Origin: a virus
Reading direction: 5' to 3' (one strand)
Virus record (IMG/VR): IMGVR_UViG_3300043436_002183
Span: 1-31,061 of that record
DNA length: 31,061 bases
Part shown: positions 1-31,061 of the stretch, piece by piece
Layout of the letters: every line of letters starts with the position of its first letter
How positions within the stretch are numbered: the stretch's first letter is position 1
Made by a program: the position numbers and the translations under genes
The notes under the pieces: model-generated
Databases searched by the model: none
Seen by the model: the letters and a program-made list of their open reading frames with translations, nothing else
What the model was told of the DNA's origin: nothing

Positions 1-19
1 GATTGCCTTTTATGCTCAT
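1..19 (-). CDS. first codons of metallophosphoesterase (partial, left copy)
   Basis: Bases 17-19 are the start codon of the same gene that is complete at 29879-30904; only the first six codons and one base lie here. It is the wrapped-around 5' end of that gene and not a separate gene. Confidence 0.9.
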
Positions 20-48
20 AAGTTTTTAGTTTGGTTTTTCAAACCTAC

Positions 49-75
49 AAAAAAAGTATTGAATAACAATACTTT
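49..75 (-). terminator. probable Rho-independent terminator after lysozyme
   Basis: On the minus strand, arms AAAGTATT (75-68) and AATACTTT (60-53) enclose a 7-nt loop and run into a T tract (to 49). The 5' arm overlaps the lysozyme stop codon. The stem is AT-rich with one G-C or C-G pair, so it may be leaky. It recurs in the right-hand copy of the terminal repeat. Confidence 0.55.
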
Positions 76-523
76 AAGGAGTAAAATATAAATCAGCTTC
101 TTTTATTCTACGATTAGTTAAGCCTTTCAATGCAACACCGTTAGCCTTGTTCCATCGTAAAAATTCGTTTCTAATAGTTATATCGTTTGGGTTTACATTT
201 ACCTTTTTTAAGAGAGTAGAAGAAGCTAAAGCTCCCGAACCTACATTGTAGGCAAAGGATGTTAAAGCGTTTAGTTGATTTTGAGTAATTGGCTTTTTAA
301 CTAAATTCATAACTTTACGAGCAAACCTATCAGCGTTTAATTGTAGTAACTCCTCTGCACGTTGTTTAGTGATTGGTGGATCTGACATTAAAACTTTTTT
401 GTTATTCTCATAAAAGGTATTCCCATATCCAATAGTCGGCACTTTTGCTGAACATAAATATGGTTTAAGCCTTAACCCTTCAAATAATTTTATCAGGTCG
501 TATCCTTCTTTATTCAGTTTCAT
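74..523 (-). CDS. GH24 (T4-type) lysozyme, endolysin
   Basis: A 149-aa peptidoglycan hydrolase that cleaves the glycan backbone at lysis. The catalytic region fits the GH24 family: Glu15 in FEGLR, then PYLC, then PTIGYGNT with Thr30. The spacing Glu15-Cys24-Thr30 equals Glu11-Asp20-Thr26 of T4 lysozyme, but the usual Asp is Cys here. T4 Asp20-to-Cys is known to stay active, so this need not be a dead enzyme. No signal peptide is visible, so export through a holin is expected. It overlaps the upstream 56-aa membrane protein by 14 nt and ends in a terminator-like hairpin. The last 34 codons and the stop are also present in the right-hand terminal repeat with three silent changes. Confidence 0.93.
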   Translation of the reverse strand: MKLNKEGYDLIKLFEGLRLKPYLCSAKVPTIGYGNTFYENNKKVLMSDPPITKQRAEELLQLNADRFARKVMNLVKKPITQNQLNALTSFAYNVGSGALASSTLLKKVNVNPNDITIRNEFLRWNKANGVALKGLTNRRIKEADLYFTP

Positions 524-680
524 TTTTTTTATTTTTTTCCATTAACCACCATCTTCGAGTAGTATATCCAATAGCTAATAATAATGAAAAAATCTTTAAT
601 CCTAATTCAACATTTGAAAAAGAGAAACTAATTAAAAAACCATTTACAAGTAAAAGTTTTATGTCGTGTGCATTATTCAT
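510..680 (-). CDS. small membrane protein, holin-like (56 aa)
   Basis: Start codon at 680-678, stop at 512-510. The product begins MNNAHDIKLLLVNGF, has a hydrophobic stretch over about residues 8-40 (one long or two short membrane segments) and ends in a charged tail (RRWWLMEKNKKNETE). It lies between a second small membrane protein (2-nt gap) and the lysozyme (14-nt overlap), which is the usual place of a holin or antiholin. Role is inferred from size, membrane topology and position; I see no family-specific motif. Confidence 0.72.
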   Translation of the reverse strand: MNNAHDIKLLLVNGFLISFSFSNVELGLKIFSLLLAIGYTTRRWWLMEKNKKNETE

Positions 681-682
681 TT

Positions 683-865
683 TTATGTTTTTATTTTAGC
701 TACTATATCAGTAAATCCTTGAATGCCTATATAAGCAGTCGCAACAATTACCCAGTCACTTGATGTTATATTAGTCATAAACAACCCAACACAAGCCACA
801 AAAAAAACTAATAACTTGCGGGAAATCCATTTGTTTAATAACCTATCTAAAGTTTCTTTACTCAT
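683..865 (-). CDS. small membrane protein, putative holin (60 aa)
   Basis: The 60-aa product has a basic, amphipathic N-terminus (MSKETLDRLLNKWISRK), a hydrophobic segment at about residues 18-34 and another at about 37-55, with a short charged C-terminus. A two-segment holin fits. It overlaps the upstream 73-aa gene by 8 nt and is followed 2 nt later by another small membrane protein and then the lysozyme, so the three form a lysis unit. Either of the two small proteins could be the holin and the other an antiholin; the sequence does not decide which. Confidence 0.75.
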   Translation of the reverse strand: MSKETLDRLLNKWISRKLLVFFVACVGLFMTNITSSDWVIVATAYIGIQGFTDIVAKIKT

Positions 866-1079
866 TTGGTATTATTATAGGTTTTGGAACATATTCTCCT
901 TGCGGTAAACTCAACAAGTATTCCCATTGTGTATTTAATATTGTTTCTTTGTCTTGGTCTGATAAAAACAAAAACCAAATATCGTTTATGTCTTGCACAC
1001 AATTAAAAAACTCGTAAGGTGCATAAAATACTCCTTGTATTTCTTCCTTTTGCTCTATTGTTAAAATATATCCTTCCAT
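858..1079 (-). CDS. hypothetical protein between fibre and lysis genes (73 aa)
   Basis: A 73-aa acidic protein with many aromatic residues, no membrane segment and no motif that I recognise. Its start codon overlaps the stop of the upstream lectin-like gene by one base, and its end overlaps the putative holin by 8 nt, so it is translated within the late fibre-lysis operon. A tail-fibre chaperone or small virion protein would fit the position, but that is a guess. Confidence 0.8.
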   Translation of the reverse strand: MEGYILTIEQKEEIQGVFYAPYEFFNCVQDINDIWFLFLSDQDKETILNTQWEYLLSLPQGEYVPKPIIIPNE

Positions 1080-1915
1080 TATACTTCTCGATTTAGGCTT
1101 GTGTTAAACGCTTGTACTGAAATATAAAAGTTTAATGCTTGGGTGTCTGTTAAACCATCTCCTATTGATGCAAAAGCATATTGTCTGTTGGCAAATTGCG
1201 AAGCAGTACCACCCAAATTAGCAGCACCTAAATAATATGTTCTATTAACTGTTGCAATGTTATCTGTATTTGTATATGTTGCAGTTCCTTCTTTATTACC
1301 ATTTTTCCAACCATTTAAAACTACATTAGAAGTCCTATTTGTAACAAAAAAACCTTGTGAATTTAAATTTGTAATAGATAATGTTTTGCCAATAGTATAA
1401 TCATAAGCACGAGAGACAAATGAATTTGAATCTCTTGTATATAAAACGTTTAAAGGAATAAATGAAGGTCCATTTGCTGACAAACCAATATCTGCAAATA
1501 CTCCATTTGAGTTAGTTCTTGAATAAATTGAAATGTGGTTATTATTATTAGTAATATTAGTACTTGCATTTAATGCCGTATCCATATACGCACTCGTTCC
1601 ATTTGGAGTAATTCCATTACTCGCAAAAGTCCAACCACTTGTAAAAGTACCCGTAAAACTTGACGATTTTAAGTTCTGCGCACAAGCTGCTGCACTTGCC
1701 CCTACCATTGGATAAATAGCTTTCATAGAATTCCAAATATTATTAGCTTTCATTTGAACAACAAGTGTATCAATAGCTTCTTGCTCAATAATTGTTAAAG
1801 TTCCACCAGCTACCGCTACTCTATTAAAAAATTCTTGTGCATCTTCATCAAAAGTTATACTTTGTATAATTGCAGAAATTTGTCCAGTTCTTGTTTTAAA
1901 ATCAAACCTACCCAT
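1079..1915 (-). CDS. putative tail fibre/lectin-like virion protein (278 aa)
   Basis: The N-terminal 70 residues contain EFFNRVAVAGGTLT and MKAIYPMVG, a segment typical of flavobacterial phage and prophage tail proteins. The rest (about 75-275) is rich in Ser, Thr, Asn and Gly in beta-type strands, with GITPNGTSAYMDTA and a late FASIGDGLTDTQA segment that resemble concanavalin/LamG-type carbohydrate-binding domains. It is likely a receptor-contact or accessory fibre protein. It overlaps its neighbours by one base on both sides, which implies translational coupling. Family assignment comes from recall of similar proteins and from composition, not from a catalytic motif. Confidence 0.7.
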   Translation of the reverse strand: MGRFDFKTRTGQISAIIQSITFDEDAQEFFNRVAVAGGTLTIIEQEAIDTLVVQMKANNIWNSMKAIYPMVGASAAACAQNLKSSSFTGTFTSGWTFASNGITPNGTSAYMDTALNASTNITNNNNHISIYSRTNSNGVFADIGLSANGPSFIPLNVLYTRDSNSFVSRAYDYTIGKTLSITNLNSQGFFVTNRTSNVVLNGWKNGNKEGTATYTNTDNIATVNRTYYLGAANLGGTASQFANRQYAFASIGDGLTDTQALNFYISVQAFNTSLNREV

Positions 1916-2274
1916 TACGAAATACGATTTACATATCCTACAATATTAATAACATTTGCAGAATTTGCAAAAGCAGTAATTGTTCTTGCTGCTGCTCCAG
2001 TACCAGTTAAAATTGTACCCGCAACACATATAGTTAAACCAGCTTTAGAAGGAATTAAAAGAACAATATTTTGGTCGGGTGCAGTTGTAGAGCCATATTC
2101 TATTGTTAATGTTACGGCAATATTTGAAGTGTTAGTAGCATAAAGCCAAACTTCATCTATTACAGATGCACTTGTACCAGTTGCGTGTATTGTTGTTCCC
2201 GTTGTTGCAGTTGCTACTACTTTAATAGGCATTCCACCCGTTGAACCGCTTAATATTTGTTTACTTATTGGCAT
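1915..2274 (-). CDS. small phage structural protein (119 aa)
   Basis: The product starts MPISKQILSGSTGGMPIKV and continues through EVWLYATNTSN, TIEYGSTTAPDQNI and a final NIVGYVNRIS. This pattern recurs in small virion proteins encoded next to tail fibres in many tailed phages. It is predicted all-beta, soluble, without signal or membrane segments. It sits 15 nt after the 692-aa fibre gene and overlaps the next gene by one base. A decoration or fibre-accessory role is plausible, but no experimental function is known to me. Confidence 0.75.
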   Translation of the reverse strand: MPISKQILSGSTGGMPIKVVATATTGTTIHATGTSASVIDEVWLYATNTSNIAVTLTIEYGSTTAPDQNIVLLIPSKAGLTICVAGTILTGTGAAARTITAFANSANVINIVGYVNRIS

Positions 2275-2289
2275 AATTTTTTATTTTAT

Positions 2290-4368
2290 TTATGAATATA
2301 CTTGACTTAATAGAACTACTTGTAATTCGTCTGGCTTATTATTAAATGCACTCCAATCTGTTGAACTTAATGCACCTCTATTTGATGCACTTGCAGTTGG
2401 TAAATTAAACGTATGTGTGTCAGTTACTGAACTAATTGCAAAATCAGTTCCACTTGTTCCTACTGATAAATTTTGTACTTGTGCAGTCAGTCCGTTTAAT
2501 GCAGTTAAACCAGTTGAAAATGTTGTTATAACTTGGCAAAGATGATTATCTTCTGTGTGAAGTGTAATAGTTCTACCGCTATGAGTAACATATATTCTAA
2601 CTGCTAATCTATCAGTTGCTAATAATGTGGTTTGTGGAACTGCTAAAGCACTAAAATAAGCCTCTATATTTGTGCCGTCTGTTATTAATCTTGGAGTAGC
2701 TGAATTACTTGCTATTAAAGATAAAGTTGTTCCATTCCATTTATATAATTCAACGTAAAATGATGGACTTCCACCACCACTCGAAGCACTAAAATAAGTT
2801 TCAAAGTTCCAATTTCCCGCTGGTATTTCTAATTGATTAGGAACATTTGCATCTGTAATAAATGATTGAATATATCCATTTGCATTTATTGTAAAATCAG
2901 TACCAGCACCTAATATTGGTGTTCTGTCCATTTCTCTAAATGCAACACCGCCTATTGTGCCTTGAGATACACTTCCATTTAAATAAAATGATACAGAAGC
3001 ACCACCGCCACTACCACCACCGCCAGTAATATCACTTAAAAAAGCTAAAGTTCCATCACCATCTTGTAAAGTATATTTTCTACTTGCCGTTAATTCAGTA
3101 GTTGAAATACGAGCCATAATAGCACCATCTTTTGAAAGTACTGTCTGTCCATCTTCATCAGCAGTTGCAGAATTACCTAATAAATTTACGTTATTAAAAG
3201 TATTAGTAAATCCAGCTTCATAACCTAAAGCATTTACTGAATTTCCTGTATTTTGATACCCTGCTAGATTACCAATAGCATTAACTGTACTACCTGTATT
3301 TAGTGATGCAGCACCCGAACCAAAAGCATTAACATTCTCTCCTATATTACCCCCTGCGGCTTCTTGACCAAAAGCATTGAGCCATCTTCCTGTATTACCC
3401 GAAGCAGCATCACTACCAAAAGCATTAACTGAAAAAGCTGCTGTATTACCATCTCCTGCACCTGTTCCTTGAAAGTTAAGACCATCAACTAAATCATGAT
3501 TGTTGTCTAATACTTCTTGAAGTGTTGGAGTACCGCTACTTTGTAAAACCCAAACCGCAGCTCCTGTTGTATCATCCGTACAAACATAAACATCGCCATC
3601 GTCTAAAATCCAACGTGAATCAACAACAAAGCCTTTAGTATCGTCATCATTTACTGTTGGTGTAGTTGTAAAGTTATGAGATACTTCACGAATAGTAAAT
3701 CCATCACCACCCATAACATATAATCTACCCGCTTCCCATTTCAATTCGTAATCAACTGCACATCTCAAAGCAATACCTTTAGAACCACCAAGACCTGCAT
3801 CGGTTGTCCCTTTTTTTAAGTTTGCCCCATTGTCTAATACTATTTTATCACCATCGCTAATAGATATATCAGTACCATCGGTAATATTTCCTAATACTAA
3901 AGTTTCTGCAAGTGTTCCAGCTGAACCTGCTAAATTTACAACCGGATTTAAAGGATCAGTATTATCAACTGCACTACCGGTTACAGTTTGAACTCCAACC
4001 TCTGCCACTATTGGTATTCCAACAGCTAACTGCCAATGGTCTGTTAAACTCATAACAGCATTTAGTTCATCCGTACAAATAACATCAGGATAGCCGTTAA
4101 TGTTTAAATAAGTACCTGGACCACATAAAAAGAAGCCTGGTAATTCTGGAACATCCGGCAACTGTTGGCCATCGGTAACTGATATCGCAATATAACCAAC
4201 TCCACCACTTACACCAATAGCAGTAGCAACTAAATCAACTAACTCTTGAATAGTAGCAGATTTTAAATCAGTCCCTACGGTATGAGGAAATAAATTTGTT
4301 AAACTTAACGCTTCATCAGGTAGTTGGTCAACTCTAATCGTTGTAATTAATTCGGGATTTATTGCCAT
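2290..4368 (-). CDS. large tail fibre protein with 16-residue head-type repeats (692 aa)
   Basis: The N-terminus (MAINPELITTIRVDQLP ... GTDLKSATIQELV) is paralogous to that of the 180-aa gene upstream, so both probably dock on the same virion site. Residues about 313-396 hold at least five units of about 16 residues of the form VNAFGxxAxxxNTGxx, like the parallel beta-roll repeats of YadA-type adhesin heads. A Gly/Ser-rich linker (GGGGSGGGAS) follows, then a beta-rich C-terminal region ending near NRGALSSTDWSAFNNK, a segment common at fibre C-termini. It is likely a trimeric receptor-binding fibre. The 4-nt gap to the upstream gene puts them in one operon. Confidence 0.85.
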   Translation of the reverse strand: MAINPELITTIRVDQLPDEALSLTNLFPHTVGTDLKSATIQELVDLVATAIGVSGGVGYIAISVTDGQQLPDVPELPGFFLCGPGTYLNINGYPDVICTDELNAVMSLTDHWQLAVGIPIVAEVGVQTVTGSAVDNTDPLNPVVNLAGSAGTLAETLVLGNITDGTDISISDGDKIVLDNGANLKKGTTDAGLGGSKGIALRCAVDYELKWEAGRLYVMGGDGFTIREVSHNFTTTPTVNDDDTKGFVVDSRWILDDGDVYVCTDDTTGAAVWVLQSSGTPTLQEVLDNNHDLVDGLNFQGTGAGDGNTAAFSVNAFGSDAASGNTGRWLNAFGQEAAGGNIGENVNAFGSGAASLNTGSTVNAIGNLAGYQNTGNSVNALGYEAGFTNTFNNVNLLGNSATADEDGQTVLSKDGAIMARISTTELTASRKYTLQDGDGTLAFLSDITGGGGSGGGASVSFYLNGSVSQGTIGGVAFREMDRTPILGAGTDFTINANGYIQSFITDANVPNQLEIPAGNWNFETYFSASSGGGSPSFYVELYKWNGTTLSLIASNSATPRLITDGTNIEAYFSALAVPQTTLLATDRLAVRIYVTHSGRTITLHTEDNHLCQVITTFSTGLTALNGLTAQVQNLSVGTSGTDFAISSVTDTHTFNLPTASASNRGALSSTDWSAFNNKPDELQVVLLSQVYS

Positions 4369-4372
4369 ATTT

Positions 4373-4915
4373 TTATAATTTCATTATTTTTAACAATACC
4401 ATGTAAGGTTGCATATTTTTATTAATTCCACTTACACCTGTGCTTTCAGTTACATAAGTTCTGCCCGTTCCCGTTCCGTCGTTTAAAGTTGCAAAAGTAT
4501 CTCCAGCACCACCCCCTAATATTGCAACGTTGTGAGTGTGTTCAACTACAACAGCATTTTTACTCCCGCCAATAGCTTTAATAACACTATAATTAGTGCC
4601 ATAACCAATAGAAACTAAACCATCTAAATTTGGAGTGCCGTTTTGCCCATTACAAATAGCATAACCCTCGCATAATTCAACACCTAATCCTGTTCCGTCA
4701 AAATTATCATCAATATAAGCTTGTGAAACCCATAAATCTTTAATCTCAAATTGAAAAGCAGTAGCGTTTATATTTATAAAATTTACTAAATCTTGACCGG
4801 TTACTTGTTGTAAATCAGTTCCGTTTTCAACTCCCATTTTAGAAGTTAAATCTATTGTTCCTATTGGTAACTCACCAACACGAATTGTGGTTATATCTGC
4901 CGGATTTATTGCCAT
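4373..4915 (-). CDS. tail fibre/collar-domain protein (180 aa)
   Basis: The first 55 residues match the N-terminal docking region of the 692-aa fibre (MAINPxxITTIRVxxLP, GTDLQQVTGQDLV). The central and C-terminal part has a phage tail-collar signature: EGYAICNGQNGTPNLDGLVSIGYG in pieces, a later VVVEHTHNV, and a terminal NMQPYMVLLKIMKL that matches the usual collar-domain end. It is likely a short fibre or fibre tip sharing its attachment point with the long fibre. It overlaps the upstream tail-tube paralogue by one base and precedes the long fibre by 4 nt. Confidence 0.85.
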   Translation of the reverse strand: MAINPADITTIRVGELPIGTIDLTSKMGVENGTDLQQVTGQDLVNFININATAFQFEIKDLWVSQAYIDDNFDGTGLGVELCEGYAICNGQNGTPNLDGLVSIGYGTNYSVIKAIGGSKNAVVVEHTHNVAILGGGAGDTFATLNDGTGTGRTYVTESTGVSGINKNMQPYMVLLKIMKL

Positions 4916-5427
4916 CAGTCTGTTGTTTTAATAATTAAAGTTGCCGTTGTGTCTGTTGTTATTATTACATCCGGATCACCATCATTTAATACAAATTCTC
5001 CTAATCCTCTTGTTTGTGGTATTCCATAACCAACCATTGAACCGCTAAAGGTTAAAAAATCATCAACTGATGAAGCTTCCGAAATTTCTGTAATGTAGCA
5101 TTTACCATAATCAACTGTTGGGAATGTTGTGCCTTGTATCTTCCAATCCAATAATATTTTAGAACGTTTTAATAGTTTTAGTTTATCATAAGATGCAACC
5201 GTAAAAGTTCCACCCGCTACAGCTGAATTGACTTGTATTCCTTCAAAAGATATACTATACCCTTGCATCATAGGTCGTGAAGTACTCCATCCATCGTTAT
5301 CTCTTGTGGTTGTAGATAGCATTTCGGCATTTTCAGAAAGCGAATTACTTGTTAAACAGCCAATCGGCAACCAGTTTCCTTGTTGTTTAATATACAAAAT
5401 CCTATCGTTGCCATTGTAGAAATCCAT
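4915..5427 (-). CDS. second tail-tube-like protein, paralogue of the major tail protein (170 aa)
   Basis: This 170-aa protein shares its layout with the 147-aa tail tube protein encoded at 12344-12787: ILYI near the N-terminus, then P(I/V)xCLTSNxL, a STTxR/K block, then K(I/T)L(L/V)xWK followed by YITxxS. Both fit the TP901-1-type phage tail tube fold. It lies away from the tail genes, at the head of the fibre-lysis operon and next to a divergent promoter with a palindrome. It may form the distal tube/baseplate end, a tail terminator or a decorated tube variant. The paralogy is seen in sequence; the specific role is inferred. Confidence 0.78.
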   Translation of the reverse strand: MDFYNGNDRILYIKQQGNWLPIGCLTSNSLSENAEMLSTTTRDNDGWSTSRPMMQGYSISFEGIQVNSAVAGGTFTVASYDKLKLLKRSKILLDWKIQGTTFPTVDYGKCYITEISEASSVDDFLTFSGSMVGYGIPQTRGLGEFVLNDGDPDVIITTDTTATLIIKTTD

Positions 5428-5442
5428 TAAAAGTAGTTTTAA

Positions 5443-5460
5443 TTACTACAAATGTAGTAA
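5443..5460. promoter_or_regulatory. palindromic operator candidate overlapping a minus-strand -7 box
   Basis: TTACTACA and TGTAGTAA form a perfect 8-bp inverted repeat around AA. The palindrome covers CAAATGTA at 5449-5456, which reads TACATTTG on the minus strand, a Bacteroidota -7 box for the tail-tube paralogue that starts at 5427. A repressor or activator dimer bound here would control that promoter. A further ACTAC/GTAGT pairing (5434-5438 with 5445-5449) could fold the start of the minus transcript. Confidence 0.6.
5449..5456 (-). promoter_or_regulatory. -7 box (TACATTTG) for fibre-lysis operon
   Basis: TACATTTG on the minus strand, 21 nt upstream of the ATG at 5427. No clear TTTG -33 element lies at the expected distance, which suggests activation by a factor binding the overlapping palindrome. 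Confidence 0.6.
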
Positions 5461-5469
5461 AAAATATTC

Positions 5470-5508
5470 TTTGTTTATAATCGTTCTAAATAAATTTTAT
5501 TACATTTG
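5470..5508 (+). promoter_or_regulatory. promoter for portal operon (-7 TACATTTG)
   Basis: TACATTTG at 5501-5508 lies 18 nt before the portal ATG at 5527. A TTTG at 5470-5473 is 27 nt upstream of it, longer than the usual 17-23 nt, so the -33 assignment is uncertain. It is divergent from the minus-strand box at 5449-5456, and both boxes have the same sequence. Confidence 0.6.
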
Positions 5509-5526
5509 TACATATAAACAGTACCA

Positions 5527-6912
5527 ATGGTAAAAAATAGAATAGCTTTAGCTTGGGATGTATTAACCGGGGCAAATAAAAACTTATTTAACGAAAGCAT
5601 TTATAAATTAGTCGGAGGCCTAACTTCCACCTATAACACTACTTTAGAAACTTTAATAACAAAAGGTTACGGAGAAAACCCTGATGTTAATGCAATAGTA
5701 AATCAACAAGCATCGAAAACAACATCAGTTCCTTATTGCGTTAAAAAAATAGACGATAAAGAGGCTTATAAAAAGTTAAAAAAATATCCTAACAATCCAA
5801 CATTTCAACAAAAGTTAGCAATAAGTAAACTTAAACGCAAAGCATACGAAACTGATACCGAGTTGCCAATGCCTTTAGAACGACCTAATGTTAACCAAAC
5901 ATGGAACGATATATTTTTCTTATACAAAGTATATCTTAAAGTTTGTGGTAATGTTTATTTATATAAGCAAACAATTAGCGAAGGAGCAAACGCAGGAAAT
6001 CCATTGCAACTTTATATCCTTCCTTCTCATTGGATGCAAATAGTATTGAAACCAAACGCAGCTTTAATGAGTATTGAAAACCCTATTGATTATTATATTA
6101 TGCAACAAGGGAATCAATTAATAAGATTTGATGCTGCTGATATAATCCACATAAAACGATCCAATCCGTTTTATAATCAAAGTGGAACACATCTTTACGG
6201 TTATAGCGAATTAATGGCCGCTATTAGAAATATTAATAGTTCTAATAATGGAATAGATAACAATTCTAAAACAATGCTTAACAGCGGAGTTTATGGCTTT
6301 ATTCACGCTGGTGATGGAGCAACACCATTAACAGCAGAGCAAGGCCAATCTTTAAAAGAAAGACTTGTTGAAATGGATAACGATAGCACAAGACTTTCAA
6401 ACATTGCCGGAGCAAGTGCAAAATTAGGATTTACACGTATTTCACTTACAACCGATGAACTTAAGCCTTTTGACTATTTAAGTTATGACAGACGCACTTT
6501 AGCGAACTGCCTTAACTGGAATGTTGATTTGTTAAACGAAGAAAAGAACGGCAGCGGATTTGGTGTTGATACCATGAACGAAGCGCGTAAAAGAGTTGTT
6601 ACAGATAATATCAAACCCGATTTAGATTTATTAGCGGAATACTTAAACCTTGAATTTATACAAAAGTTTAAAGGTTATGAAGATGCCGAGATTGAATGGG
6701 ATATTTCAGAACTACCGGAAATGCAAACGGATATGGAAACAATGTCTAAATGGGTTAACTCTGTTCCTTTGACATTAAACGAAAGAAGAGAAGTTTTCAA
6801 CTATGAAGAAATTGACGATGAGATGATGAACGAAGTTTATATCCCTACCGGAATAGTCAACTTAAACGATCCAACACTTAACACGTTAATGGATGGACAA
6901 ACTACGCTTTAG
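5527..6912 (+). CDS. phage portal protein, HK97 family (461 aa)
   Basis: This is the dodecameric vertex protein through which DNA enters and leaves the head. The length (461 aa) and order of elements fit HK97-type portals: a N-terminal region with NPDVNAIVNQQAS, a region with LPSHWMQIVLK and FDAADIIHIKR around residues 155-210, a stem/clip segment, then a region with RRTLANCLNWNVDLLN and DTMNEARK before the acidic C-terminus. It is on the plus strand although terminase, protease and capsid are on minus, and is followed by a MuF-like gene overlapping by 20 nt. A Bacteroidota -7 box lies just upstream. Confidence 0.92.
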   Translation: MVKNRIALAWDVLTGANKNLFNESIYKLVGGLTSTYNTTLETLITKGYGENPDVNAIVNQQASKTTSVPYCVKKIDDKEAYKKLKKYPNNPTFQQKLAISKLKRKAYETDTELPMPLERPNVNQTWNDIFFLYKVYLKVCGNVYLYKQTISEGANAGNPLQLYILPSHWMQIVLKPNAALMSIENPIDYYIMQQGNQLIRFDAADIIHIKRSNPFYNQSGTHLYGYSELMAAIRNINSSNNGIDNNSKTMLNSGVYGFIHAGDGATPLTAEQGQSLKERLVEMDNDSTRLSNIAGASAKLGFTRISLTTDELKPFDYLSYDRRTLANCLNWNVDLLNEEKNGSGFGVDTMNEARKRVVTDNIKPDLDLLAEYLNLEFIQKFKGYEDAEIEWDISELPEMQTDMETMSKWVNSVPLTLNERREVFNYEEIDDEMMNEVYIPTGIVNLNDPTLNTLMDGQTTL

Positions 6913-7633
6913 ACAAGAAGTACAAGCCTACCGAATAGTTAGAAGGAATGTTATTAAAATAGTTAACGCTATTCCTTTTAATAATATGTCTAAACTGACT
7001 TATGAATTTTTAATTTATTCAAACGTAACCGAAAGCCAAATAAAAGAAATGTATAAAGAGATTTATACTACTTTAGGCAATCCACAATATAAGCGTATTA
7101 AAAGAAGCATTAAAGCCGATATTACTTTTGAAAGTATTATACAAGCTTGGATTAACTCAAATTTAGGCTATCGTATTGTTTCAGTTCATCAAACTTTAAT
7201 TGAAAGTATAATTGCTGTTATTGCTAAAGGATATGAAGATAATATTTCGGTTGCTGATATTACTCGGAACTTGCAAAACAAATTTGGATGGTATAAATAT
7301 CAAGCGTTACGAATAGCACGAACTGAAACTACAACTGCAACTAATTTCGCTACTGTTGTAGCTGCACAAAACTCCGACTTTGTATTAGAGAAAACTTGGA
7401 TAAGCGTACAAGATAACAGGACCAGAAGACCGCCTAAATCTGTTTATGATCATTTAGATATGAACGGAGTTAAAGTTGGCCTTAATCAGCCATTTTTTAC
7501 AAGTGGCGAAGAAATAATGTATCCAGGTGATCCAAGTGCAAAGGCAGGAAATGTAATTAACTGCCGATGCAAAGTGGTGTTTACTGTTAAAGAAGATGAA
7601 AACGGATTACCAATAAGAAAAACTATCCTTTAA
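6893..7633 (+). CDS. minor head protein, SPP1 gp7 / Mu gpF-like (246 aa)
   Basis: The C-terminal half carries the MuF-type head morphogenesis signature: ARTETTTATN at about residues 143-152, then W-x-S-V-Q-D-NRTR and the H-x-x-MNG and PGDPSAKAGNVINCRC elements near the end. Proteins of this family sit with the portal and are packaged in small numbers. The start codon ATG at 6893 lies inside the 3' end of the portal gene (20-nt overlap), which couples their translation. Its 3' end overlaps the convergent distal tail gene by 11 nt, with no terminator between. Confidence 0.9.
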   Translation: MDKLRFRQEVQAYRIVRRNVIKIVNAIPFNNMSKLTYEFLIYSNVTESQIKEMYKEIYTTLGNPQYKRIKRSIKADITFESIIQAWINSNLGYRIVSVHQTLIESIIAVIAKGYEDNISVADITRNLQNKFGWYKYQALRIARTETTTATNFATVVAAQNSDFVLEKTWISVQDNRTRRPPKSVYDHLDMNGVKVGLNQPFFTSGEEIMYPGDPSAKAGNVINCRCKVVFTVKEDENGLPIRKTIL

Positions 7634-9839
7634 TAGTTGGTTTAACTGTATTATTTCCATAATCAGGACTTACTGTATATTGAATGTCTGCAATGTCAGT
7701 ATTATAAAACTCTAATAACTTAACTTGTGATTTATTAGTTTTATAATCATAATCATATTCTATTGGCATAAATAATCCCGATATATTATCAATAGTTATA
7801 ACTGACATATAAGGTATCTCGCCTAATATAGAACCCGAAAATACTTTGATAGGATTTGATTGTATTCTTAAATCATCCATAGCTGAAATCCCTAACAATG
7901 GCAGATTTTCAAATTTATCTTTACGAGTCCAATTTGTTGTTAATTCTGTTAAATCTTCTTTGTAAATTGATCCAATTAAAGACGATATTCCATCGCCATT
8001 AAATACTTTTTGATTTTCTTTAGTTATTGAGCTTGGTGGCTCTGAACGAGTAACTGTGTGAAATTCTCCAACTATTCCTGATTTCGCAATTTCATTATTC
8101 AAAAGCTGTACATAAGTGAAATTTGATATTCCTGTTCTTTGAATTAATGGCGGTGTATAAATATATGGTTTAGGGCCATATATTGTTATTGTAACATCGC
8201 AATCATCAATCAAAGGAGGTAAAACTAATTCATAGTTTAAAAACAATTCACTTGTTTTATATTCACCAAAAGCAAAATTTCTTTTATAATTAGTTGTAGT
8301 CCACTCATCATTATTATTTAAATAATAACCATCACTTGTAGAAATTTGAAAGAAAAAAGTTTGTCTAACGTTTTTACTTGACAATTTTAGTCTAAAACTT
8401 AAAATTTCATCTTGTGTAAATGGAACAGGTGTTGAAGTTAAAACTTCATAAATTCCATCATAAACTTGCGCTCCAATTTTTAACCCTGAATTTAATCCAT
8501 CATTAATAATACCTAAAACTGTAAGTCCATCTTCTATAATTGGTAAATCTGGATTTGTTGTCCAATCTTCAAAAACCATATCTTCATCATGATTTAAATT
8601 TGGATTTAAAACTAATCCTTCTAAAAAGCCATATTGATAATTCAATCGATATGCCGATATTGCACCTTTAACTTCTATTTGTTGATTGCCATCACAATGA
8701 TGAGGATAAAAGTTATTTATCTGACTTCCTAAAACAGCATTTAAATTCTTTGTAAAAGTTGTATTAGTATCTTGATTTATAAAAGTAGTGTAACCATTTA
8801 ATTGCAAATCGTTAGGTCTATAAATCCACCAATTAGCATCCTGTTGTGTTATAACTGCTGAAAACAAATTTAGCATCGAAGTTAACACCTCGTTGCAGTC
8901 CATTATAACAATATCGTTTTGGTCTTTTATAAAACGATCTGCATTTACATAAATATCTTTTAAAATATTTGTTCCGGCATAACCAACATAAGCAACTTCT
9001 GTACTGGTGTTAATTGTTAATGATAATCTTGTTCTATCTAAACAACCTTTTATAACATCATATACCGACATTTTACCGGTAAACCTTAAACCATTAGTTT
9101 GAACAAAAGATAAGTCTTTTAAAGCACCTAAAATGTCGTTACTTTCAATGTTAACATACCAAGCATCATTAACGTAACTTTGTTGGCATCCATCCGGTTT
9201 AATATATCCTTCAAATATTATTTGACCTGCTTTTAATAATTCAGTCTTATAGGTAAATTCATCTTCAAGTAAAAACTCATCAAAGGTTAATGTTTGATTT
9301 GCCTCTAAAGATAATTCTAAAGCTGTGCCTCTAATTGGACTTAATATAGTGTCAACACTTGATTTTTTAAGTGTGAATGTTCCATATATTTCAGATGCAG
9401 TACCTTGAAAATTGTTTTTATAAATATTTAGTGTATAATCATCAAAATATAAATAATACTTTAAATTACTTCCTGAAGGCTCTACATCTTGTGTAGTTAT
9501 TGTTATGTTTTCGTTTAAATCTTCACCAATGGTAACAACAGCATCCGCTTGGATTAATACTTCAATAGTGTTATTAACTAAACTATAACTTATTAAATCA
9601 TTTATATAGTTTTCACGTAAATAACTCAATAATATTTGTAATGTTTCGTCTAAAGAAATGCCTATTGCTAATTGATAATCTTCATCAGGTGTATCTCCGT
9701 TTGCAATAAAATCAATTCTAACTCCATTTAGTCCATTGGTGTAATAAAGTACTAAATCATTTACCGTAATATCATAACTAAAGCCAACTACATCAATAAT
9801 CGGCTGTGCGCTAAAATCTATTATTATTTTTTTTGCCAT
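7623..9839 (-). CDS. distal tail / baseplate hub protein (738 aa)
   Basis: Positioned directly after the tape measure gene (one-base overlap), where siphophages encode distal tail and tail-associated proteins. The N-terminal 100 residues (MAKKIIIDFSAQPIID ...) are beta-rich with a segment like those of flavobacterial phage tail proteins; the middle (about 190-330) has FEGYIKPDGCQQ and YDVIKGCLDRTR elements resembling hub proteins. No lysin or peptidase motif is visible. The 3' end runs 11 nt into the convergent MuF-like gene. Function is based on position, size and recall of similar proteins. Confidence 0.78.
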   Translation of the reverse strand: MAKKIIIDFSAQPIIDVVGFSYDITVNDLVLYYTNGLNGVRIDFIANGDTPDEDYQLAIGISLDETLQILLSYLRENYINDLISYSLVNNTIEVLIQADAVVTIGEDLNENITITTQDVEPSGSNLKYYLYFDDYTLNIYKNNFQGTASEIYGTFTLKKSSVDTILSPIRGTALELSLEANQTLTFDEFLLEDEFTYKTELLKAGQIIFEGYIKPDGCQQSYVNDAWYVNIESNDILGALKDLSFVQTNGLRFTGKMSVYDVIKGCLDRTRLSLTINTSTEVAYVGYAGTNILKDIYVNADRFIKDQNDIVIMDCNEVLTSMLNLFSAVITQQDANWWIYRPNDLQLNGYTTFINQDTNTTFTKNLNAVLGSQINNFYPHHCDGNQQIEVKGAISAYRLNYQYGFLEGLVLNPNLNHDEDMVFEDWTTNPDLPIIEDGLTVLGIINDGLNSGLKIGAQVYDGIYEVLTSTPVPFTQDEILSFRLKLSSKNVRQTFFFQISTSDGYYLNNNDEWTTTNYKRNFAFGEYKTSELFLNYELVLPPLIDDCDVTITIYGPKPYIYTPPLIQRTGISNFTYVQLLNNEIAKSGIVGEFHTVTRSEPPSSITKENQKVFNGDGISSLIGSIYKEDLTELTTNWTRKDKFENLPLLGISAMDDLRIQSNPIKVFSGSILGEIPYMSVITIDNISGLFMPIEYDYDYKTNKSQVKLLEFYNTDIADIQYTVSPDYGNNTVKPTIKG

Positions 9840-11671
9840 TATCCTAAACCTAAAGTTCCTCCTAAACGTCTATTAGCATTAATTGTATTGCTTAACACTC
9901 CGATAAGTTTTTGTCCGGATATTTCAAAAACTACCGTTCCACCGCCACCGCCACCACTAAATCCACTTGACGTAAAACTTTGATTGTTTGCTCCTGCACC
10001 AGATGAACCGGAAGCACGACCACCGCCACCGCCCATTGAATTACCTATTGAAGATGATTTAGAAGCAAAAAACGAACCTAAAGCAATTAAAGCTACACCC
10101 GCACCAATAGCAGCATAAGGGTTTAATGTTTTTAAAGCTGCCTTTATTCCTAATAAACCAACACCAACCGAAATTGCCATTTTACCAATTTCAATTAAAA
10201 TACCTCCTAAAGAACTTAAAAGAGTTTTACCAACAGCACTTAATACATTGTCAGCTGTTGCAAGTGCTGTTCCGATTGCATTTCCTAATCCTGCAAAAGT
10301 ATCAGCAATAGAAGTAGTTATTATTTGAGTTGCTGAATCGTTAAATTTTAAAAGTGCTTCAGCCATTAAAATAGCATTCTCATTAATAAGGCCTGGTATT
10401 TGAACTAAAGATGATTTTATTACGCCAGGTAATTCTTTTATCTTATTTCCAAAGGCATCAACTTGACCATTGAAAACGGCTATTCCATTAACATCAAATA
10501 AAGGAGCAGGAATTATTGCATTTGTTACTCCTGTTACTGTTGGAGTTGTATAAGTTTTAACTGGCTTTGCTAATTCTGTTTTTAACTTTATAGAAGCTGC
10601 TACATTTTCGTTAATTCTTGAAGTCCATTTAGCTTGTGCTTGAGCATTTTTTTCTAATTCAATAGCATTTTCAGAAAGCTGACTATCTAAATCTTTTATT
10701 GCTTTTGTATTTCTAATTGCAGCATTTATAACAAAATCTTGATTTTTACCAGTTGCAGCTAAAGCCGCTGCATTTTTAGAAGCTGAAGATTGTTCTAACT
10801 TTGCTTTTTCAGCTAATAATTGTAATTTCTTTTCTTCAAGTTTAAATTCCTCTTGTGATAATTTAACTAATTCGCTTGTGTATGCTTGTGCTTTTGCTTT
10901 AGCTATTAATGCTTGAGTAACTCCTTCAACAGCCGTTTTTACATCTCCGTTTAATATTTGTTCCTTTGATAGATTACCAAAATAACCGGGATATGTTTTT
11001 TGCAATTCATCAACTGCTATTTTTCTATCTTTCATTGATAGATTAACATTCTGTGCTGATGCTACCAAAGCATTCATTCCAGATATTTCAGTAGCTGAAT
11101 TTTTTACCGCTTCCTCATTTGCTTTTTTTAATGCTGCACCAAACTCGTCAAAATTTCCTGTTATCTTATCAATAACATCGCCAACTGTTAAACCACTTTG
11201 AGCAAGTAAAGTCATTCCAGTAGTAAGAAGTGAAACTCCTAAAAGGATTCCACCTGTACCCATTAAAGAACTTGCCAAAGCTTTTAAAGCTCCGCCTGTG
11301 CTTCCTGTTTGTGCTTTTAAGTACGAGAAACTTTCAGCAGTTGCAGTAATGTTGTTACCAATACCAATAATACCAAATGGAGCATCCTGCGCTATTCTAC
11401 TAAATTGCGTTAATGTATTACCCGCATTGGCAACCTTTGGAGCTGCGGATGCAAAAGTTTGTCCTGTATCTTTAACAGCAGTTTTAAGGCTGTTTAAACT
11501 TGCCTTTGCATCTTTAATTTGTGCATTTATTTCAGTTGTATCTAAACCAACTTTTAACCTATCAAGTTTAACCTTTGACAGTTCTTTTATATCAAACTCA
11601 ACCTCTTTGATTTTCTTTTCAAAGTCGGTAATGTCTGCTCCAATCTCAACTGTTAATTTACCTCCTGCCAT
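9839..11671 (-). CDS. tail tape measure protein (610 aa)
   Basis: The N-terminus is an amphipathic, coiled-coil-rich region (about residues 1-80). It is followed by hydrophobic segments at about 120-170 (LASSLMGTGGILLGVSLLTTGMTL in pieces), another Ala/Lys/Glu-rich helical part around 250-360, and a hydrophobic Gly/Ala-rich region at about 450-540. A Gly/Ser-rich tail follows (GGGGGRASGSSGAG). This layout is typical of tape measure proteins, which set tail length and line the tube. By the usual rule of about 0.15 nm per residue the tail would be roughly 90 nm. It starts one base into the end of the chaperone reading frame and precedes the distal tail gene. Confidence 0.9.
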   Translation of the reverse strand: MAGGKLTVEIGADITDFEKKIKEVEFDIKELSKVKLDRLKVGLDTTEINAQIKDAKASLNSLKTAVKDTGQTFASAAPKVANAGNTLTQFSRIAQDAPFGIIGIGNNITATAESFSYLKAQTGSTGGALKALASSLMGTGGILLGVSLLTTGMTLLAQSGLTVGDVIDKITGNFDEFGAALKKANEEAVKNSATEISGMNALVASAQNVNLSMKDRKIAVDELQKTYPGYFGNLSKEQILNGDVKTAVEGVTQALIAKAKAQAYTSELVKLSQEEFKLEEKKLQLLAEKAKLEQSSASKNAAALAATGKNQDFVINAAIRNTKAIKDLDSQLSENAIELEKNAQAQAKWTSRINENVAASIKLKTELAKPVKTYTTPTVTGVTNAIIPAPLFDVNGIAVFNGQVDAFGNKIKELPGVIKSSLVQIPGLINENAILMAEALLKFNDSATQIITTSIADTFAGLGNAIGTALATADNVLSAVGKTLLSSLGGILIEIGKMAISVGVGLLGIKAALKTLNPYAAIGAGVALIALGSFFASKSSSIGNSMGGGGGRASGSSGAGANNQSFTSSGFSGGGGGGTVVFEISGQKLIGVLSNTINANRRLGGTLGLG

Positions 11672-12012
11672 TATGCTTTTATTTTTTCTTGATACTTTCT
11701 AAATTCATTCATAAACCTCTCTTTCATCTCATCTGTTACACCTGACCTAACTTGCTTTTCATTATTCAAAGGCAAAAACGCTTCTTTTCGTTTAACCATC
11801 TTTTTAGGATCTTGATGCGGTGCAATGTAACTCGTCCACATTAACTCCCTTAACTTTTGCCAATCATATAAGTCCTGCCTTTTATATGCAAAAAGTCGAA
11901 TTTGAAACTCCGCCCACGTCATATCGTAAACCGCTTCCAAACTCGACATTCTTAATTCACCAATGGCAAAAGAAATTACATCCTCGCTCCAGTTTATTTT
12001 TTCGTTACTATT
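11671..12012 (-). CDS. tail assembly chaperone extension, made by -1 frameshift (T part)
   Basis: The frame is open from the run of ten A (minus strand) at 12020-12011 down to the stop at 11671-11673. It has an ATG at 11949, but continuous coding upstream (NSNEKINWSEDVISFAIGEL) and the gene order point to a fusion: about 111 residues of the upstream chaperone followed by about 113 residues of this frame, about 224 aa in all. In lambda-like phages the longer GT protein carries the tape measure-binding domain. The T part is charged and helical (WAEFQIRLFAYKRQ). It overlaps the tape measure start by one base. Confidence 0.8.
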   Translation of the reverse strand, partial: NSNEKINWSEDVISFAIGELRMSSLEAVYDMTWAEFQIRLFAYKRQDLYDWQKLRELMWTSYIAPHQDPKKMVKRKEAFLPLNNEKQVRSGVTDEMKERFMNEFRKYQEKIKA

Positions 12013-12344
12013 TTTTTTTTGCTTTTATCTTCTGGAACATCCTTTGTTAAGGATTGAGTAAACGCTTGAAAAAACGATGTAACTATTTCGCTATCCATTC
12101 CAACTTCATCAATCCACTCTGCTACATCAAAAGCATCAAAGTCAGGAAATTCATTTCTACGTTTAAAACCAAAAGCACAACTATAAAACATAATTAACGG
12201 AATCCATTTAAAAGGATTCTCTGCTAATTTAGCATCAATCTCATTCATCGCTATGTTTTCGCTTTCGAGTAAATTTCCTAAAAAACCTAATCCGAAATGA
12301 AATACACGCTCTTTTTCTCCAATAGTTAAGGTTATTTGTTTCAT
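11994..12344 (-). CDS. tail assembly chaperone (G-type, 116 aa)
   Basis: A 116-aa protein between the tail tube gene (one-base overlap) and the tape measure gene, where siphophages encode chaperones that bind the tape measure before tube polymerisation. Helical segments such as NLLESENIAMNEIDAKLAE and VTSFFQAFTQSLTK fit. The last residues come from a lysine-rich stretch encoded by ten A in a row (12020-12011 on minus), where a -1 slip would leave this frame and enter the open frame that extends to 11671. Unslipped ribosomes stop at 11994. Confidence 0.82.
   Translation of the reverse strand: MKQITLTIGEKERVFHFGLGFLGNLLESENIAMNEIDAKLAENPFKWIPLIMFYSCAFGFKRRNEFPDFDAFDVAEWIDEVGMDSEIVTSFFQAFTQSLTKDVPEDKSKKKIVTKK
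12011..12020 (-). promoter_or_regulatory. programmed -1 frameshift site (A10)
   Basis: Ten consecutive A on the minus strand read AAA AAA AAA A in the chaperone frame. A -1 slip on this run enters a frame with no stop until 11673, through the extension at 11671-12012. A homopolymer slip site is a known substitute for the X XXY YYZ heptamer. The same run also raises risk of sequencing indels, though the gene order argues for a functional site. Confidence 0.75.
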
Positions 12345-12787
12345 TAAACGTTAGGATCTGTTAATACTATTGCACCATCACCATCTAAAGTAAGTGAGAA
12401 AGTTGTAACCTCGTCACCACTTCCGAAAGTAGCACTTAAATCAGTAATGTAAGCATCACCATAGTATTTTACAGAGTCGTTATCATCAACATTTGTATCA
12501 AGTTTCCAAGTTACTAAAGTTTTATCTTGTTGCAATAAAAACAAAGCATCATGTGAAGCTTTCGCACTATCACCTCCAGCAGTAGTAGTGTCGATATATT
12601 CACCCTCTGCATCTACTGAATAACTAAATGTACCTGGGGTTTTCTTAACTACACCAGGAAAGCATTTAGTTGTGCTTTCAATCATTGCTAATGTTGTGTT
12701 TAATCCATTTGAAGTAAGACAAGCAACAGGCTTATAGGCTGCTGTGTCCCAAATGTAAAGTATTCCTTTTTCGCCTCTTATTGACAT
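12344..12787 (-). CDS. major tail (tube) protein (147 aa)
   Basis: The product has the TP901-1-type tail tube pattern: ILYIWDTAAY and PVACLTSNGL near the N-terminus, STTKCFPG, then TWKLD and YITDLSATF before a beta-rich end. Its place between the head-tail joining genes and the tail chaperones is the expected one. It has a clear paralogue at 4915-5427. It has its own leader with a -7 box (TATCTTTG) 36 nt upstream of the ATG, fitting the need for many copies of tube subunits. Confidence 0.88.
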   Translation of the reverse strand: MSIRGEKGILYIWDTAAYKPVACLTSNGLNTTLAMIESTTKCFPGVVKKTPGTFSYSVDAEGEYIDTTTAGGDSAKASHDALFLLQQDKTLVTWKLDTNVDDNDSVKYYGDAYITDLSATFGSGDEVTTFSLTLDGDGAIVLTDPNV

Positions 12788-12822
12788 ATTTTCTATTTTT
12801 TATAAATTAATGATTTCAAATT

Positions 12823-12830
12823 CAAAGATA
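12823..12830 (-). promoter_or_regulatory. late promoter -7 box (TATCTTTG) before tail tube gene
   Basis: CAAAGATA on plus reads TATCTTTG on minus, in the 81-bp gap upstream of the tail tube gene. The same octamer precedes the prohead protease gene and the terminase block. No -33 TTTG at about 19 nt is visible. Confidence 0.55.
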
Positions 12831-12868
12831 ATAATTTTATTTATATTTATTCTAAATAATTATAAAAT

Positions 12869-13270
12869 TTATTCTAATGTTAAAATTACTCGGATAAAGT
12901 TACGATAAACCGTTTGTGTTGTTGTGCTACTGTCTAAATTACTTGGGAACTCATATCTTCGGTTAACAACTGTAAACCCATCAATAGTAACGTTTTCAAT
13001 TAATGATAAAATATTGTTTTCCATGTCATCGTTAACCAATCTACTACCTACATTTCCCGCACCATTATAAATACAAACAATATCTAAAAGTGTATAAGAA
13101 ATCCATTGATAATTGCATTTAGTAGCTTTGTCAATCTCTTTGTCCTGTGTTGAAATAAGCACGTATTGAGTTGGATTATCATTGCCGGTTACTTGCATAT
13201 CATAACAATCATAATCGCCTATTATGGCATCGTATAAAGCTTTCCTAACGTATTTATTTGGATTTACCAT
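12869..13270 (-). CDS. tail completion / head-tail joining protein, DUF3168-like (133 aa)
   Basis: The protein begins MVNPNKYVRKALYDAI and contains IGDYDCYDMQVTG, PTQYVLISTQ and a final RNFIRVILTLE. This start, a variable middle and a beta-strand end with a conserved Arg are typical of the small proteins that complete the tail and join it to the head. It lies between the HK97 gp10-like gene (17-nt overlap) and the tail tube gene, exactly the canonical position. The assignment rests on position plus general pattern. Confidence 0.75.
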   Translation of the reverse strand: MVNPNKYVRKALYDAIIGDYDCYDMQVTGNDNPTQYVLISTQDKEIDKATKCNYQWISYTLLDIVCIYNGAGNVGSRLVNDDMENNILSLIENVTIDGFTVVNRRYEFPSNLDSSTTTQTVYRNFIRVILTLE

Positions 13271-13682
13271 ATTTCTCTAATACTTTCTTTAATTTCTCTA
13301 AATATTCTGTTCTGCCTTGCAATAATGCCGGATATAAATAAGGTCTTGCTCTTAAATTAACTTGCTTTATTCCTTTGCCTTTAAACTTAATGGCCTGGTC
13401 CTTTAGTTCGTTTGGAACTTGCACTAATCCACCTGTTCCAAATTCAACGAATGGAGCATAAGGAGCAATAACTCCTCCAGCTTCAATCTTCCAATTTAAT
13501 GGAGTATCTTTTACCGCTTGTATAGATTGTCCTAATTTACCAAAGTTAGCCGGAGCATAATTTTTAGCGTTCTTTTCAATATTACGAGCCACCAATTCAG
13601 TAACTCCTTCAATATCCTTTTCAGCTTCTTTGCCGTACTTTCTTATATTAGCTAAAACACTATTTAAGCCTTTTATTTCCAT
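13254..13682 (-). CDS. HK97 gp10-like head-tail joining protein (142 aa)
   Basis: A 142-aa protein with N-terminal helix (MEIKGLNSVLANIRKYGKEA), ELVARNIEKNAKNYAPANFGKL-type sequence around residues 27-48, the APYAPFVEFGTGG element around 70-82 and ARPYLYPAL near residue 115. These are the hallmarks of the HK97 gp10 family, which acts in tail-head connection. Overlaps: one base with the upstream head closure gene, 17 nt with the downstream tail completion gene. Confidence 0.88.
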   Translation of the reverse strand: MEIKGLNSVLANIRKYGKEAEKDIEGVTELVARNIEKNAKNYAPANFGKLGQSIQAVKDTPLNWKIEAGGVIAPYAPFVEFGTGGLVQVPNELKDQAIKFKGKGIKQVNLRARPYLYPALLQGRTEYLEKLKKVLEKYGKSK

Positions 13683-14008
13683 TAGGTTCTTTGAGTGGCT
13701 TGTATTTGAATATCAATATTCTCCAGGTCTATATTTAAGACACTATCAATATTATAAGTAACACTATTATAAACAATGAAATTGTCTTTTATAGAAATAC
13801 TAATATTTGGATTGTTACGAACTGTAAAAACTGCCTGTACAAAATTATCATTCTGTCCGTTTTCGTTTGTTCTGCTGGATTGTTTTGTAGTTACATTTGA
13901 CCATAAAGAATAATCCAATTCAGTAGTTACGGTATTACCACCATATCCATCAGCAACAGTTACTGTTTTCCACATTTCAATTAAATTTGTGTATTTTCTA
14001 CTTTGCAT
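13682..14008 (-). CDS. head closure/adaptor protein, SPP1 gp16-like (108 aa)
   Basis: 108 aa starting MQSRKYTNLIEMWKTVTVADGYGGN, an opening that matches phage head-tail adaptors (short N-terminal strand, GYGG turn), followed by beta strands with FTVRNNPNIS and FIVYNSVTYNIDSV. It lies between the connector gene and the HK97 gp10-like gene with one-base overlaps on both sides, so the order connector-closure-joining is conserved. Confidence 0.85.
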   Translation of the reverse strand: MQSRKYTNLIEMWKTVTVADGYGGNTVTTELDYSLWSNVTTKQSSRTNENGQNDNFVQAVFTVRNNPNISISIKDNFIVYNSVTYNIDSVLNIDLENIDIQIQATQRT

Positions 14009-14469
14009 TACAAAAATCTTCTATTAAGATCAATATTAGATAAGACAAAGTCAGGAATAGTATTCATAGCGTTTTTAGTTTCGGAATTGTAAAACCAAAA
14101 AATGATTAGTTGCAAAGCACTATCTATTAACTCCGAAGGAATATCATCAACACTTGTATAACCAGTTGTTAAAGTAACCGTATTATTTACCGTTGGAACA
14201 ATAGCGTATAAAGGTCTGTAAATTATATCTAATTCGGTTTCAGTATTATCAATAGGATAATCGTAAACTTTAACTTGTTGCACTAAAGCACAATCTTTAA
14301 AATATACTTTATCACGTGTTTTAAATATGTGATTTGTACGTTTCTCAATATATGAAAGTGCAGAGTTTATCATTCCGGTTATTTCATCATCGGTAACGGT
14401 TTGACCTTCATCGATTTTTAAATATAACTTCGCTTGTTCTAAAGAAATAACATCGGTATAATTAGTCAT
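14008..14469 (-). CDS. head-tail connector protein, HK97 gp6-like (153 aa)
   Basis: The N-terminus reads VISLEQAKLYLKIDEGQTVTDDEITGMINSALSYIEKRTNHIF in sections, the classic gp6-like DNA-packaging connector pattern (SLEEAK-hydrophobic-D, DDxxI, A..YIE..TGR). It forms the ring below the portal. The rest is beta-rich with a helical C-terminal part (LQLIIFWFYN). It overlaps the neighbouring genes by one base on both sides. Confidence 0.9.
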   Translation of the reverse strand: MTNYTDVISLEQAKLYLKIDEGQTVTDDEITGMINSALSYIEKRTNHIFKTRDKVYFKDCALVQQVKVYDYPIDNTETELDIIYRPLYAIVPTVNNTVTLTTGYTSVDDIPSELIDSALQLIIFWFYNSETKNAMNTIPDFVLSNIDLNRRFL

Positions 14470-14639
14470 TATTTTTTGCTTTTAGTTTCTTTTACTTCTT
14501 TTACTTCTTTTACTTCTTCTATATAACCATCAGTAAGCATTCCTAAAGCTTGTTCTTTAGTTAACTCAATAGTTTGGTCTACTTTATAGTTTTGTTTATT
14601 AGAATGAGTGTAAAATGGTTTTAATACTTTAAATGTCAT
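14469..14639 (-). CDS. small charged protein with EVK repeats (56 aa)
   Basis: I place the start at ATG 14639-14637. A farther upstream ATG at 14690 would put the first codons inside the capsid terminator and gives a hydrophobic lead (MIVVAFFILNKYINKLH) with no support. The 56-aa product starts MTFKVLKPFYTHSNKQNYKV, a pattern of short capsid-adjacent proteins, and ends EEVKEVKEVKETKSKK. It lies between capsid and connector genes. Its function is unknown; a decoration or head-completion role is possible. Confidence 0.72.
   Translation of the reverse strand: MTFKVLKPFYTHSNKQNYKVDQTIELTKEQALGMLTDGYIEEVKEVKEVKETKSKK
14490..14516. repeat. three 9-bp tandem repeats inside the 56-aa gene
   Basis: TTTTACTTC occurs three times in tandem and encodes the repeated Glu-Val-Lys of the 56-aa protein. 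The period is a multiple of three, so copy-number change would keep the frame. Confidence 0.9.
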
Positions 14640-14668
14640 ATGGAGTTTATTAATGTATTTATTTAAAA

Positions 14669-14701
14669 TAAAAAAAGCCACCACAATCAAGTAGTGGCTT
14701 T
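14669..14701 (-). terminator. Rho-independent terminator after the capsid gene
   Basis: On the minus strand AAAGCCAC (14701-14694) pairs with GTGGCTTT (14681-14674) around a 12-nt loop and runs into T residues. It lies 20 nt after the capsid stop, so it can separate the abundant capsid message from the connector genes. Confidence 0.85.
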
Positions 14702-14721
14702 AGTTTAAAAAATCTTAATGA

Positions 14722-15873
14722 TTATGCAGTAGCAGTGAAATCACCATAAACAATCGCTAATGGCTGCTCAACAGCTAAAGCAACTTGAGCTTCAATACGA
14801 GCTGTGATGTTGTTGTTCACAAAGTTTGTTCCTTCAGTTTCAGAAAACTCTAAAGACAATCCTTCAGTAGTTACTTTGTTTACTCTTGTCCAATCACCTA
14901 CATAGTATTTGTTAGCAGCTAACCAAGTAGCTTTAAATACTTGAACTCCTGCAACTCTTAAAACTCCAGCTTCGTAAGTAACAGCAGAAGCTAAATCCAT
15001 TTGAGCAGTTTTCAATATAGAAAGGTAGTCAGTTGGTCTGATAACGATACCATTTACAGTATAGTTTGCATCTTCTAATTTACCAATCTCATTGATAAGC
15101 ATTCCTGCTTTAGTGTTCCCTGTTATGATTTCAGTTGAATCTGTAGCATCAGCAGCTAATATTGTGTTAAACGCAGTATTTTCAGCTTTCAAATAATCTC
15201 TTCTCAATAAATCAGGAATAGCTGAAGTAATGTAAGATAAGTTATTACGCATTTTTTTAGAGTAACGAGCAAAACCAGCGATGAAGTTTGTAGAAACATC
15301 AACAGCAGTAAAGTCGTAATCTCTTTGGTTTTTAGCAGAGTTTTCAGAGTTTGCTCCGATTGATCCTTCTCCAGCACCTTCTACTGTATAAGTATAAGTA
15401 CCACCGTTAATGTTGATGTTACCTGTTAAGTCAGCAACGTTTAACGTTTGAGATGGGAATCTTACAATGTCGAAGTTATAATCTCTTGGCTCTTCTCCAG
15501 TAAAGTTAGCAGTAGTCATGTTTCCTACAGCTTTCAATCTGATTTTGTTGTTTTCTCCAACAGTTGCAATTCTTTCAGCGTTATCTTTAATTAAAGATTT
15601 GATGTTGTCAACATTTGCGTTAGCTTCAGCTTTAGCTTTTTCTTGAAGTTTTACATCTAATTTGTCAGCGTGATCTTGTACAACTTTCAAGTCAGCAGTA
15701 AATTTAGCTTCCAATTCTTCACGTACTGATTTGATATCAGCTTCGAAAGAAGATTTGATTGAAGCAGTTAATTTTGTTTCGAAAGCATCGATTGCGCTTT
15801 TTACTTCTGAAGCGGTTTTAGTTTCTAATCCGCTTTTAATGTTTGCCAATTCGGCTAATAATTTTTCGTCCAT
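14722..15873 (-). CDS. major capsid protein, HK97 fold (383 aa)
   Basis: A 383-aa protein with an N-terminal helical, Lys/Glu/Ala-rich region of about 100 residues (scaffold-like delta domain; LDVKLQEKAKAEANANVDN) followed by the shell domain with NFDIVRFPSQTLNVADL, FIAGFARYSKKMRNNLSY, VIRPTDYLSIL and VGDWTRV. The order scaffold-shell and the neighbouring prohead protease (2-nt gap) are typical of HK97-like heads, where the delta domain is removed after assembly. A terminator follows directly. G+C is a little higher here than around, as expected for a highly expressed gene. Confidence 0.93.
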   Translation of the reverse strand: MDEKLLAELANIKSGLETKTASEVKSAIDAFETKLTASIKSSFEADIKSVREELEAKFTADLKVVQDHADKLDVKLQEKAKAEANANVDNIKSLIKDNAERIATVGENNKIRLKAVGNMTTANFTGEEPRDYNFDIVRFPSQTLNVADLTGNININGGTYTYTVEGAGEGSIGANSENSAKNQRDYDFTAVDVSTNFIAGFARYSKKMRNNLSYITSAIPDLLRRDYLKAENTAFNTILAADATDSTEIITGNTKAGMLINEIGKLEDANYTVNGIVIRPTDYLSILKTAQMDLASAVTYEAGVLRVAGVQVFKATWLAANKYYVGDWTRVNKVTTEGLSLEFSETEGTNFVNNNITARIEAQVALAVEQPLAIVYGDFTATA

Positions 15874-15875
15874 TT

Positions 15876-16544
15876 TTATTTTATGTTTAACGAGTTTGTA
15901 AATGATTTTAACGTGTCTAATATAAGCGGCTTATCTTCTGGAGTGTTATCTTCTAACGGCTCGTCTGTAAGTGCTTTTAATAATGTTTCGATTTGTTTTA
16001 ATCTTGCATCGGAATAATCCAAATCGTATGCTTTTGTTATCAATTCCATTAAACCATAATGCGATTTAATAGCTTTTATATTTTGTACTGTACTCAATTC
16101 ATTAGCTGCCCAACTTGACAAGAATGAATATTCAGCAAGTTTATACTCTGTAATAAGTGATTTGTTTTTGGTATCTCTACTTATTACACGATATCCAATG
16201 CTTAACTCCGCATTTAAATTGCTATCATGCATAAGTTTAACATCAGTAAACATATCACGACCTAAATCCTTTTTCATATTGAATTGGGTTGTAGTTAGCA
16301 AACCATAAGTATCTTTAGTATCAATAGTTAAAGGAACACCTATCATCATAGTAGGATTGTGATCCTTTAAAACTCTAATACGTTTGAAGTTTTCTGCAAC
16401 CGTTTTGTTAAACGATCCATAAGCAGAAATATCACCATCGCTGTCTTTAACATTGTAAACATTAGCATAAGCAGTAACAACTCCTTTGCTTTCGTCTAAC
16501 TCTTTTAAGTCGTATGCTAATTGTTTGAACTCTATTCTATCCAT
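15876..16544 (-). CDS. prohead (HK97-type, S78-family) protease (222 aa)
   Basis: Maturation protease that cleaves the capsid delta domain. The N-terminus contains GVVTAYANVYNVKDSDGD, and His62 lies in LKDHNP, the expected catalytic His; Ser115 in AELSIGYRV is the expected nucleophile. The length (222 aa) is normal for the family. It starts 21 nt after a late -7 box (TATCTTTG at 16573-16566 on minus) and is followed 2 nt later by the capsid gene. Confidence 0.92.
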   Translation of the reverse strand: MDRIEFKQLAYDLKELDESKGVVTAYANVYNVKDSDGDISAYGSFNKTVAENFKRIRVLKDHNPTMMIGVPLTIDTKDTYGLLTTTQFNMKKDLGRDMFTDVKLMHDSNLNAELSIGYRVISRDTKNKSLITEYKLAEYSFLSSWAANELSTVQNIKAIKSHYGLMELITKAYDLDYSDARLKQIETLLKALTDEPLEDNTPEDKPLILDTLKSFTNSLNIK

Positions 16545-16565
16545 TAAAATTAGTGTTTATAGATA

Positions 16566-16573
16566 CAAAGATA
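16566..16573 (-). promoter_or_regulatory. late promoter -7 box (TATCTTTG) before prohead protease
   Basis: CAAAGATA on plus reads TATCTTTG on minus, in the 70-bp gap between the large terminase (upstream, ends 16615) and the protease (starts 16544). It is identical to the boxes at 12823 and 18601. No -33 TTTG is seen at about 19 nt. Confidence 0.55.
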
Positions 16574-16614
16574 TAAATTTTATTTAGACTTAATATAAAT
16601 AGTATATATTTTTT

Positions 16615-17913
16615 TTAGAATGTAAAGAAAGTTTGTTTTAAGTCAAAGTAGAATCGCATTGCTAAAGCATCCGAGTAATCGGGTGAATGGCCTATCAACT
16701 CCTTTACTTTTTCTTTTGGCAATATCCTCAACTTACCATCTTGATCAATCTTATCTCTTTTAACCTGTTCTAACTCTTTGGTGATGACATCTTGTGTGTC
16801 TGCATTATTGCAATCGATAAATAGCTTATTCGCCTGGATCAGTTCTGCAAGTTTATAATAGCATTGTGTTTTTAGGTTTTGATATTCGACATTATTGTTT
16901 TCCTCTTTCAATGCTTTGGAGTTATTTACAAATCCTTTGCAACGTACAATATCCACAACACCACCACCAACACCATCTTCATCTGCAATTACGTTAGACA
17001 ATGGAACTCGATGTTTATTCATTAACGATTTGATTGCTTCGGCAGTTTCTGTAATACTGGACTTATCTAAAGTAAATATCTCAATAACCCGGAAGCCACT
17101 CCAAACTAATATAACCATCTTATCACTTCCGTATCGAGCAATATCCGCACTAATATACATATCACCACTATCAACAAAGTCGTTAGTAAATATGTTCTGA
17201 ATCTTATCAAAGTCGATAAGCCTTGCAGGATCATTGTCGAACTCCCAATTACCATAATATAGCCTTTGCTTACTATTCTCATCCAAAGCAAGTAAACTAT
17301 CTAAATAGGATAATGGTAAGTTAGGATTGTCAGTTGGAAGCGATTGTATAAACTTTCTCGTTTCTTTTATAGTTCCTGCAGCAGTAGGAATGTAAAACTT
17401 TGAATATGTCCAGTTCTTTGCCGGGTTACACGTTCCTAATATCTTTGGTGTTAAGTTATATTCATTTAGTTTATATCTTATCCTGGATGTAACTATTTGC
17501 CATGCTTTAAATGAAATTTGATTGCACTCATCTATAAAGGCGCCGGTTATCTCTAACGAACCTAAACTATCGAAGTTTGGATCAGCGGGATATGAATATA
17601 AATCCTTTAATAGTATTTCACTTCCATTGGTCCAGGTGATCACTCCCGTTTGACTATTGTAGTTATATGAAGTAGATAGCTTTAAATTGGATGTAAGTTC
17701 AAAGAAAGTGTTTAAAGTAGTTTCTTTTAATGTCTTTAGCTTTGACCTTCCCATTAACCAACGAGTTGCCGGATAGGTTTGGCATTGTTCAATAAGCCAT
17801 AAAACACCGAGAGCGGATTTGCCACCACCGGCAGCTCCGCCATAAAGTATTTCCTTTGTAATATTATCTTTTAAATAATAAACAGCGTGTTCTTGCTTAA
17901 TTAATAGTTTCAT
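16615..17913 (-). CDS. terL: large terminase subunit (432 aa)
   Basis: The packaging ATPase and nuclease. Walker A GGAAGGGKS at residues 25-33, Walker B FIDEC at 126-130, and the nuclease acidic residues Asp257 (ISADIAR), Asp311/Asp313 (VIADEDGVGG) and Asp415 (SPDYSDAL) are all present, in the expected order. The length of 432 aa is typical. Its start overlaps the end of the small subunit gene by 17 nt. The 432-aa form is complete and the promoter for the capsid block follows it. Confidence 0.96.
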   Translation of the reverse strand: MKLLIKQEHAVYYLKDNITKEILYGGAAGGGKSALGVLWLIEQCQTYPATRWLMGRSKLKTLKETTLNTFFELTSNLKLSTSYNYNSQTGVITWTNGSEILLKDLYSYPADPNFDSLGSLEITGAFIDECNQISFKAWQIVTSRIRYKLNEYNLTPKILGTCNPAKNWTYSKFYIPTAAGTIKETRKFIQSLPTDNPNLPLSYLDSLLALDENSKQRLYYGNWEFDNDPARLIDFDKIQNIFTNDFVDSGDMYISADIARYGSDKMVILVWSGFRVIEIFTLDKSSITETAEAIKSLMNKHRVPLSNVIADEDGVGGGVVDIVRCKGFVNNSKALKEENNNVEYQNLKTQCYYKLAELIQANKLFIDCNNADTQDVITKELEQVKRDKIDQDGKLRILPKEKVKELIGHSPDYSDALAMRFYFDLKQTFFTF

Positions 17914-18307
17914 TTGGTTTTATTCCACTACCTAACGATATAACGTTTGTAGTGATTTCACCGGAGTGTTCTTGTTGTACTTTATCGCCAAACATTTTAG
18001 GATAATATTTAGAAGCTTTCCATTTTAAAGTTTGGATTAATACGTTTGCTGTACTTGCATCATACAAACCATTTTTACAGCCTTCCCAAATTTCATCGAT
18101 TTGAGCATCTACACTTTCGCTTTTGTCTTGTATTGAATTTACATACAGGTTCGATAATTCTTGGTTTTCTCTTTTCCATTTACACCAAGTAGAAAAGGCG
18201 GGATAATTATCTTTACTTTCTAAAATAGCTTTAATGTTTTGACCATCCGCAATTTTATTGCAAATTTCAATACATAAATCAAAATTATATTCACTTGGTC
18301 TTGCCAT
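17897..18307 (-). CDS. terS: small terminase subunit (136 aa)
   Basis: The DNA-recognition subunit of the packaging motor. The N-terminus (MARPSEYNFDLCIEICNKIADGQNIKAILE) is a helix-turn-helix of the homeodomain-like type found in phage terminases, followed by helical segments (VDAQIDEIWEGCKNG, ANVLIQTLKWKASKYYPKMFGDK) for oligomerisation. It overlaps the large subunit gene by 17 nt. Confidence 0.88.
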   Translation of the reverse strand: MARPSEYNFDLCIEICNKIADGQNIKAILESKDNYPAFSTWCKWKRENQELSNLYVNSIQDKSESVDAQIDEIWEGCKNGLYDASTANVLIQTLKWKASKYYPKMFGDKVQQEHSGEITTNVISLGSGIKPNETIN

Positions 18308-18330
18308 ATCATTTTTTTAAATACGTTAAA

Positions 18331-18351
18331 CCTACCCTTTAAAAGAGTAGG
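18331..18351 (-). terminator. hairpin between 71-aa gene and terS, possible weak terminator
   Basis: Read on the minus strand it folds as CCTACTCT and AAGGGTAGG-type arms with one G-U pair; on the plus strand the same position is an A-C mismatch, so the RNA of the minus strand is the folded form. Only three T follow, so termination may be partial. Confidence 0.4.
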
Positions 18352-18380
18352 TAAAGAGTAACTTTAATTTACTACTCCCG

Positions 18381-18596
18381 CTAATTTTTATCCATTAAGT
18401 TTCTAATTGCTATATTCTTTTTAACTTCATCGTATAGTTCACCATTGAACTCCAATATGAAATCAGTTCCATTTAAAACCAAACACATTGTCTCACTATC
18501 GATTACATAACAGCCATTCACATCAGCTATAACAAAATCGAAATTTCGGTATTCCTGATCATGTTCCGTTTCAATTAAAACACGTGGCTGCTTCAT
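18381..18596 (-). CDS. hypothetical protein, first gene of the packaging block (71 aa)
   Basis: A 71-aa acidic protein (MKQPRVLIETEHDQEYRNFD ... LMDKN), predicted mixed alpha/beta, without membrane segments or a motif I know. Its ATG follows the -7 box TATCTTTG by only 4 nt, so its message would be leaderless or nearly so, if that box is used. It is separated from terS by 73 bp with a hairpin. Function unknown. Confidence 0.72.
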   Translation of the reverse strand: MKQPRVLIETEHDQEYRNFDFVIADVNGCYVIDSETMCLVLNGTDFILEFNGELYDEVKKNIAIRNLMDKN

Positions 18597-18600
18597 ATAA

Positions 18601-18608
18601 CAAAGATA
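18601..18608 (-). promoter_or_regulatory. late promoter -7 box (TATCTTTG) before packaging block
   Basis: CAAAGATA on plus reads TATCTTTG on minus, 4 nt before the ATG at 18596. It is back-to-back with the early plus-strand promoter at 18632-18662, so this 94-bp gap is the early/late divergence point. Confidence 0.6.
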
Positions 18609-18631
18609 TATAAAAAATAATTAGAAAAATG

Positions 18632-18662
18632 TTTGGTAGTTTATTATAAATAACTATATTTG
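18632..18662 (+). promoter_or_regulatory. early promoter (TTTG-19-TATATTTG)
   Basis: TTTG at 18632-18635, 19-nt spacer, TATATTTG at 18655-18662. This is a full match to the Bacteroidota primary sigma consensus. The region around the -7 box (ATTATAAATAACTATATTTGC) is nearly the same as that at 19767-19797. It leads the plus-strand early genes from 18691. Confidence 0.88.
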
Positions 18663-18690
18663 CTTATTATTAATTATTAAATCAAAAATT

Positions 18691-18777
18691 ATGAAAACAT
18701 TTTTAAGCAAACAAAAGTACCAAGTTTACGCAATAGGATTTATTGCAGTATATTTTTTAACCCGATTTTTATATTAA
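18691..18777 (+). CDS. 28-aa membrane peptide, first early gene
   Basis: ATG 18691, TAA 18775-18777. The product has a basic start (MKTFLSKQKYQ), one hydrophobic segment (VYAIGFIAVYFLT) and a short end RFLY. It is the first frame after a strong early promoter and is followed 2 nt later by the 76-aa gene, so translation is plausible. Short length lowers certainty. A membrane-acting early peptide (host takeover, superinfection exclusion) would fit but is not shown. Confidence 0.55.
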   Translation: MKTFLSKQKYQVYAIGFIAVYFLTRFLY

Positions 18778-18779
18778 TT

Positions 18780-19010
18780 ATGAGTATCAGAGCAAAACAA
18801 AAGTTCTATAACCAAGCCGTAATACTTGGAATAGATTTAAAGGATTTGGATGTTGAGAAATTAGATTTTTCAGCACCATTGAAACACAAGAGCAGTTTTA
18901 AGAAACGAGCTTCAGAAATAAAAGAATTATACAATTATCGATTCCCTGCTTATGTAGAGCCTCGTAGTTTTGATTTCGGATTGTTTAACATTGAATTTAA
19001 AAGAAAATGA
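18780..19010 (+). CDS. hypothetical early protein (76 aa)
   Basis: A basic 76-aa protein (MSIRAKQKFYNQAVILGIDL ... IEFKRK), rich in Lys and Phe, without a recognised motif. It begins 2 nt after the 28-aa peptide and ends with an ATGA overlap with the following 34-aa peptide, so it belongs to the first early operon. Function unknown; nucleic-acid binding is possible from its charge. Confidence 0.75.
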   Translation: MSIRAKQKFYNQAVILGIDLKDLDVEKLDFSAPLKHKSSFKKRASEIKELYNYRFPAYVEPRSFDFGLFNIEFKRK

Positions 19011-19111
19011 CAGATCAAGAAAAAAAGGAATTAGACTTTGTCTTAAAGACCGCATTAAAAGTTGCTATTGGAATAGCAGTATTGTTTTTTGCATTACTTA
19101 TTTTATTATGA
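19007..19111 (+). CDS. 34-aa membrane peptide
   Basis: ATG 19007, TGA 19109-19111. The product is a charged helix (MTDQEKKELDFVLKTALK) followed by one membrane segment (VAIGIAVLFFALLILL) reaching the C-terminus. ATGA overlaps at both ends tie it to its neighbours, and it explains why the next gene starts at 19108. Role unknown. Confidence 0.7.
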   Translation: MTDQEKKELDFVLKTALKVAIGIAVLFFALLILL

Positions 19112-19431
19112 AAAAGCTAATATTAGAATCGATAAAGGATTTTTGTAATGATAACTATAACTGGTTTGATTACTATATTAACTCCAAATGCTTTGAAATT
19201 TACGATGCTGATTTTAATTGTATCGCTGTAGTTGATTTTGAGGTTGAGGTTGAGGTGTATCGTAAGCCATGCACCGGTAATTATTTCAATCCACCGGAGA
19301 CAGGTGAATGTGATTTTATACTTTACGAGATAACTCTGCATGAAGTTTATAATTCAAAAGGACAATTATTGCCAAACTATAAAGTAAAATTACAAGAGGA
19401 ATTAGATAACATAAAAGGTAAAATAATATGA
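19108..19431 (+). CDS. hypothetical early protein (107 aa)
   Basis: I take ATG 19108 as start because it overlaps the stop of the 34-aa peptide as ATGA; the frame is open farther upstream only as a shadow of two other genes. The product is acidic (FDYYINSKCFEIYDADF; DFEVEVEVYRKPCTGNYF) and contains PPETGECDFILYEITL, similar in feel to small proteins encoded near replication genes of Bacteroidota phages. No known domain recognised. Confidence 0.75.
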   Translation: MKKLILESIKDFCNDNYNWFDYYINSKCFEIYDADFNCIAVVDFEVEVEVYRKPCTGNYFNPPETGECDFILYEITLHEVYNSKGQLLPNYKVKLQEELDNIKGKII

Positions 19432-19619
19432 CAGCAGTAGAATGGTTGGAAAAACAATTAGATATATCCAATGGATATCAAAATAAAATTAAACCATTAT
19501 TTGAAAAAGCCAAAGAAATGGAAAAGCAACAGATTATCGAAGCTTACGACAAAGGAGAGTTTAATTGTGGGATGAATGAATCAGCAGAAGAATATTATAA
19601 CAAAACATTTAAAAGATGA
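19428..19619 (+). CDS. hypothetical early protein (63 aa)
   Basis: The sequence MTAVEWLEKQL ... LFEKAKEMEKQQIIEAYDKG ... EEYYNKTFK is a pattern I know from many short proteins of Bacteroidota phages and prophages (WLxxQL near the start, AKEMEKQQI, then EYYNxTF). It is helical, acidic and without catalytic motif. ATGA overlaps join it to both neighbours. Function unknown. Confidence 0.82.
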   Translation: MTAVEWLEKQLDISNGYQNKIKPLFEKAKEMEKQQIIEAYDKGEFNCGMNESAEEYYNKTFKR

Positions 19620-19765
19620 AAAAAGAAAAGAATCTCGGAGGCAGACCTAAAGCATTTATTGACGATGTGGCTGTTGTTTTGCCAATATCAGTTCCAAGTA
19701 AAGAGCGTGAAAGATTGCGGATAAAATGGAACAAAGATTTGGATGAATTTAGAATTAAAAAATAA
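19616..19765 (+). CDS. small basic protein with GGRPK motif (49 aa)
   Basis: ATG 19616, TAA 19763-19765. The product starts MKKEKNLGGRPKAF and continues with VLPISVPSKERERLRIKW. The GGRPK arm followed by a beta strand and a helix resembles small ribbon-helix-helix or AT-hook-like DNA-binding proteins of phages and plasmids. Its TAA precedes the -33 element of the next promoter by one base. It may act as an early regulator; this is inference from the motif. Confidence 0.68.
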   Translation: MKKEKNLGGRPKAFIDDVAVVLPISVPSKERERLRIKWNKDLDEFRIKK

Positions 19766-19766
19766 A

Positions 19767-19797
19767 TTTGTTTATTAATTATAAATTACTATATTTG
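19767..19797 (+). promoter_or_regulatory. promoter of kissing-loop RNA A (TTTG-19-TATATTTG)
   Basis: TTTG at 19767-19770, 19-nt spacer, TATATTTG at 19790-19797. RNA A folding starts 4 nt later. The element shares more than the consensus with the promoter at 18632-18662. Confidence 0.88.
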
Positions 19798-19800
19798 CTA

Positions 19801-19890
19801 AGCAGTTGGTCAGAACTGCTAAACACAAACATAACTAATTCCCTCTGACACTACATACTGACCTATGTTTTGAAAGAGGGATTTTTTATT
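19801..19890 (+). ncRNA. kissing-loop leader RNA, copy A
   Basis: P1: AGCAGTT (19801-19807) with AACTGCT (19814-19820), loop GGTCAG. A 20-nt linker follows. P2 terminator arms CCCTCT (19841-19846) and AGAGGG (19875-19880) are followed by ATTTTTTATTT. Inside P2, P3 ACATA/TATGT (19853-19857, 19864-19868) carries the loop CTGACC (19858-19863), the exact complement of the P1 loop, so the two loops can form a 6-bp kissing complex. RNA length to the end of P2 is 80 nt. The start codon of the next gene is at 19900, 20 nt after P2. It has the same plan as copies B, C and D. Confidence 0.85.
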
Positions 19891-19899
19891 TAAACTATT

Positions 19900-20115
19900 A
19901 TGAAAACACTATTTGACAATTTAAAAGAAGAACACAAATTGCAGTTGGAAGTGATGAAAGAAATTTATCCAAACTCCCACGCAAGATTGGTAAAAGCATT
20001 AGAGGATAATTATTTGTATTCTCTGCTGACAATATCAGATGCATATACCTTGATTTTAAACACGAGTAACAAAAGCTTTTCAATAACTAACCTATCAGAC
20101 CTATTTTATGAGTAA
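19900..20115 (+). CDS. hypothetical protein behind RNA A (71 aa)
   Basis: A 71-aa helical protein (MKTLFDNLKEEHKLQLEVMKEIYPNS ...) with no recognised motif. It follows the terminator of RNA A by 20 nt, so its expression needs read-through or another start of transcription. It overlaps the next gene by 8 nt. It may be a cofactor of the neighbouring recombination-like protein, but that is a guess. Confidence 0.78.
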   Translation: MKTLFDNLKEEHKLQLEVMKEIYPNSHARLVKALEDNYLYSLLTISDAYTLILNTSNKSFSITNLSDLFYE

Positions 20116-20554
20116 TAAAGATTTATTTCAGATGATGAGAGAGCAAGAAGTACAAACACAGAACTTCTTGCCAAACAAAAAAGAGATTCAATTCTCTGCA
20201 ACCAAATTTATAACTGATGTTATAGATGGCGGAGAAGTTGACAAGTATGAACTCCTGGCACAAGCTAAAAGAATGCAGGAAGCACTTGACGTTATAACTG
20301 CTAAAATTTTAGAAGTAGTGCCACAGGAAAACTTTGAGGCATTTGGCCTTAAAGGAACGTTTAGAAATGGTGGTGAAACCATAAACTATAAAGATGATTT
20401 TAAATGGTCAGAAATCAAAGAAAAACTAAACGAAAGGGAAATGCTCCTCAAAGTAGCTTTAAAGTCTAATTCAAGCATTTACGATGATGATGGGGTTGAA
20501 GTAACACGAGTAAGCACATCACCACGCAAAGATACTTTAGCTATCAGTTGGTAA
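20108..20554 (+). CDS. hypothetical early protein of siphophage replication region (148 aa)
   Basis: The N-terminus is charged, the middle contains an amphipathic helix (YELLAQAKRMQEALDVITAKI), then FGLKGTFRNGGETINYKDD, and a C-terminus ending TRVSTSPRKDTLAISW. Proteins with this ending are common in Bacteroidota phages next to ssDNA-binding and recombination genes. I cannot name a function. It follows RNA A and the 71-aa gene (8-nt overlap) and precedes the SSB-like gene by 91 bp, which hold RNA element E. Confidence 0.75.
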   Translation: MSNKDLFQMMREQEVQTQNFLPNKKEIQFSATKFITDVIDGGEVDKYELLAQAKRMQEALDVITAKILEVVPQENFEAFGLKGTFRNGGETINYKDDFKWSEIKEKLNEREMLLKVALKSNSSIYDDDGVEVTRVSTSPRKDTLAISW

Positions 20555-20570
20555 TTAGTAAAAAAAACAT

Positions 20571-20578
20571 TATTTTAG
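20571..20578 (+). promoter_or_regulatory. weak -7 box (TATTTTAG) before element E
   Basis: TATTTTAG is one change from TAnnTTTG, and TTGG at 20548-20551 stands 19 nt upstream where TTTG would be expected. It is a weak candidate; the folded element E begins 15 nt downstream. Confidence 0.35.
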
Positions 20579-20593
20579 CATATCATAATTAAC

Positions 20594-20629
20594 AGCTCGA
20601 AGGTTTCACGAGCTTCTATTGAAACCATA
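20594..20629 (+). ncRNA. kissing-loop element E (no terminator arms)
   Basis: Stem AGCTCG (20594-20599) with CGAGCT (20609-20614) has the loop AAGGTTTCA. Two nt later, TAT/ATA (20617-20619, 20627-20629) encloses TGAAACC (20620-20626), the exact 7-nt complement of GGTTTCA in the first loop. This is the P1-P3 core of the A-D family without the terminator arms P2. The SSB-like gene starts at 20646. Its role may be translational control of that gene. Confidence 0.55.
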
Positions 20630-20645
20630 AATAAATAATAATATT

Positions 20646-21353
20646 ATGAGTAATCGCAAACAGGCGTTCCAAACGCCACAATCCAATCCATCAACAAAGT
20701 TTATCGAGTGGAAATCAAACGACAAGTGTTTTTCTTACTACGACAAAGAGAAACAAATGAACGTTCAAATCCCTTTACCATTTAAGTTTTTAGTTCTTGA
20801 TGAACTTCACACCGTAAAAGGTTGGAATGATGCCACAAGTAGCAGCATTTATTCTAATGAGGTTAAATTCATTTCAAAAGAGGAGATGACTGTTAAACCT
20901 TTCAAAGGTAATGAAATTGCCAAAGGTCTTTACAAAGACATTAAAGAAAAAATTGTTGCAGCAGGTGGCCATTATACAAGAAGCATTTATGTTATGCTTG
21001 AAGATGGATCATTGGCCAATATTCAATTAAAAGGAAGCGCCACACAACAATGGGGTGATTTTACACAAAAGACTCGCTCCAAATTAGCTGATGAGTGGAT
21101 TATTGTAAAAGATACCAAAGATGGCAAAAAAGGGGCTGTTAAGTTTTCGATGCCAAACTTTGTGTTTGAAAAATCTTTAACGGATAAAGAATGTACAATG
21201 GCCGATGAGTGCTTTGACATTTTAGAGGCATACCTTAAAACCTATTTAATTAAAAAAGACATTAACGATATTGAGGTGGTTTTAAATGGAGACATAGCCA
21301 ATGACTTTAATGAATCACAAGAAGCTTCAGAGTTTGATGATTTAGATTTTTAA
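20646..21353 (+). CDS. putative ssDNA-binding protein (235 aa)
   Basis: A 235-aa protein with beta-rich middle (LPFKFLVLDELHTVKGWND, YTRSIYVMLEDGSLANIQLKGSA, WIIVKDTKDGKKGAVKFSMP) and a strongly acidic C-terminal tail ending ASEFDDLDF. An acidic tail with a terminal aromatic residue is the hallmark of replication SSBs such as E. coli SSB and T7 gp2.5, and the position beside recombination and primase genes fits. The RNA-like element E lies directly upstream and a terminator 22 nt downstream, so it may be a single-gene unit. I give SSB as likely, not proven. Confidence 0.72.
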   Translation: MSNRKQAFQTPQSNPSTKFIEWKSNDKCFSYYDKEKQMNVQIPLPFKFLVLDELHTVKGWNDATSSSIYSNEVKFISKEEMTVKPFKGNEIAKGLYKDIKEKIVAAGGHYTRSIYVMLEDGSLANIQLKGSATQQWGDFTQKTRSKLADEWIIVKDTKDGKKGAVKFSMPNFVFEKSLTDKECTMADECFDILEAYLKTYLIKKDINDIEVVLNGDIANDFNESQEASEFDDLDF

Positions 21354-21375
21354 ATAGCATTCAACACAACTAATT

Positions 21376-21400
21376 AAACCACCTTAATGGTGGTTTTTTT
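21376..21400 (+). terminator. Rho-independent terminator after SSB-like gene
   Basis: AAACCACC (21376-21383) pairs with GGTGGTTT (21389-21396) around TTAAT, followed by more T. It closes the transcription unit 22 nt after the SSB-like stop and isolates the inverted repeat beyond. Confidence 0.9.
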
Positions 21401-21412
21401 ATTTTAAACCTC

Positions 21413-21633
21413 GGTTTAAAATTTTAAACTATTTTCAACCAAAAAAACGCATACAACCCTTATAAACATTAAGTTTTAAACCATTTGGTTTAAAATTTTG
21501 AATTAAAAAAAAATATTTTATAAAATAATTTTATTAAACAACTTTGAATGTTTTAAACCAAATAGTTTAAAAGTCAATGTTTACAAGGGTTTAAGAGATT
21601 TTATTGGTTGAAAATAGTTTAAAATTTTAAACC
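21413..21633. repeat. large imperfect inverted repeat, candidate replication origin
   Basis: Left arm 21413-21495 and right arm 21551-21633 are inverted copies over 83 nt without gaps, 72 matches by my count, the outer 30 nt identical, with a 55-nt A/T-rich centre. The arms are themselves made of TTTAAACC-type palindromes (for example at 21402-21421, 21474-21495, 21617-21632). Mismatches are not G-U pairs, so the structure looks like a DNA dyad and not a folded RNA. The 21354-21722 gap holds no gene. It sits just upstream of a HTH protein and the primase, so an origin or protein-binding region is the leading idea. Confidence 0.85.
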
Positions 21634-21696
21634 TTACTTTAAAAAGTAAATTAAATTTAATTTTAATTTAATTAGTTTATATTAAATTTATTTTTT

Positions 21697-21704
21697 TATA
21701 TTTG
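21697..21704 (+). promoter_or_regulatory. -7 box (TATATTTG) before HTH gene
   Basis: TATATTTG ends 18 nt before the ATG at 21723. No exact TTTG lies at about 19 nt upstream, but the region is very AT-rich. It is adjacent to the inverted repeat, so binding there could control this promoter. Confidence 0.65.
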
Positions 21705-21722
21705 TAAAAAAAATAATTAATT

Positions 21723-21941
21723 ATGACTACAAAAGACAAAATTTTAAAATTAAAAAAAGAAGACAAATCTATTTTGGAAATTTCAAATCTATTAGGTGTA
21801 TCGATTCAAAATGTTTATCAGCATTTAAGAATTGAAAAAGATAAAAAAGAAAAATCAAATAGAGTGGTTAATTTAACTGATTTAGATATTGAAAGATTAT
21901 CTGAAAGAATTTATTTAAAAATTTTAAATCATTTTAAATAA
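21723..21941 (+). CDS. small helix-turn-helix protein (72 aa)
   Basis: The N-terminal half holds a HTH of the homeodomain-like/sigma-70 region 4 type: SILEISNLLGVSIQNVYQHLR (positions 17-37 region), which resembles the C-terminal HTH of the primase (KEVSEQLGVSLQMIYKYIKE). The C-terminal part (LTDLDIERLSERIYLKILNHF) is a helix that could dimerise. It lies next to the 221-bp inverted repeat, so it may bind there as an initiator accessory or autoregulator. Promoter TATATTTG lies just upstream; RNA B follows 19 nt after the stop. Confidence 0.8.
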   Translation: MTTKDKILKLKKEDKSILEISNLLGVSIQNVYQHLRIEKDKKEKSNRVVNLTDLDIERLSERIYLKILNHFK

Positions 21942-21948
21942 AAATTAT

Positions 21949-21956
21949 TACATTTG
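21949..21956 (+). promoter_or_regulatory. -7 box (TACATTTG) of RNA B
   Basis: TACATTTG lies 4 nt before the first stem of RNA B, as in the other copies (4-6 nt). No clear TTTG -33 is present. Confidence 0.72.
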
Positions 21957-21960
21957 CTTC

Positions 21961-22057
21961 TGTAATGTTCTGGTGGGTTCATTACAACTAAAGAATTATT
22001 AAAATGTCCTTTAGGGAGTAGTTGCCACCACAACGAAACCTAAAGGATTTTTATTTT
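21961..22057 (+). ncRNA. kissing-loop leader RNA, copy B
   Basis: P1: TGTAATG (21961-21967) with CATTACA (21980-21986) enclosing TGGTGG (21971-21976). A 21-nt linker follows. P2 CCTTTAGG (22008-22015) pairs with CCTAAAGG (22039-22046), followed by ATTTTTATTTT. P3 GTTG/CAAC (22021-22024, 22031-22034) carries CCACCA (22025-22030), the exact complement of TGGTGG. Both loops are six nt and fully complementary. The RNA is 86 nt to the end of P2. It precedes the primase gene (start 22068) by 21 nt. Confidence 0.88.
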
Positions 22058-22067
22058 AAAAACAAAT

Positions 22068-24344
22068 ATGGAAGAATCTAAATTAAAAAAGTTCTACGAA
22101 AATTTTTCTTTGATAACAGTATCAGATAACAAAGTTCCTAACTTTATTTGGAAGCAATCTCAAAATGAAAAACAATCCTGGGATAGCTTTATTAAAAATT
22201 TTAATTACAAAGGCGGTATAATTAAGAAGGATGGTAAAGAAATCCCTGCAACTACAAATTTTGGAATAGTTACAGGATTTGATTACCTGGAGTGTATTGA
22301 TGTAGATTTAAAAGTATTTTCAACAGCAAAAGAACAGATTGCATTTTGGACTGAATATATTGCTTATTTAAAAGATAACATATTAGATTTTGAAGATAAG
22401 ATAGTCGTTTATAAAACTAAAAACGCTGGTTATCATTTACTCTATAAATCAAAACGAGTTGAAGGAAATCTAAAATTAGCAAAACTTAAAGGACATAAAG
22501 AAGCTGTAATTGAAACGAGAGGAATAGGTGGTTATATTTTTACGTATCCTGATAACAAAGTTTATAAAAAGAGTTACCATGATATTGATTTTATTAGTGA
22601 TGAAGATAGAGAGATTATTATTAGTTTTTCTAAAATGTATGACTATCAAGAACCACAAAAAGAAGTAACGGAAACAAAGAAAATTAAAAGTGAATATGTT
22701 GAAGGAGAAATATTGCCTTGGGATGATTTTAATCATAAAAACAATATTTACGATATAGTTGCTTCTGAATTTACAATAGTTGGAAATCACAAAGATAAAT
22801 ACATTATAAAAAGATATGGTGGCACTTCACCCCATAGTGGTTATATTTTTAAAAATGATAATATAATGTTTCTTTTTTCAACAGGAACTATATATCCTCA
22901 TGAAAAACCAATTTCACCTTATACGGCTTATACTTGGCAAAAATTTAATGGTGATTTTAGTGCTTCTGCAAAACAAATTTATATTGATGGTTATGGTAGT
23001 AGAAAAGTAAAAAATGAATTAGAGCCTAAAGAAAAAATTATAATAAATAAATCAGACCTTGAATTCCCTATTGATATATTTCCAAAATCAATTCAGTCTT
23101 ATATTTTAGAATGTAACCAAACTTTAGACAGTTCCATAGATTATATGAGCTGTTCTTTATTATGGCTAACTTCATTAAGTATTGGTAATAGTATGCAAAT
23201 AGAAGTCAAAAGAGGATGGACTGAAATTGCTACGATTTGGGTGGCTATTGTAGGTAAAGCCGGTATAGGAAAAACACCATCCATATCAAATATTATATTT
23301 CCTTTAGAAAAAATTAATAATAGAGAAATAGCTAATTATATTAAAGAATACGAAAAATATGAGTATTACAATGGACTTTCAAAGAAAGATCAAGAAGAGT
23401 GCATGGAAGTCAATAAACCTATTAAAAACCAATTTATAGCCAATGATATAACTATTGAAGCTTTAGTTGATTTGCATCAGCAAAGCGATAATTCAGTTGG
23501 AGTTTTTAAAGATGAGTTAGCAGGATGGTTTAAAGATATGAATAAATATAAGCCAGGTTCAGATTTAGAGTTTTGGCTATCTACTTGGAGTGGAAAGTCT
23601 GTAAATTTAAATAGATTGACAAGAGCCGGATCATTTGTGGCAAAGCCATTAATTCCTGTTTTGGGTGGAATACAACCAAATATTTTTAATTCATTCTATA
23701 CTGACGACAATAAAGATAATGGGTTTATGGATAGAATGTTATTATCATTTCCTGATTTAACTATTGAAAGTTATAATGAAAATGAAATGAATTATGATAC
23801 TATTCAATGGTATAGTGATACTATAATTGCTTTTTATGATACTATAAAAAATAAAATTATTAATAGAGATGCTGATGGAGCCATTGTACCTAAAGTTGTT
23901 AAATTCAATGCTAAATCCAAATCGGAATGGATGCGAATTTTTAATGAAATAACAGAAATTCAAAACAGCGAAAGCGAAAATGAATATATGAAATCAATGT
24001 TGCCAAAGCAAAAGTCTTATATTCCACGCTTCGCTCTTTTAATACACGTTTTTGGCGCAATAGGGCAAACAAATTACAATTTAGATGAAATATCAGTTGA
24101 TTCTATTTTAAAGGCGGAAAAGCTATCTAAATACTTCATCGCTATGGCTAAAAAAGTAAAAATTGATAGCATTGAAGTTTCAGAAATACGAAAGGTTTTA
24201 AAAACTAATGATGGCAAAACTAATAAGGATAAGTTTGCTTTGCTTTATGAAGCCAATAAAAACTTAAATAAAAAAGAAGTATCGGAACAACTTGGCGTTT
24301 CATTGCAGATGATTTATAAATATATTAAAGAATTAGATAAATGA
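22068..24344 (+). CDS. primase/ATPase replication protein with DUF3987 domain (758 aa)
   Basis: The N-terminal third resembles the bifunctional primase-polymerase domain: GIVTGFDYLECIDVDLKV, then TKNAGYHLLYKS and ETRGIGGYIFTYPDN. The middle has the DUF3987 P-loop ATPase: Walker A GKAGIGKT at residues 396-403, then VFKDELAGWFKDMN near 480 and the LGGIQPNIF and GFMDRMLLSFPD segments. A C-terminal HTH (KEVSEQLGVSLQMIYKYIKE) ends the protein. It is likely the replicative primase-helicase. The gene lies behind RNA B and the inverted repeat, with a 4-nt overlap with the next gene. Confidence 0.9.
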   Translation: MEESKLKKFYENFSLITVSDNKVPNFIWKQSQNEKQSWDSFIKNFNYKGGIIKKDGKEIPATTNFGIVTGFDYLECIDVDLKVFSTAKEQIAFWTEYIAYLKDNILDFEDKIVVYKTKNAGYHLLYKSKRVEGNLKLAKLKGHKEAVIETRGIGGYIFTYPDNKVYKKSYHDIDFISDEDREIIISFSKMYDYQEPQKEVTETKKIKSEYVEGEILPWDDFNHKNNIYDIVASEFTIVGNHKDKYIIKRYGGTSPHSGYIFKNDNIMFLFSTGTIYPHEKPISPYTAYTWQKFNGDFSASAKQIYIDGYGSRKVKNELEPKEKIIINKSDLEFPIDIFPKSIQSYILECNQTLDSSIDYMSCSLLWLTSLSIGNSMQIEVKRGWTEIATIWVAIVGKAGIGKTPSISNIIFPLEKINNREIANYIKEYEKYEYYNGLSKKDQEECMEVNKPIKNQFIANDITIEALVDLHQQSDNSVGVFKDELAGWFKDMNKYKPGSDLEFWLSTWSGKSVNLNRLTRAGSFVAKPLIPVLGGIQPNIFNSFYTDDNKDNGFMDRMLLSFPDLTIESYNENEMNYDTIQWYSDTIIAFYDTIKNKIINRDADGAIVPKVVKFNAKSKSEWMRIFNEITEIQNSESENEYMKSMLPKQKSYIPRFALLIHVFGAIGQTNYNLDEISVDSILKAEKLSKYFIAMAKKVKIDSIEVSEIRKVLKTNDGKTNKDKFALLYEANKNLNKKEVSEQLGVSLQMIYKYIKELDK

Positions 24345-25336
24345 GAGAATATGAATACTTATTTGATGTTAATGATAAATTAGTTCATCATTCAGAAGCC
24401 ATAAGGTTAAATGAATATCGTTTATATCCTGGTGAGCATTTAGATTATATTTATAAGCAAGGACCTGATAGAGCATATTTCGCTAAAAAAATTGAATCTA
24501 ACAACGATTTCGCTTTTATAGGTGTAAAACAAAATGGAAGTTATTGTGAAAGTCCGGAACATTATAACGCTAAAATGAAAATAGTTCATGAGAAAAAATA
24601 CTTCGATACTATTTTTAACAAATGGATCGAGTTTGATAATGTAGTTCCCGAATTTTATCACGATATAAAAAAACGACCTGATTTATCTTGTTATGATGCA
24701 AATAATAAATTAGTTTGCTGTATTGAGATTTGTTACACAAATGCAAAAACTGAAATAGACATAGAAAAATTAAAACAATTAAAAGTTCCAATAATAGAAA
24801 TAAATTTAAAAAATGATAACAGATCTAAACATATTGTACTCACAGAAGTACTCGAATCTAACAAACAAAAATATACAGACATTAATTTTAGATTGCGAGA
24901 ACTTGAACAAGATCAACAGCGAATTGAATCAGAGTATAATAGACTTGCCGATGAATTACAAAAAGGTTTATCAGGAATCACAACAGACGTTAAATACTTT
25001 GAAATCAACTTTAAATCAGAAGTCAAAAGAAGACTTGATAAAATTGATAAGTGGTTACAAACAAGATTGCAAAGATTTGGAGTTGAAGCTGATGCAGACC
25101 AAAAAATTAAAACTATCGAAAGAGAAATTAAAAGAATTGAAAATGAACGAGAAAAACGAGATTATAGAATTGGAAAACTTGAATCAGAAGTTAAATCTGT
25201 TGAATCAAAAATTAATCAAAACAGAAACACTTTTGATAAAATTGCAAAACAAAGCAAAATCGAATGGTTTAGAAATAGCTGGATGAATTACGCACCCCAA
25301 AATGTTGTAGAAGAAATTAAATATTGGCTATCGTGA
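24341..25336 (+). CDS. CoiA-like nuclease with long coiled coil (331 aa)
   Basis: Residues about 70-140 hold a PD-(D/E)xK-like core of the competence CoiA type: SPEHYNAKMKI helix, Asp114 in KRPDLSCYD, then Glu129 in CCIEICYTN. The usual E-x-Q or E-x-K is E-x-C here, so the catalytic third position is unusual. Residues about 185-300 form a long, highly charged coiled coil. ATGA-type overlap with the primase gene and a GTGA overlap with the helicase gene place it in the replication/recombination operon. A DNA-end processing role is inferred. Confidence 0.75.
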   Translation: MREYEYLFDVNDKLVHHSEAIRLNEYRLYPGEHLDYIYKQGPDRAYFAKKIESNNDFAFIGVKQNGSYCESPEHYNAKMKIVHEKKYFDTIFNKWIEFDNVVPEFYHDIKKRPDLSCYDANNKLVCCIEICYTNAKTEIDIEKLKQLKVPIIEINLKNDNRSKHIVLTEVLESNKQKYTDINFRLRELEQDQQRIESEYNRLADELQKGLSGITTDVKYFEINFKSEVKRRLDKIDKWLQTRLQRFGVEADADQKIKTIEREIKRIENEREKRDYRIGKLESEVKSVESKINQNRNTFDKIAKQSKIEWFRNSWMNYAPQNVVEEIKYWLS

Positions 25337-26607
25337 AATTAAGAGATTATCAAATAAGATTATCAAAAGAAGCTGCTGAAATACTGCATCGAAAAAAGAT
25401 TGTGTACCTGGCGATGGAAGTAAGAACCGGTAAAACAATTACAGCTCTGCAGACTGCTGAATTATTTGCAGCAAAACAAGTGTTGTTTTTAACAAAAAAG
25501 AAAGCCATCCCCAGCATTCAAGCGGATTACGACAAATTTGGATTTACTTATCATTTAACTATTGCAAATGATGAAAGTTTACATAAAATTTCATGCAATT
25601 TTGATTTAGTCATTCATGATGAACATCACCGATTCGGAGCATTTCCAAAGCCAAACGCAACAGCCAAGCTATTTAAAAAAATGTTTGGACATTTGCCGAT
25701 GATTTTTTTATCCGGCACTCCAACTGCTGAAAGTTACAGCCAATGGTATCATCAGTTTTGGGTGAGCGATTACAGTCCGTTTGAGCAACCAACTTTTTAC
25801 AAATGGGCAAATGATTATGTGAATGTAAAAGTAAAGCATTTAGGCCATGGCAAAGTGAATGATTACACAGATGCAAGAAAAAAAGACTTTTGGCATTTAA
25901 TAAGATATTACATTCTAACTTTTACGCAAGTTGAGGCGGGATTTAGTACGCAAGTAAATGAGAACGTTTTGTATTGTGATATGGATGCAATCACATATAA
26001 GATAATTGATAAGCTAAAAAAAGATTTAGTAGTGCAAAATAAAGAAGGCCAACTGATATTAGCTGATACTTCGGTAAAATTACAACAGAAGCTTCATCAG
26101 CTTTATAGTGGAACTTGCAAGTTTGAGGATGGAACGAGTAAAGTAATTGACTTAAGTAAGGCAATGTTTATTGATAATCATTTTAAAGGTCAAAAAATAG
26201 CCATATTTTACAAATTTGTTGAGGAGTTCAATGCACTTAAAAACATTTTTGGCAATAGATTGACTAACGATTTAGAGGAGTTTAATACAACCGATAAAAA
26301 CATCGCATTACAAATTGTGAGTGGAAGAGAAGGTATTAGTTTGTCAAAGGCAAAGTATTTGGTTTATTACAATATTGACTTTAGTGCTGTAAGTTATTGG
26401 CAAAGCAGGGATAGGCTAACCACAATGGATAGGAAAGTAAATGATGTTTATTGGATATTTAGCAAAGATGGAATTGAAAGCAAGATTTACGCAAGTGTAA
26501 TTAAGAAAAAAGACTATAACAATGAAACATTTAAACGAGATTTCGGAACAAAAAATACAAACAAAAATAATCAACCGACTCACAAAAGAGGGATGGCTCT
26601 GCGTTAA
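25333..26607 (+). CDS. SNF2-like superfamily 2 helicase (424 aa)
   Basis: I prefer GTG 25333 as start: it overlaps the previous stop (GTGA) and gives the standard opening MKLRDYQIRLSKEAA. A TTG at 25324 is possible. Motif I MEVRTGKT at 28-35, motif II DEHH at 96-99, motif III SGTP at 127-130, and late motifs SGREGISLS and QSRDRLTTMDR are in place. Such short SNF2 helicases are common in phage replication blocks. The 3' end is read over 86 nt in a different frame by the VRR-NUC gene, so the last ~29 residues are unlikely to be conserved. Confidence 0.9.
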   Translation: MKLRDYQIRLSKEAAEILHRKKIVYLAMEVRTGKTITALQTAELFAAKQVLFLTKKKAIPSIQADYDKFGFTYHLTIANDESLHKISCNFDLVIHDEHHRFGAFPKPNATAKLFKKMFGHLPMIFLSGTPTAESYSQWYHQFWVSDYSPFEQPTFYKWANDYVNVKVKHLGHGKVNDYTDARKKDFWHLIRYYILTFTQVEAGFSTQVNENVLYCDMDAITYKIIDKLKKDLVVQNKEGQLILADTSVKLQQKLHQLYSGTCKFEDGTSKVIDLSKAMFIDNHFKGQKIAIFYKFVEEFNALKNIFGNRLTNDLEEFNTTDKNIALQIVSGREGISLSKAKYLVYYNIDFSAVSYWQSRDRLTTMDRKVNDVYWIFSKDGIESKIYASVIKKKDYNNETFKRDFGTKNTNKNNQPTHKRGMALR

Positions 26608-26794
26608 ATTAATTAAGACAAATAAGAACGGTATTCCGGATTTGATGTGCCTAAAAGAAGGCATAACAATGTTCATTGAAGTTAAAAGGCCAAATGGAAA
26701 ATTGAGCGAATTGCAGAAGATAAGAATCAAACAATTAAGAGATTTAGGCTTTGATTGTAAAATTTGGGTTGATTATGATGTAGATTATAATTAA
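26522..26794 (+). CDS. VRR-NUC nuclease (90 aa)
   Basis: Compact VRR-NUC domain: N-terminal helix with Glu9-x-x-x-Q13, then GIPDL at 37-41 (Asp40) and FIEVKRPNGKLSELQ from residue 51 (Glu53, Lys55). These match the metal-binding core of the family, often found with SNF2 helicases, and the pair may process Holliday junctions or flaps. The ATG at 26522 is needed for the N-terminal helix, so an 86-nt overlap with the helicase gene is real. Confidence 0.9.
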   Translation: MKHLNEISEQKIQTKIINRLTKEGWLCVKLIKTNKNGIPDLMCLKEGITMFIEVKRPNGKLSELQKIRIKQLRDLGFDCKIWVDYDVDYN

Positions 26795-26799
26795 ATTAA

Positions 26800-26807
26800 T
26801 ATATTTG
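26800..26807 (+). promoter_or_regulatory. -7 box (TATATTTG) of RNA C
   Basis: TATATTTG begins 5 nt after the VRR-NUC stop and lies 5 nt before the RNA C stem. No TTTG at -33. Confidence 0.75.
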
Positions 26808-26812
26808 CTGAA

Positions 26813-26895
26813 GTAGAGTCGTCGCTACAATTAAAAATTTATACAATTCCCGCAATGATAAAGACGACGACCTTTTGATTTGCGGGTTTTTATTT
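26813..26895 (+). ncRNA. kissing-loop leader RNA, copy C
   Basis: P1: GTAG (26813-26816) with CTAC (26825-26828), loop AGTCGTCG. A 20-nt linker follows. P2 CCCGCAA (26849-26855) pairs with TTGCGGG (26880-26886), followed by TTTTTATTT. P3 AAAG/CTTT (26860-26863, 26872-26875) carries ACGACGAC (26864-26871); GTCGTCG and CGACGAC pair over 7 bp. Between P2 and P3 the two strands both read TGAT, a symmetrical internal loop with tandem G-A pairs, as in copy D. The RNA is 74 nt to the end of P2. It precedes the 79-aa gene (start 26903). Confidence 0.88.
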
Positions 26896-26902
26896 AAAAA
26901 AT

Positions 26903-27142
26903 ATGAATACATTATCAGTACAGGGATTTAAAATTGACATTAACCACTTTGATACTCAAATATCAAAAAGTGGCAGACCATTTAGATTGAGTGGTGTTGA
27001 AATAGTAAGAACTAAACCAGCGCAATGGGTGAATAAGATGCTATTGCATGGAACTATTTACAGCTTCAGATATTTAGATGAGCAAGATGGCTTCTTTGCT
27101 TTTGAGTTTGATCCGTTTAACAATTTTATTTCAAAAATATGA
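26903..27142 (+). CDS. hypothetical protein behind RNA C (79 aa)
   Basis: A 79-aa protein, predicted beta-rich (SGRPFRLSGVEIVRTKP; LHGTIYSFRYLDEQDGFFAFEFDPF), without known motif. The start codon stands 16 nt after the terminator of RNA C. It overlaps the next gene by 4 nt. It heads a run of five small genes that ends at the terminator near 28200. A role in replication control or host takeover is possible but not supported by a motif. Confidence 0.78.
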   Translation: MNTLSVQGFKIDINHFDTQISKSGRPFRLSGVEIVRTKPAQWVNKMLLHGTIYSFRYLDEQDGFFAFEFDPFNNFISKI

Positions 27143-27393
27143 TTTATACAGTTAGAAATATAGCAGAGTTTTGCGATGTCGATTACGGATTTATAAATAG
27201 AATAATTGACTCCAATGAGTTAAGACCTAAACTTATTTGCGGAAACGCAAACGAGAAAAAAGGTTATAGCTTTTACCAACTTTACATCATTAAAGAACTA
27301 ATTGAACAACTGATCCAAAAGGACATTTATTTAGATTTTGAGAATGAAGAAATTTATACTATTTACGAAAGCAAACTAAATTTTGAATTATGA
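27139..27393 (+). CDS. putative MerR-like DNA-binding protein (84 aa)
   Basis: The N-terminus TVRNIAEFCDVDYGFINRIIDSNELRP has the shape of a MerR/excisionase winged-helix HTH, followed by GYSFYQLYIIKELIEQLI, the usual wing-to-helix transition, and an acidic C-terminal tail. It overlaps its neighbours by 4 nt on both sides. Such small proteins in an early operon usually act as transcription regulators or excisionase-like proteins; no integrase is visible, so regulator is the better guess. Confidence 0.68.
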   Translation: MIYTVRNIAEFCDVDYGFINRIIDSNELRPKLICGNANEKKGYSFYQLYIIKELIEQLIQKDIYLDFENEEIYTIYESKLNFEL

Positions 27394-27743
27394 ATATACA
27401 CGAAAGAATTACCGAAATAAATAGCACTTTAATGCAACTAAATTACAAAGACCAGGAGATATTATCCTTTTGGGATGAGTGTATAAAAATTGCCAAAGAT
27501 AAACAGCAGATGTTTACTGATGAATTTAAGATTTCTATAAACGGCAAACGATTAGCTGACAAATTAAATGAAAGCTTCGGTTTACAATTATTGCCAAAAA
27601 TCAAACGAAACATTAAGAACGATATTAAATTTTTAATGTTGGATCAGTCAGGCAAAGTATATGAGTTTAAAGGAATTGTTTTAGACTTTTTAGATAGCGA
27701 TGTTACTATTGAATTAAATGACTCAACTTTTACCCTTTATTAA
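27390..27743 (+). CDS. hypothetical early protein (117 aa)
   Basis: A 117-aa protein with N-terminal helices (ERITEINSTLMQLNYKDQEILSFWDECIKIAKDKQQ), a central KISINGKRLADKLNESFGLQLLPKIKRN part and a beta-rich C-terminal half. No known family recognised. It overlaps the MerR-like gene by 4 nt and is followed 2 nt later by the HTH gene. Confidence 0.75.
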   Translation: MNIHERITEINSTLMQLNYKDQEILSFWDECIKIAKDKQQMFTDEFKISINGKRLADKLNESFGLQLLPKIKRNIKNDIKFLMLDQSGKVYEFKGIVLDFLDSDVTIELNDSTFTLY

Positions 27744-27745
27744 CT

Positions 27746-27940
27746 ATGAATCAACACAAAATGTATAGATGCATAAGGCTTATGGAATATCTCCAGGAGA
27801 AGCCAAGAAATATGTATACAATAGAAAGGTATTTAAATGTAAGTAATAGAACAGTTTACCGCTATCTAAAACTTTATGAAGCACTTGGATATATTGTAAA
27901 AAAAGACAAATTTAATAAAGTTGAACTACTAAAACAATAA
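27746..27940 (+). CDS. small HTH transcription regulator (64 aa)
   Basis: One DeoR/HTH_11-like domain fills the protein: IRLMEYLQEKPRNMYTIERYL as first helices, then NVSNRTVYRYLKLYEALGYIV as turn and recognition helix (NRTVYRYL) with the wing KKDKFNKVEL. At 64 aa it has no ligand domain. It lies among small genes behind RNA C and is likely a regulator of phage or host promoters. Confidence 0.82.
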   Translation: MNQHKMYRCIRLMEYLQEKPRNMYTIERYLNVSNRTVYRYLKLYEALGYIVKKDKFNKVELLKQ

Positions 27941-27942
27941 CT

Positions 27943-28185
27943 ATGAACTACCTATTATCAAAAGAGCATTTTTTAGCTCACGACCAACTATTAAACGATT
28001 ACAAGAATTTAATTTGTCATTATGCAGATTTTAAACTTTATCGCAAAGGCACAGCACAAAGCCACAAAGCAAAGCAGAACTGCCATAAATATCTAATATC
28101 AATTCTTGTAAATAAGAATATATTGAAAATTGATACTACTGCTGATGAAACTATGTTGGATGAATTGTTTGACAGGATTAAATAA
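27943..28185 (+). CDS. hypothetical early protein (80 aa)
   Basis: An 80-aa protein, helical and basic, with LLNDYKNLICHYADFKLYRKGT and HKYLISILVNKNILKI. It is the last gene of the plus-strand early block. Its TAA leads directly into a strong hairpin. It begins 2 nt after the HTH gene. No motif is recognised. Confidence 0.75.
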   Translation: MNYLLSKEHFLAHDQLLNDYKNLICHYADFKLYRKGTAQSHKAKQNCHKYLISILVNKNILKIDTTADETMLDELFDRIK

Positions 28186-28217
28186 AAAAAACCCCTTCAC
28201 GTAAAACGGAAGGGGTT
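28184..28217 (-). terminator. terminator between convergent early and lysis genes
   Basis: AACCCCTTC (28190-28198) pairs with GAAGGGGTT (28209-28217) around ACGTAAAACG, in which CGT and ACG can also pair. On minus the stem runs into eight or more T, a classic terminator for the spanin message; on plus only a weak T run follows, so the same stem would stop the early message less well. Confidence 0.88.
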
Positions 28218-28245
28218 ATTAACCTAAACCAAACTATTATGAAGC

Positions 28246-28743
28246 TCAAATATAAACTTTATATTTTTTATAAGCAAAATAAATTGGTATTAAAATTAAG
28301 AACCAAAGAAGCCAACAATAAGACTCTTTACGTTCAGTTTGTTTTACTTCTATTATTTTGTTTCTTTTAACCATCACTACACCCTCTTTTTTTGCTTTGT
28401 GTTGGACTTTTACATCTTTATTGATACTTATATTGTTTTTAGTTTTTTTGTGTCTTATTTTAACGTTTTTGTACGTTATTCCATTCACAATCATAGGCAA
28501 TGAATCAGATATCGGACTAATCTCAATTTCATCGGTTGTTGAACTGTCAAGGATTTTTGTATTGTTCGTTACTCTCGTTTCAGTTTCGAGAGTAATTTTT
28601 TCAGTTTTTTGCTCTTGTTCTTTAGTTTCAGACTTGCTTACTTTTCGTGATCCGCAAGAAGTCAAAACTATTGCAGTTATTAAACCTATTACAATAGCTA
28701 TTAGTAATAAGTCGTTTTTGTTGTCGTTTTGGTTTATTGTCAT
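28246..28743 (-). CDS. unimolecular spanin, putative (165 aa)
   Basis: The N-terminus carries a hydrophobic segment ending in a lipobox (LLLIAIVIGLITAIV then LTSC, Cys30), so the mature protein may be anchored by lipid in the outer membrane. The C-terminus has a transmembrane segment (WLLWFLILIPIYFAY, about residues 144-158) with a basic end (KKYKVYI). Charged periplasmic sequence connects the two. One protein with outer-membrane lipid anchor and inner-membrane segment is the definition of a u-spanin, as in phage T1. It lies far from holin and lysozyme in linear order but on the same strand. Its start overlaps the 51-aa gene (ATGA). Confidence 0.85.
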   Translation of the reverse strand: MTINQNDNKNDLLLIAIVIGLITAIVLTSCGSRKVSKSETKEQEQKTEKITLETETRVTNNTKILDSSTTDEIEISPISDSLPMIVNGITYKNVKIRHKKTKNNISINKDVKVQHKAKKEGVVMVKRNKIIEVKQTERKESYCWLLWFLILIPIYFAYKKYKVYI

Positions 28744-28895
28744 TCTTCTTCTTTTAAAAGTTCATTTATTGATTCTTGGGCATACCCACAAAAAGATAAT
28801 AATATTTTAAATTTTTGTATCATATCCCAAATTGTATTATCATCTGGCAATTCCATTGTAATTACTTCTCCATTTGTTTCAACTGTTATTTTCAT
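28740..28895 (-). CDS. 51-aa protein upstream of spanin
   Basis: ATG at 28895-28893, TGA at 28742-28740. The product begins MKITVETNGEVITMELPDD and ends FCGYAQESINELLKEEE, a compact acidic pattern that I recall from small phage and prophage proteins of many Bacteroidota and Firmicutes (strand, strand, helix). The ATGA overlap with the spanin gene points to coupled translation. Function unknown. Confidence 0.78.
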   Translation of the reverse strand: MKITVETNGEVITMELPDDNTIWDMIQKFKILLSFCGYAQESINELLKEEE

Positions 28896-28918
28896 ATCAT
28901 TACTTTTTATATTAATTA

Positions 28919-28939
28919 AAACCCTAATTTTTAGGGTTT
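28919..28939 (-). promoter_or_regulatory. hairpin in leader of 51-aa/spanin genes
   Basis: AAACCCTAA (28919-28927) pairs with TTAGGGTTT (28931-28939) around three nt. On the minus strand it is followed by TTTAATTAAT and then the ATG 23 nt away. It is an attenuator or terminator candidate. Other dyads lie in the 28896-29040 gap: TTATAC/GTATAA (28965-28981) and GTTAGTT/AACTAAC (29018-29040). No TAnnTTTG box is visible in the gap. Confidence 0.5.
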
Positions 28940-29040
28940 ATCTTTAAACGATTAGTAACTTATATTATACATTTTGTATAATTTTTAGTCTTTTTGTATA
29001 AGATATTGTACATTTCAGTTAGTTACATTTTGGAACTAAC

Positions 29041-29268
29041 TTATAAATTAATTTGTATTTTTTGTGTTGGACAACTCATTCGGTGTATATTGTTTTCTTT
29101 ATGGCAGTATTTACAAATACCATTAGGCCAAAACATATCGCAGTTGTCAGCATCTTCTTATCTGTTAAAACTTCCCCAAGTTTGCCACACTCCCGCTGGA
29201 GCTGTAAACCTATGGCAGTATTTACTGCTTGGGCATAAAAAATCGTTGCATTTACTTATATCAGCCAT
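29041..29268 (-). pseudogene. Cys-rich small protein gene split by an in-frame TAA
   Basis: From ATG 29268-29266 the frame reads MADISKCNDFLCPSSKYCHRFTAP..., then TAA at 29160-29158 after 36 codons, then continues open in the same frame for 38 codons (EDADNCDMFWPNG, CKYCHKEN ...) to TAA at 29043-29041. The first half matches a widespread small phage protein with the pattern KCxxxxCPxxxxCxRFTAP, whose continuation normally contains CDMFW or CDYYW, so the stop breaks one gene. It could be a nonsense mutation, a read-through site, or a sequence error. The repeated 14-nt TATGGCAGTATTTA (29100-29113, 29211-29224, 37 codons apart) encodes part of a KYCH in each half. Confidence 0.65.
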
Positions 29269-29309
29269 ATTACACAATTTTATAATTGATTATTCTCATA
29301 TTCTTTAAT

Positions 29310-29777
29310 TCATAGTTTAGACAAAACTAAATCTCTTTTTTTAACTGCGTCAAAAATATTATCAAAAGTACCAAAACTTTGTCTAATTCCATTAATTTTT
29401 ATTCTAACTCTAAATGCTGTTTTATTTTTACTTTTACTAAAATAAATGCAATTTTCTCCAGTAACACTTATTCTGTCTTTTGTAGAATTTATTCTTTTCG
29501 TTGTTATTTGTAAATTTGATAAGTCATTATTTAACGGATTGTTATCTATATGATCCACTATAAAATTACCATCAACACCATAATTTAAAAAATAAATACC
29601 TAATAATCTATGTATTGTCTTTGTTTTTTTTATTGCTCCATTAACCAATTTTATAACAAAATAACCTTTTTTAGAAACAACATTAGTTAAAACCTTCCCA
29701 CTTTTTACATTTTTTACTCTACCTAAATTACTTATTTCGTAATTAGGAAAATCATTTAATTTTTTAAATACTTCCAT
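29310..29777 (-). CDS. HNH homing endonuclease with NUMOD4-type start (155 aa)
   Basis: The N-terminus (FKKLNDFPNYEISNLGRVKNVKSGKVL) is a NUMOD4 DNA-binding motif. The HNH core follows: His56 in IHRLL, then DHIDNN at 75-80 and LQITT. The C-terminal 45 residues (ENCIYFSKSKNKTAFRVRI ... FGTFDN) resemble the AP2-like strand-rich domain that follows HNH in phage endonucleases. Such genes are mobile and nick or cut unoccupied target sites. It is preceded by RNA D with its own promoter and terminator, 7 nt from the ATG, so expression depends on passing that terminator. Confidence 0.92.
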   Translation of the reverse strand: MEVFKKLNDFPNYEISNLGRVKNVKSGKVLTNVVSKKGYFVIKLVNGAIKKTKTIHRLLGIYFLNYGVDGNFIVDHIDNNPLNNDLSNLQITTKRINSTKDRISVTGENCIYFSKSKNKTAFRVRIKINGIRQSFGTFDNIFDAVKKRDLVLSKL

Positions 29778-29783
29778 ATAATT

Positions 29784-29860
29784 AAAAACCCACTTATCAA
29801 AGGTCGCAGTCTTATCAAAGTGGGAGTTTATTAAGTTCTTATAAGTATCTGCGACAATAC
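29784..29860 (-). ncRNA. kissing-loop leader RNA, copy D
   Basis: On the minus strand, P1 GTAT (29860-29857) with ATAC (29848-29845), loop TGTCGCAG. A 20-nt linker follows. P2 CCCACTT (29824-29818) pairs with AAGTGGG (29795-29789), followed by TTTTTAATT. P3 AAG/CTT (29813-29811, 29802-29800) carries ACTGCGAC (29810-29803); GTCGCAG and CTGCGAC pair over 7 bp. TGAT stands on both sides between P2 and P3, as in copy C. RNA to the end of P2 is 72 nt. It lies directly before the HNH gene (ATG 29777). Confidence 0.88.
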
Positions 29861-29865
29861 ATACA

Positions 29866-29873
29866 CAAATATA
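29866..29873 (-). promoter_or_regulatory. -7 box (TATATTTG) of RNA D
   Basis: CAAATATA on plus reads TATATTTG on minus, 5 nt before P1 of RNA D and just after the metallophosphoesterase stop codon at 29879. No TTTG lies 19 nt upstream. Confidence 0.7.
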
Positions 29874-29878
29874 ATTAA

Positions 29879-30904
29879 TTAAACTATAACTCCATTAATA
29901 ATTCTCATATTTTTTACACTATAATTCCCATCTTTACCAACCAAAACGTGAGCAAAACCACTATTGTAATTGTTATATGGCGCATATTCAGGTTCAAGTC
30001 CGCAAAGACAACCTGTTGACCAAGTAGTAGTAACTTCTCCTGATAAATTTTTTTCTGAATGTTCGCTAGTTCTATGTGAATGACCAACTAAAGCCGATTG
30101 CTTTGCTTTCATAAACAAACCTCGTGCAGGATTAACAGGCGGTGCAAATCCACCAAACCATTCGTGGCCATGAAGTATTGGAAGCTTACCGGCCATTGCC
30201 ATTTGCTTATCTTTCACAAGCGTAACTCCGAACTCCCTAAATCGTAAAAGTTGCTCAAGTTTGAAATCATCAATCCCTAATAACTCCGGAGCTTTAATCA
30301 TCAAATAATCTTCGTATCTTTTTTCGTGATTTCCTATTTTATAGTAAATCGGACATTTGAATAAGTCTTGCATCATTTTTAGAAAACCTCTAACCATTTC
30401 TAACTCACCCGCCATATCCCTCAATCGTCTGTCTTTAGTAAATCGACTGCATTGGTAGAAATCTGCGATATCACCGTTTAAGTAGATTGTATTGACTTTG
30501 TTTTCTAAACCATAATTAATTGCCAATTCTAAAGCTTTATTGTCCTGGTATGGAAAATGAATATCGCTTAATATCAAAATATTGTTTTGCCCTTTTGGAA
30601 TTATAAAGGATTCGCACTTTTCATAATCGCTGTTAGGTAGGTCAATTACTCTGCTCATAGATTGTTTTTTTTGGGTTTCTGTACGTTCTCCGATTTTAGA
30701 AATAGTCGAATTATTTTTACCATTCTCACCTCTATATCTTCTTACGTTGGTTCTTACGGTTTCAAATGAATTAAAGTCTAATTTATGCTCATCATAAATT
30801 AATCTTGCAATAGCCATTGTAGTTGCGTTTGGGAACTTATTAATGAATGATAAAACAATGTCTTTTTTGTAAGTTGCAGCGTTTTGATTGCCTTTTATGC
30901 TCAT
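29879..30904 (-). CDS. calcineurin-like metallophosphoesterase (341 aa)
   Basis: Motifs of the two-metal phosphoesterase family are all present: SDIH at 113-116, GDIADF at 144-149, GNHE at 191-194, HGHE at 245-248 and GHSH at 274-277. The N-terminal 60 residues carry a winged-helix-like segment (ATTMAIARLIYDEH) that may bind DNA, so the substrate could be a nucleic acid or nucleotide; the exact one is unknown. It is the wrap-around gene: its first codons recur at 1-19. It lies downstream of the lysozyme terminator (about 54 bp), and RNA D starts immediately after its stop. Confidence 0.92.
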   Translation of the reverse strand: MSIKGNQNAATYKKDIVLSFINKFPNATTMAIARLIYDEHKLDFNSFETVRTNVRRYRGENGKNNSTISKIGERTETQKKQSMSRVIDLPNSDYEKCESFIIPKGQNNILILSDIHFPYQDNKALELAINYGLENKVNTIYLNGDIADFYQCSRFTKDRRLRDMAGELEMVRGFLKMMQDLFKCPIYYKIGNHEKRYEDYLMIKAPELLGIDDFKLEQLLRFREFGVTLVKDKQMAMAGKLPILHGHEWFGGFAPPVNPARGLFMKAKQSALVGHSHRTSEHSEKNLSGEVTTTWSTGCLCGLEPEYAPYNNYNSGFAHVLVGKDGNYSVKNMRIINGVIV

Positions 30905-31061
30905 AAGTTTTTAGTTTGGTTTTTCAAACCTACAAAAAAAGTATTGAATAACAATACTTTAAGGAGTAAAATATAAATCAGCTTCTTTTATTCTACGATT
31001 AGTTAAGCCTTTTAATGCAACTCCATTAGCCTTGTTCCATCGTAAAAATTCGTTTCTAATA
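30886..31061. repeat. terminal direct repeat, right copy
   Basis: Matches 1-176 apart from 31013, 31022 and 31025. All three lie in third codon positions of the lysozyme frame and change no residue. The pattern supports a circular genome overlap from two related variants. Confidence 0.93.
30959..31061 (-). CDS. lysozyme C-terminal part (partial, right copy)
   Basis: The final 33 full codons and stop of the endolysin gene, cut by the window end. Silent differences at three codons (Leu, Gly, Asn) set it apart from the left copy. The same terminator-like hairpin precedes it on the left (30934-30960). Confidence 0.9.
   Translation of the reverse strand, partial: IRNEFLRWNKANGVALKGLTNRRIKEADLYFTP

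Follow-up and report, generated by a model that had tools for sequence, protein, structure and literature searches.

A dyad-symmetric iteron array beside a PrimPol-DUF3987-HTH primase gene as the probable replication origin of a Bacteroidota virus

What is the function of a long inverted repeat that lies in the largest intergenic region of a virus genome? The repeat is found in IMG/VR record IMGVR_UViG_3300043436_002183, a virus record of 31 kb that has a long module of minus-strand genes; its 31,061 nt were analysed whole and are called the window here. The arms of the repeat, 21413-21495 and 21551-21633, are complementary at 72 of 83 positions, perfectly over the outer 30 nt, around a 55-nt centre. 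An earlier note made from the sequence gave these figures, and our recount agrees exactly; 50 positions of the centre are A/T. Ungapped extension to 21402-21502 and 21544-21644 yields 101 nt per arm with 83 paired (~82%). The inverted repeat scores 50, whereas 100 dinucleotide shuffles never exceeded 17 and the runner-up in the window reached 13, which excludes a chance origin. Folded as DNA, the repeat reaches -62.4 kcal/mol (z = -11.8). None of the 11 arm mismatches forms a G.U pair, as the note had also observed, and an Rfam search over the arms found no match, so that the arms lack the marks of a structured RNA. The intergenic region that holds the repeat (369 nt) is indeed the largest, although not the only sizeable gene-free gap that the note took it to be, since others measure 280, 250 and 183 nt.

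The repeat is built from short sites. GTTTAAA occurs 29 times in the window, nine of them inside 21403-21632 (230 bp), and the start-to-start distances in the window's array are symmetric (12, 8, 52, 14, 63, 14, 52, 8). The array that we propose as replication origin is dyad-symmetric and 243 bp long (21402-21644; A/T ~80%). Its left outer iteron cluster (21402-21432) has exact GTTTAAA/TTTAAAC sites at 21403 (minus), 21414 (plus) and 21423 (minus). The left arm gap (21433-21473) carries a degenerate IHF-like second element, CCCTTATAAACATTAA, at 21455-21470 (of the TAAACATTGA type), and is followed by the left inner iteron pair (21474-21495; sites at 21475, minus, and 21488, plus). Beyond the A/T-rich centre (21496-21550), the proposed melting site, come the right inner pair (21551-21572; 21552, minus, and 21565, plus), the right arm gap (21573-21613), which has the IHF-like second element CCCTTGTAAACATTGA on the reverse complement, and the right outer cluster (21614-21644; 21617, plus, and 21626, minus, with a degenerate third copy). 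Two features expected of an iteron-type origin are present, repeats (nine GTTTAAA in 230 bp) and an A/T-rich region for melting (50/55).

On its left the array is bordered by an intrinsic terminator, read from the sequence as ACCACC..GGTGGT plus a T run (21374-21401, plus strand), which belongs to the gene for a 235-aa protein of unknown function (phrog_6706; 20646-21353, plus). On the other side follow, in order, a Bacteroidota-type promoter -7 box, TATATTTG, identified by motif only (21697-21704, plus), the gene for a 72-aa HTH protein (21723-21941, plus), a structured leader, and the gene for a 758-aa PrimPol-DUF3987-HTH primase-helicase, the proposed initiator (22068-24344, plus). The note had described this arrangement as a terminator on one side and an HTH protein and the primase on the other.

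Phage records searched by megablast with the right half of the window gave no match. The relatives that we assembled comprise 213 primase loci (some overlapping) with 107 distinct proteins, 103 of which have enough flanking sequence. An array was found within 900 bp of the primase gene for every one of these 103, upstream in 49 and downstream in 54, in the latter case starting from the stop codon (median -4 bp). The most frequent 7/8-mer occurs at least six times in 400 bp at 102 of the 103 loci, compared with 3 of 285 control stretches, all three of which are one AGC repeat. Phages that have a homologue of the 235-aa gene (65-97%) and not this primase have no array, the exception being a few contigs that end right after the 235-aa gene; the array therefore belongs to the primase. 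In a 64-kb contig (L046), the 235-aa homologue (76% identical; 2347-1739, minus) is inverted relative to the primase, so the two genes move independently. The note had proposed to look for relatives without the repeat at this place: the array does stay beside the primase, while its side and its iteron sequence vary. No clear array was seen for the DUF3987 relatives from human gut phages and for the PrimPol relative from Cellulophaga phage phi40:1 (L293-L296), which have other domain architectures and in which any 8-mer reaches at most five copies. Primase relatives in bacterial genome collections are from Bacteroidota, and the window virus is a virus of Bacteroidota bacteria.

Across many different iteron sequences the arrays keep one layout of about ten 7-8-bp iterons: an outer cluster with 10-12-bp steps, a gap of ~40 bp, an inner pair, a centre of ~52-55 bp, and then the mirror image. 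Mean A/T content in the relatives is 0.71 in the flank gaps and 0.88 in the centre, and the mirroring of iteron orientation is not strict. A long hairpin as the defining feature was rejected, as the inverted-repeat score is at least 30 in only 4 of 56 divergent loci (window counted), with a median of 17. The inverted repeat of the earlier note is thus real in the window, but what is conserved is iterons and spacing, and the window's near-perfect palindrome is an extreme case of a layout that its relatives maintain with different sequences. The flank gaps have a signal of their own: ATTGA is found in 65 of 109 segments (14 in shuffles, maximum 25), and the IHF consensus WATCAANNNNTTR, which is that of E. 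coli, in 24 of 109 (0.7 in shuffles, maximum 3). This second, IHF-like element is not carried by the centres.

Two further observations concern the arrays. At one locus (L056, 2883-2995), head-to-tail 15-bp repeats, GTTGGATA, replace the symmetric array. Arm segments between the 235-aa gene and the primase (L005, L008, L012, L013; 21433-21613 in the window) recur in relatives in the same or inverted orientation: ACAACCCTTATAAACATT from the window's left arm is also in the right arm of L013, and the left arm of L013 is found, reversed, in the right arm of L005. By their sequences such segments look like cassettes, as if half-origins recombine.

Pfam recognises Prim-Pol, DUF3987 and a C-terminal HTH (HTH_11) in the 758-aa protein. 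The best structural match of its PrimPol domain is pRN1 ORF904 (1rni/3m1m; Foldseek). A structure model places the recognition helix of the HTH, SLQMIYKY (residues 745-752), third among the helices of the C-terminal domain. The helicase core is poor in this model (pLDDT <50 over 455-566), so a helicase role for DUF3987 rests on a prediction in the literature (PMC5862659); a superfamily assignment from the whole-protein model was dropped because the core is unreliable.

To compare helices, we took the eight residues at the start of the primase's last helix at 68 non-redundant loci. The Mantel test, which is frame-free, associates helix with iteron given the protein body (partial r = 0.454, p = 0.0005); body and iteron given the helix show next to nothing (r = 0.054, p = 0.14). 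Where bodies are more than 35% apart, motif distance is 0.135 if the helix is shared and about 0.37-0.52 if it differs. Conversely, L065 and L052 have bodies only 1.7% apart and different helices, with iterons ATGTTACA versus GTTTAAAA, and L180 and L179, 0.7% apart, likewise differ in helix and have ATGTCGCA versus TATGCAAA. At three pairs with upstream arrays (L032/L029, L081/L079, L219/L216) helix and iterons have both changed; since a whole gene separates the HTH codons from such an array, this favours a coupling by function over simple linkage.

Part of a code can be read from the 47 distinct recognition helices found. In a fixed frame, which ten helices do not fit in simple form, Arg at helix residue 3 goes with C in the iteron (G opposite) in 9 of 9 helices compared with 2 of 28 others, and helices with Leu, Val or Ile at residue 2 are paired with A in 9 of 10 cases, compared with 1 of 27 others; the Fisher p-values (4e-7 and 8e-7) are too optimistic because the sequences are related by descent and the frame was picked after inspection. 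Arg-G and Gln-A contacts are textbook knowledge. As far as sequence comparison can tell, iteron sequences change with the recognition helix of the C-terminal HTH and not with the rest of the protein; the coupling is strong by covariation, and binding itself is predicted.

Which protein would bind the iterons? The earlier note pointed to the 72-aa HTH protein, a choice that the closest relatives speak against: L005-L007, with primases 98% identical to that of the window, keep the array and lack this protein, which is absent from many relatives. Covariation makes the C-terminal HTH of the primase-helicase the likely iteron binder, and not primarily the small protein, which would be an accessory at most. 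The 72-aa protein is related to the primase HTH, and its helix, SIQNVYQH, has at residues 2 and 3 the I and Q that accompany TTTAA; it may for this reason compete or regulate, and roles as competitor or autoregulator are possible. Small HTH units are also seen elsewhere. Upstream of the primase of L014, two lie beside the array (SIQYVYRV and SVQYVYRI). An ORF 652 bp upstream of the primase of L038 has the helix SRQTVHLW, which matches the primase's SRQMIYNF at residues 2-3 and suggests that the two share specificity. In L218, a 494-aa ORF located 387 bp downstream of the primase start has the primase's own recognition helix, SRMQIIRW, and is perhaps the primase itself in a shorter version, or else another protein that uses the same iterons; a second ORF there has a further HTH, TRKCLYDW.

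The leader that separates the HTH gene from the primase (21960-22055) has a hairpin resembling a terminator, AATGTCCTTTAGG..CCTAAAGGATTTTT; its loop, CCACCA, is able to pair with the upstream strand TGGTGG to give a pseudoknot. This layout recurs 5′ of the primases of relatives with quite different, still complementary strands (GCTGTGGC/GCCACAGC in L032, ACGACCAA/TTGGTCGT in L034, CCTCTTAC/GTAAGAGG in L005), and the mean loop-strand pairing score is 17.3, compared with 12.1 when loops are swapped. An Rfam search found no match for the leader, which may represent a new family of attenuators or small RNAs. A promoter-like stretch at 5474-5508 matches the one before the primase leader at 86% over 34 nt and sits 5′ of a 461-aa plus-strand ORF inside the minus-strand module.

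Because an array sits beside all 103 primases and its iterons track the HTH helix, we take 21402-21644 to be, with high probability, the origin of replication, to which the virus's own primase-helicase would bind. The candidate origin, the protein-binding iterons and the DNA-level function proposed in the earlier note all draw good support from the relatives. GC skew shows no switch at 21.5 kb and has its minimum near 18.5-19 kb, tracking gene direction; being confounded in this way it neither supports nor refutes an origin, and it was discarded as evidence.

From the array, its geometry, its linkage to the primase and its coupling to the helix we infer a theta-type initiation at 21402-21644. 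Copies of the 758-aa protein would bind the iterons through the C-terminal recognition helix, as the covariation suggests. A bend at the IHF-like site of each arm, a site that stands out statistically, could then bring the two sets of bound protomers together; the bending protein would be host IHF or HU. The two sets would load as two DUF3987 helicase rings on the A/T-rich centre and melt it, and the PrimPol domain would lay the first primers, as its domains and the examples of P4 alpha, pRN1 and PICI Rep suggest. We consider this full explanation, with HTH-bound iterons, bent arms, helicase loading on the centre and PrimPol priming, highly likely on the strength of the sequence comparisons.

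Other explanations deserve weighing. The PrimPol-helicase-HTH protein might recognise a stem-loop or cruciform rather than iterons, as proposed for pRN1 ORF904 and phage BIP-1. The fold in the window is very strong, and among solved structures the N-terminal domain is closest to the PrimPol of pRN1 ORF904; next to that gene, a 100-nt stem-loop serves as the origin (PMC4234260). Yet relatives do not keep long inverted repeats (median score 17; at least 30 in 4 of 56 divergent loci), iteron orientation varies while iteron presence and spacing stay constant, and iteron sequence tracks the HTH; stem-loop recognition is thus very improbable. An operator, by which the 72-aa protein or the primase HTH controls the HTH-primase promoter at 21697 without any origin, would fit the place of the array between a terminator and that promoter, and also the I2 and Q3 of the small protein's helix, which accompany TTTAA. 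We regard it as improbable, as 54 of the 103 relatives have their array downstream, from the stop codon of the primase onwards, the closest relatives keep it without the small HTH gene, and ten or so sites symmetric around an A/T-rich centre would make an unusual operator. Autoregulation on top of origin function is possible.

Symmetric repeats beside A/T-rich DNA also occur at partition, packaging and recombination sites, and the array might be such a site that is merely located in the replication module. It nevertheless accompanies the primase gene in differing gene neighbourhoods and varies with the HTH of the primase, phages that share only the neighbour gene have no array, and no partition genes were recognised among the proteins scanned, so that we give this explanation hardly any credence. 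An origin bound by the primase-helicase is the reading that we retain.

To our knowledge, origins of uncultivated phages are almost never identified, and DUF3987 continues to be listed as a protein of unknown function. Here, comparison of relatives would yield an origin, its proposed binder and part of the binding code, so that origins can be indicated in about a hundred distinct phage contigs. Pairs with bodies 98-99% identical and different helices are natural experiments on changing replication specificity. More broadly, we see about an even chance that a large family of Bacteroidota phages uses one PrimPol-DUF3987-HTH protein as initiator, helicase and primase, that helix and iterons have co-diversified into dozens of specificities, with modules repeatedly swapped on near-identical bodies, leaving co-infecting phages or parasites unable to use or block each other's origins, and that the collection amounts to an HTH-DNA code.

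Several known systems are close. For DUF3987-AEP proteins with a C-terminal WH, recognition of origins has been predicted (PMC5862659); the passages of Kazlauskas 2018 on PrimQH / all3500-type AEPs with DUF3987 offer a prediction and name no origin and no iteron-helix coupling, and our literature search found no paper naming origins of DUF3987-AEP proteins. In the PLE satellites of Vibrio cholerae, the DNA-binding domain of RepA and the origin iterons covary and are swapped as modules, and a phage nuclease attacks the origin (PMC8263062). That initiator (RepA_N) is unrelated and has few specificities, whereas here 47 helices are found, in phages; an arms race akin to that of PLE as the cause of iteron diversity would be speculation by analogy. 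With pRN1 ORF904 and phage BIP-1 the window protein shares PrimPol, helicase and a C-terminal DNA-binding domain, and an origin beside the gene. According to its authors, the pRN1 origin is a stem-loop that lacks iterons, and they proposed stem-loop recognition for proteins of this kind (PMC4234260), whereas here iterons are conserved and a large stem-loop is not. P4 alpha unites primase, helicase and a C-terminal iteron-binding domain of helix-turn-helix type in one polypeptide (PMC4234260). Prim-Pol, DUF3987 and C-terminal HTH_11 resemble this plan, with helicase activity predicted (PMC5862659), but P4 alpha has a bacterial-type Toprim, DnaG-like primase instead of an archaeo-eukaryotic PrimPol (Pfam, Foldseek) joined to a DUF3987 ATPase, and, unlike P4 ori/crr, the window has no second, crr-like iteron cluster in the GTTTAAA site scan. 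The PICI/SaPI Rep system (pri-rep-ori) is alike in its initiator helicase with a C-terminal origin-recognition domain and in its origin beside the gene, and the two iteron sets flanking an A/T-rich region that characterise pri-rep-ori are found in the window array. It differs in that a single PrimPol-DUF3987-HTH protein of Bacteroidota virus records, not a satellite Rep, is involved here, that the origin lies upstream or downstream of the gene, and that the arms have IHF-like sites. The PICI-like origin architecture is thereby extended to phages with a different primase-helicase; the array very probably has an ordinary role in a new form, a PICI-like iteron origin run by a Bacteroidota-phage PrimPol-DUF3987-HTH protein, with a readable initiator-origin code.

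Follow-up and report, generated by a model that had tools for sequence, protein, structure and literature searches.

A kissing-loop leader ahead of a phage primase gene: a candidate family of transcription attenuators at early promoters

In the window (the whole 31,061-nucleotide stretch analysed here, a 31-kb uncultivated virus record), a short RNA appears to end directly in front of a primase gene. What would a terminator do at such a place? An earlier note on this DNA had proposed that it gates the primase gene, which would then be made by read-through with a kissing-loop fold as the switch, or that the RNA serves as an RNAII-like replication primer near a candidate origin. We examined the locus, its sister copies in the window and its relatives in other phages.

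Copy B and its sister copies

The locus, copy B, and the gene that follows it comprise these features:

21949..21956, plus strand: -7 box TACATTTG, of the TAnnTTTG type (Bacteroidota primary sigma factor)
21961..21986, plus strand: 5' hairpin H1, TGTAATG TTCTGGTGGGTT CATTACA, with loop TTCTGGTGGGTT and kissing stretch TGGTGG at 21971-21976
21987..22005, plus strand: A/T-rich linker
22006..22048, plus strand: terminator hairpin H2, with lower stem CCTTTAGG/CCTAAAGG, internal loop GAGTA/GAAA (AGUA/GAA, sarcin-ricin-like), upper stem GTTG/CAAC and apical loop CCACCA at 22025-22030
22048..22057, plus strand: T-run of the intrinsic terminator
22068..24344, plus strand: putatively gated gene, a Prim-Pol-like / DUF3987 primase-helicase of 758 aa (Pfam PF13148, E 1e-47; PHROG helicase and DNA polymerase/primase)

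The two loops of copy B, TGGTGG and CCACCA, are complementary. Refolding of 21961-22057 gave -26.8 kcal/mol (z = -3.3), with none of 200 shuffles equally stable, and bore out the sequence and fold first described for copy B. The 21-nt gap reported between terminator and primase had been counted from 22046; the ATG at 22068 lies 19 nt after the stem. As in an attenuator, the promoter is separated from the start codon by a GC-rich hairpin with an immediate U-run.

The Bacteroidota primary sigma factor uses TAnnTTTG as its -7 box, a consensus confirmed in Flavobacterium johnsoniae (PMC7366714). Because such a box lies at 21949-21956, the copy B RNA likely starts at the base of H1. Neither this box nor the minus-strand copy D before an HNH gene had figured in the earlier note.

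Four elements of the same design are found in the window (A at 19790, B at 21949, C at 26800 and D at 29873 on the minus strand), with different loops and each immediately before an ORF. The three besides copy B are:

19790..19889, plus strand: copy A; -7 box at 19790, H1 at 19801-19820 with loop GGTCAG, H2 at 19840-19881 with a loop containing CTGACC, T-run; before ORF 19900-20115
26800..26894, plus strand: copy C; -7 box at 26800, H1 at 26813-26828 with loop AGTCGTCG, H2 at 26849-26886 with loop ACGACGAC, kissing pair GTCGTCG/CGACGAC, T-run; before ORF 26903-27142
29781..29873, minus strand: copy D; -7 box at 29873-29866, H1 with loop TGTCGCAG, H2 at 29824-29789 with a loop containing CTGCGAC, kissing pair GTCGCAG/CTGCGAC, T-run; before HNH endonuclease ORF 29777-29310 (PHROGs)

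No element accompanies other TAnnTTTG boxes in the window, for example at 5501 (ahead of the portal operon), at 18655 and at 21697 (ahead of a small HTH-like gene). Two AT-rich 80-nt copies that are 71% identical (12804-12883 and 16547-16626) carry a minus-strand TATCTTTG box without the kissing-loop element, and are probably twin promoters of minus-strand operons.

Some 300 nt upstream of copy B lies an AT-rich inverted repeat (21402-21644) with 101-nt arms, 82% complementary and 41 nt apart, built of TTTAAAC-type units. It is likely a replication origin. Similar GGTTTAAAA runs are found upstream of primases in relatives, where they often adjoin the element.

The element in related phages

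Related contigs were gathered using the primase and the gene at 20646. The descriptor applied to them asks for a -7 box, H1, H2, a T-run and at least five Watson-Crick loop-loop pairs (score of at least 24), with H1 boundaries set by simple rules. It matched 158 times in 157 sequences from related phage contigs versus 3 times in dinucleotide shuffles of the same sequences. Since the descriptor itself demands loop-loop pairing, the search was repeated blind to kissing: at least 6 bp of loop-loop complementarity was present in 43 of the 105 representatives, against at most 8 over 500 permutations of the second loop.

The kissing stretches have 58% G+C in a genome of 31% G+C, and a median duplex energy near -11 kcal/mol. 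Their sequences diverge widely among members with complementarity kept, and neither primary sequence nor loops are conserved from one member to another. In some relatives (L001-L003, L009), the H1 stem is weak or absent and the loop pairing is retained. Two copies in one genome never shared a kissing sequence (47 pairs); in an orthogonality test for trans action, cross-pairing runs of at least 6 nt were no rarer within one genome than between genomes. Linker length showed no positive correlation with the predicted length of the helix stack.

Covariation was assessed by subtype. When the kissing pairs of the C/D-type alignment were entered as a pseudoknot, 98.4% of cells were paired, with double changes at 13 of 21 pairs. 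Three of these doubly changed pairs belong to the kissing helix, where pairing is complete (100%). None of 500 shuffles matched this, and slid controls dropped to 28-52%. For the B-type (AGUA/GAA) subfamily, both the lower and the upper H2 stem covary (double changes at all 13 pairs), and between them AGUA opposite GAA is invariant, as in a sarcin-ricin/bulged-G motif. This internal loop was rejected as a family-wide trait: it marks the B-type subtype and is lacking in members of types A, C and D.

Behind H2, 99 of 101 family members have a T-run, even when the search did not require it. An ORF begins with ATG 10-45 nt after H2 in 92% of members versus 10% of random positions, and H1 mostly starts 3-5 nt past the -7 box. 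The linkers have a median of 18 nt and are 49% A.

The genes downstream encode primase/DUF3987 proteins, DUF3987 helicases, a helicase, Erf-like, SSB-like and VRR-NUC-like proteins, HNH and GIY-YIG-like endonucleases, and small early ORFs; outside the window, these names come from reading the sequences rather than from profile searches. The searched contigs were chosen around replication genes, which biases the gene-class counts except in twelve whole or near-whole phage contigs. In those twelve, no element precedes a recognisable structural gene, and all precede early, replication or endonuclease genes, "early" denoting gene class rather than timing. Free-standing HNH-like genes with a MEVWK... 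start repeatedly have their own promoter and element (29310-29873 on the minus strand of the window, L002, L005, L017, L019, L098 and L145), as if homing endonucleases travelled with a kissing-loop leader.

A strict element lies within 480 nt upstream at 38 of 72 primase loci, compared to 11 of 360 control windows. Upstream of primases that share at least 91% identity with that of the window, the element comes in at least three unrelated versions (TGGTGG, CCATCAC and CCTCTTAC), each keeping its own matching partner. Therefore, whole elements have been replaced and the pairing persists.

Two pattern scans of IMG/VR recovered the full element in 49 of 138 new loci. A further C/D-type pattern scan of all viral contigs returned 44 stretches (L204-L247), all of them rejected by the full descriptor; the pattern alone is therefore undiagnostic.

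Attenuation and competing readings

Taking the sequence evidence together, we consider it reasonably probable that copy B is a member of a phage-borne family of cis-acting kissing-loop transcription attenuators at early promoters. The family seems not to have been described before and would serve as a brake built into the control of early phage genes. The proposal that copy B gates the primase gene stands in this form: given the near-universal T-runs and the close ATG, gating by a terminator with a kissing-held loop is the best-supported reading. The RNAII-like part of the proposal is not supported.

Transcription would start at the base of H1, as the -7 box suggests, and H1 would fold first. 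Once a roughly 18-nt A-rich linker and H2 have emerged, the loops of H1 and H2 would pair by 6-9 bp. The conserved U-run would then halt the polymerase after about 95 nt, shortly ahead of the ATG, releasing an RNA of that length and leaving read-through as the only route to primase synthesis. As the 6-25 nt between H2 and the ATG are too short for another promoter, the gene could hardly be transcribed from a promoter of its own without crossing the terminator.

In several members, the kissing loop is 7-8 nt long and caps a perfect stem of 11-17 bp; L035 and L064, for example, have an 8-nt kissing loop on top of a 17-bp terminator stem, so that H2 can stay closed during kissing. Since kissing and terminator stem can thus coexist, we infer that kissing lends stability to the terminator or tunes it, instead of acting as a mutually exclusive antiterminator. 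On the most economical reading, the kissing complex would nucleate or stabilise the terminator, allowing a low and adjustable read-through into early genes.

A broader proposal, which we put forward tentatively and would for now sooner doubt than accept, is that this is a widespread class of leaders in Bacteroidota phages. Intramolecular kissing on the terminator hairpin would set early-gene read-through, either by the folding of the RNA itself or through a factor that reads its shape, and loops and whole elements would be freely exchanged.

Known systems share parts of this design. The plasmid systems pT181 repC, ColE1 RNAI/RNAII and pMV158 rely on kissing of 6-8 nt between loops that differ from relative to relative, and plasmid antisense attenuators combine kissing with an intrinsic terminator before the replication gene. 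The phage element resembles them in its kissing loops, in a terminator ahead of a replication gene and in its divergent loops, but has both kissing partners in one RNA, several copies per genome and many classes of downstream gene. Antisense control of the pT181/ColE1 type was considered and rejected: an opposite-strand TAnnTTTG box occurs within 150 nt downstream in 3 of 48 cases versus 14% in the control, and none was found near copy B.

Like terminator riboswitches and leader attenuators, the element is a folded 5' leader with an intrinsic terminator at its end, upstream of a gene, and kissing hairpins also occur in the purine aptamer of the kissing-loop purine riboswitch. Unlike terminator riboswitches, it has no conserved ligand core, its kissing uses the terminator's own loop, and no Rfam 15 covariance model matched copies A-D up to E = 1. 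Neither a conserved ligand pocket nor a conserved protein site was found in the element, nor a description of such an RNA in the open-access literature.

Four alternatives to cis-acting attenuation deserve weighing. The H2 hairpin stands 6-25 nt upstream of the AUG, and it could control translation if its loop were captured by the H1 loop (L1) or by an L1 copy close to the AUG, thereby setting ribosome access. A GTTGCAG/AATGCAG subfamily (L300, L307, L314, L301, L295 and similar) indeed has a third L1 copy at or just before the ATG that changes in step with L1 and L2, and L076 has a near copy. We nevertheless judge this account rather unlikely, given that the third copy is absent from all four elements of the window and that a conserved T-run follows the stem immediately. 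As a general rule, the third copy before the ATG was rejected (6 of 56 representatives, within the permuted range, confined to one subfamily), though translation may be involved in that subfamily. The terminated RNA of about 95 nt might instead be a trans-acting phage small RNA, with leaky read-through or promoters further upstream serving the neighbouring gene. Its promoter, 5' hairpin and terminator make up the full anatomy of a small RNA gene, and a kissing complex would shield the RNA. Since sequence and loops are unconserved between members, however, no shared trans target is evident, and an ATG almost always follows shortly after the element, which a free small RNA gene would not need; we hold this to be unlikely as well.

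The put RNAs of phage HK022, two stem-loops immediately after early promoters and present in more than one copy per phage, suggest another role, in which the H1-H2 complex would bind the elongating polymerase and make it ignore its own and later terminators. The likeness lies in two hairpins right after early promoters, several copies per phage, and structure rather than sequence being conserved. Yet put RNAs lack a terminator, while in the phage element the second hairpin is one and its U-run is nearly invariant; put stem-loops are almost contiguous, compared to the linker found here, and we know of no kissing pair in them. Antitermination is accordingly quite improbable in our view. Least credible is the RNAII-like primer, which we regard as very improbable. 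Its appeal comes from the inverted repeat upstream of copy B and from the GGTTTAAAA repeats beside the element in relatives, but a primer RNA would have to belong to a single origin. Such repeats are lacking at copies A, C and D and at most relatives, the four copies are dispersed on both strands, and the element of relatives precedes unrelated genes (homing endonuclease, Erf, SSB-like and small early genes). The primer role was rejected on this genomic context.

Distribution and further observations

Among cultured phages, the element is present in the Flavobacterium phages 11b (33621), FCL-2 (37475) and FCV-1. FCV-1 carries a different version at the position orthologous to that of FCL-2, and a second element near 40388. 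On the host side, a covariance model of the B-type hairpin was run on 397 genomes of the Psychroflexus family and gave a clear match only on the phage contig of one MAG, in a search of lower sensitivity with few candidates scored per genome. At that sensitivity a host-chromosomal origin was rejected, as the three weak matches in those genomes look like plain terminators by eye and fail the descriptor.

Bacteroidota 5' leaders and small RNAs have been mapped in B. thetaiotaomicron (PMC7366714). They share the TAnnTTTG promoter type and intrinsic terminators with the element; those, however, are host RNAs, whereas the element family was found in phages and is essentially absent from the host-family genomes at the sensitivity of that search.

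If the broader proposal holds, a phage could tune several early operons together by RNA alone. Little is known about the regulation of early transcription in Bacteroidota phages, and the element would give their early promoters a recognisable RNA device, helping to flag early operons in uncultivated phage genomes. Its presence in cultured Flavobacterium phages makes the proposal directly testable. Moreover, dozens of independent natural loop pairs are a resource for work on kissing loops and intrinsic termination.

Further features of the window were observed. The minus-strand ORF 2290-4368 (692 aa) contains five tandem 48-nt repeats at 3175-3429 and has no PHROG match. The gene at 20646-21353 belongs to PHROG 6706, and within the phage collection it has relatives, about 30% identical, only among mycobacteriophage proteins. 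Finally, the window ends in a terminal direct repeat of 176 nt (1-176 and 30886-31061) with 98% identity, and the differences between its two copies point to population variation where a circular or terminally redundant genome is joined.

Follow-up and report, generated by a model that had tools for sequence, protein, structure and literature searches.

We describe a family of phage leader RNAs, whose existence is near certain, in which a hairpin at the predicted 5' end of the message makes a kissing contact with the loop of a terminator-like hairpin further on, just before a start codon. The window, the whole stretch of 31,061 nucleotides that we analysed, carries four leaders of this kind (A, B, C and D), and the preliminary description had understated their extent. 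For the TGAT type the fold is established by covariation, beyond doubt of chance structure. We tentatively favor reading the leader as an attenuator specific to phages, a conditional site of termination or pausing close to the promoter that would act through the kissing fold.

Layout of the four leaders

The leaders hold a set place between promoter box and start codon. A TAnnTTTG box is followed after about 5 nt by a 5'-terminal hairpin (P1), an A-rich linker, a hairpin ending GGG-UUUUU and, about 14 nt on, the AUG. The box matches the Bacteroidota sigma-A -7 consensus TAnnTTTG, with the transcription start site 4-5 nt downstream (PMC6847099, PMC9723704); F. johnsoniae transcripts begin 4-5 nt past the box (PMC6847099). 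P1 begins 4-6 nt past the box in 49 of 83 copies, with a mode of 5, and the predicted 5' end of each leader falls at the expected transcription start or 1-2 nt off. The leader occupies almost all of the 5' UTR. The distance from the end of P2, the lower stem of the second hairpin, to the ATG has a median of 14 and is 9-20 nt in nearly all copies (full range 6 to 29), and the kissing helix between the P1 and P3 loops spans 6-10 bp across the family. There is no space for a second promoter past the U-tract, so the gene would be expressed from the leader promoter only via read-through. The features in the window are as follows.

Leader A
19790..19797, plus strand: -7 box TATATTTG
19801..19891, plus strand: fold, with P1 AGCAGTT/AACTGCT, kiss GGTCAG/CTGACC, P2 TCCCTCT/AGAGGGA, P3 ACATA/TATGT and U-tract
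19900..20115, plus strand: first gene 3' of the leader, 71 aa, starts MKTLFDN, uncharacterised

Leader B
21949..21956, plus strand: -7 box TACATTTG
21961..22057, plus strand: fold, with P1 TGTAATG/CATTACA, kiss TGGTGG/CCACCA, P2 TCCTTTAGG/CCTAAAGGA, a GAGTA/GAAA loop and U-tract
22068..24344, plus strand: primase/helicase-like gene (DUF3987, Prim-Pol) 3' of the leader

Leader C
26800..26807, plus strand: -7 promoter box TATATTTG, fitting the Bacteroidota sigma-A consensus
26813..26886, plus strand: whole fold, P1 to P2 end
26813..26828, plus strand: P1, GTAG-(AGTCGTCG)-CTAC, the expected transcript 5' end (sequence, covariation)
26818..26824, plus strand: kissing letters of the P1 loop
26829..26848, plus strand: linker, A-rich, unpaired, 20 nt
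26849..26886, plus strand: second hairpin, P2 CCCGCAA/TTGCGGG (sequence, covariation)
26856..26859 and 26876..26879, plus strand: TGAT/TGAT internal loop
26860..26875, plus strand: P3, with kissing letters at 26865..26871
26887..26895, plus strand: U-tract TTTTTATTT, terminator-like, abutting P2
26903..27142, plus strand: gene 3' of the leader, 79 aa, starts MNTLSVQGF, uncharacterised

Leader D
29866..29873, minus strand: -7 promoter box TATATTTG
29860..29789, minus strand: whole fold, P1 to P2 end
29845..29860, minus strand: P1, GTAT-(TGTCGCAG)-ATAC
29825..29844, minus strand: linker, 20 nt
29789..29824, minus strand: P2 CCCACTT/AAGTGGG, TGAT/TGAT loop and P3 with loop ACTGCGAC (sequence, covariation)
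29780..29788, minus strand: U-tract TTTTTAATT
29310..29777, minus strand: NUMOD4-HNH homing endonuclease gene 3' of the leader (PF07463, 1.6e-10; PF13392, 7.6e-10)

The folds of C and D lie where the preliminary description had placed them, on opposite strands, and they share the architecture it gave: a 4-bp P1, an 8-nt P1 loop, a 20-nt linker, a 7-bp P2, TGAT on both sides and an 8-nt P3 loop. The kissing helix is 7 bp in both (GTCGTCG/CGACGAC in C, GTCGCAG/CTGCGAC in D), and the paired changes reported between them number one in P1, three in P2 and two in the kiss, all of them compensated. P3, a difference that had been missed, is 4 bp in C and 3 bp in D. The recent duplication proposed for the two does not hold, as C and D are 69% identical and each has closer relatives elsewhere: leader C shares at least 95% identity with the leaders that other phages have at the C position, and leader D matches leaders preceding endonuclease genes at 100% and 89% identity. 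The leader B kiss reads TGGCAG/CTGCCA in a relative (L175).

Covariation, internal loop and distribution

A descriptor search (promoter box, P1, a kiss of at least 6 and P2/P3; cut-off score at least 45) found 162 copies in real loci and 1 in shuffled controls. Aligning C, D and their homologues, 46 distinct TGAT-type copies, left 98.6% of the pair cells paired compared with 78.8% after shuffling, with 173 double-change cells versus 42 and a covariation score of 0.497 versus 0.134; slid controls reached at most 46% paired. The kissing helix was 100% paired across these copies, with three covarying pairs. For an unbiased test of the kiss, the set comprised all matches with a promoter box upstream to a pattern in which TGAT..TGAT....GGGTTTTT alone is fixed. 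Complementarity of at least 7 nt between the 24 nt past the box and the P3 loop was present in 38 of 38, compared with 12% when loops were swapped between loci and 6% when letters were shuffled. Together, the covariation and the unbiased test strongly support the selection for structure that had been suggested from C and D, at P1, P2 and P3 as well as in the kiss. The window is A+T-rich and copies taken singly have only a modest folding advantage over shuffled sequence (z about -2 for C and D), as chance structure in AT-rich DNA would; the descriptor counts, the compensatory changes and the 38 kisses refute that explanation, leaving it a probability close to nil.

The kiss and P2 are able to coexist in 81 of 83 copies, indicating that there is no simple mutually exclusive switch. 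A switch operated by a taut span was also rejected, since linker length is uncorrelated with helix length and 81 of 83 linkers are able to span. Avoidance of cross-kissing between copies in one phage was not significant (12 of 180, with 14.7 expected).

The TGAT/TGAT loop was partly borne out as a conserved element. It recurs, and most relatives keep its tandem G-A core, a GA on each strand (47 of 83 distinct copies, against 7 expected from letter shuffles, in a set mostly found via the TGAT pattern, with the core also in 15 of 38 protein-fetched copies). The outer letters vary, as in AGAT/TGAA, CGAT/TGAA, TGAT/TGAC and TGAA/GGAT, while the paired positions hold; other subtypes carry TT/TT, C/- or TG/ATTT instead. 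The free variation of the TGAT boxes that the preliminary description had named as a refutation thus occurs in part, at the outer letters. The proposal that UGAU/UGAU forms a kinked helix recruiting an L7Ae-type or other protein draws on this enrichment of the core. A kink-turn has an asymmetric loop with a 3-nt bulge beside the tandem G-A, whereas C and D have a symmetric, 4x4 UGAU/UGAU loop, the alignment is bulge-free, the outer U's vary and the core is missing from 36 of 83 copies. PF01248, the L7Ae family, was found in 0 of 26 Flavobacterium genomes, with control genomes positive. We therefore rejected the kink-turn reading, which we regard as highly improbable.

Relatives comprise 91 distinct versions from dozens of phages. 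They come from IMG/VR contigs and from phages in culture that infect Flavobacterium or Polaribacter (Hattifnattvirus, Ficleduovirus FCV-1 and FCL-2, Polaribacter P12002L). Phage hattifnatt9-1 (MN812207) of Flavobacterium sp. LMO9 has leaders near positions 9357, 13298 and 14340. The genes 3' of the leaders are of many different kinds, including homing endonucleases, primases, helicases and uncharacterised genes. In five relatives (L131, L139-L142) the promoter-leader unit is lacking and the flanking genes overlap. The unit evidently moves about as a cassette, in many cases together with homing endonuclease genes. Searching 84,980 genomes with the TGAT pattern gave one true match, an apparent phage contig in a MAG, and a covariance model matched 0 of 296 Flavobacteriales genomes, with 1 match in the positive-control MAG. 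The TGAT type is, by these searches, evidently restricted to phages, and a host-genome element was rejected on the near absence of TGAT-type copies from bacterial genomes. No protein was common to all leader-bearing phages compared (ORFs of at least 50 aa, BLAST level), which speaks against a regulator protein shared by these carriers and fits an RNA or host-factor mechanism. Rfam (4227 models, gathering score) gave no match over any leader of the window, nor in L111, L115, L206 and L142, and the element is undescribed in the open-licence PMC papers that our literature search covered.

The terminator-like 3' end and its possible roles

P2 ends in GGG with a U-tract directly after it, as in intrinsic terminators; T occurs at 81, 92, 95, 84 and 86% in the positions that follow. 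The T-tail score after P2 has a median of 4.31 (4.28 when restricted to protein-fetched loci), compared with 4.39 for simple terminators of a hairpin and TTTT and 1.29 upstream of other start codons. The leaders thus have the GC-rich stem base and immediate U-tract of an attenuator, except for one subtype whose U-run is offset a few bases (GGCATTAACTTTTT) and would be expected to act as a poor terminator. In many copies P2 contains no more than 3-4 G-C pairs. A generic terminator scan left C and D uncalled because its stem-loop model permits loops of 3-8 only. From this 3' end we infer termination.

In the attenuator that we tentatively favor, the nascent RNA would fold P1 first and then P3, the kiss between the P1 loop and the P3 apical loop would form before P2 closes, and the folded state would set how frequently RNA polymerase stops at the U-tract or continues. 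The scheme is putative as to the occurrence of termination, the direction of the kiss effect and any trans factor. Doubtful, in our estimate, is the wider proposal of a class of RNA switch in which a 5'-terminal hairpin kisses a promoter-proximal terminator loop and sets read-through without protein, as a plug-in promoter-leader cassette common to the homing endonuclease and replication genes of phages infecting flavobacteria.

The leader could instead stabilise the 5' end and aid translation, a possible though hardly probable role, with the kissing fold guarding the 5' nucleotides of the message from 5'-end-dependent decay and leaving an unstructured U/A-rich stretch to the ribosome in a phylum without Shine-Dalgarno pairing. 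The ompA message offers an example of a protective 5'-terminal stem-loop, in a placement resembling that of P1. Here P1 begins at the expected +1/+2 (PMC6847099) and is weak alone (4 bp), so that the kiss would be what holds the 5' end, and the AUG stands at a fairly constant distance. However, stabilisation leaves unexplained the GGG end and the terminator-grade U-tract, absent before other genes (1.29 versus 4.3), and the distance from P2 to AUG does range from 6 to 29. Alternatively, the folded nascent leader might bind RNA polymerase like a put RNA and resist termination and pausing down the operon, first at its own U-tract. Size, place and the two stem-loops match HK022 putL (PMC9378689), a phage genome has several leaders, which head different units, and the carriers compared have no trans-acting phage protein in common; yet put has no 3' U-tract and no described kissing helix (none is mentioned in PMC9378689), the leaders also precede single-gene units such as endonucleases, and the contact letters are not conserved across subtypes, making this reading unlikely. 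Promoter and terminator-like end could also mark an independent unit, a small-RNA gene of about 80 nt acting in trans and sited before unrelated genes, as would suit the copies in L033 and L055 that have T9 and no ORF close behind. This is quite improbable: nearly every copy is followed, at a steady spacing of 9-20 nt, by a start codon that would otherwise lack a promoter, and the kissing sequences vary by copy, always self-complementary, with no common target apparent.

Relation to known systems

The leaders form a large, well-supported RNA family without an entry among the 4227 Rfam families searched. The phages that carry it belong to a major phylum of environmental bacteria, one in which gene control is poorly known. 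The leaders give a tangible example of an RNA tertiary contact, placed beside the promoter, that may choose between termination and expression, and they suggest a modular spread of regulatory leaders along with homing endonucleases. Cultured phages are among the carriers, so the leader can be tested at once. A kissing-hairpin riboswitch of the guanidine-II type is not supported, given the lack of an Rfam match and of unpaired letters for ligand binding that hold in every subtype. One cis-regulatory motif of Rfam, DUF805b (RF02914), is present in the same phage contigs (L115); it is a 35-nt single hairpin elsewhere in the contig and does not match the leaders.

At lambda pR'-tR', a promoter-proximal terminator is overcome by the phage antiterminator Q. 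The likeness lies in a short leader whose terminator closely follows the promoter and makes the gene dependent on read-through; Q has a described antitermination mechanism (PMC6606751), whereas here no shared antiterminator protein was found and control would reside in the RNA tertiary contact. HK022 putL lies immediately 3' of PL and needs no phage protein to act, and putL and putR resemble the leaders as phage leader RNAs of about 70 nt near an early promoter, with two stem-loops that probably fold co-transcriptionally (PMC9378689). The leaders differ in adding a 6-10 bp kissing helix between the stems, in a 3' stem leading straight into a U-tract shortly ahead of the start codon, and in host phylum. 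The put RNA binds the beta' zinc-binding domain and thereby suppresses distal termination, an action that would be hypothetical for the leaders. Structured RNA also lies immediately 5' of free-standing or intron homing endonuclease genes of T4-type phages, as for I-TevI, segB, Aeh1 mobE and seg43 of phage 25 (PMC2988022). Those structures sequester or abut the ribosome binding site and depend on promoter choice, whereas the leaders described here leave the start region free and also precede primases and helicases.

Leader RNAs in the window and in related phages

Four leader RNAs of one layout (promoter box, hairpin P1, A-rich linker, hairpin P2/P3, U-tract and start codon) lie in the 31,061-base IMG/VR virus record.

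Leader A, 19790-19891: layout as in C and D; precedes a small early gene
Leader B, 21949-22057: layout as in C and D; precedes a primase/helicase-like gene
Leader C, 26813-26886, plus strand: 5 nt after box TATATTTG
Leader D, 29860-29789, minus strand: 5 nt after box TATATTTG

Re-reading the sequence reproduced exactly the preliminary description of C and D, including TGAT on both sides between P2 and P3 and compensated changes in the helices and in the kiss, the loop-loop helix of P1 with P3. Folded singly, A (z -4.4) and B (z -3.3) are clearly better than shuffles; C and D exceed them only mildly (z about -2), hence the need for comparison with relatives.

An IMG/VR pattern search with only the TGAT boxes and GGGTTTTT fixed yielded more than 120 stretches. 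All 38 distinct matches having an upstream TAnnTTTG box have a kiss 7 nt or longer, compared to 12% with loops swapped and 6% with letters shuffled, a test free of fold-based choice of members. Loci fetched via neighbouring proteins, as independent sets, added many further subtypes. A distinct subtype (loop ACCGCCAA, partner TTGGCGGT, short linker of 9-11 nt) recurs in many relatives, e.g. L172, L177, L183 and L197, always at one locus. A parser for box, P1, kiss and P2/P3 found 162 copies scoring at least 45, versus one in shuffled controls; dereplication left 91 versions, a few of the lowest scorers being probably chance. Cultured carriers include F. columnare phages FCV-1 and FCL-2, Polaribacter phage P12002L and Flavobacterium phage hattifnatt9-1, the last with three leaders:

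Before helicase gp034
Before HNH endonuclease gp041
About 45-50 nt upstream of gp044

The stretches examined of Cellulophaga phi38:1 and Bacteroides B124-14 held no leader. In L245 (MN812207) the annotated start of helicase gp034 falls within the leader, near 9441, and an in-frame ATG at 9477 better fits the layout.

A further possible leader precedes the gene at 20646: the window has at 20594-20626 a hairpin (AGCTCG-AAGGTTTCA-CGAGCT) with loop GGTTTCA, which could pair with TGAAACC a short way downstream to make a pseudoknot. Related contig L115 carries an Rfam DUF805b match above gathering score at 2293-2325, similarly placed relative to the leader-A gene. Clustered inverted and direct repeats of TTTAAACC/GGTTTAAA type at 21400-21650, adjoining a small HTH-like gene (21723-21941), are perhaps an operator or origin region.

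Conservation of the fold and mobility of the unit

Among 46 distinct TGAT-type sequences (alignment A2), 98.6% of cells are paired, a percentage inflated by picking members as folding; double changes occur at 15 of the 22 pairs, and covariation scores 0.497, compared with 0.134 in shuffles and at most 0.07 in slid registers. The kiss is kept in 17/17 leaders fetched by protein alone at the C position (the VRR-NUC/MNTLSVQ-gene junction), either as GTCGTCG/CGACGAC or as GTCGTAG/CTACGAC. Of 83 versions, 47 (7 expected) retain the GA core of TGAT/TGAT on each strand of the internal loop, but other subtypes show TT/TT, C/- or TG/ATTT there. The proposed kinked helix was not borne out: UGAU/UGAU is symmetric and would stack U-U, G-A, A-G and U-U with no bulge, and nothing predicts a kink.

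About 31 of 78 downstream proteins are HNH or GIY-YIG endonucleases (of 31 TGAT-type leaders, 24 stand before an endonuclease), the others including BT4734/PriCT or DUF3987 primase-helicases, helicases and DUF3310 proteins. Five relatives (L131, L139, L140, L141 and L142) are natural empty sites at the C position, lacking both promoter and leader, with the VRR-NUC gene directly overlapping the next gene; since the tree also needs at least two state changes, the promoter-leader unit is gained or lost as one whole. Leader C is possibly a cassette left behind by an endonuclease. Two leaders of the TGAT type, L033 3889-3962 and L055 6418-6491 (minus strand), end in T9 and have no ORF directly behind; they are possibly remnants after endonuclease gene loss.

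Place in the transcript and candidate functions

F. johnsoniae transcription starts 4-5 nt past the -7 element (PMC6847099); in F. psychrophilum the box occupies -12 to -5 (PMC9723704). Box-to-P1 distance is 4-6 nt in 49/83 versions (mode 5); by the F. johnsoniae spacing, the RNA should thus begin with P1. Past the last G/C of P2, T occurs at 81, 92, 95, 84 and 86%, with G at 71-86% just ahead. The T-tail score has a median of 4.31, or 4.28 when only protein-fetched loci are counted. This is on a par with simple hairpin terminators (4.39) and far above the stretch preceding other start codons (1.29). The start codon follows P2 by 6-29 nt (median 14, 83 versions).

Expression from the leader promoter requires read-through of a terminator-like structure, which the kiss ties to the 5' end. 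For this reason we tentatively favour, at somewhat under even confidence, a conditional terminator or pause (attenuator). All leader parts can form together, and the carriers compared share no common regulator protein. A 5'-end stabiliser or translation leader, which would fit the expected 5'-terminal P1 and the nearby start codon but does not explain the terminator-grade T-tail, is a main rival that we consider unlikely. The other main rival, less probable still, is a put-like RNA, akin to the HK022 putL/putR antitermination RNA; the tests run did not place the leaders among put RNAs.

No Rfam family matches the leaders of the window or of L111, L115, L206 and L142, and open-licence PMC papers yielded no description of the element. 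The setting of the leader resembles that of phage attenuators and of put, leader termination itself being putative.
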